Part shown: piece after piece, positions 1 through 64,000 of the stretch
Position numbering within the stretch: position 1 is the stretch's first letter
How the letters are laid out: the number at the start of each line of letters is the position of its first letter
Source of the DNA: Amycolatopsis coloradensis
GTDB taxonomy: Bacteria; Actinomycetota; Actinomycetes; Mycobacteriales; Pseudonocardiaceae
Length of the DNA: 64,000 bases
NCBI RefSeq assembly: GCF_037997115.1
Contig: NZ_CP150484.1
Span: 694,121-758,120, forward strand
Reading direction: 5' to 3'
The notes under the pieces: model-generated
The model's input: only the letters and a program-made list of their open reading frames with translations
What the model was told of the DNA's origin: nothing
Database searches by the model: none
Position numbers and translations under genes: made by a program

Positions 1-1
1 A

Positions 2-42
2 AAAGGCCCCCTCATCGCAAATTTTGCGATGAAGGGGCCTTT
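2..42. terminator. bidirectional terminator hairpin after glyS
   Basis: A 20-nt arm (2-21) pairs with 23-42 with a single mismatch around one central T. The outer part is AAAGGCCCC/GGGGCCTTT and the core is GCAAATTTTGC. It lies just beyond the glyS stop codon and is flanked by A and T runs, so it could terminate transcription from both sides. The same core and single-T centre recur in the hairpin at 5102-5158. Confidence 0.75.
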
Positions 43-62
43 CATGTCATGGGCCGAGTGCG

Positions 63-1451
63 TCAGGCGCCGATCAGGCGCCCCGCCAGATACGACTCCA
101 GCTTGTCGATCGCGACCCGCTCCTGCGCCATGGTGTCGCGCTCCCGCACGGTCACCGCGTGGTCGTTGAGCGAATCGAAGTCGACGGTGACGCAGTACGG
201 CGTACCGATCTCGTCCTGGCGCCGGTAACGGCGGCCGATCGCGCCGGCGTCATCGAAGTCGGCGTTCCAGTGCTTGCGCAGCGCCGCGGCGACATCGCGC
301 GCCTTCGGCGTGAGATCGGCGTTGCGCGACAACGGGAGCACGGCGACCTTGAACGGCGCGAGCCGGTAGTCCAGCTTGAGCACCGCGCGGGTGTCGGTGC
401 TGCCCTTGGCGTTCGGCACCTCTTCCTCGTGGTAGGCGTCGACGAGGAACGCCATCATCGACCGGCCGACACCGGCCGCGGGCTCGATGACGAACGGGCG
501 GAACCGCTGCTTCGTGGCCTGGTCGAAGAACGACAGGTCGACGCCGGAGTGGTTCGAGTGCGTCGTGAGGTCGAAGTCGGTGCGGTTCGCGATGCCTTCG
601 AGTTCGCCCCATTCCTGGCCGGCGTTGAACGCGAAGCGGTACTCGATGTCGACGGTGCGCTTCGAGTAGTGGGAGAGCTTTTCCTTCGGGTGCTCGTAGA
701 GGCGGAGGTTGTCCGCCTTGATCCCGAGGTCCTTGTACCACTCGGTGCGCGCGTCGATCCAGTACTGGTGCCAGGTCTCGTCCTCGCCCGGCTCGACGAA
801 GAACTCCATCTCCATCTGCTCGAACTCGCGCGTGCGGAAGATGAAGTTGCCCGGCGTGATCTCGTTCCGGAACGATTTGCCGATCTGGCCGATGCCGAAC
901 GGCGGCTTCTTGCGCGCCGCGGTCTGCACGTTGAGGAAGTTGATGAAGATGCCCTGCGCGGTCTCCGGGCGGAGGTAGTGCACGCCTTCCTCGGACTCGA
1001 CCGGGCCGAGGTAGGTCTTGAGCATCATGTTGAAGTCACGCGGCGCGGTGTACTGCCCGCGGGTGCCGCAGTTCGGGCACGGCACCTCGGACAGGTCGTC
1101 CTCGGACACCTCCTTGCCCGAGCGGGCGGAGAAGTCCTCGGCCAGCTGGTCGGCGCGGAAACGCTTGTGGCAGGACAGACATTCGATCAGCGGGTCGGTG
1201 AAGACGTCGAGGTGACCCGACGCGACCCACACCTGGCGCGGCAGGATCACCGAGGAGTCGAGGCCGACGACGTCGTCGCGGCTCTGCACGACGGTCTTCC
1301 ACCACTGGCGCTTGATGTTGTCCTTGAGTTCGACACCGAGGGGCCCGTAGTCCCACGCCGACTTGGTACCGCCGTAGATCTCTCCACACGGGAAAACGAA
1401 GCCTCGACGCTTGCACAGGCTGACGACGGTCTCAATGGTGTTGGCGGGCAC
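63..1451 (-). CDS. glyS: glycyl-tRNA synthetase (alpha2 class II type)
   Basis: Charges tRNA-Gly with glycine in the cytosol. The 462-residue length fits the homodimeric bacterial/eukaryal type rather than the alpha2beta2 type. Motif 1 is near residues 35-51 ([11 protein letters not shown]). A structural zinc site is formed by C91/C94 and C125/C128. Motif 2 covers 186-217 ([12 protein letters not shown], then [14 protein letters not shown]), motif 3 is PAAGVGRS (324-331), and the anticodon-binding domain starts near [14 protein letters not shown] (364-377). The start is GTG with GGAG about six bases upstream. It is followed by the 2-42 terminator. The position next to smtB/zur matches the mycobacterial order. 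Confidence 0.97.
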
Positions 1452-1468
1452 TCCACGCTCCGAAGCAT

Positions 1469-1517
1469 GCGGGGACGGGTATGGACTAGAAGGACAAGAC
1501 TAACCGCCCGTCCCCGC
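1469..1517 (-). promoter_or_regulatory. inverted repeat in the sortase-glyS intergenic leader
   Basis: An 11-bp perfect inverted repeat (GCGGGGACGGG at 1469-1479, its complement at 1507-1517) sits between the stop of the upstream sortase gene and the glyS start, on the strand that reads into glyS. It may be a terminator of the sortase transcript or a leader hairpin of glyS. No T-box specifier or antiterminator bulge was recognised. Confidence 0.4.
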
Positions 1518-1542
1518 ACGACCTCCGGCGAGGTCGGACCGC

Positions 1543-2205
1543 TCAGGGCCTGCTGACCAAGGAGGCGGTGACGATGCGGTTGTCCTCGTAACCGTCGGTC
1601 CCGCCGACGTACTCGCCACCGCAGGTGACCAGCACCAGCCGATGCGGCCCGTCCGGTCCGAACAGCTTCTCCGCCTGCTCGGCCAGCTTCGTCTTGTGCA
1701 CGGTGACGATCTCGCCGATCTTGTAGACCCACTTGCCGCCGTCGGTGTCGACGAGGTCGACCTGCTGGCCGGTCTTGAGCCGCCACAGTTCGTCGAACGG
1801 GCCCTTCTTCCCCTTCCAGTTCACATGCCCGGAAAGCAGGGAAGCCCCCTGGCCGGCGCCCAGTTTCGCGCCCCACCAGGTGGCTTCGTCGAGACCCTCG
1901 GGGATGGGGAGGGTCCCGTCCGCGGTCAGTTCCTTGCGGATCAGTTTCGCCGTGCCGCCGCCGGGGAGCCTGACCGTGCCGGGCGCCTGTCCCGTGTCCG
2001 CCGGAGCCTGGGGTGTCTGCACCGACGACGTGGTCACCTGGTCCTGGGCGGCCGCGACGACGGAATCACTCTTTCCGGTGAAAACCAGCACCGCGACCAC
2101 GGCCACCACCACGAAGATCGCGCCACCGGCGAGGATCCAGCCCAGGCCGGAACGCTTTTTCGGCCGCACCTCGCTCGCCGTACCGTCGTCGAACTGTCCC
2201 ACCAT
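1543..2205 (-). CDS. membrane-anchored sortase (class E/F-like)
   Basis: 220-residue type II membrane protein: a short cytoplasmic N-terminus, one TM helix (about 22-43), an Ala/Gln/Pro linker, and a sortase beta-barrel from about residue 75. The catalytic triad is visible as H127 (SGHVNW), C195 (VTCGG) and R210 (DNRIV). Sortases cleave a C-terminal sorting signal and transfer the protein to an amine acceptor on the cell wall or another substrate. The ATG start has AAGGAG at 9-nt spacing. It is clearly paralogous to the next gene upstream (2322-2951), which argues for tandem duplication with possible substrate specialisation. The exact sortase class cannot be fixed by eye. Confidence 0.9.
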   Translation of the reverse strand: MVGQFDDGTASEVRPKKRSGLGWILAGGAIFVVVAVVAVLVFTGKSDSVVAAAQDQVTTSSVQTPQAPADTGQAPGTVRLPGGGTAKLIRKELTADGTLPIPEGLDEATWWGAKLGAGQGASLLSGHVNWKGKKGPFDELWRLKTGQQVDLVDTDGGKWVYKIGEIVTVHKTKLAEQAEKLFGPDGPHRLVLVTCGGEYVGGTDGYEDNRIVTASLVSRP

Positions 2206-2295
2206 CGGGTATTACTCCTTGCTCGCGTCAAGCCGCCGGAGCGGCCGGTGTGGCTAGACACGCGACGCGAGCCGAGAGAGGTTGCACCGACTTCC

Positions 2296-2317
2296 CGCAT
2301 TTCGTCCTCTGAATGCG
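2296..2317. repeat. orphan half of a dispersed 22-bp hairpin arm
   Basis: These 22 bases (beginning CGCATTTCGTCC and ending CTGAATGCG) are identical to the left arm of the perfect hairpin at 35646-35696. Here the complementary arm is absent. It lies between the two sortase genes, directly after the stop codon of the upstream one. It looks like a remnant of a mobile or homogenised intergenic terminator element. Confidence 0.6.
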
Positions 2318-2321
2318 GTAG

Positions 2322-2951
2322 TCAGGCGGGCGGCCCGGAAACGAGAGTCGCGACGATGACCCGGTTGTCCCGGTAGCCGTCCGTTCCCCCGAGGTAGTCG
2401 CCACCGCAGGTGACCAGCACCAGCCGGTGCGGCCCGCTCTGCGCGAACAGCTTCGCCGCCCGCGCGGGCAGGTCGTTCTTGTGCACGGTGACGACCTCGC
2501 GCACGCGATAGACCCAGATGCCGCCCGCCGCGTCGCTGACGGCCACCTCCTGGCCCTCGTGCATCCGCCACAGCTCGTCGAAGGGCCCTTTGACGCCGCC
2601 CCAGTTGACGTGCCCGGAGATCAGCGACGTACCCGCTTCGGCGCCGAGCCGCGCACCCCACCACGCCGCGTCGGCGAGGCCGCGCGGGATCGGGAGGACA
2701 CCGTGGGAGGTGACTTCGGAGCGGACGAGTTTCGCCGATCCGCCTTCGGGCAGGCGGATCGTGCCGGGCCGCTGCCCCCGTTTCGAACTGTCGGCGGGCA
2801 GCGCCAAGGGAGCTCCGTCCTCGCCCGGCATGACCGCGGGTTCCGCGAACGAGACCACCGGTTCCGGCGGGATCCAGGTCAGCACGACGACGCCCGCTGA
2901 GATGGCGAGCGCGGCGACGACGGCGGACAGTGCCGCCAGCCAGGACCGCAC
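2322..2951 (-). CDS. sortase paralogue coupled to a secreted membrane-anchored protein
   Basis: 209 residues: an N-terminal TM or signal-anchor (about 5-26), a linker, and a sortase domain with the triad H114 (SGHVNW), C182 (VTCGG) and R197 (DNRV). The C-terminal two thirds align closely with the sortase at 1543-2205, for example KGPFDELWR, VTVHK and GPHRLVLVTCGG. The gene starts 7 bp after the stop of the secreted protein gene (2959-4032), so the two are almost certainly cotranscribed, and that protein is the first candidate substrate or partner. Confidence 0.9.
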   Translation of the reverse strand: MRSWLAALSAVVAALAISAGVVVLTWIPPEPVVSFAEPAVMPGEDGAPLALPADSSKRGQRPGTIRLPEGGSAKLVRSEVTSHGVLPIPRGLADAAWWGARLGAEAGTSLISGHVNWGGVKGPFDELWRMHEGQEVAVSDAAGGIWVYRVREVVTVHKNDLPARAAKLFAQSGPHRLVLVTCGGDYLGGTDGYRDNRVIVATLVSGPPA

Positions 2952-2958
2952 GGGGCCG

Positions 2959-4032
2959 CTACTTCTCCCGGACCGGCACGGGCTTGCGACGGCGGAGCAG
3001 CAGCATGGCCGCGGCGCCGATCACGATGCCGCCGCCCAGCAGCCCGAGCCCGACCACGGTCCGCGTCGAGTCCGCGTTCTGCGGCGGGATACCGCCTGCG
3101 GGCACCGTCCCCGGCACCGCGGGCTGCGCGGGCGCCGCGCCCGGTCCCGTACCGCCGGCGGGCTTCGCCACGAAGTTCCTCGGGATACCGCAGCTCACGC
3201 CGCCGAGCACGATCGTCGTGCGGGCCTCGCGCAGATCCTTGTCCTCCTCGTCGCGCACGTGCGTGACGACGTCGACCTTCCAGCCCGCCACCGCGGTCAC
3301 GTCACCGGCGCGCCAGCCGTCCTGCCGGATGAGCTGGTCGAAGGCGGTCACCCGCGACACCGTCAGGTCGGAGGTGGTCTTGTCCTTGCTGGCCGTCTTG
3401 TCGATCCCACCGGTCGACGGCGGGCCGAGCTTGAGTCCCTTGACGTCGATACCCGAAGCGCCGGACGGCTTCAGGTCACCGTTCTGGTCCCGCACCCAGA
3501 TCTTGCCCACGCTCGTCGACGACGTCGCCTTGCCAGGCGAGGAGCAGTCGACGGAGCTCTTCGCGCCTTCGAGCACCAGCACGGTGTTGTCGATGGGCTT
3601 CGCGCCGCCGCGCCCGTTGTCGATGAGGGCGTAGTTGCTCTCCGCGACCGCCGTCGGGACCGTGGTCTGCTGCAGCGCGGCGATCACGTTGTGGTCGCGG
3701 CTGGCGATCCCGGCCGGGAAGGGGCTCTGATCGCCGTAACGGCCAAGGTTGATCGCCCATTGGTCACCGAGGGTGGTCCGCTCACCGGCGTCACGCGGGA
3801 CGACGGTGCGGTCCGGGGAGAGTTTCGACTGGCCGGGGGTCAACGGCGAACGCTGGGTCTCGGTGATCAGTGATCCCGGGTTCCCGATGCGCACCGACGC
3901 CACGTTCGCGAACGACACGGGACCGGTCTTCTCATCGACGGCCTGCGTCGTCTGCGCCGAGGCGAGCCCCGGAACCGACGCCAAAGCGATGGCCGCCGTC
4001 GCGGCGGCCAGCTTCGTCACGAAACGAGTCAT
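2959..4032 (-). CDS. secreted protein with C-terminal membrane anchor, sortase-linked
   Basis: 357 residues with a Sec signal peptide (MTRF to about A26, cleavage near ASA-QT), an extracellular domain with only two cysteines (C163, C281; possibly one disulfide), a Pro/Gly/Ala-rich stalk (about 290-320), a TM helix (about 325-346) and a basic tail (LLRRRKPVPVREK). This is the architecture of a sortase substrate, and the next gene is a sortase. No LPXTG or LAXTG motif is visible before the helix; the stalk reads PPQNADSTRT. The layout resembles Streptomyces LAETG-anchored proteins of the SCO1860 type, but homology is not asserted. Function unknown. Confidence 0.85.
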   Translation of the reverse strand: MTRFVTKLAAATAAIALASVPGLASAQTTQAVDEKTGPVSFANVASVRIGNPGSLITETQRSPLTPGQSKLSPDRTVVPRDAGERTTLGDQWAINLGRYGDQSPFPAGIASRDHNVIAALQQTTVPTAVAESNYALIDNGRGGAKPIDNTVLVLEGAKSSVDCSSPGKATSSTSVGKIWVRDQNGDLKPSGASGIDVKGLKLGPPSTGGIDKTASKDKTTSDLTVSRVTAFDQLIRQDGWRAGDVTAVAGWKVDVVTHVRDEEDKDLREARTTIVLGGVSCGIPRNFVAKPAGGTGPGAAPAQPAVPGTVPAGGIPPQNADSTRTVVGLGLLGGGIVIGAAAMLLLRRRKPVPVREK

Positions 4033-4256
4033 GTCTCCCCACTGCCTCTCGGGCTCTCAGAGCGCGGTCGTCAGCGAGAAGCGACGAAACGCTCCGCGAC
4101 AACCTTGCACCGTCGGCGACGACATGCGAAGCGGAATGGCCATTTCTCCGCGAACTCACCCGAATGGAGCAGTAACGCCGCCACCGAGTGGTCGCCCGGT
4201 CGGCGAACAGACCACCCGGGACGGGAACACTAAGATGGACTGGACTGTTACTGGCA

Positions 4257-4273
4257 ATGACTTCGGAAATCAT
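4257..4273. promoter_or_regulatory. candidate metalloregulator operator of the arsR-zur operon
   Basis: A 17-bp palindrome (ATGACTTC-G-GAAATCAT; 7 of 8 arm positions match) lies between a -10-like TAAGAT (4231-4236) and the preferred ArsR start codon at 4290. It would therefore cover the transcription start or early leader. That placement suits autorepression by the SmtB-like protein or by Zur. This is inference from position and symmetry only. Confidence 0.45.
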
Positions 4274-4289
4274 GAACATGGAGGCGGCG

Positions 4290-4673
4290 ATGGCTACGGT
4301 GACCCCGGACTCGGCCGCCCCGGGCCTCTCGGAAGACCCCGGACCGCATTCGTCGGCCCGTCCCCCCGCCGAACCCGCCGTATCGGCCTCGCCCGCCGTC
4401 CTCGCGGACGCCGGCGACCTGCTCCGGGCACTCGCCGCACCCGTGCGCATCGCCATCGTGCTGCAGCTGCGTAACGCGGACCGGTGCGTCCACGAACTGG
4501 TGGACACGCTCGATGTCGCGCAGCCGCTGATCAGCCAGCACCTGCGGGTACTGAAGACCGCGGGTGTCGTACAGGGTGAGCGACGCGGCCGTGAGGTGGT
4601 GTACCGGCTGGTCGACGATCACCTTGCGCATATCGTGGTGGACGCCGTAGCCCACGTTCAGGAGGGGAAGTGA
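4290..4673 (+). CDS. smtB: SmtB/CzrA-type zinc-sensing ArsR repressor
   Basis: Winged-helix metalloregulator of about 127 residues. The DNA-recognition helix region is ISQHLRVLKTAG (81-92). The C-terminal helix carries the alpha-5 metal site D109-x-H111-(10)-H122-x2-E125, the exact DxH(10)HxxE spacing of SmtB/CzrA zinc sensors; on zinc binding such proteins leave DNA. The ATG at 4290 is chosen because GGAGG (4280-4284) precedes it by 5 nt; in-frame ATGs at 4257, 4272 and 4278 lack a comparable site. It overlaps or abuts zur, as smtB-furB do in mycobacteria, where the pair adjusts zinc uptake and efflux together. Confidence 0.92.
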   Translation: MATVTPDSAAPGLSEDPGPHSSARPPAEPAVSASPAVLADAGDLLRALAAPVRIAIVLQLRNADRCVHELVDTLDVAQPLISQHLRVLKTAGVVQGERRGREVVYRLVDDHLAHIVVDAVAHVQEGK

Positions 4674-4675
4674 GC

Positions 4676-5089
4676 ATGAGTCCGACGACGGCCAACAGTT
4701 CCGCGCCGGTGCCGGGACGCCGGTCGACGAAACAGCGGGCCGCCGTGGTCGAGCTGCTCAAGGAGATCGACGACTTCCGTTCCGCCCAGGAACTGCACGA
4801 CGAGCTGCGCAAACGCGGCGACGGGATCGGGCTCACCACGGTCTACCGGACGCTGCAGTCGCTCTCGGAGGCGGGCGAGATCGACGTCCTGCGCACCGAC
4901 ACCGGCGAGGCCATCTACCGGCGCTGCTCGTCGCACCACCACCATCACCTGGTGTGCCGGCTCTGCGGCAGCACCGTCGAGGTCGAGGGACCGGCCGTGG
5001 AGCGGTGGGCCGAGAAGATCGCCTCGGAGCACGGCTTCTCCGACATCAGCCACACCGTGGAGATCGTCGGGACCTGCTCGAACCACTGA
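4676..5089 (+). CDS. zur: Zur (FurB) zinc uptake regulator
   Basis: 137-residue Fur-family repressor. The winged helix includes LTTVYRTLQSLSEAGEIDVLR (given here as LTTVYRTLQSL plus EAGEIDVLR), followed by the His-rich hinge HHHHH and the structural zinc pair C94/C97 (CRLCG). The usual second C-terminal CxxC pair is replaced by C134-S-N-H137 at the very end. ATG 4676 has GGAGG (4661-4665) at 10 nt; a GTG at 4670 overlapping the arsR stop is an alternative. With zinc bound, Zur represses zinc-uptake genes; the adjacent DUF318/DUF1980 pair is a likely target. Confidence 0.93.
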   Translation: MSPTTANSSAPVPGRRSTKQRAAVVELLKEIDDFRSAQELHDELRKRGDGIGLTTVYRTLQSLSEAGEIDVLRTDTGEAIYRRCSSHHHHHLVCRLCGSTVEVEGPAVERWAEKIASEHGFSDISHTVEIVGTCSNH

Positions 5090-5101
5090 CGCCCTCTAGT
5101 A

Positions 5102-5158
5102 GTGCGATGAAGGACGCTTTCATAGCAAATTTTGCTGTGAAAGCGTCCTTCATCGCAC
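5102..5158. terminator. 28-bp near-perfect hairpin between convergent zur and DUF1980 genes
   Basis: The arm 5102-5129 (GTGCGATGAAGGACGCTTTC...) pairs with 5131-5158 with a single mismatch around a central T at 5130. It sits in the convergent gap and should terminate both transcripts. The centre GCAAATTTTGC is shared with the glyS terminator at 2-42. Confidence 0.8.
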
Positions 5159-5177
5159 GCCGCAGGGGGGGGCGCGG

Positions 5178-5903
5178 TCAGTACTCGTAGGGGTCCTTCG
5201 GCGCCGGCACCTGCCGCACCGAGGTGAGCGTCAAGTCCGGCATGTAGCTGTTCTCCCGCACCGCGGTCCCCGGCACGACCGTCCCGGTGACCTCCAGCCA
5301 GGTGTCGTCGCCGAATCCCGACGCGCCCTCGCCCACCATCCGCACGGTGATCGGGAAGGCGTCGGCGGCGCAGCAGCCGATCACCATCCTGGCCAGCATC
5401 GTGTTGCCCTCGTTGTGCACCACGAACCCGGACAGCCGCACCGTCCGCCCGTTCAGGCTGCCGCTCTTGTCCCAGCCCGCCCGGCTGACGAACTCGTTGA
5501 CCTCCAACGGGACCACGTCCCCGGCGGGCAGGGGCGGGAAGGCGGCCGCGTTGCTCGCCGAAGCGCTTTGCGGCGCCCTGGCCTCGGTGCGGGTCACCGA
5601 ATCGGCGCCCAGCGCGGGCGGCGCGACCAGGAACACGGCCAGCACCGGCACCATCAGCAGCCAGGCCGACCGGGTGTTGTGGTCGTGCGCGTGGACGTCC
5701 CCGGACACGACGGCGGCGGCCCGCGCGGCCAGCAGGTCACGGACGATCGCGACCGCGCCCAGCGCGACCATCACCGCGCCGCCGGCGATGATCCACGGCT
5801 GTTGCGCGGGTTTGACGTAGCGCAGGTAGTCGCCGTTGATCGTGATCTTGAGCAGCGCCCCGCCGAGCAGGATCAGGAGGATGTTCTGGGTCTCGCGTTT
5901 CAC
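5178..5903 (-). CDS. TIGR03943/DUF1980 family membrane protein, zinc-linked
   Basis: 241 residues: two N-terminal TM helices (about 8-24 and 36-54), a His/Asp-rich loop (HAHDHN, 71-76), a third TM (about 81-99), and a soluble C-terminal domain containing the paired cysteines C177/C178 in IGCCAADAFP, a signature of this family. The start ATG overlaps the stop of the upstream DUF318 permease by 4 nt (ATGA), so the two are translationally coupled and probably work as one complex. Families like this pair are repeatedly associated with metal-regulated loci; the cargo is not established. Context (zur, smtB) favours zinc. Confidence 0.85.
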   Translation of the reverse strand: MKRETQNILLILLGGALLKITINGDYLRYVKPAQQPWIIAGGAVMVALGAVAIVRDLLAARAAAVVSGDVHAHDHNTRSAWLLMVPVLAVFLVAPPALGADSVTRTEARAPQSASASNAAAFPPLPAGDVVPLEVNEFVSRAGWDKSGSLNGRTVRLSGFVVHNEGNTMLARMVIGCCAADAFPITVRMVGEGASGFGDDTWLEVTGTVVPGTAVRENSYMPDLTLTSVRQVPAPKDPYEY

Positions 5904-6916
5904 GCGCCACCTCCGAGGATGAGCACGCCGGAGACGACGGCGCAGGAGAGCGCGACGACGAACGTCACAGGCGCGAACCGCAGCGCGAACGACTTGCCGA
6001 AGGTACCGGTCTGGAGCGCGAACAGCTTCACGTCGATCGCGGGCCCGACCACCAGGAACACCAGCTTCGGAAGCAGCGGCATCGCGGTCAGCGACGCGGC
6101 GACGAAGGCGTCGGCCTCACTGCACAGCGCCAGCACGACGGCGAGCACGGCCATCACCAGCACCCCGAGCACGATCTGCTCCCCCAGCACCCCGAACCAT
6201 TTGGCGGGCACCAGGACGTTCATCGCGGCGGCGATCATCGCGCCGAGCACGAGGAACCCGCCCGCCTCGACCAGGTCCGCCCGCGCGGTCTCGGCGAAGG
6301 TCTTCCAGCGCGAACCGTGCTGGACCTCGGGAAGACGCCGCAAAGCGCGCTCCGCTATCCAGTCGAGCTTCCCCCACTTCGCCCACAGCCAGCCCATCAC
6401 CATCGCCGTGGCGAGCGAACCGGCGAACCGGGCGAACACCATCTCCGGGTTCCCAGGGAACGCCACCGCGGTGGCCACCAGCACCACCGGGTTCACCGCG
6501 GGCGCGGCCAGCAGGAACGTCAGCGCGGCCGCGGGCGCGACACCCTGTCCGATCAGCCGCCGCGCGACGGGCACCGAGGCGCACTCACAACCCGGCAGCG
6601 CGACCCCGGCCAGCCCCGCGACACCGACCGCCGCGCCGGCCCGGCGAGGAAGCACCTTCTCCAGCACCCGCGCGGGCACGAACGCCGCGATCGCGCCACT
6701 GATCAGCACCCCGAGCACCAGGAACGGCAACGCCTGCACGCAGACCGCGACGAACACCGTCGAGCCCGTCCGCAGCGCGGGCACGTCGAACACCTGCTGG
6801 AGCCAGCTCTGCCCGAGGATCGCGATCAGCAGGATCGCGCAGAGCACCTCGATCGAGGTGATCTTGAACCGCCGGGCGGGCTTCCGCTCCGGGGCGCTCC
6901 TGGAAATGGTTTCCAT
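5900..6916 (-). CDS. DUF318/YraQ-type permease
   Basis: 338-residue polytopic membrane protein with about eight hydrophobic helices. Family hallmarks are the cysteine-bearing motif GCECASVPVARRL, PAVNPVVL in a helix pair, and CSEADAF in the second repeat. Permeases of this superfamily (UPF0718/ArsP-like) move metal or metalloid species. The annotated ATG has no clear Shine-Dalgarno sequence. The first five codons overlap the palindrome TGGAAATGGTTTCCA (6901-6915), which resembles an actinobacterial Zur box, so repression by zinc-Zur is plausible. Cotranscribed with the DUF1980 gene. Confidence 0.87.
   Translation of the reverse strand: METISRSAPERKPARRFKITSIEVLCAILLIAILGQSWLQQVFDVPALRTGSTVFVAVCVQALPFLVLGVLISGAIAAFVPARVLEKVLPRRAGAAVGVAGLAGVALPGCECASVPVARRLIGQGVAPAAALTFLLAAPAVNPVVLVATAVAFPGNPEMVFARFAGSLATAMVMGWLWAKWGKLDWIAERALRRLPEVQHGSRWKTFAETARADLVEAGGFLVLGAMIAAAMNVLVPAKWFGVLGEQIVLGVLVMAVLAVVLALCSEADAFVAASLTAMPLLPKLVFLVVGPAIDVKLFALQTGTFGKSFALRFAPVTFVVALSCAVVSGVLILGGGA
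6901..6915. promoter_or_regulatory. candidate Zur box overlapping the DUF318 start codon
   Basis: TGGAAATGGTTTCCA has perfect 6-bp arms (TGGAAA/TTTCCA). From memory the streptomycete Zur consensus is close to TGAAAATGATTTTCA, which matches at 12 of 15 positions. The box overlaps the annotated ATG (6914-6916). This would place an operator at the start of a leaderless or very short-leader transcript. Confidence 0.5.
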
Positions 6917-6953
6917 GCGCGCGATGATGCCAGGTGACCCTGCGTTCCGGCGG

Positions 6954-7376
6954 TCACTCCCCGGGAGCGGTCCCCAGCAGGTCCGAACGCAGCTGCGACG
7001 CCGTCGAGACGACCAGCATGAGCAGCGTTCCGAGCGGCGAGGGATCCATGCCCTCCGCCGGGAACGCGTACCTCAGCGTGATGTCGATGCCCTTCTCCGA
7101 GCGCACGACGCCGAGCGTCCCGAACAAGCCCTGTCCAGCGCGTTCCGCCGCCGAGGCCGCGATCGCCGGGTCGTCCGGCAGGTCCCAGGCGACGACGCAG
7201 GTCAGGCTCAGCACGGTCAGCCCTTCGGCCAGCCGGGTCGCCTGGATGACGCACGGGACGTCCGCGTGCGAGAAGGTCAGCGCGCCGTCGTCGTCGACGT
7301 GGACTTCGAGATAGCGCTCGAGGGCTTCCCGTGCCGACGTCAGCAACGCCGCCGTGTCCGCTGCTTCGGTGGTCAT
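6954..7376 (-). CDS. YbjN-like (type III chaperone fold) small acidic protein
   Basis: 140 residues starting at ATG 7374-7376, which overlaps the uppS stop (ATGA). An upstream extension into uppS is not needed. The sequence shows the alternating pattern of the YbjN/TY3-chaperone fold: an N-terminal helix ([18 protein letters not shown]), a strand-rich middle ([18 protein letters not shown]), and [21 protein letters not shown] near the end (given here in part as [10 protein letters not shown]). It occupies the position and size of M. tuberculosis Rv2360c beside uppS. Function unknown; possibly a chaperone-like binding protein. Confidence 0.75.
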
Positions 7377-8203
7377 GCGGTCCCTTCGGAAGCCTTGTCG
7401 GCTTTGTCGACGGCCCCGCCGAAGCGGCGGTCCCGTTTCGCGAACTCGAGGCAGGCCCGCCACAGGTGGGTGCGGTCGAAGTCCGGGAAGAGCGTGTCCT
7501 GGTAGACCATCTCGGCGTAGGCCGACTGCCAGAGCAGGAAGTTCGACGTGCGCTGCTCCCCCGACGGCCGCAGGAACAGGTCCACGTCCGGCATGTCGGG
7601 CTGATACAGGTACTTCCCGATGGTCTTCTCGGTGACCTTGTCCGGGTTCAGCTTCCCGTCGGCGACGTCCTGGGCGATCCGCCGCATGGCGTCACCCAGC
7701 TCGGCGCGGCCGCCGTAGTTGACGCACATGGTCATGTTGAGCGCCGTGTTGTGCTTGGTCTTCTCCTCGGCGACCTGCAGTTCCTTGATGACGCTCGCCC
7801 ACAGCTTGGGGCGGCGGCCCGCCCAGCGGATGCGGACGCCGATCGAACCGAGGTAGTCGACCTGGCGGCGGATGGTGTCGCGGTTGAAGCCCATCAGGAA
7901 GCGGACCTCCTCCGGGCTTCGCTTCCAGTTCTCGGTGGAGAACGCGTACACCGACAGCCATTTGACGCCCAGCTCCACGGCACCGCTGGCGACGTCGATC
8001 ATCACCGCTTCCCCGCGTTTGTGGCCTTCGATCCGCGGCAGTCCCCGCTGGTTGGCCCAGCGGCCGTTGCCGTCCATCACCAGCGCCACATGCTTCGGGA
8101 GGAGTTCCCGGGGGATCTCCGGCGGCCGGGCACCGGACGGATGCGGCTCCGGCGCGCGAAGTTCGAATTGTGACGCCTTGTTCTCGCGTCCCCTGCGCAG
8201 CAC
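7373..8203 (-). CDS. uppS: undecaprenyl/decaprenyl diphosphate synthase (cis-prenyltransferase)
   Basis: Synthesises the long cis-polyprenyl diphosphate from which the lipid carrier for peptidoglycan and arabinogalactan precursors is made. The 276 residues contain all UPP synthase motifs: D44 in [15 protein letters not shown] (59-64), YAFSTENW (86-93), NYGGRAE (162-168) and [15 protein letters not shown] (212-226). The GTG start is supported by AGGAGG at 7-nt spacing (8211-8216). By analogy to Rv2361c the mycobacterial homologue makes decaprenyl diphosphate; chain length cannot be read from the sequence. Cotranscribed with the downstream YbjN-like gene. Confidence 0.95.
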
Positions 8204-8242
8204 CTTCGAGCCTCCTGATCGAGCGAACCTGTGCCTGCGACC

Positions 8243-9004
8243 CTACTGCGCCTGCGTGCTGGTCTCCCGCGCACGCCTCTCCACCAGCGGCAGCGACCGC
8301 AACTGGCGCTCCAGATGCCACTGCAGATGGGCCGCGACCAGGCCGGACGCGTCCCGCCGCGGCACCGGCTGCGAAGCCTCGGCCACCGGCCACTCGCCGT
8401 GCAGGAGCGCCGCGAGCAGGGTCAGCACCTCCGGGGAGGGGTGGACACAGCCGGGGACCCGGCAATCCGGGCACATCGAGCCGCCCGCCGACACGCTGAA
8501 CGCCTTGTGCGGTCCTGGCAGGCCGCACCGGGCGCATTCGGTGATCGCGGGCGCCCAGCCGGCGTACGCCATCGCCCGCAGGAAGAAGGCATCGAGGATG
8601 AGGGAACTGTCCCGTTCCCCGCCCGCGAGCGCGCGAAGGGCTCCGACGACGAGCATGTAGAGCTTGAGCACCGGCTCGCCCTCTTCGGCGGACAGGCGGT
8701 CCGCCGTCTCGGCGATGGCGCTCGCGGCGGTGTAGCGCTGGTAATCGGCCACCAGGGGCAGCGCGAAGGCGTCGACCGTCTCGACCTGGGTGATCACGTC
8801 GAGGGAACGGCCGGTGTAGAACTGGACGTCGACGTGCCCGAACGGCTCCAGACGAGCCCCGAAGCGCGATGACGTCCGACGCACGCCCTTCGCGACCGCA
8901 CGGACCTTGCCGTGCCGCCGCGTGAGCAGGGTGACGATCCGGTCGGCCTCACCCAGCTTGTGCGTCCGCAACACCACTCCGGTGTCGCGATAGAGGTTCA
9001 CCAC
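8243..9004 (-). CDS. recO: DNA repair protein RecO
   Basis: Recombination mediator that loads RecA onto SSB-coated gaps together with RecR. The 253-residue protein has an N-terminal OB fold (MVNLYRDTGVVLRTHKLGEA region), an alpha-helical middle, and a zinc-binding module with C157/C160 and C178/C181 (ECARCG, MCPDC). Length and order match actinobacterial RecO. It lies directly upstream of uppS on the same strand. Confidence 0.95.
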   Translation of the reverse strand: MVNLYRDTGVVLRTHKLGEADRIVTLLTRRHGKVRAVAKGVRRTSSRFGARLEPFGHVDVQFYTGRSLDVITQVETVDAFALPLVADYQRYTAASAIAETADRLSAEEGEPVLKLYMLVVGALRALAGGERDSSLILDAFFLRAMAYAGWAPAITECARCGLPGPHKAFSVSAGGSMCPDCRVPGCVHPSPEVLTLLAALLHGEWPVAEASQPVPRRDASGLVAAHLQWHLERQLRSLPLVERRARETSTQAQ

Positions 9005-9053
9005 CCCGACATCGTCCCACCCGGGACCGACATCGGGGTGGTGCGCCCCGGAA

Positions 9054-9488
9054 TCAGCAGTAGCGGCCGTAGCAGCTCGGCACGGACGCGGCCGCGACGA
9101 TCGAGATGATGATCATCACGATGGCGAAGAGGCAGCCGAGGCCGCCGATGATCGACGCGATCATGCACATGGTCCGTGTCGACCGTGACGCGTCCGCGGC
9201 GGCGGCGTAGTTGCCCTGCATCTTGTACGTGTTGACCTCGTTGGACTTCATGATCGCGAAGATCGCGATGATCCAGCAGAGGAAGATGCAGCCGATCGCC
9301 CAGCCCTTGTAGTCCTTGATGGCGTTGATGTCGCCACCGCCGCCCGGCATACCGCCCGGAGCGCCGTAAGGGGAAGGCTGGCCGTACGGGGCGGGCTGCC
9401 CGTAGGGAGCGGGCATGCCACCGGAGGGCGGCCCATAGCCAGGCTGCTGCTGTCCGTAGGGCTGCTGCTGGCCGTAGGGGTTGGTCAT
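9054..9488 (-). CDS. CD225/dispanin-type small membrane protein A
   Basis: 144 residues beginning MTNPYGQQQP. A Gly/Pro/Gln/Tyr-rich cytosolic tail of about 50 residues is followed by a CD225-like core: a re-entrant or TM helix (GWAIGCIFLCWIIAIFAIM), the polar loop KSNEVNTYKMQGNYAAAADAS, given here as KSNEVNTYKMQGN, and a second helix (CMIASIIGGLGCLFAIVMII). The ATG at 9486-9488 has a GAGGA upstream; larger readings through 10574 are an open-frame artefact of the GC-rich repeats. It is a recent duplicate of the next gene (near-identical core). Bacterial dispanins have no settled function; the eukaryotic IFITM relatives alter membrane properties. Confidence 0.85.
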   Translation of the reverse strand: MTNPYGQQQPYGQQQPGYGPPSGGMPAPYGQPAPYGQPSPYGAPGGMPGGGGDINAIKDYKGWAIGCIFLCWIIAIFAIMKSNEVNTYKMQGNYAAAADASRSTRTMCMIASIIGGLGCLFAIVMIIISIVAAASVPSCYGRYC

Positions 9489-9526
9489 GAAAGTGGTCCT
9501 CGTTGTTCTTTCGGCTACGGGTCGGG

Positions 9527-9994
9527 CTAGATGCTCGCGGCGACCAGGACGATCCAGAGAATGGAGAACAGGCAGCCGACCCCGCCGATGATCGAGGCGA
9601 TCATGCACATGGTCTTCGTCGACTTCGACGCGTCCATGGCGGCGGCGTAGTTGCCCTGCATCTTGTACGTGTTGACCTCGTTGGACTTCATGATCGCGAA
9701 GATCGCGATGATCCAGCAGAGGAAGATGCACCCGATCGCCCAGCCCTTGTAGTCCGGGATCGAGTTGATGTCGCCGCCACCGGGCATGCCGCCCGGAGCG
9801 CCGTAGGGCGCGGGCTGACCGTACGGCGCGGGCTGGCCATACGGCGCCGGCTGGCCGTACGGCATCGGGTTCGCGCCGGAAGGCTGGCCGTACGGCGCGG
9901 GCGTGGCGCCGGACGGGGGTCCGTATCCGGGCTGAGGCTGCTGACCATAGGGCTGCTGGCCGGGGCCGGGCTGCTGGCCGTACGGGTTCGTCAT
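9527..9994 (-). CDS. CD225/dispanin-type small membrane protein B
   Basis: 155 residues from the ATG at 9992-9994, giving the same MTNPYGQQ N-terminus as its neighbour; a GTG at 10006 is a possible extension. The N-terminal 70 residues repeat APYGQP. The membrane core (GWAIGCIFLCWIIAIFAIM, then NEVNTYKMQGNYAAAMDAS) is almost identical to the 9054-9488 product at protein level, and the DNA there is also nearly the same, so this is a recent tandem duplication. GGGGA precedes the ATG by about 5 nt. Confidence 0.85.
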   Translation of the reverse strand: MTNPYGQQPGPGQQPYGQQPQPGYGPPSGATPAPYGQPSGANPMPYGQPAPYGQPAPYGQPAPYGAPGGMPGGGDINSIPDYKGWAIGCIFLCWIIAIFAIMKSNEVNTYKMQGNYAAAMDASKSTKTMCMIASIIGGVGCLFSILWIVLVAASI

Positions 9995-10048
9995 CGGGTT
10001 CCCCACTTGTGTCGTGCTTCCCGACGGGTGGATCCCGCCGGTCGTTCC

Positions 10049-11464
10049 TTACTGCTGCGGTGTTCCGGGCACGTTCGGCCCATCCGCTCCGGGCAACTGC
10101 TGCCTCAGCTGCTCCGGGGTGATCTTCTGCGTCGGCTCGGCTTCGTCGAACCCGGACGGCGCCTGCTGAGGCTGCTGCCCCGGGCGAAGGACCTGCGTCG
10201 GCTCGGACTCGCCCAGGGCCGGTCCAGGCTGGGACTCCGAGGACGGCGCCGTGGTTCCCTTCGGCTGCTGACCGAACGGCTGGGGCGGCTGCTGTCCGAA
10301 CGGCTGTGGCTGCTGGGGCTGTTGGGGCGCGCCGAACGGCTGCTGCTGCGGCTGCTGGCCGAACGGCGAGGGCGGCGCGGGGAACGACGACGAAGCCGGC
10401 TGCGGCGGCTCGGGGAACCCCGGCGCCTGGCCGAAGGGCGCCGACGCGGGCGCGGCGGCTTCGCCCGGCACGACGACGGTGCTGAGGATCTTGTCGGCGA
10501 ACGTCTGCTTCTTCTGATCCCACAGCGGCCAGAGGTAACCGAGACCGCAGACCCAGCCGTCCAGGTTGTGGCACAGGTCCCGGACGAAGGCCATCAGCGG
10601 GCCGATCGGCTGCCCGTCACTCTCGCGGACGAGTTTGATCTTCAGGATCTTCTTGCCGAGCGACTGGCCGGTGGTGCCCATCTTGATCCACCGGTTGTAG
10701 ACGGTCCAGGCGATCCCGGCGAGGTAGCCGACGCCGGAGATGATGCCGCCGACGAGCGAATTCGCGTTCGTGGCGATGATCGCGCCGATGATCGGGAGCA
10801 CGAAGATCGGCGCGAAGTCGATCAGCGACCCGGCCGCGCGCAGGCCCCAGTGGGCGTAGTCGGTCTGCGGGCCGAACTGGGCGGCCTGACCGAACGGCGA
10901 GGGCTGGCCCTGCTGCCCGAACGGAGAAGACTGCCCCGGCTGCTGGCCGAACGGGGACTGCGGCTGCGCTCCGAACGGCTGACTCGGCTGCTGCCCGAAG
11001 GGCGACGACTGGTCACTCTGCTGCGACTGCTGCTGCCCGAACGGCGAAGACTGGCCACTTTGCTGCGGCTGCTGGGACTGCGGCGGCTGTTGCCCGAACG
11101 GCGAGGGCTGCTCACCAGGAGCCTGCTGCCCGAACGGCGAAGACTGGCCACCTTGCTGCGGCTGCTGGCCGAACGGCGAGGGCTGCTCGGCGGGCGCTTG
11201 CTGCCCGAAGGGCGAAGGCTGACCAGATTGCTGCTGCCCGAACGGCGAAGCCTGCTCACCAGGAGCCTGCTGGCCGAACGGCGAAGCCTGGTCACCTTGC
11301 TGCGACTGCTGGGCCTGTTGCCCGAACGGCGAAGACTGTTCTCCCGACGGCTGCTGTCCGAACGGCTGCTGCGGCTGCGGTGACTGCTGCCCCTCTCCCG
11401 GCGGGGGCCCGGATCCGGGCGGCGGCTGCTGTCCCGGCGGCTGCTGGCCGTAGGGAGTGGTCAT
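10049..11464 (-). CDS. RDD-family membrane protein with long SPFGQQ-repeat tail
   Basis: 471 residues starting MTTPYGQQ at ATG 11462-11464 (GAGGGG 6 nt upstream). Residues 1 to about 215 are low-complexity Gln/Pro/Ser/Gly with twelve SPFGQ units. A central RDD domain follows (HWGLRAAGSLIDFAPIF start, WTVYNRWIKMGTTGQSLGK, ending FADKILSTVVV) with about three TM helices. The C-terminal 110 residues are again Gln/Pro/Phe-rich. RDD proteins are poorly defined; some are Na+/H+ exchangers or envelope proteins. The repeats resemble the N-terminal tails of the adjacent CD225 proteins, suggesting a shared assembly or localisation role. Confidence 0.82.
   Translation of the reverse strand: MTTPYGQQPPGQQPPPGSGPPPGEGQQSPQPQQPFGQQPSGEQSSPFGQQAQQSQQGDQASPFGQQAPGEQASPFGQQQSGQPSPFGQQAPAEQPSPFGQQPQQGGQSSPFGQQAPGEQPSPFGQQPPQSQQPQQSGQSSPFGQQQSQQSDQSSPFGQQPSQPFGAQPQSPFGQQPGQSSPFGQQGQPSPFGQAAQFGPQTDYAHWGLRAAGSLIDFAPIFVLPIIGAIIATNANSLVGGIISGVGYLAGIAWTVYNRWIKMGTTGQSLGKKILKIKLVRESDGQPIGPLMAFVRDLCHNLDGWVCGLGYLWPLWDQKKQTFADKILSTVVVPGEAAAPASAPFGQAPGFPEPPQPASSSFPAPPSPFGQQPQQQPFGAPQQPQQPQPFGQQPPQPFGQQPKGTTAPSSESQPGPALGESEPTQVLRPGQQPQQAPSGFDEAEPTQKITPEQLRQQLPGADGPNVPGTPQQ
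10875..11380 (-). repeat. in-frame tandem repeat array encoding SPFGQQ units
   Basis: The DNA word CTGCCCGAACGGCGA (plus-strand reading) and close variants recur at irregular spacing of about 33-66 bp. The units encode SPFGQQ separated by variable Gln/Ser/Ala/Pro spacers. Because spacing is always a multiple of three and the reading frame is kept, this is a coding repeat and not a CRISPR array. It is likely prone to length variation by slippage. Confidence 0.7.
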
Positions 11465-11610
11465 CGAAATCCCCTCGCTGGTTCCTCGCCCCTGGCGCAC
11501 GGGGCCTAGTGGGCGACCCGGGCTGAATGTACGGCATGGGTACACACCGAGCAGACCGGTGCGCGGGAGCGTACTCGGTACCACCGACGATCCGGGCCTC
11601 GGCCCGGCAC

Positions 11611-12063
11611 TCACACGTAGAGCGAGGTGAACGGGGCGAAGGGCAGGTTACGGATGACGAACCAGACGACGAACACGACACCGAACGCGAGCGGCGTCCA
11701 GCGCCAGTGCAGCCAGCTGTTCACCGCACGGCCACGGAGCCTGCCGACCGCCCAGGCGACGGTGCTCCAGACGAGCAACAGAAGGACCACAAAGGACACC
11801 GCGTTGTAGTGCAGCGCGGCGGGGATGTCCCCGTGCAGCGCGCTGTAGACCATGCGCATGCCGCCACAGCCCGGACAGGCGATGCCCAGCAGGGTCTTGG
11901 TGGGACAGACCGGAAGCGGCCCGCCCGGAGTGGTGGGATCACCCAGCCAGAGGACGACGCAGCCGAGCCCCGCGCCGGCGGCGATGGCCAGGGGCGGCCC
12001 CAGCGCGCGGGCCTTCGCCTTGAACCCGCGCGCCGGGAATCCCGTGTAGACGGACGACGTCAC
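11611..12063 (-). CDS. DUF2752 membrane protein
   Basis: 150 residues from a GTG (12061-12063) that overlaps the stop of the upstream CD225 gene (GTGA), so it is translationally coupled. The DUF2752 signature is plain: CPTKTLLGIACPGCGGMRM (conserved CP..TG..CPGCG-type motif), followed by ALHGDIPAALHYN and two or three TM helices (FVVLLLLVWSTVAWAVG; WTPLAFGVVFVVWFVI). Function unknown; the cysteines could bind metal or form a redox pair. Its coupling to a dispanin gene is a useful functional hint. Confidence 0.85.
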   Translation of the reverse strand: MTSSVYTGFPARGFKAKARALGPPLAIAAGAGLGCVVLWLGDPTTPGGPLPVCPTKTLLGIACPGCGGMRMVYSALHGDIPAALHYNAVSFVVLLLLVWSTVAWAVGRLRGRAVNSWLHWRWTPLAFGVVFVVWFVIRNLPFAPFTSLYV

Positions 12064-12410
12064 GGCGTGAAGCTTCCCGCCGACGCGCCGATGATGACCA
12101 TCACCACGATGAAGATGATGTACAGCAGGAAAAGAACGCCAGTGGAGATCGCTCCCCACATGGACCACTTCTTCGCGTCGTCGGCGGCCTTCTGGGCTTC
12201 GGCGTGGAAGCCCTGCGACCACAACGTCTGCACTTGGCTCGACTTCACGATCGCCACGATACCCAGCGGCAAGCAGCACAACACCGTGCAGAGGATGGCC
12301 CACACCAGGTTGTTGTCCGGCGGCGGACCGTAGTTCGGCACGCCGCCGTAGTACGGCTGCTGCGGCGGTGGCCCGCCGGGAGGCGGGTAGTTCGGGTACT
12401 GGTCGGTCAT
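12060..12410 (-). CDS. CD225/dispanin-type small membrane protein C
   Basis: 116 residues: Pro/Tyr/Gly-rich N-terminus (YPPPGGPPPQQPYYGG), then the CD225 core with NNLVWAILCTVLCCLPLGIV, the IVKSSQVQTLWSQG loop, and a second hydrophobic helix (GVLFLLYIIFIVVMVII). The double cysteine in the first helix matches dispanins, where it can be acylated. The next gene downstream (DUF2752) overlaps its stop codon. Paralogous to 12436-12777. Confidence 0.85.
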   Translation of the reverse strand: MTDQYPNYPPPGGPPPQQPYYGGVPNYGPPPDNNLVWAILCTVLCCLPLGIVAIVKSSQVQTLWSQGFHAEAQKAADDAKKWSMWGAISTGVLFLLYIIFIVVMVIIGASAGSFTP

Positions 12411-12435
12411 GAGGTCTCCCCCTCGATCGCCTCGA

Positions 12436-12777
12436 TCAGCGGTAGTTGTTCACGTCGACCGAGGTCGCGAAGACACCGAGCACGACGACGAGGATGACGT
12501 ACAGAACGGCGATCACGGCGCCGACGATCGCCGCGATGATCGACCACTTCTTGGCCGCGTCGGCCGCTTCCTGCGCCGCGGCGGGCTGGCCCTGCGCCCA
12601 GAGGGTGTTCACCTGGTTCGCCTTGACGATGGCGACGATACCGAAGGGCAGGCAGCACAGGATCGTGGTGAGGATCGCCCACACCAGGTTGTTGTTGGGC
12701 GGCGGGCCGGGGTTGTTGAAGCCTCCACCGCCCTGAGGGTCGCCGGAGTAGTTGGGCAGGCCCTGGTTGTCGGTCAT
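12436..12777 (-). CDS. CD225/dispanin-type small membrane protein D
   Basis: 113 residues: a Gly/Pro/Asn-rich tail (about 30 residues), NNLVWAILTTILCCLPFGIV, the polar loop IVKANQVNTLWAQGQ, and a second hydrophobic segment (IIAAIVGAVIAVLYVILVVV). The loop motif I-V-K-x-x-x-V-x-x-L-W corresponds to the conserved CD225 core. It is first in the minus-strand run of CD225, CD225 and DUF2752 genes, 25 bp upstream of the next CD225 gene. Confidence 0.85.
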   Translation of the reverse strand: MTDNQGLPNYSGDPQGGGGFNNPGPPPNNNLVWAILTTILCCLPFGIVAIVKANQVNTLWAQGQPAAAQEAADAAKKWSIIAAIVGAVIAVLYVILVVVLGVFATSVDVNNYR

Positions 12778-12933
12778 TTACCGCTTTCCCTTCACGAATG
12801 AGATGTGGAAATCGACCCGGGCGCCGCCGCCCGATCAGCGATCACCGGAGTCAAGGGTTGAGACTCTAAGGTCACCCGTCCGGTTCCACACCATCAACCG
12901 GTCTCCGCGACCGAATCGAGACATTCCGTTCAG

Positions 12934-13833
12934 TCAGAAGCCCAGCCGTCGCAACTGACGGGGGTCGCGCTGCCACTCTTTGGCGACCTTGATGTGCAGG
13001 TCGAGGTAGACCTTCGAACCGAGGAGCCCCTCGATCTGCTGCCGGGCGCGGGCGCCGACGTCCTTCAGCCGCTCACCCTTGTGCCCGAGGATGATGCCCT
13101 TCTGGCTCGGTCGTTCCACATAAAGGAACGCGTGCACGTCGATCATGTCGTCCCTGCCCTCGTGGGGCAGCATTTCCTCGACGGTGACGGCGATCGAATG
13201 CGGGAGCTCGTCCCGGACACCCTCCAGCGCCGCCTCGCGGATCAGCTCGGCGACCAGGGTCTGCTCGGGTTCGTCGGTGAGTTCGCCGCCCGGGTACAGC
13301 TGCGGGCCTTCGGGAAGGTGCCGCACCAGCAGATCCGAGAGCGCGCCGACCTGGAAACCGTCCACAGCGGACACCGGGATCAGCTCGGCGAACTCCATGA
13401 CCTCCTGCAGGGCGAGCAACTGCTCGGCGACCTGCTCGGGTTTCACGAGGTCCGTTTTGGTGACGACGCCGATCACCGGGGTGCGCTTGGCGATCTTCTT
13501 GAGCTCGGCGGCGATGAACCGGTCACCGGGACCGACTTTTTCGTTGGCTGGCACGCAAAGCCCGACGACGTCCACTTCGGACCATGTCGAGTGGACGATG
13601 TCGTTGAGCCGCTCGCCGAGCAGGGTTCTCGGCCGGTGCAACCCCGGTGTGTCGATGATCACCAGCTGGGCGTCGTCGCGGTGGACGATGCCGCGGATGG
13701 CGTGGCGGGTCGTCTGCGGTTTGCTGGAGGTGATCGCCACCTTGCTGCCGACGAGCGCGTTGGTCAGCGTCGACTTGCCCGCGTTGGGGCGTCCGACGAA
13801 GCAGGCGAATCCGGAACGATGCGGCTCGGCCAT
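12934..13833 (-). CDS. era: GTPase Era
   Basis: Ribosome-assembly GTPase that binds 16S rRNA 3' end. 299 residues: P-loop GRPNAGKST (14-22), switch TTRH (42-44 region), DTPG (61-64), G4 as TKTD (125-128, in place of NKxD), SAVDG (G5), and a C-terminal KH domain with GIILGHKGERLKDVG. The start ATG overlaps the stop of the preceding deaminase-like gene (ATGA), so the operon CNNM - deaminase-like - era is tightly coupled. Confidence 0.96.
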   Translation of the reverse strand: MAEPHRSGFACFVGRPNAGKSTLTNALVGSKVAITSSKPQTTRHAIRGIVHRDDAQLVIIDTPGLHRPRTLLGERLNDIVHSTWSEVDVVGLCVPANEKVGPGDRFIAAELKKIAKRTPVIGVVTKTDLVKPEQVAEQLLALQEVMEFAELIPVSAVDGFQVGALSDLLVRHLPEGPQLYPGGELTDEPEQTLVAELIREAALEGVRDELPHSIAVTVEEMLPHEGRDDMIDVHAFLYVERPSQKGIILGHKGERLKDVGARARQQIEGLLGSKVYLDLHIKVAKEWQRDPRQLRRLGF

Positions 13834-14159
13834 CAGCTCAGCACCTTGCCGCTGGGATCCGCGAGATAGACCGGGGCGTCTTCGGCGATGTCCCGCACCG
13901 CCTGGAGCGAAGCGCCGTTCAGGAGGGCGTCAGCACTGACGACGACGGCGGCCTCGATTCCTTCGGCTCCACTCGAAACGGCGGCGGCGACGGCGGCCTG
14001 GAGCGCGGTGAGCTTGAAGGACGGCTGGTCGACCGTGCTCGCCGCGTACGTGCGGCCGTCGGTGTCGCGGAGCGCGGCACCCTCGGCGGCCTGGGTGCGG
14101 GCTCGCGCGGACCTGGCCAGGGTCACCAGCTTCTGGTCCTCGGCGTCCAGCTCAGGCAT
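13833..14159 (-). CDS. cytidine-deaminase-like protein lacking the zinc site
   Basis: 108 residues from ATG 14157-14159 with AGGAG at 8-nt spacing; this ATG overlaps the end of the CNNM gene. The sequence follows the cytidine deaminase fold ([22 protein letters not shown], then [25 protein letters not shown]) but has neither the HAE nor the PCxxC zinc motif, so it cannot be a normal deaminase. It corresponds in size and place to M. tuberculosis Rv2365c. It may be a structural or regulatory partner of Era or the ribosome-maturation genes around it; that is inference. Confidence 0.78.
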
Positions 14160-15504
14160 GTTCGACACTCCTGTCACTTTCATCGGGCTGCGGGACCCGG
14201 GTCCGGCGCCTGCCCTGGGCAGCGTCGGTCACCGCGTCCGCGTCGGCGGGGTGGACGACCACCGTGGTGATCCGCATCCGCCCGCGCCGGTCCTTACCGC
14301 CTTCGGCGAACAGCCGAAGTCCGGCGACCTCGGCTTCGGCCCCCGGCAGCGGGACCCTACCCAGTCGCTCGGCGAGCAGCCCGCCCACGGTCTCCACGTC
14401 GTGGTCTTCGAGGTCGATCCCGAACAGTTCGCCCAGGTCGTCGATCGAGAGCCGGGACGAGACGCGGACCGCGCCGTTTTCGAGTTCTTCGACCTCGGGA
14501 CGTTCGTCGGTGTCGGATTCGTCGGTGATCTCGCCGACGATCTCCTCGAGGATGTCCTCGATGGTGAGCAGGCCGGCGGTGCCGCCGTACTCGTCGACGG
14601 CGATCGCCATGTGGTTGTGGGAGACCTGCATCTCCTTGAGCAGGTCGTCGAGCCGCTTCGAGTCCGGCACGAAGCTCGCCGGGTTCATCAGCTCCTCGAC
14701 CTGGCGCTGCGAGCCGCCCTCGGCCATGTACGCGGGCATGAGGTCCTTGATGTTGACCACGCCCACCACGTCGTCGACGGAGTCGCCGATCACCGGCAGC
14801 CGGGTGAACCCGGTCCGCAGGGCCAGCGCGAGCGCCTGGCGCACGGTCTTGTCGTGCTCGATCCAGACGATCTCCGTGCGCGGCACCATGACCTCGCGCG
14901 CGACGGTGTCCCCGAGCTCGAACACCGAGTGGATCATCTCGCGTTCGGATTCCTCGACGACGCCGCGTTCCTGGGCGAGGTCGACCAGTTCACGCAGTTC
15001 GACTTCTGAGGTGAACGGGCCTTCGCGGAAGCCACGGCCGGGGGTGATGGCGTTACCGAGGACGATCAGCAGCCTGCTGAGCGGGCCGAGGATCGACCCG
15101 AGGACGCGTACCGGGCCCGCGACGACCAGGCCGATCCGGTACGGGTGCTGGCGGCCGAGGGTGCGCGGGCCGACCCCGATGAGCACGTAGCTCACCACGA
15201 CCATCACGCCGGCGGCGACGACCACGGCGAGCCACAGCGGCCGGACCCAGCCGAGGACGTCGACGGTGACCAGCACGGTGGCGGTCAGCTCGCAGGTCAT
15301 CCGCAGGAGCAGGATCAGGTTGATGTGACGGCGGCGTTCGGCGATGACCAGCGCGAGCTGACGCGCGCCGGGACGGCCGAGCCGGACGAGACCGTCGGCA
15401 CGGGCCTTGGAGACCGTGCTGACCGCCGCGTCGGCGGCCGCGAACACCCCGGCGAGCAGGATCAGCGCGATGGCGATGATCAGCAGGGCCGCGGGACTAC
15501 CCAT
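14152..15504 (-). CDS. CNNM/CorC (hemolysin C-like) membrane protein with CBS pair
   Basis: 450 residues: a DUF21/CNNM transmembrane domain (about 1-150, helices near 5-25, 62-82, 90-110 and 122-145), a linker, a CBS-domain pair with VMVPRT (205-210) and [17 protein letters not shown] (305-321), and a CorC_HlyC transporter-associated domain (about 340-420). The family is linked to Mg2+ (and Co2+) transport or sensing. It overlaps the next gene by 8 nt. It corresponds to Rv2366c in the mycobacterial order. Confidence 0.92.
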
Positions 15505-15515
15505 TTCGGCGCCGC

Positions 15516-16070
15516 CTAGGCCGGCGGTTCGTCGGCGGGCACGGCGTCGAGGCCGGCGGTTCCGAGGAGCCTGTCGTCGGCGGAGCGCTGCGCGTCACGC
15601 TTGTTGAGCGCGGCCACGGCCGCCTGGAACTCGCCGAGGATCCGCTTCTGCAGGCCGAACATCTCGCGTTCCTCGGCCGGTTCGGCGTGGTCGTAGCCGA
15701 GCAGGTGCAGCACGCCGTGCGTGGTGAGCAGGTGCAGCTCGTCCATCAGGGAGTGACCCGCCGTCTTGGCCTGGTCCTTCGCGAACGCCGGGCACAGCAC
15801 GATGTCGCCGAGCAGCGCGGGCGACGCGTCCGGCGCGTCGGGGCGGCGCGACGAGTCGAGCTCGTCCATCGGGAAGGCCATCACGTCGGTGGGACCGGGC
15901 AGGTCCATCCACCGCTCGTGCAGGTCCTCCATCACCTCGAGGGTGACGAGCAGGATGGACAGCTCGGCGAGCGGGCTGACCTCCATCTTGTCGAGCGCGA
16001 AGCGGGCGGCCGACACGATGGAGGCCTCGTCGACGTTCACGCCCGATTCATTGGCGATCTCGATGCTCAT
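15516..16070 (-). CDS. ybeY: endoribonuclease YbeY
   Basis: Single-strand endoribonuclease needed for 16S rRNA 3'-end maturation and 70S quality control. 184 residues from ATG 16068-16070, which overlaps the phoH stop (ATGA). The metal triad lies in [11 protein letters not shown], with H118, H122 and H128; TDVMAFP and GDIVLCP are the other family motifs. The C-terminal extension (about 35 residues after the catalytic motif, ending VPADEPPA) is longer than in enterobacteria, as is common in actinobacteria. Confidence 0.95.
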
Positions 16071-17152
16071 GAACGGCGTTGCCCTTTCCAGCCGTTGCCT
16101 TTGTCCTGGCTGTCCTGCAGCGCCTGCCACTTCTCGTACGCGTCGACGATGTCGCCGACGAGCTTGTGCCGCACCACGTCCTGGCTGGTGAGCTGGGCGA
16201 AGTGCAGGTCCTCGACACCTTCGAGGATGTCGCGGACCACCCGCAGGCCGCTCTTCTGGCCGGTGGGGAGGTCGACCTGCGTGACGTCGCCGGTGACGAC
16301 GATCTTGGCGCCGAACCCGAGCCGGGTGAGGAACATCTTCATCTGTTCCGGCGTGGTGTTCTGCGCCTCGTCGAGGATGATGAAGGCGTCGTTGAGGGTG
16401 CGGCCGCGCATGTACGCCAGCGGCGCGATCTCGATGGTGCCCGCCTGCATCAGCCGCGGGATCGACTCGGGCTCGACCATGTCGTGCAGCGCGTCGTAGA
16501 GCGGGCGCAGGTACGGGTCGATCTTCTCGTTGAGCGTGCCCGGCAGGTAGCCGAGGCGCTCACCGGCTTCGACCGCCGGACGGGTCAGCACGATGCGCGT
16601 GACCTGCTTCGCCTGCAGTGCCTGGACGGCCTTCGCCATGGCGAGATACGTCTTGCCGGTACCGGCGGGGCCGATGCCGAAGACGATCGTGTGCTTGTCG
16701 ATGGCGTCGACGTAGCGCTTCTGGTTGAGCGTCTTGGGCCGGATCGTCTTGCCGCGCCGGGAGATGATGTTCATGCTCAGCACTTCGGCCGGTGACTCGT
16801 GGTCACCGGTGGAGAGCATGCCGACGGTGCGGCGGACGGTGGCCGGGTCGACCTGCTGGCCGCGGCCGGCGATGGTCACGAGTTCGGCGAAGACACGCTC
16901 CGCGAAGGCGACGTCGGCGGGTGCGCCGGTCAGGGTGACCTCGTTGCCCCGGACGTGGACGTCGGCGGCGAGGAGTTCCTCGGCGACGCGGAGGTTCTCG
17001 TCCCTCGAGCCGAGCAGGCTGAGCGCGGCGGCGTCGGGAATGGGGAATCGGGACTGCGCCGCCTCGGTGACCGCGGCCTCGTCGGTCTTCGTCGGGATGA
17101 CGTCCGCGGGAACGTCGGGTCGGGCGGCTTCACCCGGTACGGTTCCGGCCAC
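16067..17152 (-). CDS. phoH: PhoH-family ATPase
   Basis: 361 residues with an N-terminal KH-like region and a P-loop ATPase domain: Walker A GPAGTGKT (161-168) and Walker B IILDEAQN (258-265), with [15 protein letters not shown] between. PhoH proteins are nucleotide-dependent RNA-binding or helicase-like enzymes that function with YbeY, and the two genes overlap here. Start GTG (17150-17152) with GAGG just upstream; other GTGs further in are possible. Upstream 114 bp to the HIT gene. Confidence 0.94.
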
Positions 17153-17266
17153 GTGGCCTCGGGCCTACTTCCTGCGCTTACGCTGCGATTTTCAACGACA
17201 GTGACAAGTTCGATGTTACTGGTTGCGGGTGTCGGCACGCAGTCCGGTTTCCGCGGGGCGCGCGCT

Positions 17267-17617
17267 TCAGCGCCCGAAATGCCCCAGCTGCTCGCCGCCG
17301 AGCACGTGCGCGTGCACGTGGAAGACGGTCTGCCCGGCGTCACCGTCGGTGTTGAACACCACCCGGTAACCGGACTCGGCGATCCCCTCGATCTCCGCCA
17401 CCTTGCGGGCCGTAAGCGCGACATCCGCCAGCAACTGCGGATCCGCCGCCGCCAGCTCCGCCACGTTCCGGTAGCGCTTCTTCGGCACCACGAGCACATG
17501 CACCCGGGCCTGCGGCGCTATGTCCCGGAACGCATACGTCGTCGCGTCCTCGTACACCTTGTCGGACGGGATCTCCCCCGCAATGATCCGCTCGAACAAC
17601 GTCTCCGCGTCACTCAT
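17267..17617 (-). CDS. HIT-family (HINT-like) nucleotide hydrolase
   Basis: 116 residues with the histidine triad HVHAHV (H100, H102, H104) and the upstream GQTVFH signature of the HINT branch, which hydrolyses AMP-lysine or purine nucleoside phosphoramidates. The N-terminal LFERIIAGEIPSDKVYED is typical. The length is standard. It is the last HINT-like gene before phoH and probably co-regulated with it. Confidence 0.93.
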   Translation of the reverse strand: MSDAETLFERIIAGEIPSDKVYEDATTYAFRDIAPQARVHVLVVPKKRYRNVAELAAADPQLLADVALTARKVAEIEGIAESGYRVVFNTDGDAGQTVFHVHAHVLGGEQLGHFGR

Positions 17618-17651
17618 TCCCCCACCCTATCCCCACGCTGAGTACGTGCGC

Positions 17652-17715
17652 GGATGGCCGACACACGTGATCAGACGGACGACACGCGTGATGGAACGGA
17701 CGACTCACGACCGAC
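17652..17715. repeat. 21-bp period tandem repeat (copy 1)
   Basis: Three successive units about 21 bp apart begin GGCCGACACACGTGATC, GGACGACACGCGTGATG and GGACGACTCACGACC. The first 20 bases match the copy at 42873-42892 except one position. The core contains the palindrome CACGTG or ACGCGT. Function unknown. Confidence 0.65.
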
Positions 17716-17847
17716 GCGCCTCCATCTCACCAGGCGAGGGCCGCCAGGCCCTAGGCCGGTACCGAAGACCTACGCACGCTCGTTCCCCTACGCACGCTTC
17801 GCTTTGCCGCTCCGCCCGCCAACCTCCGCCGACCGCACCGTGGGGGT

Positions 17848-17973
17848 CCGGGGGGCTCGGCCCCCCGGGTCAACACGCGGAACCGCGCCGCGGCAGCGAA
17901 TTTCGGGGCGGAGCCTGCGAAGCCCCCGAAATGAAGATGCCGCGGCGCGGTGGAGCCTGGGGGTCGCTCCACC
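17848..17973. other. cluster of strong nested hairpins, possible structured RNA
   Basis: Three perfect stems: CCGGGGGGC/GCCCCCCGG (17848-17856 with 17860-17868, 3-nt loop); a long outer stem of 13 bp (17883-17895 with 17938-17950) enclosing ATTTCGGGG/CCCCGAAAT (17900-17908 with 17924-17932); and GGTGGAGC/GCTCCACC (17949-17956 with 17966-17973). The two last stems compete for two bases. The arrangement is too regular for chance even at this GC content. Confidence 0.5.
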
Positions 17974-18146
17974 GCCGCCGCGGCGCCGCCGGACCGAGGG
18001 GGGAGGTGCCCGGCGGGGATTCACGCGCGCGACTGGGCTTCATCCCCAGTGGCGCGCCGAAACCGTGTGTTGCGCGTCAGTTAACGAGAGTAACGGCTGT
18101 TTGCGTGATCGCGCCATAACTCGCCGCAAATTAGTGGGGTGTTTTT

Positions 18147-18899
18147 TCACTTCCAGCGCTCCGTGAGAACCCCCAGCGCCCCGAGTGCCACGGCGGCGGC
18201 GGTGGAGGTGCGCAAAACGGTGGGGCCCAACCGAATGGCGGTCGCGCCGGCGTCGGTGAGGGTACTCAGTTCTTCGTCGGTGATGCCGCCTTCGGGGCCG
18301 ACGACGAGGAGGATGTCGCCTTGTGCCGGGAGTTCGATCTCGGTGAGGCGGGTGGTGATGCCGGATTCGAGGACCAGCGCGCGGGAAACGGTCTGGGCGA
18401 GTTCGGCGAGTTCGCGGGTGGTGACGGGTTCGGCGACTTCGGGGACGTGGGCGCGGCGGGCTTGTTTGGCGGCGGCCCGGGCGGTGGTGCGCCAGCGGCT
18501 GAGGGCTTTGTCGCCGCGGGTTCCTTCTTCCCAGCGGGCGACGCTGCGCGCGGCGCGCCAGGGGACGATGGCGTCGGCGCCGGCTTCGGTGGCGAGTTCG
18601 ACGGCGAGTTCGCCGCGGTCGCCCTTCGCGAGCGCCTGGGCGACGATGACGCGCAGGGCGGGCGGTTCCTCGATCCAGTGTTCTTCGATGGCGAGGGTGA
18701 GCGCGGCGTCGCGGCCCGCCTGGACGGCTTCGACGACGCAGCGTGCCATGCCGCCTTCACCGTCTGAGAGCACGAGACGTTCGCCGACGCGCAGGCGGCG
18801 GACGGTGGCGGCGTGCCGGGCTTCCTCACCGTCGAGCGTGGTGCGCCCGGAGCCGGGCAGCGCGGCGGTGAGGAAGACCGGGAGTGTCGTCTCCGGCAC
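18147..18899 (-). CDS. rsmE: 16S rRNA m3U1498 methyltransferase RsmE
   Basis: SPOUT-class methyltransferase modifying U1498 of 16S rRNA. 250 residues with an N-terminal PUA-like domain (ARHAATVRRLRVGE) and the C-terminal trefoil-knot motifs VVGPEGG (199-205) and RLGPTVLRTSTA (223-234). Start GTG 18897-18899, 3 bp after the dnaJ stop, so it belongs to the hrcA-dnaJ2-rsmE operon, as in mycobacteria. Confidence 0.95.
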   Translation of the reverse strand: MPETTLPVFLTAALPGSGRTTLDGEEARHAATVRRLRVGERLVLSDGEGGMARCVVEAVQAGRDAALTLAIEEHWIEEPPALRVIVAQALAKGDRGELAVELATEAGADAIVPWRAARSVARWEEGTRGDKALSRWRTTARAAAKQARRAHVPEVAEPVTTRELAELAQTVSRALVLESGITTRLTEIELPAQGDILLVVGPEGGITDEELSTLTDAGATAIRLGPTVLRTSTAAAVALGALGVLTERWK

Positions 18900-18902
18900 G
18901 GG

Positions 18903-20063
18903 TTACCGGTGGTTCTTGGTGCGCAGCTTGGAGAACAGCCCGCCGGGCTTGGAGCCGTTCGAGGCGAGCGAAGGGACGTCTTCGCCGCGTTGCTGGGCGA
19001 GTTCGACGAGGAGGTCGCGCTGGGCGTCGTCGAGTTTGGTCGGCACCACGACGTCGATGTGGACGTGCAGGTCACCGCGGCCGTCGACGCGGCCGGAGGA
19101 CCGCAGCCGCGGCATGCCCTTGGCGGTGAGCACGAGTTCGGTGGCGGGCTGGGTACCCGGCTCGATGTCGAGTTCGTAGTCGCCGTCGATGAGCGTCTCG
19201 ATGGGCACCGTGGCGCCGAGGGCGGCGGTGGTCATCGGGATGCGGAAGTTGCAGTGCAGGTCGTTGCCCTGCCGGACGAACACCTCGTGGGGGGCCTCGT
19301 CGATCTCGACGTACAGGTCGCCGGCGGGGCCGCCACCGGGGCCGACCTCGCCCTGGCCGGAGAGGCGGATGCGCATGCCGTCGCCGACGCCCGGCGGGAT
19401 CTTGGCGGTGACGTTGCGGCGGGCGCGGACCCGGCCGTCGCCGCCGCACTGGCGGCAAGGGTCGGGGATGACCTCGCCGAAGCCTCGGCAGACCGGGCAC
19501 GGACGGGCCGTGACGACCTGGCCGAGGAAGGACCGCTGCACGGACTGGACCTCGCCCGCGCCGCCGCAGGTGTCGCACGTCTTGGTGCCGGTGCCTTCGG
19601 CGGCGCCGGCGCCGCGGCACAGGTCGCAGACGATGGCGGTGTCGACGGTGATCTCGCGGTCGACGCCGGTGGCGCATTCCTCGAGGGTGAGGCCGAGGCG
19701 GATGAGCGCGTCGGAACCGGGCTGCACGCGGCTGCGCGGGCCACGGCCGCGGCCGCCGCCACCTCCGGCGGCGCCGAAGAAGGCGTCCATGATGTCGCCG
19801 AGGCCGCCGAACCCCGAGAACGGGTCTCCGCCGCCGCGGGCGCCGCCGTCCATCGGGTCGCCGCCGAGGTCGACGACCTTGCGCTTCTGCGGATCGGACA
19901 GCACCTCGTACGCGGTGGTCACCTCGCCGAAGCGGTGCTGAGCGTCTTCCGACGGGTTGACGTCGGGGTGCAGTTCACGGGCCAGTTTGCGGTACGCGCG
20001 CTTGATCTCCTGATCCGTCGCGTTCTTCGCAACCCCGAGAATGCCGTAATAGTCCCTCGCCAC
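18903..20063 (-). CDS. dnaJ: chaperone DnaJ (DnaJ2, hrcA-linked)
   Basis: Co-chaperone that stimulates DnaK ATPase and delivers substrates. 386 residues: J domain with HPD (32-34), Gly/Phe-rich region (about 72-108), and four zinc-finger CxxCxGxG repeats (C146/149, C163/166, C189/192, C203/206), then the C-terminal substrate-binding beta domains and a charged tail. All zinc ligands are intact. It follows hrcA by 42 bp. Confidence 0.96.
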
Positions 20064-20105
20064 CGTCTTCGCCTTCTCCTTCTGACTTCGACCTCAACGC
20101 CGCGT

Positions 20106-21131
20106 TCAGCGGCCGGAGAGGATCTGCCCCACGTAGTTCGCCACCGCGCGCACCGCGGCGATGGTGTTCGGGTAGTCCATCCTGGTCGGCCCGACGACGC
20201 CCATCCCGCCGAGCAGCATGTCGTCCATTCCGTAGCCGATGGACACCACCGAGGTGCTGCGCATCTGCTCGTCCTCATTTTCCTCACCGATGCGCACACT
20301 GATCGCACCGGGGTTGCGGGCGGCCGCCAGCAGCTTGAGCACGATGACCTGCTCCTCGAGCGCCTCCAGCACCTGCCGCAGCGATCCGGGGAAGTCCGAA
20401 ACGTTGCGGGTGAGGTTGGCCGTGCCGCCGAGCACCAGCCGCTCTTCGGGGTGTTCGACCAGCGATTCCACCAGCACGGTACAGACGCGGGTGAGGCTGT
20501 CGCGCAGTTCACCCGGCGACTTCTCCGGCAGTTCGGCGACCGCCGCCGCGGCCTCGGAGAGACGGCGGCCCGCCAGCGCCCCGTTGAGCACCGTGCGCAG
20601 CCTGGCGACGTTCTCCTCGGTGATGACGTCCCCGAGGTCGACGGTGCGCTGGTCGACGCGGCCGGAATCGGTGATCAGCACCAGCATCAGCCGCGCGGGG
20701 GTGAGCGGCACCACTTCGAGGTGGCGGACGGCGGAGTTGGTCATCATCGGGTACTGGATGACCGCGACCTGCCTGGTCAGCTGCGCGAGCAGGCGGACGG
20801 AGCGGCGCAGGACGTCGTCGACGTCGGTGCCGCTGTCGAGGAAGGCCGTGATGGCCCGGCGTTCGGCCGCGCTGAGCGGTTTGACCTCGGCGATCCGGTC
20901 GACGAACAGGCGGTATCCCTTGTCGGTGGGGATCCGGCCCGCACTGGTGTGGGGCTGTGTGATGTAGCCCTCTTCCTCCAGCGCCGCCATGTCGTTGCGC
21001 ACCGTGGCGCTGGACACCCCGAGGTTGTGTCTGTCGACGATCGCCTTGGACCCGACGGGCTCCTGGTTGGAGACGTAATCGGCGACGATCGCGCGCAGCA
21101 CTTCGAATCGGCGTTCTTCCGCGTTGGCCAC
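20106..21131 (-). CDS. hrcA: heat-inducible transcription repressor HrcA
   Basis: Represses class I heat-shock genes by binding CIRCE elements. 341 residues; N-terminal winged helix ([23 protein letters not shown], shown in part as [10 protein letters not shown]), a dimerisation domain and the conserved C-terminal [11 protein letters not shown]. The GTG at 21131 is preferred because GGGAG lies 6 nt upstream; the in-frame GTG two codons earlier abuts that site. No CIRCE sequence was found upstream, so in this organism HrcA may act only at groE loci elsewhere. Confidence 0.94.
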
Positions 21132-21212
21132 CCGCACCTCCCTCGGCTCGTCCTCACAACGAGTTTACGGAAGGCGAAGTGCCCGGGGAGCCACCGGACT
21201 TCTTTGGGGCCG

Positions 21213-21821
21213 TCAACCGCGACCGCGAAGGGAGCGCCGCCGCGGCTCCACGGGCCTTCGGATCACTTTCACCGACCCCCACCAGGCGAAACCCGTGACG
21301 CGGAGCACCGGCGCGCCCGTCGTCGGCCGCCGCCGCCCCGTCCCGCGGCCGGTGCCGAATCCGCCCATCAGGCCGATGCCCCGGACGTCGAGGGCGAAGT
21401 CCTCGGGAACGACGATCTTGACGCCGCCCATGACCGCCACCGCCCTGATCGTGCAAGGTCCGCCGTCGATCCGGGCCCGCCGCAGATCGAGGCGCACGCT
21501 GCCCCAGAACGCGCGGCTGACATGGTTCGGCGGCAGTGGCCCGGCGAACCGCCGCGTGGTGGCGGACATGACGGCGAACGAGCGCCGTCCGCCTTGCTCC
21601 TCGTCGCCGGCGTGGGTCAGGGCGAGCGTGCCGCCGGGGGACAGATCCGCGACGACGGGTTCGAATTCCGCGAAGGTCTTGGCCGCGTAGACGGCGGCCA
21701 GCCTCGTTTCCAGTTCACCGGCGGTGATCCGTCCCGCGCCCATGGCTTCGCACAGCAGTCGCGCGACGTTTTCGCGATCGGAATCGGCCACCCGCATCGC
21801 CGACCGCTTCGATTCTGACAT
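21213..21821 (-). CDS. DUF1707 protein with LiaF-like C-terminal domain
   Basis: 202 residues. An N-terminal DUF1707 motif (MRVADSDRENVARLLCEAMGAGR, shown in part as RVADSDRENVARLL) with LETRLAAVYAAKTFAE is followed by a cell-wall-active antibiotic response (LiaF/DUF2154-like) domain: SFAVMSATTRRF, DLRRARIDGGPCTIRAVAVMGG and IVVPEDFALDVRG. Proteins of this type are linked to envelope-stress sensing. Start ATG 21819-21821 chosen; the ATG eight codons later is possible. No clear ribosome-binding site. Confidence 0.85.
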   Translation of the reverse strand: MSESKRSAMRVADSDRENVARLLCEAMGAGRITAGELETRLAAVYAAKTFAEFEPVVADLSPGGTLALTHAGDEEQGGRRSFAVMSATTRRFAGPLPPNHVSRAFWGSVRLDLRRARIDGGPCTIRAVAVMGGVKIVVPEDFALDVRGIGLMGGFGTGRGTGRRRPTTGAPVLRVTGFAWWGSVKVIRRPVEPRRRSLRGRG

Positions 21822-22012
21822 GACGGCGATGCTAACCGGAATCGGCGATCGCTCCGGCCATTCCCCGGCGGCCGGACGGAAAGCCATGACCACCATGAGC
21901 GAATTCGGTTTCTCCACACTGACCGTAATGACAAACCATTTTCGCCTCATCGTCCGCCTGACAATCGCGGACGCGGACAGCCGTACCGACGCGACAATTT
22001 GACGACCGGCGA

Positions 22013-22042
22013 TTGACTGCGCGGGCACGGAAGGGCTTACAT
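22013..22042 (+). promoter_or_regulatory. candidate sigma-A-type promoter of the lipase gene
   Basis: TTGACT (22013-22018) and TTACAT (22037-22042) are separated by 18 bp, about 50 bp upstream of the lipase ATG. The match to -35/-10 consensus is fair, and it is the best in this 270-bp gap. Confidence 0.35.
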
Positions 22043-22094
22043 CTAGGCATTTCTTCCACCGGCCGCACTTTCCGACCCAGCGTGGAGCGCAGTA

Positions 22095-23333
22095 ATGACT
22101 TCTCCCTTTCGCCATACCCTCATCGCCATCTTGACCGCGACCCTGGTCGCGGCAGGCACGGCGGCGACCTCGGCGGTCGCGAGCGCGGACACGAATTCGG
22201 TGTACACCTCCTCTTCGCCACTTCCCGCCGGCGAGAACGGTGACGTGGTCAAGTCGCAGCCCTCGACCTACAACGGCGCGAAGGCGACCCGGATCCAATA
22301 TCTGTCGCGGGACAACAAGAACAAGCAAGTCGCGGTGAGCGGCACCGTTCTGGTACCGGACAAGCCGTGGAACGGTCCCGGCGAACGGCCGATCGTGGCC
22401 TACGCGCCCTTCACCTTCGGCATGGGGCCGGACTGCGCTCCCTCGAAAACCCTCGCGGGTGAGGGGGCCTCGGACCTGATCTCCGGTTTCCAAGGCGGTT
22501 TCGTCAACGCGTTGCTGGGCGCCGGGTTCGCCGTGGCGCAGACCGACTACATCGGACCGTGGGTGGAGGGCGGTGGCGACCACCCGTACGTCGTCCGGTT
22601 GTCCGAGGCGCACACCGTGCTCGACGTCATCCGCGCCGCGCAGCGGCTGCCGGGAACGGGCCTGTCCGCCAAGGGCCCGGTGGGCATCGCCGGCTACTCC
22701 GAGGGCGGCAGTGCCGCCGCGGCCGCCGCCGAACTGGCCGCCACCTACGCGCCCGAGCTGGACATCAAAGGCGTCTACTCCGGCGCACCGCCCGCGGACA
22801 AGGCCGTGCTGTCGAAGTCGCTCGACGGCGGGATGTACGCCGGGTTCCTCGGTTACGCCCTGATCGGTCTCAACCAGGCCTACCCCGAGGCCAGGTTGAT
22901 GGACCTGGCCAACCAGGCCGGTGCCGAGCTGTTCCTGCGGGCCCGGCAGACCTGCACCATGAACGCGGTCCTCCAGTTCATGTACAAGCAGTCCAGCTCG
23001 CTGACCAAGGACGGCAAGCCGGTGTCCGCCTACCTGACCCAGCCGCCGTTCGACGCGATCGTGGCGGAGAACCGGATCGGCACGATCAAGCCCGCCATGC
23101 CGGTCATGGTCGAACACAGCCCGCTGGACGACGTCATCCCGGCCGCCGTCGGCAAGCAGATGGCGAAGGACTGGTGCGGCAAGGGCGCCAACGTCCAGTG
23201 GAAGGACTTGACGACCTTCACTCCGTTCTTGTCCCACGCGCTGGGTATGACGACCGCGTCCGGCGACGCCACCGAGTGGCTGAAGGGCGCGTTCACCGGG
23301 CAAGCCGGCAACGGCAACTGCGGCCGATTCTGA
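22095..23333 (+). CDS. secreted lipase/esterase (LIP family)
   Basis: 412 residues with a Sec signal peptide (cleavage near ASA-DT, residue 31). The alpha/beta-hydrolase fold has the nucleophile S202 in GYSEGG, a likely acid D345 (SPLDDVIP) and catalytic H381 (LSHALG). Four cysteines could form disulfides. It matches the secretory lipase family (PF03583 type) seen in actinobacteria and fungi; it probably hydrolyses extracellular acyl esters. It is followed by a strong hairpin at 23383-23430. Confidence 0.9.
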   Translation: MTSPFRHTLIAILTATLVAAGTAATSAVASADTNSVYTSSSPLPAGENGDVVKSQPSTYNGAKATRIQYLSRDNKNKQVAVSGTVLVPDKPWNGPGERPIVAYAPFTFGMGPDCAPSKTLAGEGASDLISGFQGGFVNALLGAGFAVAQTDYIGPWVEGGGDHPYVVRLSEAHTVLDVIRAAQRLPGTGLSAKGPVGIAGYSEGGSAAAAAAELAATYAPELDIKGVYSGAPPADKAVLSKSLDGGMYAGFLGYALIGLNQAYPEARLMDLANQAGAELFLRARQTCTMNAVLQFMYKQSSSLTKDGKPVSAYLTQPPFDAIVAENRIGTIKPAMPVMVEHSPLDDVIPAAVGKQMAKDWCGKGANVQWKDLTTFTPFLSHALGMTTASGDATEWLKGAFTGQAGNGNCGRF

Positions 23334-23382
23334 CGCGCGGCGCGACCCACCCGAGCGGCCTCGCGAGTGACCCCGGTCCGTC

Positions 23383-23430
23383 CTCGTGAGTGGCTAGGAC
23401 GGTTAGAACCGTCTCCTAGCCACTCACGAG
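23383..23430. terminator. bidirectional terminator between lipase and mmsA
   Basis: The arm CTCGTGAGTGGCTAGGACGG (23383-23402, extending to 23404) pairs with 23407-23430 with a two-base bulge and a two-base loop. It fills the convergent gap. The CGTGAGTGG arm is shared with the hairpin at 53371-53418. Confidence 0.8.
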
Positions 23431-23439
23431 ACCCGAGCG

Positions 23440-24936
23440 TCAGCTGTTGCGCGGGAAGCCGAGGTTCACCCCGCCCTGCGAGGGGTCCGGCCACCGCGAC
23501 GTGACGACCTTCGTCCGCGTGAAGAAGTGGAACCCCTCCGGCCCGTACGCGTGACTGTCGCCGAACAGCGAGTCCTTCCACCCGCCGAACGAGTAGTAGC
23601 CGACCGGCACCGGGATCGGCACGTTCACGCCGACCATCCCGACCTCGACCTCGTTCTGGAACCGCCGCGCGGCCCGTCCGTCGTTGGTGAAGATCGCGGT
23701 GCCGTTGCCGTAGGGGTTGCCGTTGATCAGCTCCAGCGCCGCGTCGTAGCCCTCGGCCCGCGCGACCGCCAGCACCGGCCCGAAGATCTCGTCGGTGTAG
23801 ATCGACATCTCCGGCGTGACGTGGTCGAACAGCGTCGGGCCGAGCCAGAAGCCGCCGTCCTCGCCGTCGACCTCGACGCCGCGGCCGTCGACGACGAGCC
23901 GGGCGCCCGCGTCGACCCCCGCCCCGACATAGGACTCGACGCGTTCGTGGTGGGCGGCGGTGACGAGCGGCCCCATCTCCGAGGTGGGCCGCGTGCCGTC
24001 GCCGACGCGGAGCCGCTTGATCCGCTCGGCGATCTTCGCGACCAGTTCGTCGCCGACCGGGTCGACCGCGACCACGACCGACACCGCCATGCACCGCTCC
24101 CCCGCCGAGCCGAAGCCCGCCGAGACGGCCGCGTCGGCGGCGAGGTCGAGGTCCGCGTCCGGGAGCACGACCATGTGGTTCTTCGCGCCGCCGAGCGCCT
24201 GCACGCGTTTCCCGTGCCTGGTCCCGGTTTCATAGACGTACTTCGCGATCGGCGTCGACCCGACGAACGAGATCGCCTTGACATCGCGGTGTTCCAGCAA
24301 CCCGTCGACGGCCACCTTGTCGCCGTGCAGGACGTTGAGCACGCCGTCGGGCAGGCCCGCCTCGGCGAACAGTTCCGCGATGAAGACGGCCGCGGACGGG
24401 TCCTTCTCGCTCGGCTTGAGCACGACGGTGTTGCCGCAGGCGAGCGCGTTCGGCACGAACCACAGCGGGACCATCGCCGGGAAGTTGAACGGCGAGATCA
24501 CGCCGACCACGCCCAGCGGCTGCGAGATCGAGTAGACGTCGACACCGGTGGAGGCGTTCTCGCTGAACCCGCCCTTGAGCAGCTGCGCGGCACCGCAGGC
24601 GTACTCGACGTTCTCGATCGCGCGCGCGACTTCGCCCGCCGCGTCGGATTCGACCTTGCCGTGCTCGCTCGTGACGATCTTCGCCAGCTCGTGGCGCCGC
24701 GCCGAAAGCAGCTCACGGAAGGCGAACAGCACTCGCGTCCGCCCGGCCAGCGACGTCCCGCGCCAGCCCGGCAGCGCCCGGGAGGCGGCCGCGACGGCGG
24801 CGTCGACGTCGTCCCGCGCGGCGAAGGCGACCTTCGCCCGCACCTGGCCGGTGGCCGGATCGAACACGTCCCCGGATCGTTCGCTCACGCCTTCGCACGG
24901 TTTGCCGTCTATCCAGTGGGTGATGCGGTCGGTCAC
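23440..24936 (-). CDS. mmsA: methylmalonate-semialdehyde dehydrogenase (CoA-acylating)
   Basis: Oxidises malonate or methylmalonate semialdehyde to acetyl-CoA or propionyl-CoA with NAD+ and CoA, a step in valine, inositol and pyrimidine (beta-alanine, beta-aminoisobutyrate) breakdown. 498 residues; catalytic C282 (GERCMAVS), N151 (PFNFP), and GGAKNH at the position where other ALDHs have a catalytic Glu, diagnostic of the MMSDH subfamily. GTG start with AGGAGG about 8 nt upstream. Divergent from the PucR regulator, which probably controls it. Confidence 0.94.
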   Translation of the reverse strand: MTDRITHWIDGKPCEGVSERSGDVFDPATGQVRAKVAFAARDDVDAAVAAASRALPGWRGTSLAGRTRVLFAFRELLSARRHELAKIVTSEHGKVESDAAGEVARAIENVEYACGAAQLLKGGFSENASTGVDVYSISQPLGVVGVISPFNFPAMVPLWFVPNALACGNTVVLKPSEKDPSAAVFIAELFAEAGLPDGVLNVLHGDKVAVDGLLEHRDVKAISFVGSTPIAKYVYETGTRHGKRVQALGGAKNHMVVLPDADLDLAADAAVSAGFGSAGERCMAVSVVVAVDPVGDELVAKIAERIKRLRVGDGTRPTSEMGPLVTAAHHERVESYVGAGVDAGARLVVDGRGVEVDGEDGGFWLGPTLFDHVTPEMSIYTDEIFGPVLAVARAEGYDAALELINGNPYGNGTAIFTNDGRAARRFQNEVEVGMVGVNVPIPVPVGYYSFGGWKDSLFGDSHAYGPEGFHFFTRTKVVTSRWPDPSQGGVNLGFPRNS

Positions 24937-25041
24937 GGGTTCCGCCCTCCTGATCGCCGGGTGCCTGCTCCCGGTCGAGTCTGGGCGCGCGCGCCACACC
25001 GACGCCATCGGCAACGTGTACGGACTCCCGGTCCCGGCCGT

Positions 25042-25049
25042 ACAGTCTG
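25042..25049. promoter_or_regulatory. ACAGTCTG box in the mmsA-pucR intergenic region
   Basis: The octamer ACAGTCTG occurs here, 33 bp upstream of the pucR start, and twice (30810, 30841) upstream of the pyrimidine-catabolism operon. Shared occurrence in the two promoters suggests a common regulator, for which the PucR protein is the nearest candidate. An octamer alone is weak evidence. Confidence 0.35.
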
Positions 25050-25081
25050 TCTCCAGCGTTGCCGAACCGAGTGGGAGGCCG

Positions 25082-26704
25082 ATGTACCCGACCGTCGCCG
25101 AGGTGCTCGCGCTGCCGGTGCTGCGTCAGGGCAGGCCCCATGTGGTGGCGGGGGCGGCGGGGCTGGACGCGCCGGTCCGCTGGGCGCACGTCGCCGAGGT
25201 CGCGGACATCGCCCCGTTGCTGCGCGGCGGGGAACTCGTGCTCACCACCGGGGTCGCGCTGCCCGACGACGGCGCCGCGCTCGCCCGGTACGTCGCCGAT
25301 CTGGCCGGTGTCGGAGTGGCGGGGATCGTCGTCGAACTCGTCCGGCATTGGAGCGAGAAGCTGCCGCCCGCGCTGGTCGACGCCGCGGACCGGCACGGTG
25401 TCCCGCTGATCACCCTTTCGCGCGAGACGCGCTTCGTGTCGGTCACGGAGGCGGTGAACGGGCTGATCGTCGACGCCCAGGTCGACGAACTCCGCGCGGC
25501 GGAGCGGGTCCACGAGACCTTCACCGCGCTGACGGTCGCCGGTGCCGAGCCGGGAGACATCCTGCGCGAGGTCGCGAGGCTCACCGAACATCCGGTCGTG
25601 CTGGAGACGCTGTCGCACGAGGTCCTCGCCTACGACACGGCGGGGACCGACCCCGGTGAACTGCTGCCCGGCTGGCCGTCCCGGTCGCGGCCGGTGCAGG
25701 TCGGCGAGCGGACCGGTTACCACCCGGGCGCGGGCTGGCTGATCACCGTGGTCGGCGCGCGCGGGCACGACTGGGGGCGGCTGGTCGTCGTCTGCGGGGA
25801 TCCGCCCCCGCACCGGCACGTCGTGGTCGCCGAACGCGCCGCGTCCGCGCTCGCGGTCCACCGGCTGGTCGCCAAGGACACCGACTCCCTCGAACGCCAG
25901 GCGCACCGCGCGATCCTGACCGAACTGCTGGCCAACCCGGTGCCGCCCGCCGAACTGACCGCGCGGGCCTCGGCGCTGGGTGTCCCGCTGACGGGACGGC
26001 TGCTCGTCGGGGTCTCCGTGCGGCCGCGGATCACCGTGACCACCAAGGCCGCGCAGTCCACCCCGGTGCTGCTGCGGGAGCTCGCCGAGGCGACCGTGCT
26101 CGCCGCCCGGCACGCCAAGGTGTCCGCGCTGGTGGCCACCGACGACACCCAGGTGCGCGCGCTGATCGCGCTGTCGCCGGAGGCCGGGGTCGACGCGGTA
26201 CTGAGACGGCTGGCGAACGACGTCCACGAGGCCCGCGCCGGAGCGCCCGCCGTGGTCGCGGTCGGGACCACGGGCGGCGGGCCCGCCGACGCGCGCCGGA
26301 CGCTCGTCGAAGCCGCGCAGGTGGCCGCCGCGGCGCTCGCGGAAAACGTCGAACGGGTGGTCCACCGGCTCGACGACGTCCGGTTGCGCGGACTGCTGCA
26401 TCTGCTGGCGGGCGACGAACGGATCACCGCGTTCGCCGCGCGGGAGCTCGGCCCGCTGCTGAGCCGGGACGCCGCACAGGGCAGCAGACTCGTCCAGGCG
26501 TTGAGGCATTACTGCGAGCACGGCGGAAACAAGTCGGCGGCGGCCGCCGCCGCGCACACCTCGCGCACCGCCTACTACCAGCAGCTGGCCAGGATCGAGC
26601 AGGTCCTCGGGGTACGGCTCGAAGATCCGGAGTCGATGCTCTCGCTTTATGTCGCTTTGCTCGCCCACGACATTCGAAAAGCGGACGACCACACGTCCGA
26701 GTGA
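25082..26704 (+). CDS. PucR-family transcriptional regulator
   Basis: 540 residues: N-terminal PucR purine-catabolism domain (VAEVLALPVLRQGRPHVVAG; VRWAHVAEVADIAPLLRGGELVLTTG, shown in part as LRGGELVLTTG), a GGDEF-like middle (YdiP/CdaR type), and a C-terminal HTH_30 (ALRHYCEHGGNKSAAAAAAH, then TSRTAYYQQLARIEQVLG). ATG 25082 follows GGGAGG by 3-4 nt. Such regulators control catabolism of purines, pyrimidines, amines or proline. Divergent orientation to mmsA and the ACAGTCTG motif link it to the pyrimidine genes 5 kb away. Confidence 0.9.
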   Translation: MYPTVAEVLALPVLRQGRPHVVAGAAGLDAPVRWAHVAEVADIAPLLRGGELVLTTGVALPDDGAALARYVADLAGVGVAGIVVELVRHWSEKLPPALVDAADRHGVPLITLSRETRFVSVTEAVNGLIVDAQVDELRAAERVHETFTALTVAGAEPGDILREVARLTEHPVVLETLSHEVLAYDTAGTDPGELLPGWPSRSRPVQVGERTGYHPGAGWLITVVGARGHDWGRLVVVCGDPPPHRHVVVAERAASALAVHRLVAKDTDSLERQAHRAILTELLANPVPPAELTARASALGVPLTGRLLVGVSVRPRITVTTKAAQSTPVLLRELAEATVLAARHAKVSALVATDDTQVRALIALSPEAGVDAVLRRLANDVHEARAGAPAVVAVGTTGGGPADARRTLVEAAQVAAAALAENVERVVHRLDDVRLRGLLHLLAGDERITAFAARELGPLLSRDAAQGSRLVQALRHYCEHGGNKSAAAAAAHTSRTAYYQQLARIEQVLGVRLEDPESMLSLYVALLAHDIRKADDHTSE

Positions 26705-26731
26705 GTAAATCTCACCCGAGCGTGGAACACA

Positions 26732-26744
26732 GTGACCGGGTCAC
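26732..26744. promoter_or_regulatory. short palindrome upstream of the SSI gene
   Basis: GTGACC-G-GGTCAC is a perfect 13-bp palindrome 20 bp before the inhibitor start codon. It could be an operator for the inhibitor gene. The regulator is unknown. Confidence 0.3.
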
Positions 26745-26763
26745 GTAAGCCGATAGGGTTGAT

Positions 26764-27129
26764 ATGGCTTTCTTCGAACCGATCGGCGCCTGCGTGCTCG
26801 CGCTGGCCTGTATGGCCCCCGCGCAACCCGCCGAATCCACGTTTCAGCTGACCAGCCACGACACCCGGGGCCGGATCGGCACCGTCTCGCTCACCTGCGA
26901 ACCCACCGGGGGGTCTCACCCGGGACGCGGTGGCGCCTGCGCCAAGCTGTCCGAAGTGGACGGAGAGTTCGACCGGCTCCGCCCGGAACCGCGGGCCTGC
27001 ACCCTCGAGTACGCCCCGGTGGACGTCTCCGCGGTCGGCAAGTGGCGCGGCGAGCCGGTCACCTACCGCACTTCCTACGCCAACCGTTGCGTCGCCGACG
27101 CCGAGTCGGCAGGCGTCTTCACCTTCTGA
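26764..27129 (+). CDS. subtilisin inhibitor-like (SSI family) secreted protease inhibitor
   Basis: 121 residues with an N-terminal signal segment and the SSI fold: four cysteines at C45, C59, C79 and C109 with the SSI spacing, the core LTCEPTGG, and the C-terminal SYANRCVADAESAGVF. The reactive site corresponds to CTLEY, making P1 = L81 and P1' = E82 (in S. albogriseolus SSI it is Met-Val). A P1 Leu points to chymotrypsin/subtilisin-type targets; the acidic P1' is unusual. Secreted to the medium or envelope. Confidence 0.9.
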   Translation: MAFFEPIGACVLALACMAPAQPAESTFQLTSHDTRGRIGTVSLTCEPTGGSHPGRGGACAKLSEVDGEFDRLRPEPRACTLEYAPVDVSAVGKWRGEPVTYRTSYANRCVADAESAGVFTF

Positions 27130-27196
27130 CCGCTCCCCACTCCGGCGTGGTGATCGCCGGGTCTTCCCCTCGATGGCCCGGCGGCGCCGGTCACCG

Positions 27197-27238
27197 CGGC
27201 CTTGATCGCCCTCACCCCCACGAGGGCGATCAAGGCCG
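27197..27238. terminator. bidirectional terminator between SSI and DUF4173 genes
   Basis: A perfect 17-bp stem (CGGCCTTGATCGCCCTC at 27197-27213 with 27222-27238) and an 8-nt loop sit in the gap between two convergent genes. Confidence 0.8.
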
Positions 27239-27250
27239 TGGTGTCACGAC

Positions 27251-28855
27251 TCAAGAACGGGGCAGGTACCGGCACCCGATCCCGTCCTCCGCGGCGACAG
27301 GGGTCTGACGCGCGAGGGACCGGCTCAGGTTCCAATCGCGCCAATCATCTTCCGAAATTTCCCGCACGACCGGCCTGAGCACACAGGACCGCAGCGGCTC
27401 CGGAAGCCGGTCGGCCGACGGCACGACGTCAGCGGAAAACCTTGAGAGGTAACCGGTGTCGAGCGTCTTGCCGTGCGCGAGCCGGTCGATGTTGCGGTCG
27501 GCGATGAACCGTTCCGGATCGAGGACGGCCAGTCCGAGCAGCGCCGCGACGGCGGCTCCGATGGCCGCGCGCGGCAGCCATGCCGACCGCAGCGGGATCA
27601 GGGAAACGAGCACCAGCAAGAAGATCAGTCCGATCCAGAGTTCGCAGAACTCGACCAGTAGCCGCAGCACGGTGAACCCGTACGCCTGCTGGTATGTCCA
27701 CATGCGACTCAACGCCGAGGCGACCAGCACCAGGCTGAGCACGCTCAGCGCGCCGAGGAGGCCGCGCTGCCAGGCCCGATCGGCCGCCGACGACTTCGGC
27801 GCCCATCGCAGCGCGGCGGCGACCAGCAGCAGGGTCAGCACGGTGATGGCGGAGAGCTGCCAGAACCCGCTCCTGGCGTATTCGGCCGCCGTCAGGCCGC
27901 TCGTGGCCAGAAGGTATTCGGTGCCGCCGAACAACACGACCAGGCGGACCACGACGAAGCTCGTGAACAGCGCCACCAGCACCCCCAGCGGCAACGTCCA
28001 TTCGAGCCGGTGCGCCAGGCGTTTGCGCGCCGTGTCGACAGCAGCACTGTCGGACGGCAGCGGGGGCGCCGCCAGCAGGTAACACGCGCCGGTCACGGCC
28101 GACGCGGCCACGACGAAGAAGAATCCCCAGCGCACGAACGTTCCGGGGTTCAGTTCGGGGAGCACCGCGTCGACGACGTTCGCGAACGCGGCGTCCGCGC
28201 CCCGCAGCAGCGGCACGAACACCAGCAACAACAAGGCGCTGGCCAGCACCGGCACCAGGAACCTCGGCCTCGCGCGGCCTTCCTGCTTCTTGCCGAGCTT
28301 CGCGAGCCCGCGCCCGACCCACGGGATCGAAAGCAGCGCTTCGATCGGGACCGCGAAGACGTCGTAGATGATCGTGTTCACCGTGCGCTTCCCGACCACG
28401 GCGAGGGATCCGGCGACGAGGGCGGCCAGCACGCACAACACGTTCAGCCACACGGACGCGCGGACCATGCCGACGGCGAGCAGGCCCAGCGCGGCCGCCG
28501 CCCATACCGCGTTGACCAGACGGAAGTGCGGTTCGGCGTCGCCGCGGGCGCGCTTGTCGGCGAAGTAGACGGCCACCGCGAACGCGAGCCCGGCCACGAA
28601 CCAGCCGGCTCCGGGCTCGTCCGGCATGGCGAAGGCGGCGATCAACCCGGCCGCGACCGCCGCGGGCAGGACGGAGCCGGGAAGCGGGACGATCGTCGAT
28701 TTGGGCGGCACGCGGGGCCGCATCAGCACCGGGACCTGCGGCGCGGGCGGCATGGGCTTGGGCGGCAGGGCTCCGTCGGGCACGGTCGGAGCCATCGTGC
28801 TCGTCGCCCTCGGGGGCGACGCGTGCGCCTGCCGGCCTTCTTGTTCTTCGCTCAT
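27251..28855 (-). CDS. DUF4153/DUF4173 polytopic membrane protein
   Basis: 534 residues from ATG 28853-28855 (GGAGG 6 nt upstream). A Pro-rich cytosolic N-terminus (about 1-60) is followed by about 11-12 TM helices; the motif YDVFAVPIEALLSIPWVGRG, NPGTFVRWGFF and the C-terminal DWRDWNLSRSLAR are typical of the DUF4173 family. The C-terminal domain after the last helix is soluble. Function unknown; it lies convergent to a protease inhibitor and upstream of the two-component genes, on the same strand but 86 bp apart. Confidence 0.8.
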   Translation of the reverse strand: MSEEQEGRQAHASPPRATSTMAPTVPDGALPPKPMPPAPQVPVLMRPRVPPKSTIVPLPGSVLPAAVAAGLIAAFAMPDEPGAGWFVAGLAFAVAVYFADKRARGDAEPHFRLVNAVWAAAALGLLAVGMVRASVWLNVLCVLAALVAGSLAVVGKRTVNTIIYDVFAVPIEALLSIPWVGRGLAKLGKKQEGRARPRFLVPVLASALLLLVFVPLLRGADAAFANVVDAVLPELNPGTFVRWGFFFVVAASAVTGACYLLAAPPLPSDSAAVDTARKRLAHRLEWTLPLGVLVALFTSFVVVRLVVLFGGTEYLLATSGLTAAEYARSGFWQLSAITVLTLLLVAAALRWAPKSSAADRAWQRGLLGALSVLSLVLVASALSRMWTYQQAYGFTVLRLLVEFCELWIGLIFLLVLVSLIPLRSAWLPRAAIGAAVAALLGLAVLDPERFIADRNIDRLAHGKTLDTGYLSRFSADVVPSADRLPEPLRSCVLRPVVREISEDDWRDWNLSRSLARQTPVAAEDGIGCRYLPRS

Positions 28856-28941
28856 CAAGTCCTCCAGTTTGCGAAAGCACATCTCGTGAGTCAGAAGGGC
28901 GCCTTCGCCCCATCGCATGCGGGGAAAGTCCCCTTCAGCCC

Positions 28942-29967
28942 CTACGGAACGGGGATCACGACGCGGATGACACAGCCCGGCCGCTGCTCGGGCGTGACGA
29001 CGGCGATGCTGCCGTCGTGGAGATCGACCACCCATCGCGCGATCGCGAGCCCCAGGCCGGTGCCCCCGCCGCCGGCCCGTTCGCCGCGGGTGAACCGCTC
29101 GAACACGCTGTCGCGCTCACCCGGCGGGATCCCGGGGCCTTCGTCCTCGACCTCGATGACGACGTCGGTCTCGCGGGCCTCCGCCCGCACCCGGACCTCT
29201 CCCCCGGCCGGGCCGTGCCGGACGGCGTTGTCGAGCAGGTTGACCACGACCTGGTAGAGCCTGCCGCGGTCGGCGACGGCCGTCGCGCCGGGCGGCTGGA
29301 CGTCGACGGAGAAGCGCACTCCGCGACCGGTGGCCCCGGCTTCGGTGGCGACCTCCTCCAGCAGCAGTTCGAGATCGAACTCCTCCAGCTGCAACGGGAA
29401 CGCGCCCGCGTCGATCCGCGAAAGATCGAGGAGTTCCGAGACCAGCCTGCCGAGCCGCTCGGTCTGCTGCAGCGCGGTCTTCAACGTCGCCGGATCGGGT
29501 TCGGCGACGCCGTCGACGAGGTTCTCCAGCACCCCGTTCAGCGCGGTGATCGGCGTGCGGAGTTCGTGGGAGACGTTCGCGATCAGCTCCCGGCGCCGCT
29601 GATCCGAGGCGTCCAGGTCCGCGGCCATCTGGTTGAAGGCGTGCGACAGCTCCCCGACCTCGTCGCGAGCGGTCGCCCGGACCCGCCGGGTGTAGTCGCC
29701 CTTGGCCATCGCGCGGGCGGCGGCGGTCATCTCGCGCAGCGGCCTGGTCATCCCGTGCGCCAGGATCTGCGAGGTCACCACGGCGAGCACCATCGCGGCG
29801 ATCGTGGTCCGCGGCGGCAGCCAGCCGATCTGCCAGTTGAAGAAGGCGAACGCGATACCGCCCGAGGACACCAGCAGGATCGCGAGCTTGAGCTTGATGG
29901 AGCGGACCGGGTCGAGCGGTCTCGGGAGCGCGTCGACGACGCGGCCGAGCAGGGGGCGAAGCTTCAC
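28942..29967 (-). CDS. sensor histidine kinase
   Basis: 341 residues from GTG 29965-29967 (GGAGG, 7-nt spacing). Two N-terminal TM helices (about 27-45 and 53-70) with almost no extracytoplasmic domain, a HAMP linker (TRPLREMTAAARAMAKGD), the HisKA phospho-acceptor H134 (NVSHELRTP), and the ATPase N-box NLLDNAVRHG, G1 DEGPGIP and G2 GTGLGLA. The tiny periplasmic loop suggests an intramembrane or lipid-borne signal. The start overlaps the stop of the response regulator (GTGA). Confidence 0.93.
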   Translation of the reverse strand: MKLRPLLGRVVDALPRPLDPVRSIKLKLAILLVSSGGIAFAFFNWQIGWLPPRTTIAAMVLAVVTSQILAHGMTRPLREMTAAARAMAKGDYTRRVRATARDEVGELSHAFNQMAADLDASDQRRRELIANVSHELRTPITALNGVLENLVDGVAEPDPATLKTALQQTERLGRLVSELLDLSRIDAGAFPLQLEEFDLELLLEEVATEAGATGRGVRFSVDVQPPGATAVADRGRLYQVVVNLLDNAVRHGPAGGEVRVRAEARETDVVIEVEDEGPGIPPGERDSVFERFTRGERAGGGGTGLGLAIARWVVDLHDGSIAVVTPEQRPGCVIRVVIPVP

Positions 29968-30668
29968 GATCCCACCTCCAGGGCGTAACCGACGCCGTGC
30001 ACGGTGCGGATGAGGTCGGCGCCCAGCTTGCGGCGCAGCGCCTTGATGTGACTGTCGACCGCGCGGGTGCCCGAACCGGTGCCCGCGACGTCCCAGTCCC
30101 AGACCTCGCTGAGCAGGCGTTCCCTCGGCTGCACCGCCCTCGGGCGCTTCGCGAAGTGGACGAGGAGGTCGAACTCGATCGGCGTCAGCTGGGCCTGGTT
30201 GCCCGCGCGCGTGACCCGCCGCTGCTCGACGTCGATTTCGAGGTCGCCGAGGACGATCTTCGTACCGGCGTCGCTCACGTCGGTCCTGGCCGCTCGTTCG
30301 ACGCGGCGCAGCAGCGCGTGCACCCGCGCCGAGAGCACCCGCATGGAGAACGGCTTGGTGAGGTAGTCGTCCGCGCCGACGCCGAGACCGATCAGCATGT
30401 CCGTCTCGTCCGAACGGGCGGTCAGCATCAGCACCGGGACCGGACGGCGGGCCTGGATCCGGCGGCAGACCTCGAGCCCGTCGAATCCCGGGAGCATCAC
30501 GTCGAGCACCACCAGGTCCGGCTCGCGCTCGGCGTCGGTCTCGACGCCGGACGGGCCATCGTGCGCCAGGTCCACGGTGAATCCCTCGGCCCGCAGCCGC
30601 GCGGCGATGCTCTCGGCGATGGTCACGTCGTCCTCGACGACCAGCACCCGGCGTCCTCCCAGTTCCAT
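29964..30668 (-). CDS. OmpR-family response regulator
   Basis: 234 residues: receiver domain (VEDD near the N-terminus, phospho-acceptor D56 in VVLDVMLPG, conserved K in LTKPFS) and a C-terminal winged helix (LTPIEFDLLVHFAKRP; TVHGVGYAL). Start ATG 30666-30668 chosen because it begins the receiver fold (MELGGRRVLVVEDD). Cotranscribed with the downstream kinase. The divergent neighbour is the pyrimidine permease, but no evidence ties the two systems. Confidence 0.94.
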   Translation of the reverse strand: MELGGRRVLVVEDDVTIAESIAARLRAEGFTVDLAHDGPSGVETDAEREPDLVVLDVMLPGFDGLEVCRRIQARRPVPVLMLTARSDETDMLIGLGVGADDYLTKPFSMRVLSARVHALLRRVERAARTDVSDAGTKIVLGDLEIDVEQRRVTRAGNQAQLTPIEFDLLVHFAKRPRAVQPRERLLSEVWDWDVAGTGSGTRAVDSHIKALRRKLGADLIRTVHGVGYALEVGS

Positions 30669-30809
30669 GGGGATGACTGTAAGCACCGGCCGTGGAGACC
30701 ATCCGGGTGAGCTGTGGAGATCCTGTGGAGATGTTTCGGCCGGTTTGCCGGATTGCAACGTCCGTGTGTGTGACGTAGGTCATGCACCGCGAGCCTTCGA
30801 GCGCAATCG

Positions 30810-30849
30810 ACAGTCTGCGCTCCGACGCCATCAACAGTGAACAGTCTGC
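30810..30849. promoter_or_regulatory. direct repeat ACAGTCTGC upstream of the pyrimidine operon
   Basis: ACAGTCTGC occurs at 30810-30818 and again at 30841-30849, exactly 31 bp (three helical turns) apart, 40 bp before the permease start. The same octamer occurs in the pucR-mmsA intergenic region. The pattern fits two in-phase sites for one activator or repressor. Confidence 0.45.
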
Positions 30850-30888
30850 CAGTCCCACCCGCGCGGCGCGGGCGAGCACGATTCCGCA

Positions 30889-32460
30889 ATGGAGCCGACG
30901 GCACGCGGTACGCAGCACGTGCATCCTGATGGCCGGGTGGAACTCGGCGAGGTCGAGTCCTTGAAGGACAGCCGCTTCTACAACGAAGAACTCGCCCCGG
31001 TCCCGGTCGAAAAGCGCACCTGGACCACGTACACCTACTTCGCGCTGTGGATGGGCATGGCGCACAACATCCCCTCCTACGCGCTCGCGGCGTCGCTGAT
31101 CGCGCTCGGGATGAACTGGGTACAGGCGTTGCTCACGATCACGATCGGCAACCTGATCGTGTTGATCCCGATGCTGCTCAACAGCCACGCCGGGACGAAG
31201 TACGGCATCCCCTTCCCGGTGTTCGCCCGCGCCTTCTTCGGGATGCGCGGCGCGAATCTGGCGGCGTTGCTGCGGGCGTTCATCGCGTGCGGCTGGTTCG
31301 GCATCCAGACCTGGGTCGGCGGCGAGGCGATCTACATCATCGTCGGGCGGCTGGCCGGCTCCGGCTGGAAGGATGCCACCGTCGTCCTCGGCCAGCACTG
31401 GACGCTCTGGCTTTCGTTCGGCCTGTTCTGGCTGTTCCAGATGCTCGTCATCTGGCGCGGCATGGAGGCGGTCCGGAAGTTCGAGAACTGGACGGCGCCG
31501 CTGGTGTCGGTCGGCTTCCTGATCCTGCTGGGCTATGTCCTGGTCAAGGCGGGCGGCTTCGGCCCGATCCTGGCCGAACCCGGGAAACTCGGCTGGGGAC
31601 CGGACTTCTGGAAGGTGTTCGCCCCGGCGCTGATGGCGATGATCGCGTTCTGGTCGACGCTTTCGCTGAACATGCCGGACTTCACCCGGTTCGGCGGCAG
31701 CCAGGGCAAACAGGTCCGCGGCCAGATCCTCGGTCTGCCGACCACGATGACGTTCATCGCGATCGTGGCCATCCTGACCACCTCGGGCGGCAGTGTCCTC
31801 TACGGCGAGCAGATCTGGGACCCGGCGAAACTGGCCGACCGGTTCGACTCGCCGGTCGTCGTGGTGGTCGCGCTGATCGCGCTGGTACTGGCGACGGTGT
31901 CCGCGAACCTGGCGGCGAACGTGGTCAGCCCGTCCTACGACTTCTCCAACGCTTTCCCCAAGAAGATCACCTTCGCCGTCGGCGGGCTGATCACCGGCAT
32001 CATCGGCATCCTCATCCAGCCGTGGCGGCTCTACTCCGATCCGAACATCTACATCTTCGCCTGGCTCGGCTTCTACGGCGGCCTGCTCGGCGCGGTCGCC
32101 GGGGTGCTCGTCGCCGGTTACTGGGTGGTCAACCGCACGCGCCTCAATCTGCGGGATCTCTACACCGAACGCGGCGTCTACTGGTTCAACGGCGGCTGGA
32201 ACTGGCGGGCGCTCGTCGCGACGCTGGTCGGTGCCGTCCTCGCGGTCGGCGGCGCGTACGGCGGGCCGTTCCCCGCCGACGGGCTGATCCCGCTCCTGAA
32301 ACCGCTCTACGACTACAACTGGGTCGTCGGCCTGGCGGGCGCCTTCGTCGTCTACCTGCTGCTGGCCCTGCCCGAACGCAACCGCACCACCGAGATCGAG
32401 GAGGATGCAAGTGAGCGACCTGGTCCGAGCCGGATTGATCCAGCAGCGGTGGACGGGTGA
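30889..32460 (+). CDS. NCS1-family permease for uracil/hydantoin-type substrates
   Basis: 523 residues with 12 predicted TM helices; NCS1 motifs include FALWMGMAHNIPSY, FFGMRGANL, GWFGIQTWVGG, and SLNMPDFTRF. It imports a nucleobase or hydantoin-like compound; the downstream catabolic genes suggest uracil, thymine or dihydropyrimidines. The C-terminus overlaps the start of the next gene by about 50 bp, so the operon is tightly packed. The ATG at 30889 lacks a clear Shine-Dalgarno site. Confidence 0.9.
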   Translation: MEPTARGTQHVHPDGRVELGEVESLKDSRFYNEELAPVPVEKRTWTTYTYFALWMGMAHNIPSYALAASLIALGMNWVQALLTITIGNLIVLIPMLLNSHAGTKYGIPFPVFARAFFGMRGANLAALLRAFIACGWFGIQTWVGGEAIYIIVGRLAGSGWKDATVVLGQHWTLWLSFGLFWLFQMLVIWRGMEAVRKFENWTAPLVSVGFLILLGYVLVKAGGFGPILAEPGKLGWGPDFWKVFAPALMAMIAFWSTLSLNMPDFTRFGGSQGKQVRGQILGLPTTMTFIAIVAILTTSGGSVLYGEQIWDPAKLADRFDSPVVVVVALIALVLATVSANLAANVVSPSYDFSNAFPKKITFAVGGLITGIIGILIQPWRLYSDPNIYIFAWLGFYGGLLGAVAGVLVAGYWVVNRTRLNLRDLYTERGVYWFNGGWNWRALVATLVGAVLAVGGAYGGPFPADGLIPLLKPLYDYNWVVGLAGAFVVYLLLALPERNRTTEIEEDASERPGPSRIDPAAVDG

Positions 32461-33253
32461 CAAGGAGTCGATGATCGCGAACGCGGTCGAAGCCATCGGC
32501 AAGGCCGCTTCGCAGGGAGCGCAGGTCGTCTGCCTGCAGGAGTTGTTCTACGGCCCGTACTTCTGCCAGGTGCAGGACACCGACTACTACTCCTACACCG
32601 AGGGCATCCCCGACGGGCCGACGACGAAGCTCATGCAGGAGGTCGCCGAACGCCACGGCGTCGTGCTGGTCGTCCCGATGTACGAGGTCGAGCAGCCCGG
32701 CGTGTACTACAACACCGCCGCGGTGATCGACGCCGACGGCACCTACCTCGGCAAGCACCGCAAGAACCACATCCCGCAGGTGAAGGGGTTCTGGGAGAAG
32801 TTCTACTTCCGGCCCGGGAACCTGGGCTACCCGGTGTTCGACACCGCCGTCGGCCGGATCGGCGTGTACATCTGTTACGAGCGGCACTTCCCGGAGGGCT
32901 GGCGCGCGCTGGGCCTGGCGGGCGCGAAGATCGTGTTCAACCCGTCGGCGACCAGCCGGGGCCTTTCGGAGTACTTGTGGCGGCTGGAGCAGCCCGCGGC
33001 CGCCGTCGCGAACGAGTACTACGTCGGCACGATCAACCGCGTCGGCGTGGAACCCCTGGGTGACAACGACTTCTACGGCCAGTCGTATTTCGCGGACCCG
33101 CGCGGCCAGCTCGTCGGCGAAGCCGCTTCCGACACCGAGGAGGAGATCGTCGTCCGCGACCTCGACATGGCGAAGCTCGCCGAAGTGCGGGACCTGTGGG
33201 CTTTCTACCGAGACCGGCGTCCCGACAGCTACGGACCCCTCGCGGAGGCGTGA
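32411..33253 (+). CDS. beta-ureidopropionase (nitrilase superfamily)
   Basis: Hydrolyses N-carbamoyl-beta-alanine (or N-carbamoyl-beta-aminoisobutyrate) to the beta-amino acid, CO2 and NH3. 280 residues; nitrilase triad E44 (LQELFYGPYF), K118 (GKHRKNHIP) and C155 (YICYERHFPEG). GTG 32411 is preferred because GGAGG ends 6 nt before it; ATG 32405 directly abuts that site. Second gene of the pyrimidine operon, between permease and dihydropyrimidinase. Confidence 0.93.
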   Translation: MSDLVRAGLIQQRWTGDKESMIANAVEAIGKAASQGAQVVCLQELFYGPYFCQVQDTDYYSYTEGIPDGPTTKLMQEVAERHGVVLVVPMYEVEQPGVYYNTAAVIDADGTYLGKHRKNHIPQVKGFWEKFYFRPGNLGYPVFDTAVGRIGVYICYERHFPEGWRALGLAGAKIVFNPSATSRGLSEYLWRLEQPAAAVANEYYVGTINRVGVEPLGDNDFYGQSYFADPRGQLVGEAASDTEEEIVVRDLDMAKLAEVRDLWAFYRDRRPDSYGPLAEA

Positions 33254-34638
33254 TGACCACCCTCATCAGCGGCGGGCGGGTGCTGTCCACGGCGGGCGCT
33301 TCGGCGGCGGACGTCCTCGTCGACGGCGAGACGATCTCGGCCGTCGGCGCCCCCGGCACACTGGGGCCCGCCGATTCGGTGATCGACGCCACCGGGAAGT
33401 ACGTGCTGCCCGGCGGGATCGACGCGCACACCCATATGGAGATGCCGTTCGGCGGAACACATTCCGTCGACACCTTCGGCACCGGGACGACGGCGGCGGC
33501 GTGGGGCGGGACGACCACGATCATCGACTTCGCCGTCCAGGCCAAGGGCACGTCTCTACTGTCCACTATGGACAAATGGCACGAGAAGGCCGACGGCAAC
33601 TGCGCCATCGACTACGGCTTCCACATGATCGTCTCGGACGTCAACGATTCGTCGTTGAAGGAGATGCGGGCCTGCGTCGACGGCGGTGTCGGCAGCTTCA
33701 AGATGTTCATGGCCTATCCGGGGGTGTTCTACTCCACGGACGGCGAGATCCTGCTGGCCATGCAGAAGGCGCGCGAGATCGGCGCGACGATCATGATGCA
33801 CGCGGAGAACGGCATCGCGATCGACCAGCTGGCCGCGCAGGCGTTCGCCGCCGGGAAGATCGACCCGGTGCAGCACGGGCTCACCCGGCCGCCGGAGCTG
33901 GAGGGCGAGGCGACGTCGCGCGCGATCCAGCTGGCCAAGGTGACCGGGGCGCCGCTGTACATCGTGCACCTCTCGGCGTCACAGGCGCTCGCGGCGGTCG
34001 CGGAAGCGCGTAACGACGGGCAGAACGTCTTCGCGGAGACGTGTCCGCAGTATCTCTATCTGTCCATCGAGGACTTGGCGAAGCCGGATTTCGAGGGTTC
34101 GAAGTACGTCGCCTCTCCCCCGTTGCGGGAGAAGTCGCATCAGGCTGACCTGTGGCGAGGCCTGCGCACCAACGACCTCTCGGTGGTGTCGACGGATCAC
34201 TGCCCCTTCTGTTTCAAGGACCAGAAGGAGCTCGGCCGCGGCGACTTCCGCGCGATCCCCAACGGGATCCCCGGCGTCGAGCACCGGATGGACCTGCTGC
34301 ACCAGGGTGTCGTGGCGGGTGAGCTCACCCTCGGCCGCTGGGTCGAGACCTGCTCGACCACCCCGGCGCGGATGTTCGGGCTCTACCCGCGCAAGGGCGT
34401 CATCGCGGCGGGTTCGGACGCGGACATCGTCGTCTACGACCCGGCGGCGAAGCAGACCTTGTCGGTCGAGACGCACCACATGAACGTGGACTACTCGGCC
34501 TACGAAGGGATGGAGATCACCGGCAAGGTCGAGACGGTGCTGTCCCGCGGGCGCGTGGTCGTGTCGCCGTCCGGCTTCTCGGGCAGTACGACGCACGGGA
34601 AATTCCTCTCGCGCGATCTGAACCAGTACCTGAATTGA
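33253..34638 (+). CDS. dihydropyrimidinase/hydantoinase
   Basis: Opens dihydrouracil or dihydrothymine to the N-carbamoyl-beta-amino acid. 461 residues of the amidohydrolase fold with a binuclear zinc site: H59 and H61 (DAHTHME), the carboxylated lysine K150 (GSFKMF), H183 (MMHAENG), H239 (IVHLSAS) and D315 (STDHCPF). All ligands are intact. The ATG overlaps the upstream stop by one base (TGATG). Hydantoins are alternative substrates of the family. Confidence 0.95.
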   Translation: MTTLISGGRVLSTAGASAADVLVDGETISAVGAPGTLGPADSVIDATGKYVLPGGIDAHTHMEMPFGGTHSVDTFGTGTTAAAWGGTTTIIDFAVQAKGTSLLSTMDKWHEKADGNCAIDYGFHMIVSDVNDSSLKEMRACVDGGVGSFKMFMAYPGVFYSTDGEILLAMQKAREIGATIMMHAENGIAIDQLAAQAFAAGKIDPVQHGLTRPPELEGEATSRAIQLAKVTGAPLYIVHLSASQALAAVAEARNDGQNVFAETCPQYLYLSIEDLAKPDFEGSKYVASPPLREKSHQADLWRGLRTNDLSVVSTDHCPFCFKDQKELGRGDFRAIPNGIPGVEHRMDLLHQGVVAGELTLGRWVETCSTTPARMFGLYPRKGVIAAGSDADIVVYDPAAKQTLSVETHHMNVDYSAYEGMEITGKVETVLSRGRVVVSPSGFSGSTTHGKFLSRDLNQYLN

Positions 34639-34650
34639 GGCGGTGGCCGG

Positions 34651-35640
34651 ATGGACTTCGGGATTGTACTTCAGACCGATCCGCCCGCGCGTGACCTCGT
34701 GCGGCTGATGAAGGCCGCCGAGGACCAGGGTTTCCGCTACGGCTGGACGTTCGACTCGTGCGTGCTGTGGCAGGAACCGTTCGTCGTCTACTCGCAGATC
34801 CTCGCGGCGACGTCGTCGATGATCGTGGGCCCGATGGTGACCAGCCCGGCCACCCGGGACTGGTCTGTGATGGCGTCGACTTTCGCCACGCTCAACGACA
34901 TGTACGGCAACCGGACCGTCTGCGGGATCGGCCGCGGCGACTCGGCCCACCGGGTGGTCGGCATGCCACCATCCACTTTGGCCACCGTGCGCGACTGCAT
35001 GCACGTGGTCAAGGAACTCGCCGAAGGACGCGAAGTCCTGTTGCGGGGCAAGCCGGTGCAGATCCCCTGGATCCGCAACGGCAGACTTGAGATGTGGATG
35101 GCGGGATACGGGCCCAAGGCGCTGAAGACGGTCGGCGAGCACGCCGACGGCTTCATCCTCCAGTGCGCCGATCCCGCGATCGCCCGGTGGACCATCGGTT
35201 CCGTCCGTGAGGCCGCCCGCGCGGCCGGCCGGGATCCGGCGGGGATCACGATCTGCCTCGCGGCCCCGGCGTACGTCGGCGACGATCTGGCGCATCAGCG
35301 GGAACAGTTGCGCTGGTTCGGCGGGATGGTCGGCAACCACGTCGCGGACCTCGTGGCGCGGTACGGCGATTCCGGTCCGGTGCCACGCGAACTGACCGAC
35401 TACATCCGCGAGCGGCAGGGCTACGACTACTCGCACCACGGGCGGGCGGGCAATCCGTCGACCGATTTCGTCCCGGACGAGATCGTGGACCGGTTCTGCC
35501 TGCTCGGGCCTTCTTCGGCGCATGTGGAACGCCTGGAGGAGCTGGCTTCGCTCGGTGTCGACCAGTTCTCGCTGTACCTGATGCACGACCAGCGCGAAGA
35601 AACCCTGAAGCGCTACGGCTCGGAGGTCATCAACCGCTGA
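34651..35640 (+). CDS. LLM-class (F420- or flavin-dependent) oxidoreductase
   Basis: 329-residue luciferase-like TIM-barrel enzyme beginning MDFGIVLQTDPPARDLVRLM; the Gly-rich motifs IGRGDSAHR and MAGYGPKALK match the F420-dependent LLM subgroup. It is the last gene of the pyrimidine operon, 12 bp after dihydropyrimidinase. The operon lacks an obvious dihydropyrimidine dehydrogenase, so this enzyme could carry out the missing redox step (reduction of the pyrimidine ring) or act on a side product; this is inference from context. Confidence 0.88.
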   Translation: MDFGIVLQTDPPARDLVRLMKAAEDQGFRYGWTFDSCVLWQEPFVVYSQILAATSSMIVGPMVTSPATRDWSVMASTFATLNDMYGNRTVCGIGRGDSAHRVVGMPPSTLATVRDCMHVVKELAEGREVLLRGKPVQIPWIRNGRLEMWMAGYGPKALKTVGEHADGFILQCADPAIARWTIGSVREAARAAGRDPAGITICLAAPAYVGDDLAHQREQLRWFGGMVGNHVADLVARYGDSGPVPRELTDYIRERQGYDYSHHGRAGNPSTDFVPDEIVDRFCLLGPSSAHVERLEELASLGVDQFSLYLMHDQREETLKRYGSEVINR

Positions 35641-35645
35641 CGATC

Positions 35646-35696
35646 CGCATTTCGTCCTCTGAATGCGTTCTTACCGCATTCAGAGGACGAAATGCG
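35646..35696. terminator. perfect 22-bp hairpin between LLM and FAD-monooxygenase genes
   Basis: Arms 35646-35667 and 35675-35696 are perfectly complementary (22 bp, 7-nt loop). It fills the 60-bp convergent gap. One arm sequence recurs alone at 2296-2317. Confidence 0.85.
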
Positions 35697-35700
35697 TGGG

Positions 35701-37191
35701 TCAGGCGCCGAACCAGGCGGCGAGGGCCTCGCCGAGGCCGTCCGGGGCGTCGCCCGCCCAGGCGACGTAGCCGTCGGGGCGGATCAGGAGGACGTCGGCG
35801 GGCCGGTCCTCGGTCTTCGCGGTGTGGACGTCGACTCGCCCCTGCGCGAGGTCACGCAGTTCGGGCCTGCCCGCGAGGTCGAGCAGGACCGGCCGCGCCG
35901 GGCGCAGCAGTTCGGCGACGCTGGTCGGGCCCTCGTCGGTCTCCAGCGCGAGATCCGGGACGAACGTGCCGGCGAGCGCGTGCCCGGAGCCCGGCATCGG
36001 ATAGCGCGTGTCGGTCCCGGCGACGTGGGAGGCCAGCCGACGCGCCGCCTGCTCGTCGTCCAGCAGTTCCTGGAAGACCGCGCGGAGCGCTTCGGCCGCT
36101 TCGTCGTGCCCGCGCCGCAACGCGACCTGCGCCCGGGACTGCAGGAGCGCACGCGCACCGGCGGCATGCCGTTCCGCGTGGTAGGTGTCCAGCAGCCCTT
36201 CCGGCGCCCGGCCCTGGATCTCCGCGGCCAGCTTCCACGCCAGGTTGACCGAGTCGGACATCCCGACGTTGATCGCCGTGCCGGTGGACGGCAGCAGGTG
36301 GGCCGCGTCGCCCGCCAGCAGGACCCGCCCTTCGCGGTAGCGCTCCGCCTGGCGGGCGGAGAACTGGTAGCGCGAGAGCCGGACCGGCTCGCCCAGCGGG
36401 ACGTCGCCGCCGAGCACCCGCCGGATGCTGTCCCCGAGTTCCGCGAGGGTCATCGGCACGTCGTCGTCGACCTCGCCGGGATCGTCCTCCGTGGTCTGGA
36501 TGAACACGATCCCCGGCGTCAGCGAACCGAGCGCGAACACGCCGGTGTCGGTGCGCGTGAAGCCCGCCTTGATCCGGCCCAGTTCCGGCGTCTCGATGTC
36601 GCCGTTGTCGTGGACGGTGAGCCCGTCGGGGATCTTGACCTGTCCGATCCGGTTGACCTCGGGATAGGTGGTGCCGGGGAAACCGATCCCCGCCATCGAA
36701 CGGACGGGACTGCGTCCGCCGTCGCAGCCCACCAGGTACGGGGCGCTGACCTCGTACGATCCGCCGGGTCCGCGTACCTCGGCGGTCACCGAGTCCTCGT
36801 CCTGGCGCAGCCCGACGACTTCGTGCCCGCGACGCACTTCCGCGCCGAGCTCGATGGCGTGCTCCTCCAGCAGCCGCTCCAGCGACTGCTGCCGTACCGA
36901 AAGCGCCTTCAGCGGCGGCTCCTCGAACCGGGTGAGGTCCACGTGCACCCCACCGAACGGGAACCGATGCGGCGGGACGGGGTCGGTGACGAGCCCCCGC
37001 ACCCGCTCCAGCAGGCCGCGATGGTGCAGCAGGTCCAGGATCTGCCCGCTGAGGCCGTGGGCCTTCGGAGTCTTCCCCTGTTCCGGCCGCCGTTCCAGGA
37101 TCAGCGGGCGCGCACCGGCCAGCCGCAGTTCGGCGGCCAGCATCAGACCGGTCGGGCCGGCACCCACGATGATCACGTCGACGTCCGTCAA
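35701..37191 (-). CDS. FAD-dependent aromatic monooxygenase
   Basis: 496-residue group A flavoprotein hydroxylase: GAGPTG (10-15) for ADP binding, the DG motif CDGGRSPVR (156-164), the GD motif GDAAH (294-298) and a C-terminal thioredoxin-like region. It is closest by appearance to the polyketide/phenol hydroxylases of the PgaE/MhpA type. It uses NAD(P)H and O2 to hydroxylate an aromatic ring. The neighbouring genes do not define its substrate. Confidence 0.9.
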   Translation of the reverse strand: MTDVDVIIVGAGPTGLMLAAELRLAGARPLILERRPEQGKTPKAHGLSGQILDLLHHRGLLERVRGLVTDPVPPHRFPFGGVHVDLTRFEEPPLKALSVRQQSLERLLEEHAIELGAEVRRGHEVVGLRQDEDSVTAEVRGPGGSYEVSAPYLVGCDGGRSPVRSMAGIGFPGTTYPEVNRIGQVKIPDGLTVHDNGDIETPELGRIKAGFTRTDTGVFALGSLTPGIVFIQTTEDDPGEVDDDVPMTLAELGDSIRRVLGGDVPLGEPVRLSRYQFSARQAERYREGRVLLAGDAAHLLPSTGTAINVGMSDSVNLAWKLAAEIQGRAPEGLLDTYHAERHAAGARALLQSRAQVALRRGHDEAAEALRAVFQELLDDEQAARRLASHVAGTDTRYPMPGSGHALAGTFVPDLALETDEGPTSVAELLRPARPVLLDLAGRPELRDLAQGRVDVHTAKTEDRPADVLLIRPDGYVAWAGDAPDGLGEALAAWFGA

Positions 37192-37365
37192 ATCTTCACT
37201 CCTGTTCGGCCTGTTCTCGCTACGGCCGAGGATTCTGCGGCATCGCCGGGGTCTTGCCGCAAGCCCCCTGGTGCGCTATATGTTGAACATGGAGGGGCTT
37301 ACCCCACCATTTTTCCGGGTACGAGCACCCGGGATCGCGCGCCCGCGAGGCGAGACGCTGGCTTG

Positions 37366-38829
37366 GTGACCAGAATCCGCATCGCTACTGTGCTCACTCT
37401 CACCGCACTCGCCGCCGTCACGATCACGCCCGCGGTCTCGGCCGCGCCGAAGGGTCTCGCCTGGGGTCCCTGCCCGTCCGGATCGCCACCGGGCTACGAC
37501 TGCGCCGAGATCGAGGTCCCGTTGTCCTATCAGGACCCGGGCGGCCCTCGGATCACCATCGCGCTCGGCCGCCTCCCCGCGACGGACCAGAAGCACAAAC
37601 GCGGCACCCTCTTCACCAACCCCGGCGGCCCCGGGAACCATGGCCGCTTCAGCAGGTTCCAGACCCCGTCGCTGCACCGGCAGTTCGACATCGTCGGCTT
37701 CGACCCGCGCGGCGTCGGCGCCAGCACACCGGTCCGATGCTTCGCCTCCGACACTGAAACCGTTCCGCTCAAACGAATTCTGGGAAACTTCCCGATCACC
37801 GCCGAGCAGGAGACCCGGCATTTCGCCGACGCCCGCGAGGTCACCGCCTCCTGCGGCCGCAACGCCGGGCCGCTGCTCGGCCACCTGTCGACCGCGAACG
37901 TCGCCAGGGACCTCGACAGGATGCGCCAAGCCGTCGGCGAGCCCCGCCTGCGCTACTACGGGCTTTCCTACGGCACCTACGTCGGCGAGGTGTACGCCAA
38001 CCTGTTCCCGCATCGGGTCGGCGCCTTGGCACTGGACGCCGTCAACGATCCGATCGCCTGGTCCACCGGACACCGCCCGGAGGACGCGAACGTCCCGTTC
38101 AGCACCAGGCTCGGCGGCTTCCGGGACGCCGACCGCGCACTCCAGGCGTTCCTCGACGCGTGCGCGGCCGACACCCGGTGCGCGTTCCGCGAGCCGGGGA
38201 AGGACTTGCGGGCCAAGTACGACGGGCTCCTCGACCGGCTGGAAGCCACGCCGGGGCCGGTCACCTATCAGGAGGTCATCCGGCGTACCCACCACGCGCT
38301 GACCGACGAGGCCCACTCGCCCGCGCTGGCGGAATTCCTCCAGTCCGTGACGAAACCTGTCGTGGAGAAGGCCATCGCGACACCTTTCGATTCCGCGATG
38401 GGTGGCGGCGGGACGATCTGCGCGGACACCACGAACCCGCGTGACCCGGCCGCCTGGCCTCGCGCGGCCCGCGCGGCCGACCGGGAAAGCCGCGGTTTCG
38501 GTTCGTACGACGCGTATCTCTCCCTGCCGTGCGCCTTCTGGCCCGCCTCCGACCCGGCGCGGTACACGGGACCGTGGAACCGGCCGACCGCGCCGATCCT
38601 GTTGCTGGCCAACGGCAAGGGTGACCCGGAAACGCCGTACGCCGGGGCGAAGCGGGCCGAACGCATCCTCGGCAACGCCCGGCTCCTGACGCTGGACGCC
38701 TGGGGACACGGCGCGTTGAACCGCAGCACCTGTGTCGACGCGGCTGTCGACGCCTACCTGTCCCACGGACGCCTTCCGGCGCGCGGCACCGTGTGCGCCC
38801 CGGATCACGCGCCGTTCGACGCCAGGTAA
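37366..38829 (+). CDS. secreted alpha/beta hydrolase, tripeptidyl aminopeptidase-like
   Basis: 487 residues from GTG 37366 with a Sec signal peptide (about 1-27). Alpha/beta hydrolase with NPGGPG oxyanion region, nucleophile S201 (GLSYGT), and a C-terminal TAP-like domain carrying the catalytic His (AWGHGALNRSTC). Six or more cysteines probably form disulfides. Such enzymes release tripeptides from secreted proteins. The 3' end overlaps the convergent remnant at 38805 by 25 bp. Confidence 0.88.
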   Translation: MTRIRIATVLTLTALAAVTITPAVSAAPKGLAWGPCPSGSPPGYDCAEIEVPLSYQDPGGPRITIALGRLPATDQKHKRGTLFTNPGGPGNHGRFSRFQTPSLHRQFDIVGFDPRGVGASTPVRCFASDTETVPLKRILGNFPITAEQETRHFADAREVTASCGRNAGPLLGHLSTANVARDLDRMRQAVGEPRLRYYGLSYGTYVGEVYANLFPHRVGALALDAVNDPIAWSTGHRPEDANVPFSTRLGGFRDADRALQAFLDACAADTRCAFREPGKDLRAKYDGLLDRLEATPGPVTYQEVIRRTHHALTDEAHSPALAEFLQSVTKPVVEKAIATPFDSAMGGGGTICADTTNPRDPAAWPRAARAADRESRGFGSYDAYLSLPCAFWPASDPARYTGPWNRPTAPILLLANGKGDPETPYAGAKRAERILGNARLLTLDAWGHGALNRSTCVDAAVDAYLSHGRLPARGTVCAPDHAPFDAR

Positions 38830-39276
38830 GCCAGCGCGGTGTCCGCGTCGGTGAGCCAACCGGCGTAGTCGGCGGGATCGGCGAAGATGTTCGCGAACCG
38901 GCGCGCCACCTCGGGCGCCGTCCGCGCGGCTTCCAGGGTGGCCAGCACGTGATCCGGCGGTGGACCGAGCAGATCGTTGCTCAGCCGGGTCGCGTGCTGC
39001 GCCTTTTCCCAGTATTCGGCGAAAGTTCCGCGCAGGAACGCTTCGTCGAACGGGCGGTCACCGTGGTCGAGGATGCGCCGTTCGTAGACCGCGGCCGCGT
39101 GCGCCGCCATATTCGCGCCCTGTCCGGCGATCGGGTCGTTCGTCACCGCGGCGTCGCCCATCGCCAGGACCTTCGCCCCCGACGGCAGTGTCCCGACCGG
39201 GTCGCGCACGATCGGCAGGACCCGGCCGCGCAGAACGTCCGGCGGCCCGCTCGGGCGAGCGTCGGCGAGCTCCCCC
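38805..39276 (-). pseudogene. C-terminal remnant of a styrene-monooxygenase-like FAD protein
   Basis: The frame reads RGRVLPIVRDPVG, then MGDAAVTNDPIAGQGAN and a helical C-terminus ending ALAYLASNGA. This is the second half of the StyA/SMO-type oxygenase: GD motif, DPI-GQGAN and the C-terminal helices. The N-terminal Rossmann half and substrate domain are absent. Upstream, the frame runs directly into the 3' end of the serine hydrolase gene with no start codon or ribosome-binding site; the first GTG (39207-39209) would give only 134 residues. It is most likely a decayed gene truncated by a deletion or by insertion of the hydrolase gene. Confidence 0.75.
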
Positions 39277-40512
39277 TCAGTCGACCAAGGCTTGGTACAC
39301 CAAGTTCCTCAATTCGACGCGGATCGGATAGGTCGACGACGGCAGCAACTGGGTGAAGAACAGGACCGTGACGTCCTCGTCCGGATCGACCCAGAACGCG
39401 GTGCTCGCCGCGCCGCCCCAGGCGAATTCCCCGGCGCTGGCCAGGGTCTTGGCCTTCACAGGGTCGTCGAGCACGGAAAAGCCCAGGCCGAAGCCGAAAC
39501 CGTCGTACGGCGCCTCGGAGAACCCGGTTCGCCCGCAGGTCTCCAGGTCCACGCCGCCGGGCAGGTGGTTGGTCGCCATGAGCCGCACCGTGCGCGGGCC
39601 GAGCAGCCGGACGCCGTCGAGTTCGCCGCCGCGCACCAGCATCTGCGCGAAACGGTGGAAATCACCCGCCGTGGAGACCAGACCTCCGCCACCCGAGAAG
39701 CACGAAGGCGCGACGCGGCCGACCTTGCCCAGCTCGTCGTGACGGAACGGCTCCTTGGTGGCGGGATGCGGCACGTAGAGCGCGGCCAGCCGGTCGAGAT
39801 CGCCGGCGGCGGCCTGGAACCCCGTCTCGTGCATGCCGAGCGGAATAAAGATCCGTTCGGCGAAGAAGACGTCGAGTGACTGCCCGGAGACGACCTCGAT
39901 CAGCCTGCCGAGGATGTCCGTCGCGACCGAATAGTTCCATTCCGAACCCGGCTGGAACAGCAGCGGCAACCGCGCGATCGCTTCGGAAACGCCCGCCAGA
40001 TCGAGCCCGGGCGCGGTGCCGAGGTCGAACCCCGCCTCGCGGTAGAGCGCGTCGACCGGATGCGTGCGGTGGAAACCGTAGGTCAGCCCCGCGGTGTGGG
40101 TGAGCAGATGCCAGAGGCGGATCGGTTCGGCGGCGGGCACGGTCGCCGGCTTCACCGACGAGCCCCCGGCGAAGACCCGCGGTTCGGAGAACTCCGGCAG
40201 CCAGCGCGAGATCGGGTCCTTGAGGTCGATGAGGCCCGCTTCGACGAGCATCATCGCGGCGACGGAGGTGACCGGCTTCGTCATCGAGTAGACGCGCCAG
40301 ATCGTGTCGGTCTCGACCGGAAGCCCGGCCTCGATGTCGCGCTGCCCGTTCGACGCGAGATGCGCGACCTTCCCGTTCCTGGTCACCACGGCCAGATACC
40401 CGGGGAGCCGCTTTCGCTCCAGATACCCGTCGAAGTGCTTGTCGATCCGGCGCAGCCGCTCCGCGTCGAAACCCACCTCGGCCGGGTCGACGTCCACCTT
40501 CAGCTCGATCAT
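39277..40512 (-). CDS. beta-lactamase/penicillin-binding-like serine hydrolase (esterase type)
   Basis: 411 residues from ATG 40510-40512. Class C/EstB-type fold with the nucleophile S76 in SMTK (76-79), Y194 in WNYSVATD, and HTAG (139-142). No signal peptide, so it acts in the cytoplasm, as do many lovastatin-esterase-like proteins; a beta-lactamase role is unlikely. The stop codon is followed at once by the truncated oxygenase remnant. Confidence 0.88.
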   Translation of the reverse strand: MIELKVDVDPAEVGFDAERLRRIDKHFDGYLERKRLPGYLAVVTRNGKVAHLASNGQRDIEAGLPVETDTIWRVYSMTKPVTSVAAMMLVEAGLIDLKDPISRWLPEFSEPRVFAGGSSVKPATVPAAEPIRLWHLLTHTAGLTYGFHRTHPVDALYREAGFDLGTAPGLDLAGVSEAIARLPLLFQPGSEWNYSVATDILGRLIEVVSGQSLDVFFAERIFIPLGMHETGFQAAAGDLDRLAALYVPHPATKEPFRHDELGKVGRVAPSCFSGGGGLVSTAGDFHRFAQMLVRGGELDGVRLLGPRTVRLMATNHLPGGVDLETCGRTGFSEAPYDGFGFGLGFSVLDDPVKAKTLASAGEFAWGGAASTAFWVDPDEDVTVLFFTQLLPSSTYPIRVELRNLVYQALVD

Positions 40513-40522
40513 GCGACCGAGG

Positions 40523-41323
40523 CTACGCGTTCCGCTCGGCCTGTTTCTCCAGTCGCCACGCCTCGTCGGTCTTCCCGATCCGCCAGTATCCGGAGATCGA
40601 CAGCAGGTCGCGACGCATGCCCCGGTCGTCCAGCAGATGACGCCGCAGGTCCCGGACGAACCCGGCCTCACCGTGGACGAACGCCTGCACGACACCTTCA
40701 CACCAGTCGAGCGCGCGGACGGCGGCCGCGAGATCGTCACCCCGGCTCCGGTGCAGCCAGGTGATCCGCGCGTCGCCCTTGGTGGTCAGCGACTGCTCTT
40801 CGGCGGCGTCCTCCACGAGGATGAACGCGTGCACGGGAACACCGGCCGGCATCGCCTCGAGCGAAGCGGCGATCGCCGGAAGAGCACTCTCGTCCCCGGC
40901 GAGCAGATGCCAGTCGGCCTCCTCGCCCGGCGCGTACGCCCCGCCAGGTCCCGAAATGAGCAGCTCGTCGCCGGGTTTCGCGGCGGCGGCCCACGGCCCG
41001 GCGACCCCCTCGTCACCATGGTGGACGAAGTCGAGCACCAGCTCGCCGAGGTTCGCGTCGAAAGCGCGGACGGTGTACGAACGCATCCGCGGCCACTGCT
41101 CGCGCGGCAGCTCTTCGCGGACGCGGGTCAGGTCGAACGGTTCGGGATAGGCGACGCCAGGCACCCGGAAGTGCACCTTGACGTAGGCATCGGTGAATTC
41201 GTTGGGCTGGAAGGAGGCGATCTCTTCGCCCCCGGCGACGATCCGGACCATATGCGGGGTGATCCGCTCGGTGCGCAGCACCCGCAGCCGGGTCGCCGAC
41301 ACCGCTCTCCGCGCCTCGGCCAT
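40523..41323 (-). CDS. siderophore-interacting protein (ferric-siderophore reductase)
   Basis: 266 residues from ATG 41321-41323 (AAGGAAG upstream). Ferredoxin-reductase-like fold of the ViuB/SIP family: FAD-binding RSYTVR, the loop ISGPGGAYAP, and the C-terminal SIP domain ending GYWRIGKTDEAWR. It releases iron from internalised ferric siderophores using NAD(P)H or ferredoxin. An iron-box-like palindrome at 41341-41358 lies directly upstream, so DtxR/IdeR-type repression by iron is likely. Confidence 0.93.
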   Translation of the reverse strand: MAEARRAVSATRLRVLRTERITPHMVRIVAGGEEIASFQPNEFTDAYVKVHFRVPGVAYPEPFDLTRVREELPREQWPRMRSYTVRAFDANLGELVLDFVHHGDEGVAGPWAAAAKPGDELLISGPGGAYAPGEEADWHLLAGDESALPAIAASLEAMPAGVPVHAFILVEDAAEEQSLTTKGDARITWLHRSRGDDLAAAVRALDWCEGVVQAFVHGEAGFVRDLRRHLLDDRGMRRDLLSISGYWRIGKTDEAWRLEKQAERNA

Positions 41324-41340
41324 GCACACTTCCTTTCCAG

Positions 41341-41358
41341 GGTTAGGTGAACCTAACC
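41341..41358. promoter_or_regulatory. iron-box-like palindrome upstream of the SIP gene
   Basis: GGTTAGGTGAACCTAACC has perfect 8-bp arms around GA. It carries the TTAGG/CCTAA half-sites of DtxR/IdeR/DmdR boxes, but the half-sites are closer together than in the canonical 19-bp box. It ends about 18 bp before the SIP start codon. Confidence 0.6.
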
Positions 41359-41399
41359 GAGCGTACGCCTTTCGCCGTCGGGCCGGGCGAGGTCTCCCA

Positions 41400-41561
41400 T
41401 CATCCGATCAAAGCCTCGCCGACGTCGTACACCCGGCGGGTCACCCCGGCACCGGCCGGGGCCTCCTCGACGGTGTACTCACCGCGATACCACCAGTCAC
41501 CCAGCCGGGCGAGGAAATGACGCTCGGCATCCGTTCGGCGATCGGCGCCGGGACCACACAC
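41400..41561 (-). CDS. small ORF, possible SRPBCC-like fragment
   Basis: A 53-codon frame from GTG 41559-41561 lies 21 bp downstream of the SnoaL-like gene, in the same frame after its stop. It reads ERHFLARLGDWWYRGEY, TVEEAPAGAGVTRRVYDVG. Third codon positions are nearly all G/C as in real genes here. The wording WYRGEY..VEEAP resembles the C-terminal part of SRPBCC/cyclase-type proteins. It may be a real micro-protein cotranscribed with the SnoaL-like gene or a decayed 3' end of a larger gene. Confidence 0.4.
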   Translation of the reverse strand: MCGPGADRRTDAERHFLARLGDWWYRGEYTVEEAPAGAGVTRRVYDVGEALIG

Positions 41562-41582
41562 CGGACACCTCGACCAGGAGCT

Positions 41583-41996
41583 TCACGAAGCCCTCGCGGC
41601 CGGATCGCTCACCCGGGTGTTCTGGAAGGACGCGACGCGCCAGCCATCGGGCTCCTCCACGAGCACGTACGTCAGCGTCGACTCGCGGCCAGGTTCCGGC
41701 TTGTCGTCGGACAGCGACGATCCGCCGCCGGACACGACGATCGCGACGTCCGGCCGGATGAACCGCACCTTGGGCTCGCGACCGCCCGCCACCAGCTTCG
41801 ATCCCTTGAGCGGCCCCTCGAACAAGGACCGGTGCGCGCTTTCGATCATCGCGCGGCCAGGCATGTTCATTCCGAAAAAGGTCACGTAATCGGCGTCTTC
41901 GGTGAAGAGCGACGCGTACGCGGCCGCGTCGCCGTCGTTCCACGCGTCGGCGAGCTTGCCCAGTACGGCCAGGACTTCGGCCTGTCGTTCCGTCAT
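41583..41996 (-). CDS. SnoaL-like/SgcJ-type protein (DUF4440)
   Basis: 137 residues of the NTF2-like cone fold: helix (LAVLGKLADAWNDGD), YASLFTEDADYVTFFG, and a beta-rich C-terminus (RESTLTYVLVEEPDGWRVASFQ). Related to the SgcJ/EcaC family; many members are small enzymes or binding proteins of unknown ligand. It is divergent from the TetR gene at 42108, and both promoters lie over the tandem operators at 42014-42062, so it is the likely regulated target. Confidence 0.85.
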   Translation of the reverse strand: MTERQAEVLAVLGKLADAWNDGDAAAYASLFTEDADYVTFFGMNMPGRAMIESAHRSLFEGPLKGSKLVAGGREPKVRFIRPDVAIVVSGGGSSLSDDKPEPGRESTLTYVLVEEPDGWRVASFQNTRVSDPAARAS

Positions 41997-42013
41997 GACT
42001 TCCTCCCATTGGA

Positions 42014-42062
42014 CGAACGGCGTTCGTTAGACGAACACCGTTCTACAAGCGAACGGTGTTCG
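42014..42062. promoter_or_regulatory. tandem TetR operators in the divergent promoter region
   Basis: Two adjacent inverted repeats: CGAACG-G-CGTTCG (42014-42026, 13 bp) and a 12-bp perfect arm CGAACACCGTTC (42032-42043) pairing with 42051-42062 across 7 bases. All share the half-site CGAAC(G/A)CCGTT or its complement. They lie between the SnoaL-like gene (minus) and tetR (plus), the classical layout of a TetR autoregulatory operator. Confidence 0.75.
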
Positions 42063-42107
42063 CGTCAAGTAGAGTTCCCGCGAACCCCGGATCAGGAGGC
42101 GAACGAA

Positions 42108-42782
42108 GTGAGCAGGCCCCGGCGTCGCGCCGAGAAACCCGTGCTGTCCCAGGAGCTCGTGGTGAAGACGGCACTGGATCTCCTCGCCGCCGAGGGGCTG
42201 GAGGCGGTGAGCATGCGGCGCGTGGCCCAGGCGCTGGAGACCGGCCCGGCGTCGCTCTACGCCCACGTCGCGAACAAGGAAGAGCTCCACGAGCTGATGG
42301 TCGACCACGTCCTCGCCTTCGGCCCGTTCCCGGAACCCGATCCGCGGCGATGGGTCGAACAGGCGAAAGACCTGTTGCGCGACAACGTGCGCGCGCTGAC
42401 GTCGGTTCCGGGGATCGCCAAGATCGCGTGGGCCATCCCCGTCCCGGTCGGCGCGAACGCCCTGCAGCAGGCCGAAGCGATGCTCGCGGTGCTGCGTGCG
42501 GGCGGCCTCGACCTCAAGCGGGCCCTGTTCGCCGCCGACGCGTTATGGCTCTACGCCAAGGCTTTCGCCTACGAAGGCGCCGGCTGGCAACACGGCGACA
42601 TCGACCTGGCCGACCAGGAGGAACGCGGCAAGCGAATGGTCGAATACATGACGTCGTTCCCGCCCGGCGCCTTTCCGAACCTACTGGCTTCGGGTGAATA
42701 CTTCACCGCGGAGACCGCGCAGGAACGGTTCGAGTTCGCCATCGACCTCTTCTTGCGCGGCTTGGCCTCCGCCGCCTCATGA
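42108..42782 (+). CDS. TetR-family regulator (TetR_C type)
   Basis: 224 residues from GTG 42108 (AGGAGG, 8-nt spacing). N-terminal HTH (VVKTALDLLAAEGLEAVSMRRVAQ, shown in part as EAVSMRRVAQAL; ASLYAHVANKEEL) and a C-terminal tetracycline-repressor-type ligand domain (PF02909-like: RALTSVPGIAKIAW; LWLYAKAFAYEG). It probably represses itself and the divergent SnoaL-like gene through the operators at 42014-42062; ligand unknown. Confidence 0.9.
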   Translation: MSRPRRRAEKPVLSQELVVKTALDLLAAEGLEAVSMRRVAQALETGPASLYAHVANKEELHELMVDHVLAFGPFPEPDPRRWVEQAKDLLRDNVRALTSVPGIAKIAWAIPVPVGANALQQAEAMLAVLRAGGLDLKRALFAADALWLYAKAFAYEGAGWQHGDIDLADQEERGKRMVEYMTSFPPGAFPNLLASGEYFTAETAQERFEFAIDLFLRGLASAAS

Positions 42783-42869
42783 TCTGACGTGGCGACGTGT
42801 TGCGAAAGGACGGCGTGCCCAGGTGAGCGTCGGTCGGGTCGGCCGGGCGCGGGCGGCGGTTTCGCGTGT

Positions 42870-42970
42870 CTGGATGGACGACACACGTGATCGACCGGAC
42901 GACTCGCGGCGGAGCCTCGGCCCCGGGCGTGTCGTCCATCCAGTCACGCGTGTCGTCCGCCGGATCACGC
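42870..42970. repeat. 21-bp period repeat with inverted copies (copy 2)
   Basis: Two units in direct orientation (GGACGACACACGTGATC, then GGACGACTCGCGG) are followed by two in inverted orientation (GTGTCGTCC at 42929 and again at 42950, exactly 21 bp apart). The 15-bp arm CTGGATGGACGACAC (42870-42884) pairs perfectly with 42929-42943, so the whole element can fold. It lies in the convergent gap between tetR and the GNAT operon and shares 20 bases (one mismatch) with 17653-17672. Confidence 0.7.
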
Positions 42971-42987
42971 GCGGCGGTCGGGCGAGC

Positions 42988-44007
42988 TCAGAGCAGCGCG
43001 ACCGCGGCCGCGTACTGCGGCACCAGATGCGCCCCCAGCGAAGCCTTCATCTCCGACATCTTCTTCCCGAACACCACCTGCGGCCGCCCGGTTTCCACCG
43101 CCCACCGCACCGTTTCGCCGTAGAAGTGGAAGTACAGATTGGGCCGCCCGCCGAGTTCCGGCGGCAGCGCCGCCCAGTGGCGGGCGATCGGCAACGCCGG
43201 GTGGTCGAGAAGGGTCGCGACGGCGATCGCCCGGCCCGTCGCCGTCTCACGGTATTCGATGACGTGCACGTCCGGCTGTCGCAGGAGGGCACCCACGTAC
43301 CCCACGAACGCCGGGAGCGGCACGATCGGCACGTCGTGGTGTTTGGATTCGTTGTGCCGCAGCAGTTCCGCGATCTCGACCGGATCGGCCTCGGCACCCG
43401 GCCGCACGCGCACCTCGATCGACGGGTCGGCATCGAAGGTCCGGAAGATCTTGCGCAGGTTCTGTTTGCGTTTCCTGGCCAGCGAGTTCATCCAGTCGTC
43501 CCGGCTCGAGAACGGCGAGACGTCGAGGATCGCGACGTCCTCGGTCCGCCGCACCATCTTCAGCCCGCCGCGGACACTGTCCACTCCGGACTCACCGACC
43601 TGGCGCACCAGCAGCGCGCGCAGGCCGAAACCGAGTTCCGCGCGCATGGCCGGGACGAACGAGTCCAGCAGCATGCCGACGCCGCCGTCCCCGTCCGCGC
43701 CGTCGAACCACCAGCCCGGCATCGCCCCCGAGCCGGGGGACCGCACGTCGAGCCCGCCGAACCGACCGCGTCCCATCGGCCGGGCGAACCGGTGCCGCCG
43801 GGTGAGTCCGGTGACCCAAGCGGAGCTGACCACGCCCCGCGGTTCCCCGTCTTCGAGCAGGACCGTGACCGGCTGCTCGGTGCGCGCCGCCCACGCCTGG
43901 GTGGTGAGCACCTCCCAGCTCCAGTCCGCCCGCAGACCGGCCTTGGCCCGCAGCGATTTCCAGTACGCGGGCTCCGGATCACGGCGCGGGTCCAGCACGT
44001 CGATCAC
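42988..44007 (-). CDS. GNAT/FemAB-like acyltransferase, paralogue 1
   Basis: 339 residues from GTG 44005-44007, overlapping the upstream gene's stop (GTGA). An N-terminal half and a C-terminal GNAT-type domain: WMNSLARKRKQNLRKIFRTF basic region, then LYFHFYGETVRWAVETG and FGKKMSEMKASLGAHLVP, which match the C-terminal signature of FemAB-like/peptidogalycan (PF13480/PF04339-type) transferases. Such enzymes transfer an aminoacyl or acyl group to a cell-surface or secondary-metabolite acceptor. Third of three tandem paralogues; donor and acceptor unknown. Confidence 0.75.
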   Translation of the reverse strand: MIDVLDPRRDPEPAYWKSLRAKAGLRADWSWEVLTTQAWAARTEQPVTVLLEDGEPRGVVSSAWVTGLTRRHRFARPMGRGRFGGLDVRSPGSGAMPGWWFDGADGDGGVGMLLDSFVPAMRAELGFGLRALLVRQVGESGVDSVRGGLKMVRRTEDVAILDVSPFSSRDDWMNSLARKRKQNLRKIFRTFDADPSIEVRVRPGAEADPVEIAELLRHNESKHHDVPIVPLPAFVGYVGALLRQPDVHVIEYRETATGRAIAVATLLDHPALPIARHWAALPPELGGRPNLYFHFYGETVRWAVETGRPQVVFGKKMSEMKASLGAHLVPQYAAAVALL

Positions 44008-45047
44008 CAGCGCGTCACCGGCCTCGGCACGATGACCCCGAGCAGCGGGACCGGCTGGAAACCGAGTGTCGCCTTGAGCTCGGTCAGCCCCCGGCCCATC
44101 GACAGCGACTTCCGGTTGCCGTCGATCATGTAGCGCACGTTCCGCACGACAGCCTCGAAGTAGAGGTGCTTCGGCCGTCCCTCCTCCGGGGCCAGCGCGG
44201 CCCAATGCTGGTGCAGCGGCGCGACGGGATGGTCGAGCACGTTGGTGAACGCGAGCAGCCTGCCCTCGCCGTCATGGTAGGTCGAGGTGATCACGTCCGG
44301 CCTGCGCACGAGTTCCCCGAGGTATTCGGCGGTGACCGGACCGCGCCGGTCGAACTTCACCGGTCCCATCCGTTCACGATGCTCCCGCAGCATGGTGGCC
44401 AGCTCCAGCGCGTCGAGGTCGGTGCGGGCGGCCTCGGTGCGGACGATCACGTCCGGGTCGGCGGCGATCTTCTTCGACTGACCGCGCAGGCTCAGCCGCC
44501 TGCTCCGGCGCAGGGACGCCAGCCATCCGTCGACGTCGACGAACCGGTTCTCCAGCACCGACGTCGGCATCGTGTCGCGCACGGGCCTGCCCCGGCCGGT
44601 CAGCATGTCGAGCGACTCAGGCTCGACGGTCCGGTAGAGGACGCCCAGGCACCCCGGCCCGGTGAAGCGGCACACGGCGCGCTCGAACCGGCGCATGATC
44701 TCCCGCCGGTCGGCGACGTCGACACCGTCCGCGAACAGCCACGGCGGGTATCCGGAAAGCCACGCGTGCTGCACCTCGGCCCAACGCGGCCCGAGCCGCG
44801 CCACGCCGCGCACGGCGCCGGGACGATCCGGGGAGACCGGGGCGCACAGCATCGCCAGTACCGCGGCGACGATCTCACCCCCGTCCCTGATCACGGTGAG
44901 CACGTTCGGGCTGGGGGAAAAACGCGACTCCACCCGCAGCAATCCGTAGTCCCACGGGACCGGGGCCTGCTGCGCGGCGAGGAATCCCGCCCAGTCCTCG
45001 GGTTCCGGATCGATCCGCGGGTCGAGCACCCGCACTTCCCAGGTCAT
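44004..45047 (-). CDS. GNAT/FemAB-like acyltransferase, paralogue 2
   Basis: 347 residues beginning MTWEVRVLDPRIDPEPEDW, with ATG 45045-45047 overlapping the previous stop (ATGA). Shares with paralogue 3 the block PRWAEVQHAWLSGYPPWLF, RRFERAVCRFTGPGCLGVLYR and with all three the C-terminal LYFEAVVRNVRYMIDG plus GRGLTELKATLGF. The conserved glycine and lysine near the end fit acyl-CoA or aminoacyl-tRNA-type binding of the GNAT fold, but no donor can be assigned. Confidence 0.75.
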   Translation of the reverse strand: MTWEVRVLDPRIDPEPEDWAGFLAAQQAPVPWDYGLLRVESRFSPSPNVLTVIRDGGEIVAAVLAMLCAPVSPDRPGAVRGVARLGPRWAEVQHAWLSGYPPWLFADGVDVADRREIMRRFERAVCRFTGPGCLGVLYRTVEPESLDMLTGRGRPVRDTMPTSVLENRFVDVDGWLASLRRSRRLSLRGQSKKIAADPDVIVRTEAARTDLDALELATMLREHRERMGPVKFDRRGPVTAEYLGELVRRPDVITSTYHDGEGRLLAFTNVLDHPVAPLHQHWAALAPEEGRPKHLYFEAVVRNVRYMIDGNRKSLSMGRGLTELKATLGFQPVPLLGVIVPRPVTRW

Positions 45048-46147
45048 CGGCCCAGCACCGGTCTCGGCACGGCGACCGACACCAGGGACCTGGTGCCGAA
45101 GCCGAGCGGGGTCTTGTTCTCCAGCATCGCACGGCCGGCGGTCAGTTCGGGGCGCCGATGCGTGATCATGTGCTCCACTCCCCTGGCGTAAAAGTCGACA
45201 TAGAGCCCTTTTCGTCCGCCTCCCGCGCTCGGCAGCGCGGCCCACTGGTGCAGCGCGCAGCCGCCTTCGGCGTCGAACACCGTGCCGAATCCCAGCAGGC
45301 GCCCGGATCCGTCGCGGTAGGTACGGGTGATGACGTCCGGACGACGGATGAGCGCGTCCAGATAGGACGGTGCGATCGGGCTGCGGGTGTCCATGTGCAG
45401 TCCGCCGAACCTTGACCGCTGTCCTCCGGCCCAGGCGCGATCGTCCTGCCTGGAGCGGTGGGCGTTGAGCAGCACGGCGAGTTCGTGGCAGTCCAGGTCC
45501 CGGCGGGCCGACTCCGCCTCGGTGCGCAGGTCCCCATCTTCACGCAGTTCGTGCAGTGTCTTGCGGATCCCGTCGTCGAGCGACCGTTCCCAGTCGTCCA
45601 CAGTGGAGTAGTCGTTGGTCAATACGGCGGCCGGGTCGATCTCGCGGGTCATCCGACCGCGGCCTTCCAGCGCCGGAAGGAGTTCCGGATTCATCGCACG
45701 GTAGATCAAGCCCAGCAGTCCCGGGCCGAGGTGGGCGCACAGTGCCCGTTCGAACCGGCGGACCACTTCCCGCCGCTCGGTCTCGTCCAGTCGCTCGTCG
45801 AGCACCCCGGCGGGATACCCGCTGAGCTGCCAGAGGTAGGCCTCCGCCCAGCGAGGGCGGAACCGCCCACCCAGGACGGACAGCGGCGCGAACTCACCCG
45901 CTCGCCAGCTCCGGCACACCATCACGGTGAACGCGCCGACGATCGTCCCGTTCCGGCGGAGCACCGCGAGTACCGCGGGGTTCTTCGCCATCCAGGCTTC
46001 CCTGCGCAGGACCTCGTACTCCCACACCGGCCACAACCGCGCCCGCCGCAGGAACCCGCTCCAGCCTTCGGGTTCGGCCGCGCTTCGCGGATCGAGCACC
46101 TCGACCTCGAACGTGGTGCTCCGTGCCGCCACCTTCATGGTCCCCAT
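45044..46147 (-). CDS. GNAT/FemAB-like acyltransferase, paralogue 3
   Basis: 367 residues; ATG 46145-46147 overlaps the stop of the PaaK-like gene by one base (TGATG); an ATG three codons later is possible. Shares PRWAEAYLWQLSGYPAGVL, RRFERALCAHLGPGLLGLIYR and the C-terminal LYVDFYARGVEHMITH and GRAMLENKTPLGF with the paralogues. These tandem copies suggest successive modification of one acceptor, as FemX/A/B add residues one by one in staphylococci; this is an analogy only. Confidence 0.75.
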   Translation of the reverse strand: MGTMKVAARSTTFEVEVLDPRSAAEPEGWSGFLRRARLWPVWEYEVLRREAWMAKNPAVLAVLRRNGTIVGAFTVMVCRSWRAGEFAPLSVLGGRFRPRWAEAYLWQLSGYPAGVLDERLDETERREVVRRFERALCAHLGPGLLGLIYRAMNPELLPALEGRGRMTREIDPAAVLTNDYSTVDDWERSLDDGIRKTLHELREDGDLRTEAESARRDLDCHELAVLLNAHRSRQDDRAWAGGQRSRFGGLHMDTRSPIAPSYLDALIRRPDVITRTYRDGSGRLLGFGTVFDAEGGCALHQWAALPSAGGGRKGLYVDFYARGVEHMITHRRPELTAGRAMLENKTPLGFGTRSLVSVAVPRPVLGR

Positions 46148-46923
46148 CACGTGAGCACGACCGGTGTCCCGTGTCGCGGGCACGGCGCGATCTCACCACG
46201 GACGCCGCCCGCCGGGAGCACGTCCACGAACCGCGGGGAATCCTGCCGCAGCAGTGTGAACGCGAGACCGCCCGGCGTCGCGCGCGCGTAGACGCGGGGC
46301 CAGTCGAGGTGCCATCGGCCGCATTCCTCGATCGCGCCCAGGTAGCCCAGCGCCGGATCGTGGAGCACTCCGTACGGGCCGGAGTCCATTGTGTCCAGTT
46401 CTCGTCGCGGTACGGATTCGACCCGGTACGCACGGTCTTCGGGCAGCGCCGCCGCGAAGACGGCGAGCTGCTTGTCGTCACCGACCGCGAGCACGCGGCG
46501 ACCGCGACGGAGGTGGGACGACAGTTCCGCCAGGACACTCGGCGCCGGTACGTCAGGATCCACCACGCAGCAACGAACTCCACGCGGAAGGTCCACCGGT
46601 GCCCGCGCCTCGTCCCCGCCGAGCACGACGACCAGTGCGTCTCCGGTCACCGAACGTGCCTTACGCAGCACGGGACCCAGCCCACGGCTCGGCTCGATCC
46701 GTTGGGTGCCACCGGCGAGCGGTACCAGGTCGACGATCTTGTGCACCGCCTCGGCCAGCGGCGCCGCGCCGGAATCCGTCCCGGTGCGACCGGGCACCAG
46801 CACGGGATCCGTTCTGCCGTCGAGTGCCCAGCGCTCCCGGTAGAACGGCACCGTCGCGAAGGCCGACCGCACGGACCGCCGGTAGGCAGCCCGCCAGGCA
46901 GCATTCACCCCCACAGTCCACAT
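46147..46923 (-). CDS. unrecognised protein with PaaK-like N-terminal motif
   Basis: 258 residues from ATG 46921-46923 (first of the minus-strand operon; no clear ribosome-binding site). The N-terminal RRSVRSAFATVPFYRERW is the hallmark start of phenylacetate-CoA-ligase-type adenylating enzymes (R..PFYRE), and the C-terminal ECGRWHLDW, CPRHGTPVVL resembles their end, but the length is about half of a functional ligase and no AMP-binding P-loop (SSGTTG type) is present. It may be a degenerate adenylation-like protein that positions a substrate. Function unknown. Confidence 0.6.
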   Translation of the reverse strand: MWTVGVNAAWRAAYRRSVRSAFATVPFYRERWALDGRTDPVLVPGRTGTDSGAAPLAEAVHKIVDLVPLAGGTQRIEPSRGLGPVLRKARSVTGDALVVVLGGDEARAPVDLPRGVRCCVVDPDVPAPSVLAELSSHLRRGRRVLAVGDDKQLAVFAAALPEDRAYRVESVPRRELDTMDSGPYGVLHDPALGYLGAIEECGRWHLDWPRVYARATPGGLAFTLLRQDSPRFVDVLPAGGVRGEIAPCPRHGTPVVLT

Positions 46924-47194
46924 GGCGCGCAAGCCTGCGTCATCGACGCCGGTTTGGGAATACCCCGCGCCGGGTTCATCCGGTTTTCGGCCGACTTCCC
47001 ACCTTTTCGACTGAGCTGAAAGGACGAACTTGCGGATTCCGCTGGCGGGAACAAAGCGAGTCTGCCTATAACACGGGAACTTTCGAGCCGGCACGACCTG
47101 CCGGACGCCTGGGGCCAAGGGGACTCATGAACCGTGAAAACACAACGCGTGACGCTACGAACACGATAGCGCACTCACCGCAGGGATACGACAG

Positions 47195-49429
47195 ATGAGC
47201 TGGCCGGCCCCCGGCCCCGCGGAAAGCGGACTCACCGTAGTCGTCCCGTGCTTCAACGAAGTCGACAACGTCGAGCCCTCCTATCAGGAGATCGTCGCCG
47301 AGTTGGGAAATCTCCCACTCGAACTGCTCTATGTGGACGATGGGAGTACCGACGGGACGCTGGACGTCATCCGGGCACTCGCGCACACCGACCCCCGGGT
47401 GCGGTACGTGTCCTTCACCAGGAACTTCGGCTTCGAGGCGGCCTTTTCCGCCGGTTATCGGTACGCGGGGAAACCGTGGCTCCTGCACATCGACGCCGAC
47501 CAGCAGTTCCCAGCCTCCGAAGCGGGGAAATTGATCACCGCCGCCGAGGCGGGCAACGACGCCGTTTTCGGTGTTCGCACCAATAGGCAAGATCCCTTAC
47601 CAAGACGCTGGGGTACCGCCGCCTTCCATTTCCTCGGCCGCCGCGTGCTGCGCATCGAGATCCCGCCCGGCGCGACGGCGTTCCGCCTGGTGCGCACGGA
47701 GCTCGCGCGCAAGATCGTCGATCTCCGGCTGGGCACCCCGTACTTCCTCGCCACCGTGCCGAGACTGACCAGCCGCTACACCACCGTCCAGGTGGCACAC
47801 CGGGCCCGTGAGCGCGGTGAGTCCAAAGTGGGCTTCGGTTTCCTTTCCTCGCACGCCATCGAGCTGTTCGTCGGATTCACCCGGCGGCTGACGACGGTGG
47901 CTTCGAGCACGGCGATGCTGACCGCCGGGGTCTCGGTACTCGCCGGGATCGCGGCCGCCACCGGGCTTCTCGGACTGACCGCCGCGTCGGCGCTGACGTT
48001 CGTCCTGTTCTCCGTACTGCTCACGGTGCTCGCGTTGACCGTCCGCTACCTGGTCGTGGTCGGCGCCGGACAGCCGCGGCCACGGCAGTTCTACATCAGG
48101 GAAGCCAACTTCCCGGTCGACGAGGACGACCGGCTCTACGCCTCGGCCATGGCCGAGATCCATCCTGGGGAAAGGCAAGCGGGAGTGAAGAAAACCGAAG
48201 ACACGGCGGCCGCACGGAGCCTGGTGATCCTGGGCGGCGCCGACGGTTCGGTCAGCACGTACCACCGGGCGCGGGAACTCGGTTTCCGCACCATCTGCGT
48301 GGACGTCCGCACGAGCGCGCCCGCCGTGGCGCTGGCCGACGAGTTCGTCCAGGTCAGCGTCCGCGCGCCGGAGCAGATCGCGGCGGCACTCGAAGGACGG
48401 GACGACATCGCCGGGGTGCTCTGTCCGGCCAGTGACGTCGGGCTGCCCGCGCTCGCCTGGCTCACCCGGCACTGGGGCCTGCCGGACCCGCTGCCCGAGG
48501 CCGCCGTCGCCGCTTCGGTCGACAAGTCCGTCTTCCGCGAACTCTGTGACAGGCTGCGCCTGCCGACTTACCGGAGTGTCGGCGGGAAACCGGGCCCGGA
48601 TCTCGCGCTCGCCGCGCAGCAGCTGCGGTTTCCCACGCTGGTGAAACCGGTCGACTCCTCCGGCAGCCGCGGTGTCGTCTCGTGCGCGAGCCCCGGCGGC
48701 CTGACCACCGCTTTCTCCGACTCGCTCGCGTTCTCACCGTCCGGCAAGCTGGTCGTCGAGGAACATCTCGACGGCTCGCACTACACGATCGAAGCGCTCG
48801 TGGTCGACGGCCGGATCGTGTTCCACGCGGTCACCCGCCGCACGCTGACCCCGCCGCCGTTCTTCGTGACGGCGTCCCACCTGTTGCCCGCCGGGCTGCC
48901 GCCGGTGGTCGACCGCGCGCTGCCGGTGATGCTGGCCGCGTTGTGCGCCGAACTCGGTTACCGCACCGGGCCGCTGACGCTCGACGCGGTACTCGGCCGT
49001 GACGGGAAGTTCTACCTGATCGAGATGGGCGCCCGGATGGGCGGGAACGGCCTGGCCGAGGCGATCGAGCACAGCACCGGCGTCGACCTGATCGCCGCGG
49101 GGATCGCCGCCGCGACCGGCGGTGAGGTCGTGCTCTCGCCGCGCGCCCCGCGACCGACGCTCATCCACATCCTCGCCTCCGACCGCGGCGGCCGGATCGT
49201 GCGCATCGAAGGCGTCGACGAGGTCCGCGCCATGCCCGCGGTGCACAACCTGGAACTGTTCGCGGAGCAGGACTCCTACGTCAAACCGTACGAGCAGGCG
49301 GGCTACAAGATGGGGTACGCCGTGCTTTCCGCGCCGACCGTGCCCGAGGTGCTCGCGGCGGAGGACGAGTTGCGTGGCACGCTGAAGTTCCTGCTCGACG
49401 AGCAGGGAATGGCGGTACCGCTCCCTTGA
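47195..49429 (+). CDS. GT2 polyprenyl-phosphate glycosyltransferase fused to ATP-grasp ligase
   Basis: 744 residues. Residues 12-230 are a GT2 glycosyltransferase of the dolichol-phosphate-mannose/ArnC type (VVVPCFNEVDNV, YVDDGSTDGT, the metal motif DAD at 100-102). Two TM helices follow (about 237-260 and 265-290). From about 343 there is an ATP-grasp ligase: a preATP-grasp Rossmann segment (LVILGGADG), K484 in LVKPVDSSGSRG, E522/E523 in VVEEHLDGSHY and the metal site E610 in LIEMGARMGGNG. The fusion joins lipid-linked sugar transfer and ATP-dependent C-N (or C-O) ligation. First gene of the plus-strand operon. Confidence 0.85.
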   Translation: MSWPAPGPAESGLTVVVPCFNEVDNVEPSYQEIVAELGNLPLELLYVDDGSTDGTLDVIRALAHTDPRVRYVSFTRNFGFEAAFSAGYRYAGKPWLLHIDADQQFPASEAGKLITAAEAGNDAVFGVRTNRQDPLPRRWGTAAFHFLGRRVLRIEIPPGATAFRLVRTELARKIVDLRLGTPYFLATVPRLTSRYTTVQVAHRARERGESKVGFGFLSSHAIELFVGFTRRLTTVASSTAMLTAGVSVLAGIAAATGLLGLTAASALTFVLFSVLLTVLALTVRYLVVVGAGQPRPRQFYIREANFPVDEDDRLYASAMAEIHPGERQAGVKKTEDTAAARSLVILGGADGSVSTYHRARELGFRTICVDVRTSAPAVALADEFVQVSVRAPEQIAAALEGRDDIAGVLCPASDVGLPALAWLTRHWGLPDPLPEAAVAASVDKSVFRELCDRLRLPTYRSVGGKPGPDLALAAQQLRFPTLVKPVDSSGSRGVVSCASPGGLTTAFSDSLAFSPSGKLVVEEHLDGSHYTIEALVVDGRIVFHAVTRRTLTPPPFFVTASHLLPAGLPPVVDRALPVMLAALCAELGYRTGPLTLDAVLGRDGKFYLIEMGARMGGNGLAEAIEHSTGVDLIAAGIAAATGGEVVLSPRAPRPTLIHILASDRGGRIVRIEGVDEVRAMPAVHNLELFAEQDSYVKPYEQAGYKMGYAVLSAPTVPEVLAAEDELRGTLKFLLDEQGMAVPLP

Positions 49430-50703
49430 CCGGAACCTCGCTCACCGGTGCCGGCACCGCGTCGATCGCGGCGCCGAAGCGGTCGATGGTGCTCCGGCTG
49501 CTCGCCGGGCGTGGCGTCTTCCGGCTGGCGATCCAGGCGATGGGCCTGGTGCTGGTCACCGCGTGGGGTGCGCACGACTACGGCCGGTTCGCCACCGCGC
49601 TCGGGCTGATGACCTGGCTCAACTTCGTGCCGTCCGCGGCGGAGAAGTCGGCGTTGAAATGCCTGCCCCGGCTGCGGATTACGCGGGACGCGGTCGCGGC
49701 GCTGGCCGTCCGCGTCGCCGTCGTCCCGGTTCTGGTGGTCCTGGCGGCGATGGCGGTCGCGCTGATCGTCGCACCGGACTCGGACGCCGCGCTGTACCTG
49801 ACGGCCGCGGGCTGGTCGATCTCCGGTGGCCTCCTGATGACGGTCTCCGGCCTGCACCGCTTCACCGGTAGGTCCACTTTGGACGCTCTGGCGTTCACCG
49901 CGGGAGCACTGGTGGTCGGCGCCGTGACGGTGGGCACCTGGTTCGTCCGCTGGCCGCCGTTGACCCACCTCGGCCTGCTGCTCGGCGGGATCCTGCTCAT
50001 CCTCGGTTTCTCCGCGGCGCTGCTGCCGAGGAAGTGGCTGCGCGTCCAACGGATCGAGGGACACCGGCTCCTGCCCGCGTTCGGCCGGACCACCGTGCTG
50101 CTCGGGATGACCGAGGTGCTGGACGTCCTCGCGACGTCGACGGTGTTCGGGGTGCTGGCACTGGCGGGCCGGACCGTCGACAGTGGACCGTTCTACGTCG
50201 CCTTGCTGGCCGGCAGCGCGTTCTGCTCGCTGCTGTTCTATCAGCTCCGGGTGCACCAGCCGTCGATTTCGGCGCGGCTGCGCGGAAGCGGGGCGGCGGC
50301 GGGCAGGGCCCGCGCGGTCGCACTGCTGAAGCTGGTCGAACGGGGCTCGCTCGCGTTCCTCGTCCTGGTGGGCCTCGCCTTCGTGATCCCGGTGGCCCGC
50401 CCGGTGCTGACCGCTGAAGACACCGTCGGCGCGTACGTGGTCCTCGGTGTCTTCGTCCTGGTCGAGACGGTGTTGTTCGCTGTCCAGCTCTACGCGGGCT
50501 TCCTGATCGAGAACACCAACAGCAAGGTCCTCACGCTCACCGCGTCGGCGTCGATCGCCGGTCTGCTCGCCACCCCGTCGGCCGCCGCCGCGCTCGTGCC
50601 GGCGATGGGGCCGGTCGGCGGGTTCGCCGCACTCGTCTTCGCGATCGGCGCGCGGGCGATCGTCCTCCGGCGGCTGCTGCGCCGCCACCACCCCGAACTC
50701 TGA
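49426..50703 (+). CDS. flippase-like polytopic membrane protein
   Basis: 425 residues with about 10-12 TM helices, no signal peptide. The start is TTG 49426 overlapping the upstream stop (TTGA); ATG 49486 is an alternative. The pattern (GHDYGRFATALGLMTWLNFV-like N-terminus, given as AWGAHDYGRFATAL; basic loops; C-terminal ARAIVLRRLLRRHH) resembles MOP/Wzx-type polysaccharide or lipid-linked oligosaccharide flippases, which would fit a glycosyltransferase upstream. Family assignment is tentative. Confidence 0.7.
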   Translation: MTGTSLTGAGTASIAAPKRSMVLRLLAGRGVFRLAIQAMGLVLVTAWGAHDYGRFATALGLMTWLNFVPSAAEKSALKCLPRLRITRDAVAALAVRVAVVPVLVVLAAMAVALIVAPDSDAALYLTAAGWSISGGLLMTVSGLHRFTGRSTLDALAFTAGALVVGAVTVGTWFVRWPPLTHLGLLLGGILLILGFSAALLPRKWLRVQRIEGHRLLPAFGRTTVLLGMTEVLDVLATSTVFGVLALAGRTVDSGPFYVALLAGSAFCSLLFYQLRVHQPSISARLRGSGAAAGRARAVALLKLVERGSLAFLVLVGLAFVIPVARPVLTAEDTVGAYVVLGVFVLVETVLFAVQLYAGFLIENTNSKVLTLTASASIAGLLATPSAAAALVPAMGPVGGFAALVFAIGARAIVLRRLLRRHHPEL

Positions 50704-50723
50704 ACGTCGCACTGGAGAAGGAA

Positions 50724-52526
50724 ATGTACGTACTGGGAATCAGCAGGGTCCACGACTCGGCGGCCGCGCTCGTGCGCGACGGCGAGATCATCGCGTTCGC
50801 CGAAGAAGAACGCTTCACCCGGAAGAAGCACGACGGGGACTTCCCCGCGGAGGCGATCAAGTTCTGCCTGGAGCGCGGCGGGATCACCCTCGCCGACGTC
50901 GACCACGTCGCCTACTACTGGCAGCGCTGGCGCGAAGGCATCCACGCGGCGAAGGTGTTCGCGAAGTACTTCCCGGCGACGCTGGAGGTCTTCCGCAACC
51001 AGAACGGTGACGAGGGCGGCTCCTCGGCGGGAATGGTGGAGACGTTCAAGACCGGTGGCGGCAAAGGCGTCGACGACTACCACGTCGGCGGCGCGGTGCT
51101 CGCGCACATCAAGCGGTCCTTCACCCTCGAACGCGACGTGAAGGAGGCCGTGGGCTGGACCGGCCCGACGAAGTTCAAGACGCATCTGGTCGACCACCAC
51201 AAGGCGCACGCCGCCAGCGGGTACTTCATCTCGCCGTGGGAAGAGTCGGCGGTGCTCACCTTCGACGGTATCGGCAGCGACGGCACCGCGACCTATCTCG
51301 GCCATGGCAAGGGAAACCGGATCATCGACATCCGGCGGATCAAGTTCCCGCACTCGCTGGGCGCGATGTACGCCGGCGTCACCGGCTACCTCGGCTTCTA
51401 CCCCACCCGTGACGAAGGCAAGATCATGGGGCTGGCGCCGCTCGGCGACGCCACCTACGTCGACGCGTTCAAACAGCTGATCCACCTCGACGACGACGGC
51501 GGATACGAGCTCGATCTGAGCTTCTTCGGCCACCACCGCACCGGCAAGCACGTGATGTCGAAGAAGTTCACCGACCTGTTCGGCCCGGCGCGGCCCAAGA
51601 CCAGGGTCACCGCGGAGAACCCGGTGCCGCAGCACTACTGCGACGTCGCCTACGCGTTGCAGGTCACCCTGGAGGAAGCCGGACTGCACATCGCGCGCTG
51701 GCTGCAGCGGGAAACCGGGTCGCGCCGGCTGTGCGTCGCGGGCGGTGTCGCGCTGAACAGCGTGATGAACGGGCGGATCCTGCTGGAGACCCCGTTCGAG
51801 GACTTCTTCGCCCAGCCCGCGGCCGCCGACGACGGCTGCGCACTCGGTTCGGCGCTGGAGGTGTCGGTCGGCAAGTACGGCAAGCCGCGTCCTCGTGACG
51901 GCTACACCTACACCGGCCCGGACTACACCGAGGCGGAGATGGAACTGGCGCTGCAGGACGCCGGGGTCCGCTACACCAAGGTCGACGACATCGCCGCGCA
52001 CACGGCGAAGAAGATCTCCGAGGGCAAGATCATCGGCTGGGTGCAGGGCCGGATGGAATGCGGGCCGCGTGCGCTCGGCAACCGCTCGCTGGTGGCCGAC
52101 CCGCGCGACCCCGATTCGAAGACGCGGATGAACGAGAAGGTCAAGCACCGCGAGGCCTTCCGGCCGTTCGCGCCGTCGTGCCTGGCGGAACGCGCGGGCG
52201 ACTGGTTCGTCAGCGACTACCCGTCGCCGGTGATGCTGCTGGTGTTCGACGTCCTGCCGGACAAACGCGACGAGGTCCCGGCCATCACCCACGTCGACGG
52301 GACGGCCCGCGTGCAGACGGTGACCGAATCGGACAACCCGCTGTACTACCGGATGATCAGCGAGTTCGAGAAGATCACCGGGGTGCCGATGGTGGTCAAC
52401 ACCTCGTTCAACGACAACAACGAACCGATCGTCGCCAGCCCGGCCGACGCGGTGGCCTGCTACCTCAAGACCGACGTCGACGCGCTCGCCCTCGGGCCGT
52501 TCTGGGCAGAGAAGGACGACCTGTGA
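50724..52526 (+). CDS. carbamoyltransferase (NodU/CmcH family)
   Basis: 600 residues with the full family set: HDSAA (10-14), VDHHKAHAASGYF (157-168 region), GGVALN (340-345), GRMECGPRALGNRS (442-455), REAFRPFAPS (476-485) and NTSFN near the C-terminus. These enzymes first make carbamoyl-adenylate from carbamoyl phosphate and ATP, then carbamoylate a hydroxyl of a sugar or antibiotic (as NodU, CmcH, TobZ and NovN do). GGAGA precedes the ATG. Its presence strongly implies that this locus makes a carbamoylated glycan or small molecule. Confidence 0.95.
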   Translation: MYVLGISRVHDSAAALVRDGEIIAFAEEERFTRKKHDGDFPAEAIKFCLERGGITLADVDHVAYYWQRWREGIHAAKVFAKYFPATLEVFRNQNGDEGGSSAGMVETFKTGGGKGVDDYHVGGAVLAHIKRSFTLERDVKEAVGWTGPTKFKTHLVDHHKAHAASGYFISPWEESAVLTFDGIGSDGTATYLGHGKGNRIIDIRRIKFPHSLGAMYAGVTGYLGFYPTRDEGKIMGLAPLGDATYVDAFKQLIHLDDDGGYELDLSFFGHHRTGKHVMSKKFTDLFGPARPKTRVTAENPVPQHYCDVAYALQVTLEEAGLHIARWLQRETGSRRLCVAGGVALNSVMNGRILLETPFEDFFAQPAAADDGCALGSALEVSVGKYGKPRPRDGYTYTGPDYTEAEMELALQDAGVRYTKVDDIAAHTAKKISEGKIIGWVQGRMECGPRALGNRSLVADPRDPDSKTRMNEKVKHREAFRPFAPSCLAERAGDWFVSDYPSPVMLLVFDVLPDKRDEVPAITHVDGTARVQTVTESDNPLYYRMISEFEKITGVPMVVNTSFNDNNEPIVASPADAVACYLKTDVDALALGPFWAEKDDL

Positions 52527-53215
52527 CCGCGACACTGCCCGACACCGACGGCTGGATTCCCGCGCTCTACCGGCGGCGGAAATGGCTGTGGCTGGTGCCC
52601 GCCGTTCCGGCCGTGGTGACCACGCTGCTGATCATGGTGATCCTGCCGCCGGACCAGACGCTGGACAACGTCGTCGACTGGGCGTTCAAGCTGTGCCCGT
52701 TCGTGTTCGCGGTCGCCACGGTGGCGCTCTTCCCGCGCACCAAATGGGGTCCGGCGCTGATCGTGCTCGCGGTGTTCGTCTATATGTCCTATTTGGACAC
52801 CGAGCTGATCATGCGGATCCAGGCGTTCGCCAGGAACGCCGCCACCGACGAGGACGCCTTCCAGCCGGTGTACCAGTTCGAACTGTTCATCGTGACGTTC
52901 ATCGTCCTGTTCGGACTGATGGCGTACCGGCTGGGCGGCGGCCGGACGGCGAACGTGCTCAAGACCGGGATCGCGGCGATCCTCGTGGTCATCTCGGGCG
53001 CGAACGACCTGACGTTCTGGGCGCTCAACGACGTCTGGGCCGCCGGGACGAAACCGACCGAGCTGAAGTGGGCGTCGCACATGATCGTGTTCCTCGGCGG
53101 ACCGCCGAGCGTTCCGGTCGCGGTGATGTTCATGCTGGTGCACCTGGTGCTGGCGGCGATCGTGGTGGCGCTGCCGGTGGGCCGGTGGGTGGACCGGGCA
53201 CTGGGGCTCACGTGA
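52523..53215 (+). CDS. six-TM membrane protein of unknown function
   Basis: 230 residues from GTG 52523, overlapping the carbamoyltransferase stop (GTGA). Six hydrophobic helices (LWLVPAVPAVVTTLLIMVIL; FVFAVATVALF; ALIVLAVFVYM; FIVTFIVLFGLMA; TGIAAILVVIS; VPVAVMFMLVHLVLAAIVVAL) with short loops, one bearing acidic residues (NAATDEDAFQP). It is the last gene of the operon. It might be an envelope enzyme or transporter accessory; no motif recognised. Confidence 0.75.
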   Translation: MTATLPDTDGWIPALYRRRKWLWLVPAVPAVVTTLLIMVILPPDQTLDNVVDWAFKLCPFVFAVATVALFPRTKWGPALIVLAVFVYMSYLDTELIMRIQAFARNAATDEDAFQPVYQFELFIVTFIVLFGLMAYRLGGGRTANVLKTGIAAILVVISGANDLTFWALNDVWAAGTKPTELKWASHMIVFLGGPPSVPVAVMFMLVHLVLAAIVVALPVGRWVDRALGLT

Positions 53216-53659
53216 GTCGGCGCGTGTCGGGCTCTATTGACGGGTAAGACATACGTGGCGCGCCGGAGTTGGACTCGCCAAAGAGACCCGACACGTTCAT
53301 ATCTGGCCATAAAGGACACTTTTCCCGGTGAAAGTGCCCGATTTAGGCGATTTGCATGGCTTCGCAAAGCGGTCGTGAGTGACAAGGAGGGTCAGAACGC
53401 TACTTGCCACTCACGACCCTCATCGAAACCGCACATCTAGTCAACAAACAGACATTCTACCGCCGACATGTGTCCCTTGTGGACGCTCAAGACACAGCCA
53501 ACTCCTGCCGGCCAGTCCAGAACCACACCACGAAGACCGCCTCTCCCACTTTTCGGCAAAGGGCCCTTCACCGCAGGGACTCGACCACGACACATTGCCC
53601 CCACCTCTCAATAACTCGTAAGTCAAAGGTGGCGTGTCGCAACAGGCCTGCCCCACCGC
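53216..53659. other. 444-bp gene-free convergent gap with several inverted repeats
   Basis: Between the six-TM gene and hemW there is no credible gene. Inverted repeats: CGTGTCGGG/CCCGACACG (53223-53231 with 53287-53295), a weak GGACACTTTT/AAAGTGCC hairpin near 53314-53338, and the near-perfect GGTCGTGAGTGACAAG arm (53371-53386 with 53403-53418). The stretch 53420-53640 is less GC-rich than the genes around it and shows no motif. It may be a graveyard of terminators or an insertion point at the cluster boundary. Confidence 0.6.
53371..53418. terminator. GTGAGTGG-family hairpin
   Basis: The 16-nt arm GGTCGTGAGTGACAAG (53371-53386) pairs with 53403-53418 with one mismatch across a 16-nt loop. 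It shares the CGTGAGTGG arm with the terminator at 23383-23430. Probably terminates the carbamoyltransferase operon. Confidence 0.6.
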
Positions 53660-54874
53660 TCAGGTGAGCCGGCGCACCAGACCGTCCGCCAGCAACCGCC
53701 CCCGGTCGGTCAGCACCGCGCGTCCCTGACCGTCCAAAGCGGACTGGTCCAGCAGTCCTTCGGTGGCGGCGGCGCGGGCTTCGGCCCGGCCGTCGTCGTC
53801 GAGCGCGTCGAGCGGCAGCCCTTCGGACAGCCGGAGTTCCAGCATCACGCGTTCCAGATGCCGGTCCTCGCCGGTCAGCAGTTCGCGGCCCGCGGCAGGC
53901 GATTCCCCGTCCGCGAGGGACGCGGCGTAGCGGGCCGGGTGCTTGACGTTCCACCACCGGACGCCGCCGACGTGGCTGTGCGCGCCTGGCCCGGCGCCCC
54001 ACCAGTCGCCGCCGCGCCAGTAGCCGATGTTGTGCCGGCAGCGGGCTTCCTCCGAGGTCGCCCAGTTGGACACCTCGTACCAGCGCAGCCCCGCCGAGGC
54101 GAGGACGCGGTCGATCATCTCGTAGTCGGCCGCCAGCACGTCGTCGTCCGGCGCGGGCAGTTCGCCGCGGCGGATGCGGCGGGCGAGCGCGGTGCCCTCT
54201 TCGACGATCAGGGCGTACGCCGAGACGTGGTCGACACCGGCGGCCAGGACCGCGTCCAGGGAAGCCTGGAGATCTTCGGTCCGCTCCCCCGGCGTGCCGT
54301 AGATGACGTCGAGGTTGACGTGCTCGAACCCCGCGGCGCGGGCCTCTTCGGCGGCCGCGACCGGACGGCCCGCGGTGTGCACCCGGTCGAGGATCTTCAG
54401 CACGTGCTGCGCGGCCGATTGCATCCCGAGCGAGATCCGGTTGTACCCGGCGTCACGGATACCCGCGAAGAACTCGGGCGAGGTGGACTCGGGATTGGAC
54501 TCCGTCGTCACCTCGGCGTCCGGCGCGAGCCCGAAGGTGTCCCGGACGGCGTCGAGAACGCTTCTGAGCCCGTCGGCGCCGAGCAGGGACGGGGTACCGC
54601 CGCCGACGAAGACGGTGTCGACCGCGGGCGGCTTCCCCAGCACGCGCGCGGCCAGGTCGAACTCGCGCTTGAGGCCTTCGAGCCAGGACTGCGGCGACGA
54701 ACCGCTGTCCAGCTCACCGGCGGTGTAGGTGTTGAAGTCGCAATAGCCGCAGCGGGTCGCGCAGAAGGGGACGTGCACGTAGACACCGAACGGTCGTGTG
54801 CCGAGCCCTTCCAGCGCGCTCTCGGGGAGCGCGGACTCGACGGGCGTGGTGGTTTCGGGCAGCAACGCGGGCAC
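53660..54874 (-). CDS. hemW: HemW radical-SAM haem chaperone
   Basis: 404 residues; radical-SAM [4Fe-4S] site C38-x3-C42-x2-C45 (FCATRCGYCDF) and the HemN/HemW motifs VFVGGGTPS, RISLGMQS and the HNIGYWRGGDWWGAGPGAHS box, shown in part as HNIGYW and GAGPGAHS. The presence of that C-terminal HN..YW..GxGPGAHS motif and the CxxxCxxC without the extra HemN Cys identify it as HemW (haem trafficking) rather than coproporphyrinogen dehydrogenase. Start GTG 54872-54874. Located near the sulfite reductase operon as hemN is in mycobacteria. Confidence 0.92.
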   Translation of the reverse strand: MPALLPETTTPVESALPESALEGLGTRPFGVYVHVPFCATRCGYCDFNTYTAGELDSGSSPQSWLEGLKREFDLAARVLGKPPAVDTVFVGGGTPSLLGADGLRSVLDAVRDTFGLAPDAEVTTESNPESTSPEFFAGIRDAGYNRISLGMQSAAQHVLKILDRVHTAGRPVAAAEEARAAGFEHVNLDVIYGTPGERTEDLQASLDAVLAAGVDHVSAYALIVEEGTALARRIRRGELPAPDDDVLAADYEMIDRVLASAGLRWYEVSNWATSEEARCRHNIGYWRGGDWWGAGPGAHSHVGGVRWWNVKHPARYAASLADGESPAAGRELLTGEDRHLERVMLELRLSEGLPLDALDDDGRAEARAAATEGLLDQSALDGQGRAVLTDRGRLLADGLVRRLT

Positions 54875-54894
54875 ACCCCAGTGTCCCCCACGCC

Positions 54895-54930
54895 GTGAAG
54901 GCCTCCTTCCCGGGGGAAAGAGGCCTTCAC
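54895..54930. terminator. TGAAGGCC-type palindrome downstream of a secreted-protein gene
   Basis: GTGAAGGCCTCCTTCCCGG-like arm (54895-54911) pairs with 54914-54930 with one mismatch. It lies between the hemW start and the stop of the gene at 54940-55296, whose transcript it should terminate. Similar palindromes are frequent in intergenic regions of Amycolatopsis (recalled, not checked). Confidence 0.65.
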
Positions 54931-54939
54931 TCCGACGCG

Positions 54940-55296
54940 CTATCTGTCGGCGATGCGCACCTTGACCGACGTGGAGCGGGTGCCGTCGTCGAACCGCACC
55001 CAGACGAGGGTCTCCATGCTCAGCGAGTAGTCGTTGACCACGTGGTCCACCGACCAGTCGCCGTGGTCGTCCGCGACGACGTCGCGGCTCATGGCGACCT
55101 CGACCAGCACCGTATGGGCCAGATGTCCCCGGACGTTCGGCGAGCAGCCGACCGCCTCGAACCGGTACGAATCACCCTTGTGCAGCACCGCCCCTTCGTC
55201 AGGCGAGATCAGCCTGCACCCCTGCTGAGCCCCGGAAGCGGTACCCGGGATCAGCAGGGACGCCAGCACCATCGCGGCGACCACCCATCGGCGCAT
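54940..55296 (-). CDS. small secreted protein of unknown function
   Basis: 118 residues from ATG 55294-55296 with GGAGG/AGGAG 7-8 nt upstream (a TTG two codons earlier is disfavoured). Signal peptide about 1-22 (ending GTASGA). The mature part has two cysteines (CRLISP.., VGCSPN) and a beta-rich pattern ending in TSVKVRIADR, consistent with an Ig-like or jelly-roll fold. No family recognised. Confidence 0.75.
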   Translation of the reverse strand: MRRWVVAAMVLASLLIPGTASGAQQGCRLISPDEGAVLHKGDSYRFEAVGCSPNVRGHLAHTVLVEVAMSRDVVADDHGDWSVDHVVNDYSLSMETLVWVRFDDGTRSTSVKVRIADR

Positions 55297-55381
55297 GCGC
55301 AACTCCTCCGTCCTCTGTGGATCGGAGACCGAAGCTAGCGGCGACAGCGGCCTCGCGCGGCCTCACTCACCCGAAGCGGTA

Positions 55382-55795
55382 CTAGGCCAACCCGTTCGCG
55401 GCCAGCCATTCCGGCGACGGCGGGATCGCCTCGATGATGTCGATCAGAAAGCCGTTGAGGTCCTCGATGTAGAAGTGCCGCTGGCCGAACTCCTCGTCCA
55501 CGAGCTCGGTGACGATCTTGACCCCCTCTTCGCGCAGCCGCTCGTATTCGGCCGCCGCGTCGTCGACCATGAAACCGACCATGGAGCCGGCCGCTTCCTG
55601 CGCCCGCCACGGCTCCGGCGTGGCCTTGTGACCGCGCTTGGCGAAGCTCATTTCGTAGCCGGGGACCCCGACGTTGAGGCTGGAGAACCAGTCGAGCTCG
55701 ATCGTCACCGTCAATTGCATGTGCCGCTTCCACCAGGCGGTGGTCTCGGCGATGTCGTCGACGAGCACACAGGCACCGAAACCGCTGAGTTGCAT
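55382..55795 (-). CDS. VOC-superfamily (glyoxalase-like) protein
   Basis: 137 residues from ATG 55793-55795 (GGGAGG 9 nt upstream). Two beta-alpha-beta-beta-beta modules: LSGFGACVLVDDIAETTAWW and MVGFMVDDAAAEYERLREEG (shown in part), then FYIEDLNGFLIDI with the metal-ligand Glu at the end. Could be a small dioxygenase, epimerase or a resistance-type binding protein. Divergent from the TetR gene, which probably regulates it. Confidence 0.85.
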   Translation of the reverse strand: MQLSGFGACVLVDDIAETTAWWKRHMQLTVTIELDWFSSLNVGVPGYEMSFAKRGHKATPEPWRAQEAAGSMVGFMVDDAAAEYERLREEGVKIVTELVDEEFGQRHFYIEDLNGFLIDIIEAIPPSPEWLAANGLA

Positions 55796-55816
55796 CTGGT
55801 GTTTCCTCCCAGTTCT

Positions 55817-55854
55817 AAACCACTTGACCCGTAGTACTATAAACATAGTGGTTT
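55817..55854. promoter_or_regulatory. candidate TetR operator between VOC and TetR genes
   Basis: AAACCACT (55817-55824) and its perfect complement AGTGGTTT (55847-55854) flank an AT-rich centre containing TAGTACTA, midway between the divergent genes. The symmetry and place fit a TetR-family operator controlling both promoters. Confidence 0.55.
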
Positions 55855-55878
55855 GACTGAGGCAAGGAGAATGTCCCG

Positions 55879-56451
55879 ATGCGACAGAACCCGGAACGCA
55901 GGACCGCGCTGACCGACGCCGCCATCACCGTCCTCGCCCGCGAGGGCGCGCGCGGGCTCACCTACCGCGCCGTGGACGTCGAAGCGGACGTCCCGCCGGG
56001 AACGACGTCGAACTACTTCCGCAACCGGGATCAACTGCTCGGCGAGGTCGGCGTCCGCGTGCACGAGCGGCTGTCGGCACCGGCGGACGTGATGGCGAAC
56101 CCGCAGGCCGAGTCGCCGTCCCACGACCGGGTCGGCGTCCTACTGGGCGAGCTCATGGGCCGCCTGACCGCTCACCGCGAGCCCTATCTCGCCCTGCTCG
56201 AACTCCGCCTCGAAGCCACCCGGCGCCCGGATCTCTCGGCCGCGCTGACCAAGACCATCCGCGAAGGCATCGACATGAGCGTCGACTGGCACGTCGCGGC
56301 AGGCATGCCGGGCGGGCGCGCCGAAGTACTGCTGATGTACCTCGCGCTGACCGGGCTCACCGTGGAACGGCTCACCCTGCCGGAGGTGCTCGCGGACGTC
56401 GCCGACGAGGACGTCATCCGGATCATCGTGGACCGCGTCCTGCCGTCGTGA
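55879..56451 (+). CDS. TetR-family regulator
   Basis: 190 residues, ATG with AAGGAG upstream. HTH with ALTDAAITVLAREGARGLTY, given in part as EGARGLTYRAVD, and PPGTTSNYFRNRDQL as the recognition helix region; C-terminal ligand domain of the TetR_C_33/BetI-like kind (HREPYLALLELRLEATRRP). It lies divergent to the VOC gene and is its likely repressor. Confidence 0.9.
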   Translation: MRQNPERRTALTDAAITVLAREGARGLTYRAVDVEADVPPGTTSNYFRNRDQLLGEVGVRVHERLSAPADVMANPQAESPSHDRVGVLLGELMGRLTAHREPYLALLELRLEATRRPDLSAALTKTIREGIDMSVDWHVAAGMPGGRAEVLLMYLALTGLTVERLTLPEVLADVADEDVIRIIVDRVLPS

Positions 56452-56604
56452 GGAGCGCGCGTTCTGCGTCACAATGCCCGTCGGCGAACCCGGACTTGAC
56501 CTTCGTGTCAGGCCTTTGACCAGCAAAAACAGCCGGATCCGGACGGGGTTCCCAGTATTCGGACCGGCCTGGACCACATAGTGGGCGCGTGGCACGCTGA
56601 ATCA

Positions 56605-56691
56605 ATGACCCGCGCCGGAATCACCCTCGTGGCACGCCGCCACGTGGATCTCCGTCGTGTGGCGAGCGCGCTCTGTGCGACGAACCGCTGA
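56605..56691 (+). CDS. cysteine-type leader peptide of the sulfate assimilation operon
   Basis: A 28-residue ORF ending 36 bp before the sulfite reductase start. It contains ARRHVDLRRVASALC, closely matching the conserved leader-peptide pattern (RRHVDL..V.SALC) found upstream of many actinobacterial sulfur genes. Its cysteine codon (TGT) near the end could sense cysteinyl-tRNA supply by ribosome stalling and so attenuate or permit expression of the operon. Recognition is from memory of the family. Confidence 0.8.
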   Translation: MTRAGITLVARRHVDLRRVASALCATNR

Positions 56692-56727
56692 CTCCCCGCC
56701 ACCACCACGATCTGCCGGAGGACTCCC

Positions 56728-58422
56728 ATGTCGTCGCCCACGCGCGAGACCCCTGCCCGCACGCCCCGGGTGAAACAGAAACGGGGCGAGGGGCAGTGGG
56801 CCCTGGGGTATCGCGAACCCCTGAACCCCAATGAGCGGTCCAAGAAGGACGACAACCCGCTCAACGTCCGTGCGCGGATCGAGAACATCTACGCCCGCGG
56901 CGGCTTCGATTCGATCGACCCGGGTGACCTCCGCGGCCGGTTTCGCTGGTTCGGTCTCTATACCCAGCGCAAGCCGGGGATCGACGGCGGCCGCACCGCG
57001 ACGCTGGAACCCGAAGAGCTCGACGACCGCTACTTCATGCTGCGGGTGCGGCTCGACGGCGGCGCGCTGACCACCGACCAGCTCGCCGTGCTCGGCGAGA
57101 TCTCGCAGACCCACGCGCGCGACACCGCCGACATCACCGACCGGCAGAACATCCAGTACCACTGGATCCAGATCGAAGACGTCCCGACGATCTGGGCGAA
57201 GCTCGAAAAGGCCGGGATGACCACGCTGGAGGCGTGCGGCGACAGCCCGCGCGTCATCCTCGGCTCCCCCGTCGCGGGCATCGCCGCCGACGAGATCATC
57301 GACGGCACCCCGGCGATCGACGAGATCAAACGCCGCTACATCGGCGACCCGCGCTACTCGAACCTGCCGCGCAAGTTCAAGACCGCGGTCTCCGGGCAGC
57401 AGGACGTCGCGCACGAAATCAACGACGTCGCCTTCGTCGGCGTGAACCACCCCGAGCACGGCCCCGGCTTCGACGTCTGGGTCGGTGGCGGGCTGTCCAC
57501 CAACCCGATGATCGGGCAGCGGCTGGGCGCCTGGGTGTCCCTCGACGAGGTCCCCGACGTGTGGGAAGGCGTGATCAGCGTCTTCCGCGACTACGGCTAC
57601 CGGCGGCTCCGCGCCCGCGCCCGGATCAAGTTCCTGGTGAAGGACTGGGGCGCCGCGAAGTTCCGCCAGGTTCTGGAAGACGAGTACCTCAAGCGCAAGC
57701 TGACCGACGGCCCGGCACCCGAGGTGCCCGCCGCCCAGATCGACCACGTCGGCGTGCACCCGCAGATCGACGGGAAGTTCTATGTCGGTGCCGCGCCGGT
57801 CGCGGGCCGCGTGTCCGGCGCGATCCTGCTGGCCGTCGCGAAGGCCGCCGAGCGGGCCGGGTCGAATCGTGTCCGCTTGACCCCGCACCAGAAGCTCGTG
57901 GTCCTCGACGTCCCCGAGGCCGAGGTGAACGGGCTGAAGAGCGAACTGGCCGATCTCGGCTTGGAGACCGAGCCTTCGCCGTGGCGCCGCGGGATCATGG
58001 CCTGCACCGGCCTGGAATTCTGCAAACTCGCGATCGTCGAGACCAAGGCCCGCGCGATCGAACTGGTCACCGAACTGGAAAAGCGTCTCGCCGACATCCA
58101 GGCAGAGATCGAGAACCCGGTGACCGTGCACCTCAACGGCTGCCCCAACTCGTGCGCCCGCGTCCAGACCGCCGACATCGGACTCAAGGGCCAGATCGTC
58201 ACCGACGAGGACGGCAAGCAGGTCGAGGGTTTCCAGGTGCACCTCGGCGGCGGGCTCGGCCTGGACGCCGGGTTCGGCCGGAAACTGCGCGGGCACAAAG
58301 TGACCGCGTCGGAGCTGACCGCGTACGTCGAACGGGTCGTGCGGGCGTACATCGCCGGACGCGAACCCGGCGAGCGGTTCGCCCAGTGGGTCCTGCGGGC
58401 CGACGAGAGCGTCTTGCAGTGA
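56728..58422 (+). CDS. sirA: ferredoxin-dependent sulfite reductase (SirA/NirA type)
   Basis: Six-electron reduction of sulfite to sulfide using ferredoxin, with sirohaem and a [4Fe-4S] cluster. 564 residues; cluster cysteines C426/C432 (ACTGLEFCK) and C472/C476 (NGCPNSC). Y78 and C170 have the same 92-residue separation as the Tyr69-Cys161 cross-linked pair of M. tuberculosis SirA, which supports sulfite rather than nitrite reductase. First structural gene of the cysteine operon after the leader peptide. Confidence 0.94.
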   Translation: MSSPTRETPARTPRVKQKRGEGQWALGYREPLNPNERSKKDDNPLNVRARIENIYARGGFDSIDPGDLRGRFRWFGLYTQRKPGIDGGRTATLEPEELDDRYFMLRVRLDGGALTTDQLAVLGEISQTHARDTADITDRQNIQYHWIQIEDVPTIWAKLEKAGMTTLEACGDSPRVILGSPVAGIAADEIIDGTPAIDEIKRRYIGDPRYSNLPRKFKTAVSGQQDVAHEINDVAFVGVNHPEHGPGFDVWVGGGLSTNPMIGQRLGAWVSLDEVPDVWEGVISVFRDYGYRRLRARARIKFLVKDWGAAKFRQVLEDEYLKRKLTDGPAPEVPAAQIDHVGVHPQIDGKFYVGAAPVAGRVSGAILLAVAKAAERAGSNRVRLTPHQKLVVLDVPEAEVNGLKSELADLGLETEPSPWRRGIMACTGLEFCKLAIVETKARAIELVTELEKRLADIQAEIENPVTVHLNGCPNSCARVQTADIGLKGQIVTDEDGKQVEGFQVHLGGGLGLDAGFGRKLRGHKVTASELTAYVERVVRAYIAGREPGERFAQWVLRADESVLQ

Positions 58423-58571
58423 CCGAGCGCGCGACTCCGTACCACTGCCCTTTCTGTGGCGATGAAGACCTGCGGCCGGAAGAGGGCGGCTCGTGGCTGT
58501 GCTCGGGCTGCCGCCGGGTCTTCACCGTGAAGTTCCTCGGACTGTCCTTTCCGGAGGTGTCGCAAGGATGA
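58419..58571 (+). CDS. 50-residue zinc-ribbon protein of the sulfur operon
   Basis: GTG start overlaps the sirA stop (GTGA) and the stop overlaps the cysH start (ATGA), so it is tightly placed between two enzymes. Zinc-binding pairs C10/C13 (HCPFCG) and C28/C31 (LCSGCRR) are intact. Small ribbons in this position occur in many actinobacterial cys operons. It may help deliver electrons or assemble a partner; the function is unknown. Easily missed because of its size. Confidence 0.85.
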   Translation: MTERATPYHCPFCGDEDLRPEEGGSWLCSGCRRVFTVKFLGLSFPEVSQG

Positions 58572-59263
58572 CCGCCACTGCCGACTACAAGACGCTCGCC
58601 GAACGGGCTTCGAAGGAGCTCGCGGAGGCGACCGCGACCGAAGCCCTGCGCTGGACCGCGGAGACCTTCGGTGACGACTTCATCGTCGCCTCCAACATGC
58701 AGGACGCCGTCCTCATCGATCTGGCCACCCAGGTCAAACCCGACGTCGACGTGCTGTTCCTGCAGACCGGCTACCACTTCCCGGAGACCATCGGCACCCG
58801 TGACGCGGTGCAGGCGGTGTACCCGGGCGTGCGGATAGTCAACGCAGAGGCCGAACAGAGCGTCGCCGAACAGGACGCCGAGTACGGCCCGAAGCTGCAC
58901 GAGCGCGACCCGAACCAGTGCTGTCACCTGCGCAAGGTCGTGCCGCTGCGGAACACGCTCGCGAAGTACTCGGCGTGGGTGACCGGCGTCCGCCGCGTCG
59001 ACGCGCCGACCCGCGCGAACACCCCCATCGTCACCTGGGACGACCGCAACGGGCTGGTGAAGATCAACCCGATCGCGCCGTGGTCCGACGACGAGTTCAG
59101 GGACTACATCGACGAGCACGGGATTCTCGAGAACCCGTTGGTGTCCATCGGTTATCTGTCGATCGGCTGCGCGCCGTGCACCGCCAAGGTCGCCCCGGGC
59201 CAGGACCCGCGCAGCGGCCGCTGGGCCGGGCAGGGCAAGACCGAATGCGGCCTCCACGGGTGA
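58568..59263 (+). CDS. cysH: adenylylsulfate (APS) reductase
   Basis: Reduces APS to sulfite and AMP. 231 residues; [4Fe-4S] ligands C118/C119 and C201/C204 identify the assimilatory APS (not PAPS) reductase, and the catalytic C227 is in TECGLHG at the C-terminus. Thus the pathway runs sulfate to APS to sulfite without CysC/PAPS. Start ATG 58568 overlaps the zinc-ribbon stop. Confidence 0.95.
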   Translation: MTATADYKTLAERASKELAEATATEALRWTAETFGDDFIVASNMQDAVLIDLATQVKPDVDVLFLQTGYHFPETIGTRDAVQAVYPGVRIVNAEAEQSVAEQDAEYGPKLHERDPNQCCHLRKVVPLRNTLAKYSAWVTGVRRVDAPTRANTPIVTWDDRNGLVKINPIAPWSDDEFRDYIDEHGILENPLVSIGYLSIGCAPCTAKVAPGQDPRSGRWAGQGKTECGLHG

Positions 59264-59274
59264 GAAGGGACGAA

Positions 59275-60195
59275 ATGACCACGCTCGAACCGGCCACAGA
59301 TGCGGCGCAGGACAACCTCGCCGCACTGGAATCCGAGGCCATCCACATCTTCCGCGAGGTGGCGGGTGAGTTCGACCGGCCGGTGATCCTGTTCTCCGGC
59401 GGCAAGGACTCGACGCTCCTGCTGCACCTGGCGATCAAGGCGTTCTGGCCCGCTCCGGTGCCGTTCCCGTTGCTGCACGTGGACACCGGGCACAACTTCG
59501 ACGAGGTCATCGACTTCCGCGACCGCGTCGTCGAGCGGCACGGGCTGCGGCTGGTGGTGGCGAAGGTCCAGGACTGGATCGACGACGGCAGGCTCGAAGA
59601 GCGCGCCGACGGGATGCGCAACCCGCTGCAGACCACGCCGCTGCTCGACACGATCGCCGAGAACAAGTTCGACGCGGTCTTCGGCGGCGGGCGCCGCGAC
59701 GAGGAGCGCGCTCGCGCCAAGGAGCGGATCTTCAGTCTGCGCAACGCTTTCGGCCAGTGGGAGCCGCGACGGCAGCGCCCCGAACTGTGGAACCTCTACA
59801 ACGGCCGTCACCGTCCAGGCGAGCAGGTCCGCGTCTTCCCGCTGTCCAACTGGACCGAGGCGGACGTCTGGAACTATATCGCGCGGGAGAAGGTCGAGCT
59901 GCCGTCGATCTACTACGCGCACCGGCGCGAGGTCTATCAGCGCGACGGCATGTGGCTGGCCGAAGGCCCATGGGGCGGGCCGCGGCCGGACGAGGTCGTC
60001 AAGGAACTGACCGTGCGCTACCGGACCGTCGGCGACGGTTCGTGCACGGGCGCCATCGAATCGACCGCCGCCACGGTGGACGAGGTCATCGCCGAGGTTT
60101 CGGCCTCCCGGCTCACCGAGCGCGGCGCCACCCGCGCCGACGACCGGATGTCGGAGGCGGCGATGGAAGACCGCAAGCGGGAAGGGTACTTCTGA
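59275..60195 (+). CDS. cysD: sulfate adenylyltransferase subunit 2
   Basis: ATP sulfurylase catalytic subunit making APS from sulfate and ATP. 306 residues with the PP-loop SGGKDST (41-47), VDTGHNF, GGGRRDEERARAKER and the C-terminal EGYF. Usual length. It precedes cysN, with which it forms the GTP-driven heterodimer; stop and start overlap by one base. Confidence 0.96.
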   Translation: MTTLEPATDAAQDNLAALESEAIHIFREVAGEFDRPVILFSGGKDSTLLLHLAIKAFWPAPVPFPLLHVDTGHNFDEVIDFRDRVVERHGLRLVVAKVQDWIDDGRLEERADGMRNPLQTTPLLDTIAENKFDAVFGGGRRDEERARAKERIFSLRNAFGQWEPRRQRPELWNLYNGRHRPGEQVRVFPLSNWTEADVWNYIAREKVELPSIYYAHRREVYQRDGMWLAEGPWGGPRPDEVVKELTVRYRTVGDGSCTGAIESTAATVDEVIAEVSASRLTERGATRADDRMSEAAMEDRKREGYF

Positions 60196-61457
60196 TGTCC
60201 AGCCTCCTCAGGCTCGCGACCGCGGGCAGCGTGGACGACGGGAAGTCGACCCTGGTCGGGCGGCTCCTGTACGACACCAAATCCGTCCTCGCCGACCAGC
60301 TGGACGCGGTCACCCGCGCCAGTGTCGACAAAGGACTGTCCACTCCGGACCTCTCCCTGCTCGTGGACGGCCTGCGCTCGGAACGCGAGCAGGGCATCAC
60401 GATCGACGTGGCGTACCGGTACTTCGCGACGCCCAGGCGCAGTTTCGTGCTCGCGGACACGCCCGGCCACGTGCAGTACACGCGGAACACGGTGACCGGG
60501 GCATCGACCGCGCAGCTCGCCGTGCTGCTGGTCGACGCGCGCAAGGGCGTCATCGAGCAGACCCGCCGTCACGCCGCCGTACTCGCCCTGCTCGGCGTCC
60601 CGAACCTGGTGCTGGCGGTCAACAAGATCGACCTCGTCGGCTACGACGAAGCGACGTTCACCGTGATCGCCGAGGAGTTCGCCGAGCACGCCGCGTCCCT
60701 GGGCTACGAACGGGGCTCCGTGCTCGCGGTGCCGGTTTCGGCGCTGGTGGGCGACAACGTGGCGGAGAAGTCGGCGAAGACCCCGTGGTACTCCGGCCCG
60801 ACCCTGCTGGAGCACCTGGAAACCGTGCCGGTGGCGCCGGATCCGCACGATTCGGCGTTCCGCTTCCCGGTGCAGTACGTGATCCGGCCGCGCACTGCCG
60901 ACCACCCCGACTACCGCGGGTACGCGGGGCAGATCGCGGCGGGCACAGTCCGGCCCGGTGACGAGATCGTCGTGCTTCCGCAGGGAATCCGCAGCCGGGT
61001 GGAGGGCATCGACACCGCCGACGGGCCGCTCGCCGAAGCCGGCGCCGGTACCTCGGTGACCCTGTTGCTCACCGACGATGTCGACATCTCGCGAGGCGAC
61101 CTGATCGCCGCCGCCGACCGGCAGCCGACGGTGACCGACGAGATCACCGCGACGTTGTGCTGGCTCTCGGCCAAGGCGCTGAAACCGGGCGCGCGGGTGC
61201 TGGTGAAGCACGGGACGCGGACGGTGCAGGCCCTCGTCGGCGAGCTCCACGCACGGTTCGACGAGCAGACCTTGTCCAGTGTGGACGACCCGGGCACGTT
61301 GGAACTCAACGACATCGGCCGGGTCACGCTCCGGCTGGCGGAGGAGATCGGCGTCGACGACTACGGCGTCAGCCCGCGGACGGGCGCTTTCCTGGTCATC
61401 GACCCGAAGGACGGCGATACACTGGCGGCCGGACTCGTCGGCGAAAGGTTCGCATGA
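60195..61457 (+). CDS. cysN: sulfate adenylyltransferase subunit 1 (GTPase)
   Basis: 420-residue EF-Tu-like GTPase that drives ATP sulfurylase: GSVDDGKST (11-19), ADTPGHVQYTRN, NKIDLVGYD, then two beta-barrel domains. No C-terminal CysC (APS kinase) extension, which agrees with the APS-reductase route. ATG overlaps the cysD stop (TGATG). Confidence 0.96.
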   Translation: MSSLLRLATAGSVDDGKSTLVGRLLYDTKSVLADQLDAVTRASVDKGLSTPDLSLLVDGLRSEREQGITIDVAYRYFATPRRSFVLADTPGHVQYTRNTVTGASTAQLAVLLVDARKGVIEQTRRHAAVLALLGVPNLVLAVNKIDLVGYDEATFTVIAEEFAEHAASLGYERGSVLAVPVSALVGDNVAEKSAKTPWYSGPTLLEHLETVPVAPDPHDSAFRFPVQYVIRPRTADHPDYRGYAGQIAAGTVRPGDEIVVLPQGIRSRVEGIDTADGPLAEAGAGTSVTLLLTDDVDISRGDLIAAADRQPTVTDEITATLCWLSAKALKPGARVLVKHGTRTVQALVGELHARFDEQTLSSVDDPGTLELNDIGRVTLRLAEEIGVDDYGVSPRTGAFLVIDPKDGDTLAAGLVGERFA

Positions 61458-62191
61458 CCCCACCCCTGCTCGCCGTCGCCCACGGCAGCCGCGACACGCG
61501 GTCCGCCGCGACCATCCGCGCCCTGCTCGACGTCTCCCGTGGGCTGGCGCCGGGCCTCGATATCCGCGAGTCCTTTTTGGATCTTTCGGAGCCGTTGCTC
61601 ACCGACGCCCTGCGCGGCCTCTACGCCGAGGGACATCGCGAGGTCGTCGTGGTGCCCCTGCTGCTCGGCGTCGCGTACCACGCCCGGGTCGACCTGCCCG
61701 CGCTCGTCGCCGAGGTGACCGCGGACTGCCCGGGCCTCGACGTGCGGGTTTCCGGGGTGCTGGGGATCGATCCGCTCATCGAGACGGTCGCGCTGGACCG
61801 GCTCACCGAGGCGGGTGCCGAGCTCGACGACCCCGGGCTGGGTGTCCTGCTGGCGGGCGTCGGCTCGTCGAACGTCGCGGCGAACGACGCGGTCGCCGGG
61901 ATCACCACCCGCTGGCACCTGCGCCGCGGATTGCTCGCGACGCCCGCCTTCGCCAGCGCCGCGCAGCCGGACGTGCCCGCCGCCATCGCACGGCTGCGCC
62001 TCAACGGCGCACAGCGGCTCGCGGTCGCGGGCTGGTTCCTCGCGCCAGGGCTGCTGCCGGACCGGATCGCGCGACTGGCCCGCGAAGCCGATCCGTCGGT
62101 GATCGTCGCCGGGCCGCTGGGGCCGGATCCGCGGATCGCCGGGCTCGTCCTGGACCGCTACGACGTCGCCGCCTCCCGGCTCGCCGCCTGA
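61454..62191 (+). CDS. sirohydrochlorin ferrochelatase (CbiX/SirB-type)
   Basis: 245 residues of the class II chelatase fold with two half-domains: LLAVAHGSRD (H10) and a second metal-binding motif GVAYHARVDLP. It inserts iron into sirohydrochlorin to make sirohaem, the cofactor needed by SirA. ATG overlaps the cysN stop (ATGA), so the cofactor enzyme is co-produced with its client. Cobalt insertion (CbiX) cannot be excluded from sequence, but the operon favours sirohaem. Confidence 0.92.
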   Translation: MTPPLLAVAHGSRDTRSAATIRALLDVSRGLAPGLDIRESFLDLSEPLLTDALRGLYAEGHREVVVVPLLLGVAYHARVDLPALVAEVTADCPGLDVRVSGVLGIDPLIETVALDRLTEAGAELDDPGLGVLLAGVGSSNVAANDAVAGITTRWHLRRGLLATPAFASAAQPDVPAAIARLRLNGAQRLAVAGWFLAPGLLPDRIARLAREADPSVIVAGPLGPDPRIAGLVLDRYDVAASRLAA

Positions 62192-62385
62192 TCATTCATC
62201 GGCACAGTAGAGCGGCGCGTCCCGTTCGGGCGCTTGATACCGATTTTCGGTGGGTTCCGTTCCCAGTTCCGTGACACCCCGCGTATGGGAACGGAGATTT
62301 CTTGACGAGTTACTTAACTTGCCGGTAACTCTCTAAACGCTGCGCAGCTCCCTCTCTCCCCCTCGAACCCCCAGGTAGGTGGAAC

Positions 62386-63009
62386 ATGAAGGCTGCCATC
62401 CGTGCCCTGGTCTGCGCCTCGGCCGTGCTCGTCCCGCTCGTCGGGCTCGCCGCACCGGCTTCCGCGGCGACCACCGTCGTCTTCGACTGCGAGGCGAAGC
62501 CGCCGCTCGTCGGCAACAAGTACCTCAAGCTGAACCAGGACGCCGACGTCACCGCTCCGGCCACGGTCGCCCCCGGCGCCGCGCTCGACGTCGTCATCGA
62601 TCCGGCGCCGAACACGGTCCCGGCCGAAGTCAGCGGCTACCAGGTCAAGAACATCAAGGACTTCTCACTGAAGATCCCGATCCCGGCGAACTCGACCTGG
62701 GTGGGCGCCGACCTCGCCGGCGGCTCCGGCATCGGCTCGACCCCGCCGAAGATCACCGTCTCCGGCAGCGTCGCGACGCTGAGCTTCCCCGGCCCGATCG
62801 CGGGCGGCTCGACGTTCGAACTGCCGACCGTGACCGCGCACCTCACCGCGGGCTCGTCCGGCACCATCGAGACGAAACTGGGCGGGACCAGCTACAGCGA
62901 CCCGGGCCTGACGTTCACCGCCGTGGTCAGCGCCGGTTTCGACGTCTCCGCCCCGACCGCCTGTTTCCCGAACCCGAGCCCGACCTTCACCACGACGACG
63001 ATCGGCTGA
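62386..63009 (+). CDS. secreted protein of unknown function, Thr-rich C-terminus
   Basis: 207 residues with a signal peptide (about 1-28, ending ASAAT). Mature domain rich in Gly/Ser/Thr beta strands with two cysteines (C35, C193) likely forming a disulfide; the C-terminal TFTTTTIG is Thr-rich. The pattern VFDCEAKP..LVGNKYLKLNQDADVTAP (shown in parts) resembles secreted actinobacterial proteins of unassigned domain type. No catalytic motif seen. It lies after the sulfur operon but is 194 bp away with its own promoter region. Confidence 0.78.
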   Translation: MKAAIRALVCASAVLVPLVGLAAPASAATTVVFDCEAKPPLVGNKYLKLNQDADVTAPATVAPGAALDVVIDPAPNTVPAEVSGYQVKNIKDFSLKIPIPANSTWVGADLAGGSGIGSTPPKITVSGSVATLSFPGPIAGGSTFELPTVTAHLTAGSSGTIETKLGGTSYSDPGLTFTAVVSAGFDVSAPTACFPNPSPTFTTTTIG

Positions 63010-63088
63010 CCAGTGCCTGCGCCACCGTCGGTGGAGATGGTGGCGCAGGCCACTGCCCGGCCTGTCTTCGCCCATGCGAAGGTGGGGC

Positions 63089-63862
63089 ATGGCTGACGAA
63101 CTGGTGCACTACGACGTGGTGGGCGGCACCGCCACGATCACCTTGGACTCCCCGCACAACCGCAACGCGCTCTCTGCCCAGCTGCGGCGTGAACTGAGCG
63201 AATCGCTGGACAAGGCACGGGCGGACGACGCGGTGCGGGTCATCGTGCTCACCCACACCGGTCCGGTGTTCTGCGCGGGAATGGATCTCAAGGAGGCCCG
63301 CGGCGCCGGTGCGGGCGCCCAGGGCGTCAACGAGTTCCCGAAGATCCTCGAGCAGCTGTGGACCAGCCCCAAACCTGTCGTGGCCAAGCTGGCGGGCCCC
63401 GCGCGGGCGGGCGGTATCGGCATGGTGGCCGCGACCGACATCGCCGTGGCCGTTCACGAAGCGACCTTCGCCTTTTCCGAGGTGCGGATCGGCGTCGTGC
63501 CCGCCGTCATCTCGCTCACCGTGCTGCCGCGGCTCAACGCCCGCGCCGCGCACGAGCTCTTCTTGACCGGTGACACCTTCGACGCGAAACGCGCCGTCGA
63601 GATCGGCCTGTTGAACTCCGCCGTCCCCGCCGACGAACTCGACGGCGAGGTCGCCCGCTACGTCAAGGCACTCGCCCTCGGCGGACCGAAGGCGCTCGCG
63701 GCCACGAAGGAACTGCTCAGCAAGCCTCGCCCGGCGACACCGTCCGAAGGCTTCGAGGCCATGAACAAGCTTTCCGCCGGCTTCTTCGCGAGCGAAGAAG
63801 GCCAGGAGGGCATCACGGCCTTCGCGCAGAAGCGCAAGCCGAACTGGGTCCCGGAGGCCTAA
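63089..63862 (+). CDS. enoyl-CoA hydratase/isomerase family protein
   Basis: 257-residue crotonase-fold enzyme from ATG 63089 (AAGGTGGGG upstream; ATG 63074 gives a 5-residue extension). Oxyanion-hole motifs are HNRNALSAQL, GMDLKEARG and GIGMVAATDIAVAV. The catalytic Glu positions typical of ECH1 are partly altered (EVRIGVVPAV), so it could be a hydratase, isomerase or thioesterase-like member of the family. It converges on the gene at the window edge; their stop codons overlap. Confidence 0.88.
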   Translation: MADELVHYDVVGGTATITLDSPHNRNALSAQLRRELSESLDKARADDAVRVIVLTHTGPVFCAGMDLKEARGAGAGAQGVNEFPKILEQLWTSPKPVVAKLAGPARAGGIGMVAATDIAVAVHEATFAFSEVRIGVVPAVISLTVLPRLNARAAHELFLTGDTFDAKRAVEIGLLNSAVPADELDGEVARYVKALALGGPKALAATKELLSKPRPATPSEGFEAMNKLSAGFFASEEGQEGITAFAQKRKPNWVPEA

Positions 63863-64000
63863 TCCGGCAAGACGACAGTGAGGCGCCGGGAGTCCTTCCG
63901 GTCACCGGAGGGCCCCAGCGCCCGCTGCGCGTCGGAAAGCACGCTGCGGACGGCCAGGTATGCCTTGGGATCGCGCTCCCTGAGGCCCGAGGAACCGGAC
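63859..64000 (-). CDS. 3' end of an unidentified gene (truncated by window)
   Basis: From the right edge the minus strand is open for about 47 codons ending in TAG 63859-63861, overlapping the enoyl-CoA hydratase stop. It reads ERDPKAYLAVRSVLSDA and ends RRLTVVLPD, with third positions almost all G/C, as expected of a real gene here. Too little is present to name a family. Confidence 0.6.
   Translation of the reverse strand, partial: SGSSGLRERDPKAYLAVRSVLSDAQRALGPSGDRKDSRRLTVVLPD

Follow-up and report, generated by a model that had tools for sequence, protein, structure and literature searches.

A block of eight genes in Amycolatopsis coloradensis is kept as a set in many soil actinobacteria and looks like an undescribed pathway; known relatives exist for every one of its chemical steps taken singly. 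The block lies within the window (the whole 64,000-nucleotide stretch of DNA analysed here, part of a one-contig genome of 9.06 Mb), and its eight genes form one conserved unit. Going by the families of its proteins, there is an even chance that this cassette makes an exported polyprenyl-linked glycoconjugate carrying amino acids. It may, with a probability that we put at roughly 0.4, represent a new class of pathway in which successive aminoacyl-tRNA-dependent additions are made to a sugar on a polyprenyl carrier instead of to lipid II or phosphatidylglycerol. The tailoring modules would be exchangeable: in some lineages chlorination of lysine by HalB-type enzymes and its charging by a dedicated lysyl-tRNA synthetase (LysRS), in others a stripped LysRS serving as tRNA-delivery subunit, and carbamoylation in the window's lineage. 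The combination of genes was matched to no named system in our searches or in the open-access literature.

Organization and extent of the gene block

Translation of the reading frames showed that all eight genes are real and divide evenly between the strands as two divergent sets of four; starts were refined with homologues and several were shortened (minus strand, 44007, 45047, 46138 and 46923; plus strand, 47195, 49426, 50724 and 52523). The minus-strand half encodes three FemX-like transferases of the same family, GNAT-A (42988..44007, its start set by homologues and its identity by a tree), GNAT-B (44004..45047, the copy that was modelled) and GNAT-C (45044..46138, with other start codons close to 46138), followed on the map by a short protein of 258 aa (46147..46923). 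The plus-strand half encodes an ArnC/Dpm1-like GT2 fused to an ATP-grasp with an L-amino-acid-ligase C-terminal domain (47195..49429), a flippase-like multi-spanning membrane protein of 425 aa placed by family alignment (49426..50703), a carbamoyltransferase of the NodU/CmcH/TobZ family (50724..52526), and a 6-TM membrane protein (52523..53215). The region between the divergent operons, as delimited by the gene boundaries (46924..47194), presumably holds the promoters of both. Stop and start overlap by 4 bases at GNAT-B/GNAT-A, GNAT-C/GNAT-B, GT2-ATP-grasp/flippase and carbamoyltransferase/6-TM, and the gaps are 8 nt from the short protein to GNAT-C and 20 nt from the flippase to the carbamoyltransferase, so that each half looks translationally coupled. 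The earlier note, made from the sequence alone, had described the plus-strand genes as coupled or closely spaced, which agrees with their two 4-base overlaps and one 20-nt gap; its picture of two divergent operons, with three GNAT-like genes facing a plus-strand operon, also stands, apart from its PaaK label, which fell, and its flippase label, which is weak.

The extent of the accessory unit was read from empty sites. A search for HemW in 40 genomes of the genus supplied 30 loci for comparison, among which 5 show clean empty junctions and 8, the source genome included, have the 6-TM end beside HemW; the other 17, too divergent or holding other sequence, were left uncounted. In the five close congeners with empty junctions, the TetR end (window about 42.75 kb) joins the HemW end (53.66 kb) directly, and the region of TetR, siderophore-interacting protein, HemW and sulfite reductase is present in cassette-free genomes. 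These junctions define the accessory unit as the eight-gene block of about 10.4 kb, replacing the 32-kb accessory insert proposed earlier. The block is gained or lost as a whole, and in one Amycolatopsis group (L010-L014) it sits among other neighbours.

Conservation of the gene set

Using a profile of the GT2-ATP-grasp protein (A1) as bait, the loci of the best 80 of 140 relatives (L002-L081) were collected; GT2 and ATP-grasp are therefore present by construction in those 80 loci. Fifteen loci without the 6-TM protein were left out of the counts, leaving 65, namely 27 of the window's type and 38 related ones, with genes cut by contig or locus ends in L005, L033, L039, L040, L044, L045, L052 and L053. 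Among named organisms, Amycolatopsis has the cassette's nearest relatives, and the type strains of A. keratiniphila and A. orientalis are among its carriers; the 27 window-type loci come from Amycolatopsis, Saccharomonospora, Prauserella, Goodfellowiella, Actinokineospora, Actinophytocola and one actinomycete MAG (L018). GNAT, short protein, GT2, ATP-grasp, carbamoyltransferase and 6-TM protein each occur in 27/27 of these loci and the flippase in 26/27, with three GNATs in 9 loci and four in 18. The 38 related loci are more varied: 7 are without GNATs and 11 without the short protein, two types of epimerase-type genes are found in 26/38 and 10/38, and UDP-glucose dehydrogenase occurs in four Streptomyces loci of the main set.

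Co-occurrence was also examined in a bait-independent sample of 200 family genomes, where 27 genomes encode the short protein and 26 the 6-TM protein. Each of those 26 has both genes on one contig, at most 7,461 bp apart; in one genome (G488) the short protein is partial and the 6-TM protein was not matched. A hypergeometric count gives 9e-32, an overstatement because related genomes are not independent. The set is thus far more than a group of chance neighbours, as indicated by its recurrence in 27 loci and by the 26/26 co-occurrence. The earlier note had set beforehand, as grounds for abandoning its proposal, a lack of co-occurrence outside the source genome or a division of the parts among separate known systems; the genes do recur together elsewhere, and the relatives hold a core together and vary the tailoring genes around it.

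Sugar transfer, ligation and the membrane proteins

The GT2 half of the fusion matches PF00535 (E=1.1e-28), and its best solved relatives in a PDB search are ArnC and sll0501, followed by dolichol-phosphate mannose synthase; by domain and nearest structures it belongs to the polyprenyl-phosphate GT2 group (ArnC/GtrB/Dpm1), and by analogy with this kin its acceptor is probably polyprenyl phosphate. The ATP-grasp half scores above the cut-offs of PF13535 and PF18603, and its PDB relatives include the L-amino acid ligase BL00235 (3vot, E=7.4e-17); having both the ATP-grasp fold and the LAL C-terminal domain, it falls among the L-amino acid ligases. The protein is present in 14/36 same-genus genomes, fused in 8 and encoded by two separate genes in 6. 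Neither a sugar-nucleotide gene nor a recognisable GT-C transferase is present in the window's cassette.

Judged by sequence, the 425-aa membrane protein is at best a distant MOP/Wzx flippase, Polysacc_synt being detected in 1/11 members of its family (E=0.031) and absent from the window copy; the flippase label given earlier is accordingly a weak one. The 6-TM protein has no Pfam family for the window copy and no usable PDB match, and its structure model gave no usable structural match, so the cassette pathway includes a membrane protein family without a recognised fold. It has 310 homologues, and among the 120 listed the named ones are hypothetical or uncharacterised; Asp and His residues are invariant in the protein. 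Across the class, 8 of 296 sampled genomes have the family, of which 6 are distant and without the short protein; with E values up to 1e-6 accepted, five of these six show no GNAT and the sixth has one on another contig. A GT2 other than that of the cassette lies next to the 6-TM gene in each of the six, and in the one distant locus that was annotated (L158) these are followed by a HAD phosphatase, an NTP-transferase, two GT4s and a PF01943 flippase. This setting, beside other GT2s and, in L158, among GT4s and a flippase, suggests a role in lipid-linked glycan synthesis.

The short protein has no Pfam match and contains conserved Cys/His pairs, with C200, H204, C247 and H250 invariant. The earlier note had called it PaaK-like; a 28-row profile of the family meets a PaaK structure over residues 17-44 only (E=0.51), and an AMP-binding match, as expected of a PaaK/CapK ligase, is absent in the 28 members at E up to 1, which removes the label.

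The GNAT transferases and their donor

The tree of the transferases (149 sequences kept, GNATs of 300 aa or less left out) contains four GNAT groups that follow gene position, each transferase being a distinct orthologue group. The GNAT-A group comprises 27 sequences (support 1.0) and is sister to GNATs from Nonomuraea/Actinomadura loci (support 0.996), and the GNAT-A slot is kept in all 27 loci of the window's type that were examined. The model of GNAT-B predicts a double-GNAT fold of FemX type, as in FemX and MprF. In VIA-align, the best 22 entries are aminoacyl-tRNA-dependent enzymes, and in Foldseek FemX ranks first, with a tandem acyl-CoA-type GNAT from the clavulanic acid pathway at ranks second to fourth. 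Lys 326 (of 348) in GNAT-B is invariant in 149/149 GNATs. A reactive C-terminal lysine, Lys305, is described for Weissella FemX (PMC12945691), and the VIA-align alignment of GNAT-B matches the end ranges (345 with 326), a correspondence at the level of ranges and not residue-by-residue on Lys305. The fold, this one residue and the kin of the proteins suggest that the window's GNATs use aminoacyl-tRNA, and on present evidence aminoacyl transfer is favoured over acyl transfer.

Tailoring genes: carbamoyltransferase, LysRS relatives and lysine halogenase

The carbamoyltransferase is covered over its full length by PF02543 (residues 3-378) and PF16861 (residues 428-597), and its PDB matches are 9s2t (E=3.9e-101), GdmN and TobZ; as it misses the NCBIfam NodU equivalog cut-off (161.6 of 1000 bits), it is not NodU itself. 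It is found in 31/65 loci with the 6-TM protein, and never in the same locus as a halogenase (13 loci) or a LysRS relative (23 loci), from which it follows that carbamoylation is not a defining trait of the system. Carbamoylation of lysine N-epsilon in a peptide has recently been reported for a NodU-like enzyme (PMC13174530), which makes lysine one possible target of the window's enzyme, the other being a sugar hydroxyl.

A relative of class I LysRS occurs beside a GNAT in 23/38 related loci and in 0/27 window-type loci, and none was found in the source genome by a profile search that was positive in three control genomes. Five of these relatives are complete, with HVGN and KVSGS or KISGS motifs (PF01921 in L079), four are cut by the locus end, among them that of Streptomyces wuyuanensis, for which the whole genome gives a 556-aa open frame, and 14 are without the catalytic part and keep a CxxC...CxxC zinc ribbon and the C-terminal domain. 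All score below the NCBIfam cut-offs and can thus be regarded as diverged paralogues. The truncated forms match a profile of the cluster copies at E values of 8e-20 to 3e-38; searched alone, they recovered no LysRS in PDB or NCBIfam, so their identity rests on the cluster-copy profile, alignment and position. In the 7 full-length or end-cut cases measured, the GNAT is overlapped or within 20 nt, and the truncated genes come after a GNAT on the same strand.

BesD-family enzymes are present in 13 loci and carry HWG in 13/13 (PF23169 in L045). An HxG in place of the HxD iron motif is characteristic of radical halogenases of the BesD/HalB type. The enzyme in the S. wuyuanensis locus L053 is identical to HalB (PDB 7u6i, 251/251 residues), and this locus also contains a GT2-ATP-grasp, a 6-TM protein, a flippase-like protein, a GNAT, the short protein and a LysRS relative. 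HalB chlorinates free lysine, and chlorolysine is usable in translation (PMC8407142). With LysRS beside GNATs and a lysine halogenase both found among the related loci, the economical reading is that the GNATs of the related loci take lysine or modified lysine from tRNA.

Proposed pathway and alternative explanations

In the proposed pathway, the GT2 half would use an NDP-sugar to glycosylate polyprenyl phosphate, and the fused ATP-grasp half would couple an amino acid to the attached sugar or to a group on it. The three FemX-like transferases (four in many relatives) would then add more aminoacyl units from aminoacyl-tRNA, the carbamoyltransferase may cap a hydroxyl or an amine, with the N-epsilon of lysine as one candidate, and the flippase-like protein could carry the product across the membrane, where the 6-TM protein may handle or transfer it. 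The reactions and their order are inferred from the gene families, as is what is said here of sugar, amino acids and final acceptor. Lipid-linked glycosylation, ligation, aminoacyl transfer and translocation, as listed in the earlier note, fit the anatomy of the cassette; carbamoylation as the defining feature does not, given its presence in 31/65 loci. If correct, the proposed pathway would bring tRNA-dependent chemistry to another lipid-linked sugar, beyond lipid II and phospholipids, would give the lysine halogenase HalB a native context and pathway, and would provide a case of a tRNA synthetase of which a tRNA-binding remnant survives next to an aminoacyl transferase; its product would be searchable by mass spectrometry, through carbamoyl or chlorine signatures, in many actinomycetes of culture collections.

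A small-molecule, antibiotic-like pathway, which would secrete an aminoacyl glycoside and in which the polyprenyl carrier would be a mere scaffold or absent, is less likely. It would suit the patchy presence of the cassette (14/36 same-genus genomes), the BTAD/SARP-type and LuxR-type regulator gene family found in six Streptomyces loci, and the known action of GNAT-fold tRNA-dependent enzymes in natural-product pathways, namely those of the valanimycin, dehydrophos, pacidamycin and streptothricin type (PMC12945691); against this, the GT2 is of the polyprenyl-phosphate type, a flippase-like protein is present, the 6-TM family is shared with a polysaccharide-like locus, and the cassette proteins scanned include no recognisable NRPS or PKS. 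Less probable still is that the GNATs depend on acyl-CoA and that the product, made without tRNA, is an acylated and carbamoylated surface glycan or glycolipid. VIA-align scores of 17.5-20.0 for FemX/FemA/MprF-type enzymes versus 15.7 or less for CoA GNATs argue against such a donor, as do the LysRS partners in 23/38 related loci, even though Acetyltransf_6 is the commonest Pfam match (21/34) and a tandem CoA GNAT lies near the Foldseek top; CapK-type AMP-binding ligases, which would be in keeping with acyl chemistry, are present in 24/38 related loci but in 0/27 of the window's type. That two unrelated operons are neighbours by accident is strongly disfavoured and highly improbable, since both halves are present in 27/27 loci, the minus-strand short protein and plus-strand 6-TM protein are co-located in 26/26 genomes, and both halves are absent together at the empty sites; it could draw only on the seven loci where the GT2-ATP-grasp side occurs without GNATs and on the six class genomes that have the 6-TM protein and a GT2 without the short protein.

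Relation to known systems

The preferred reading, of aminoacyl additions to a polyprenyl-linked sugar, places the cassette near several known systems. With FemX, FemA and FemB acting on lipid II it shares the FemX-type double-GNAT fold, serial non-redundant transferases and a presumed polyprenyl-linked acceptor; it differs in that the acceptor sugar is apparently provided by an ArnC/Dpm1-type GT2 with a fused ATP-grasp, and in having a carbamoyltransferase, a flippase-like protein and a 6-TM protein in the unit. Lysyl-phosphatidylglycerol synthesis of the MprF/LysX type uses a dedicated LysRS and includes fusions in actinomycetes (PMC2922099). The likeness here lies in a GNAT-fold transferase together with a paralogous lysyl-tRNA synthetase in the related loci, and in the structural match of GNAT-B to MprF, whereas the LysRS of the related loci is of class I (PF01921), unfused and often truncated, sugar and ligase genes are present, and the window's type is without a LysRS. 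VlmA, DhpH, DhpK, PacB and Orf11, as covered in PMC12945691, and Sba18/Sbb17 differ from the cassette, which has lipid-linked glycan machinery and in which no peptide-synthetase context was seen. The undecaprenyl-phosphate-L-Ara4N pathway is similar in that ArnC is among the nearest solved structures of the GT2 half and that a polyprenyl-phosphate sugar is presumably flipped, whereas the cassette is without ArnA, ArnB and ArnT and encodes ATP-grasp, GNAT and carbamoyltransferase proteins in their stead. HalB of S. wuyuanensis, a BesD-family enzyme, belongs to related locus L053; loci of the window's type have no such enzyme, its place being taken by the carbamoyltransferase.

Variation among the cassette loci

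Among the 27 loci of the carbamoyltransferase type (L002-L029 range), the number of GNAT genes differs, with three in nine loci and four in 18, and this difference may reflect variants of the product. Class I lysyl-tRNA synthetase (LysRS) relatives have been reduced to the zinc ribbon and C-terminal domain in 14 related loci (L028, L039, L043, L046, L049-L051, L055, L059, L060, L063, L064, L071, and L077), where they are positioned after a GNAT. In the Streptomyces wuyuanensis locus (L053), the reading frame at 9198-9950 is identical to HalB (PDB 7u6i), a BesD-family halogenase of free lysine, and its gene surroundings suggest a native pathway for this enzyme.

Some genomes or loci carry doubled sets. 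One Pseudonocardiaceae genome (G309) has two cassettes, of which that on contig 230 comprises three GNATs, the short protein, and the 6-TM protein, and that on contig 165 (L163) includes a LysRS-like match, with no carbamoyltransferase match within the stretch read. Two Acrocarpospora loci, L030 and L057, each contain two copies of the 6-TM, ATP-grasp, and GT2 genes, with a carbamoyltransferase accompanying one of the two sets. A second kind of locus, represented by six distant loci (L157-L162, about 9-18 kb in each), has the same 6-TM family adjoining a different GT2; L158 additionally encodes a HAD phosphatase and an NTP-transferase, together with two GT4s and one flippase (PF01943). The short protein (258 aa, encoded at 46147-46923 of the window) was not found in these six loci.

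In the window, a 434-bp stretch (53223-53656) lies between the 6-TM stop codon and HemW and is missing in all seven congeners with the cassette at the same site. It contains an imperfect palindrome of approximately 48 bp (53371-53418), a relative of which (83%) is found elsewhere in the window at 23384-23429.
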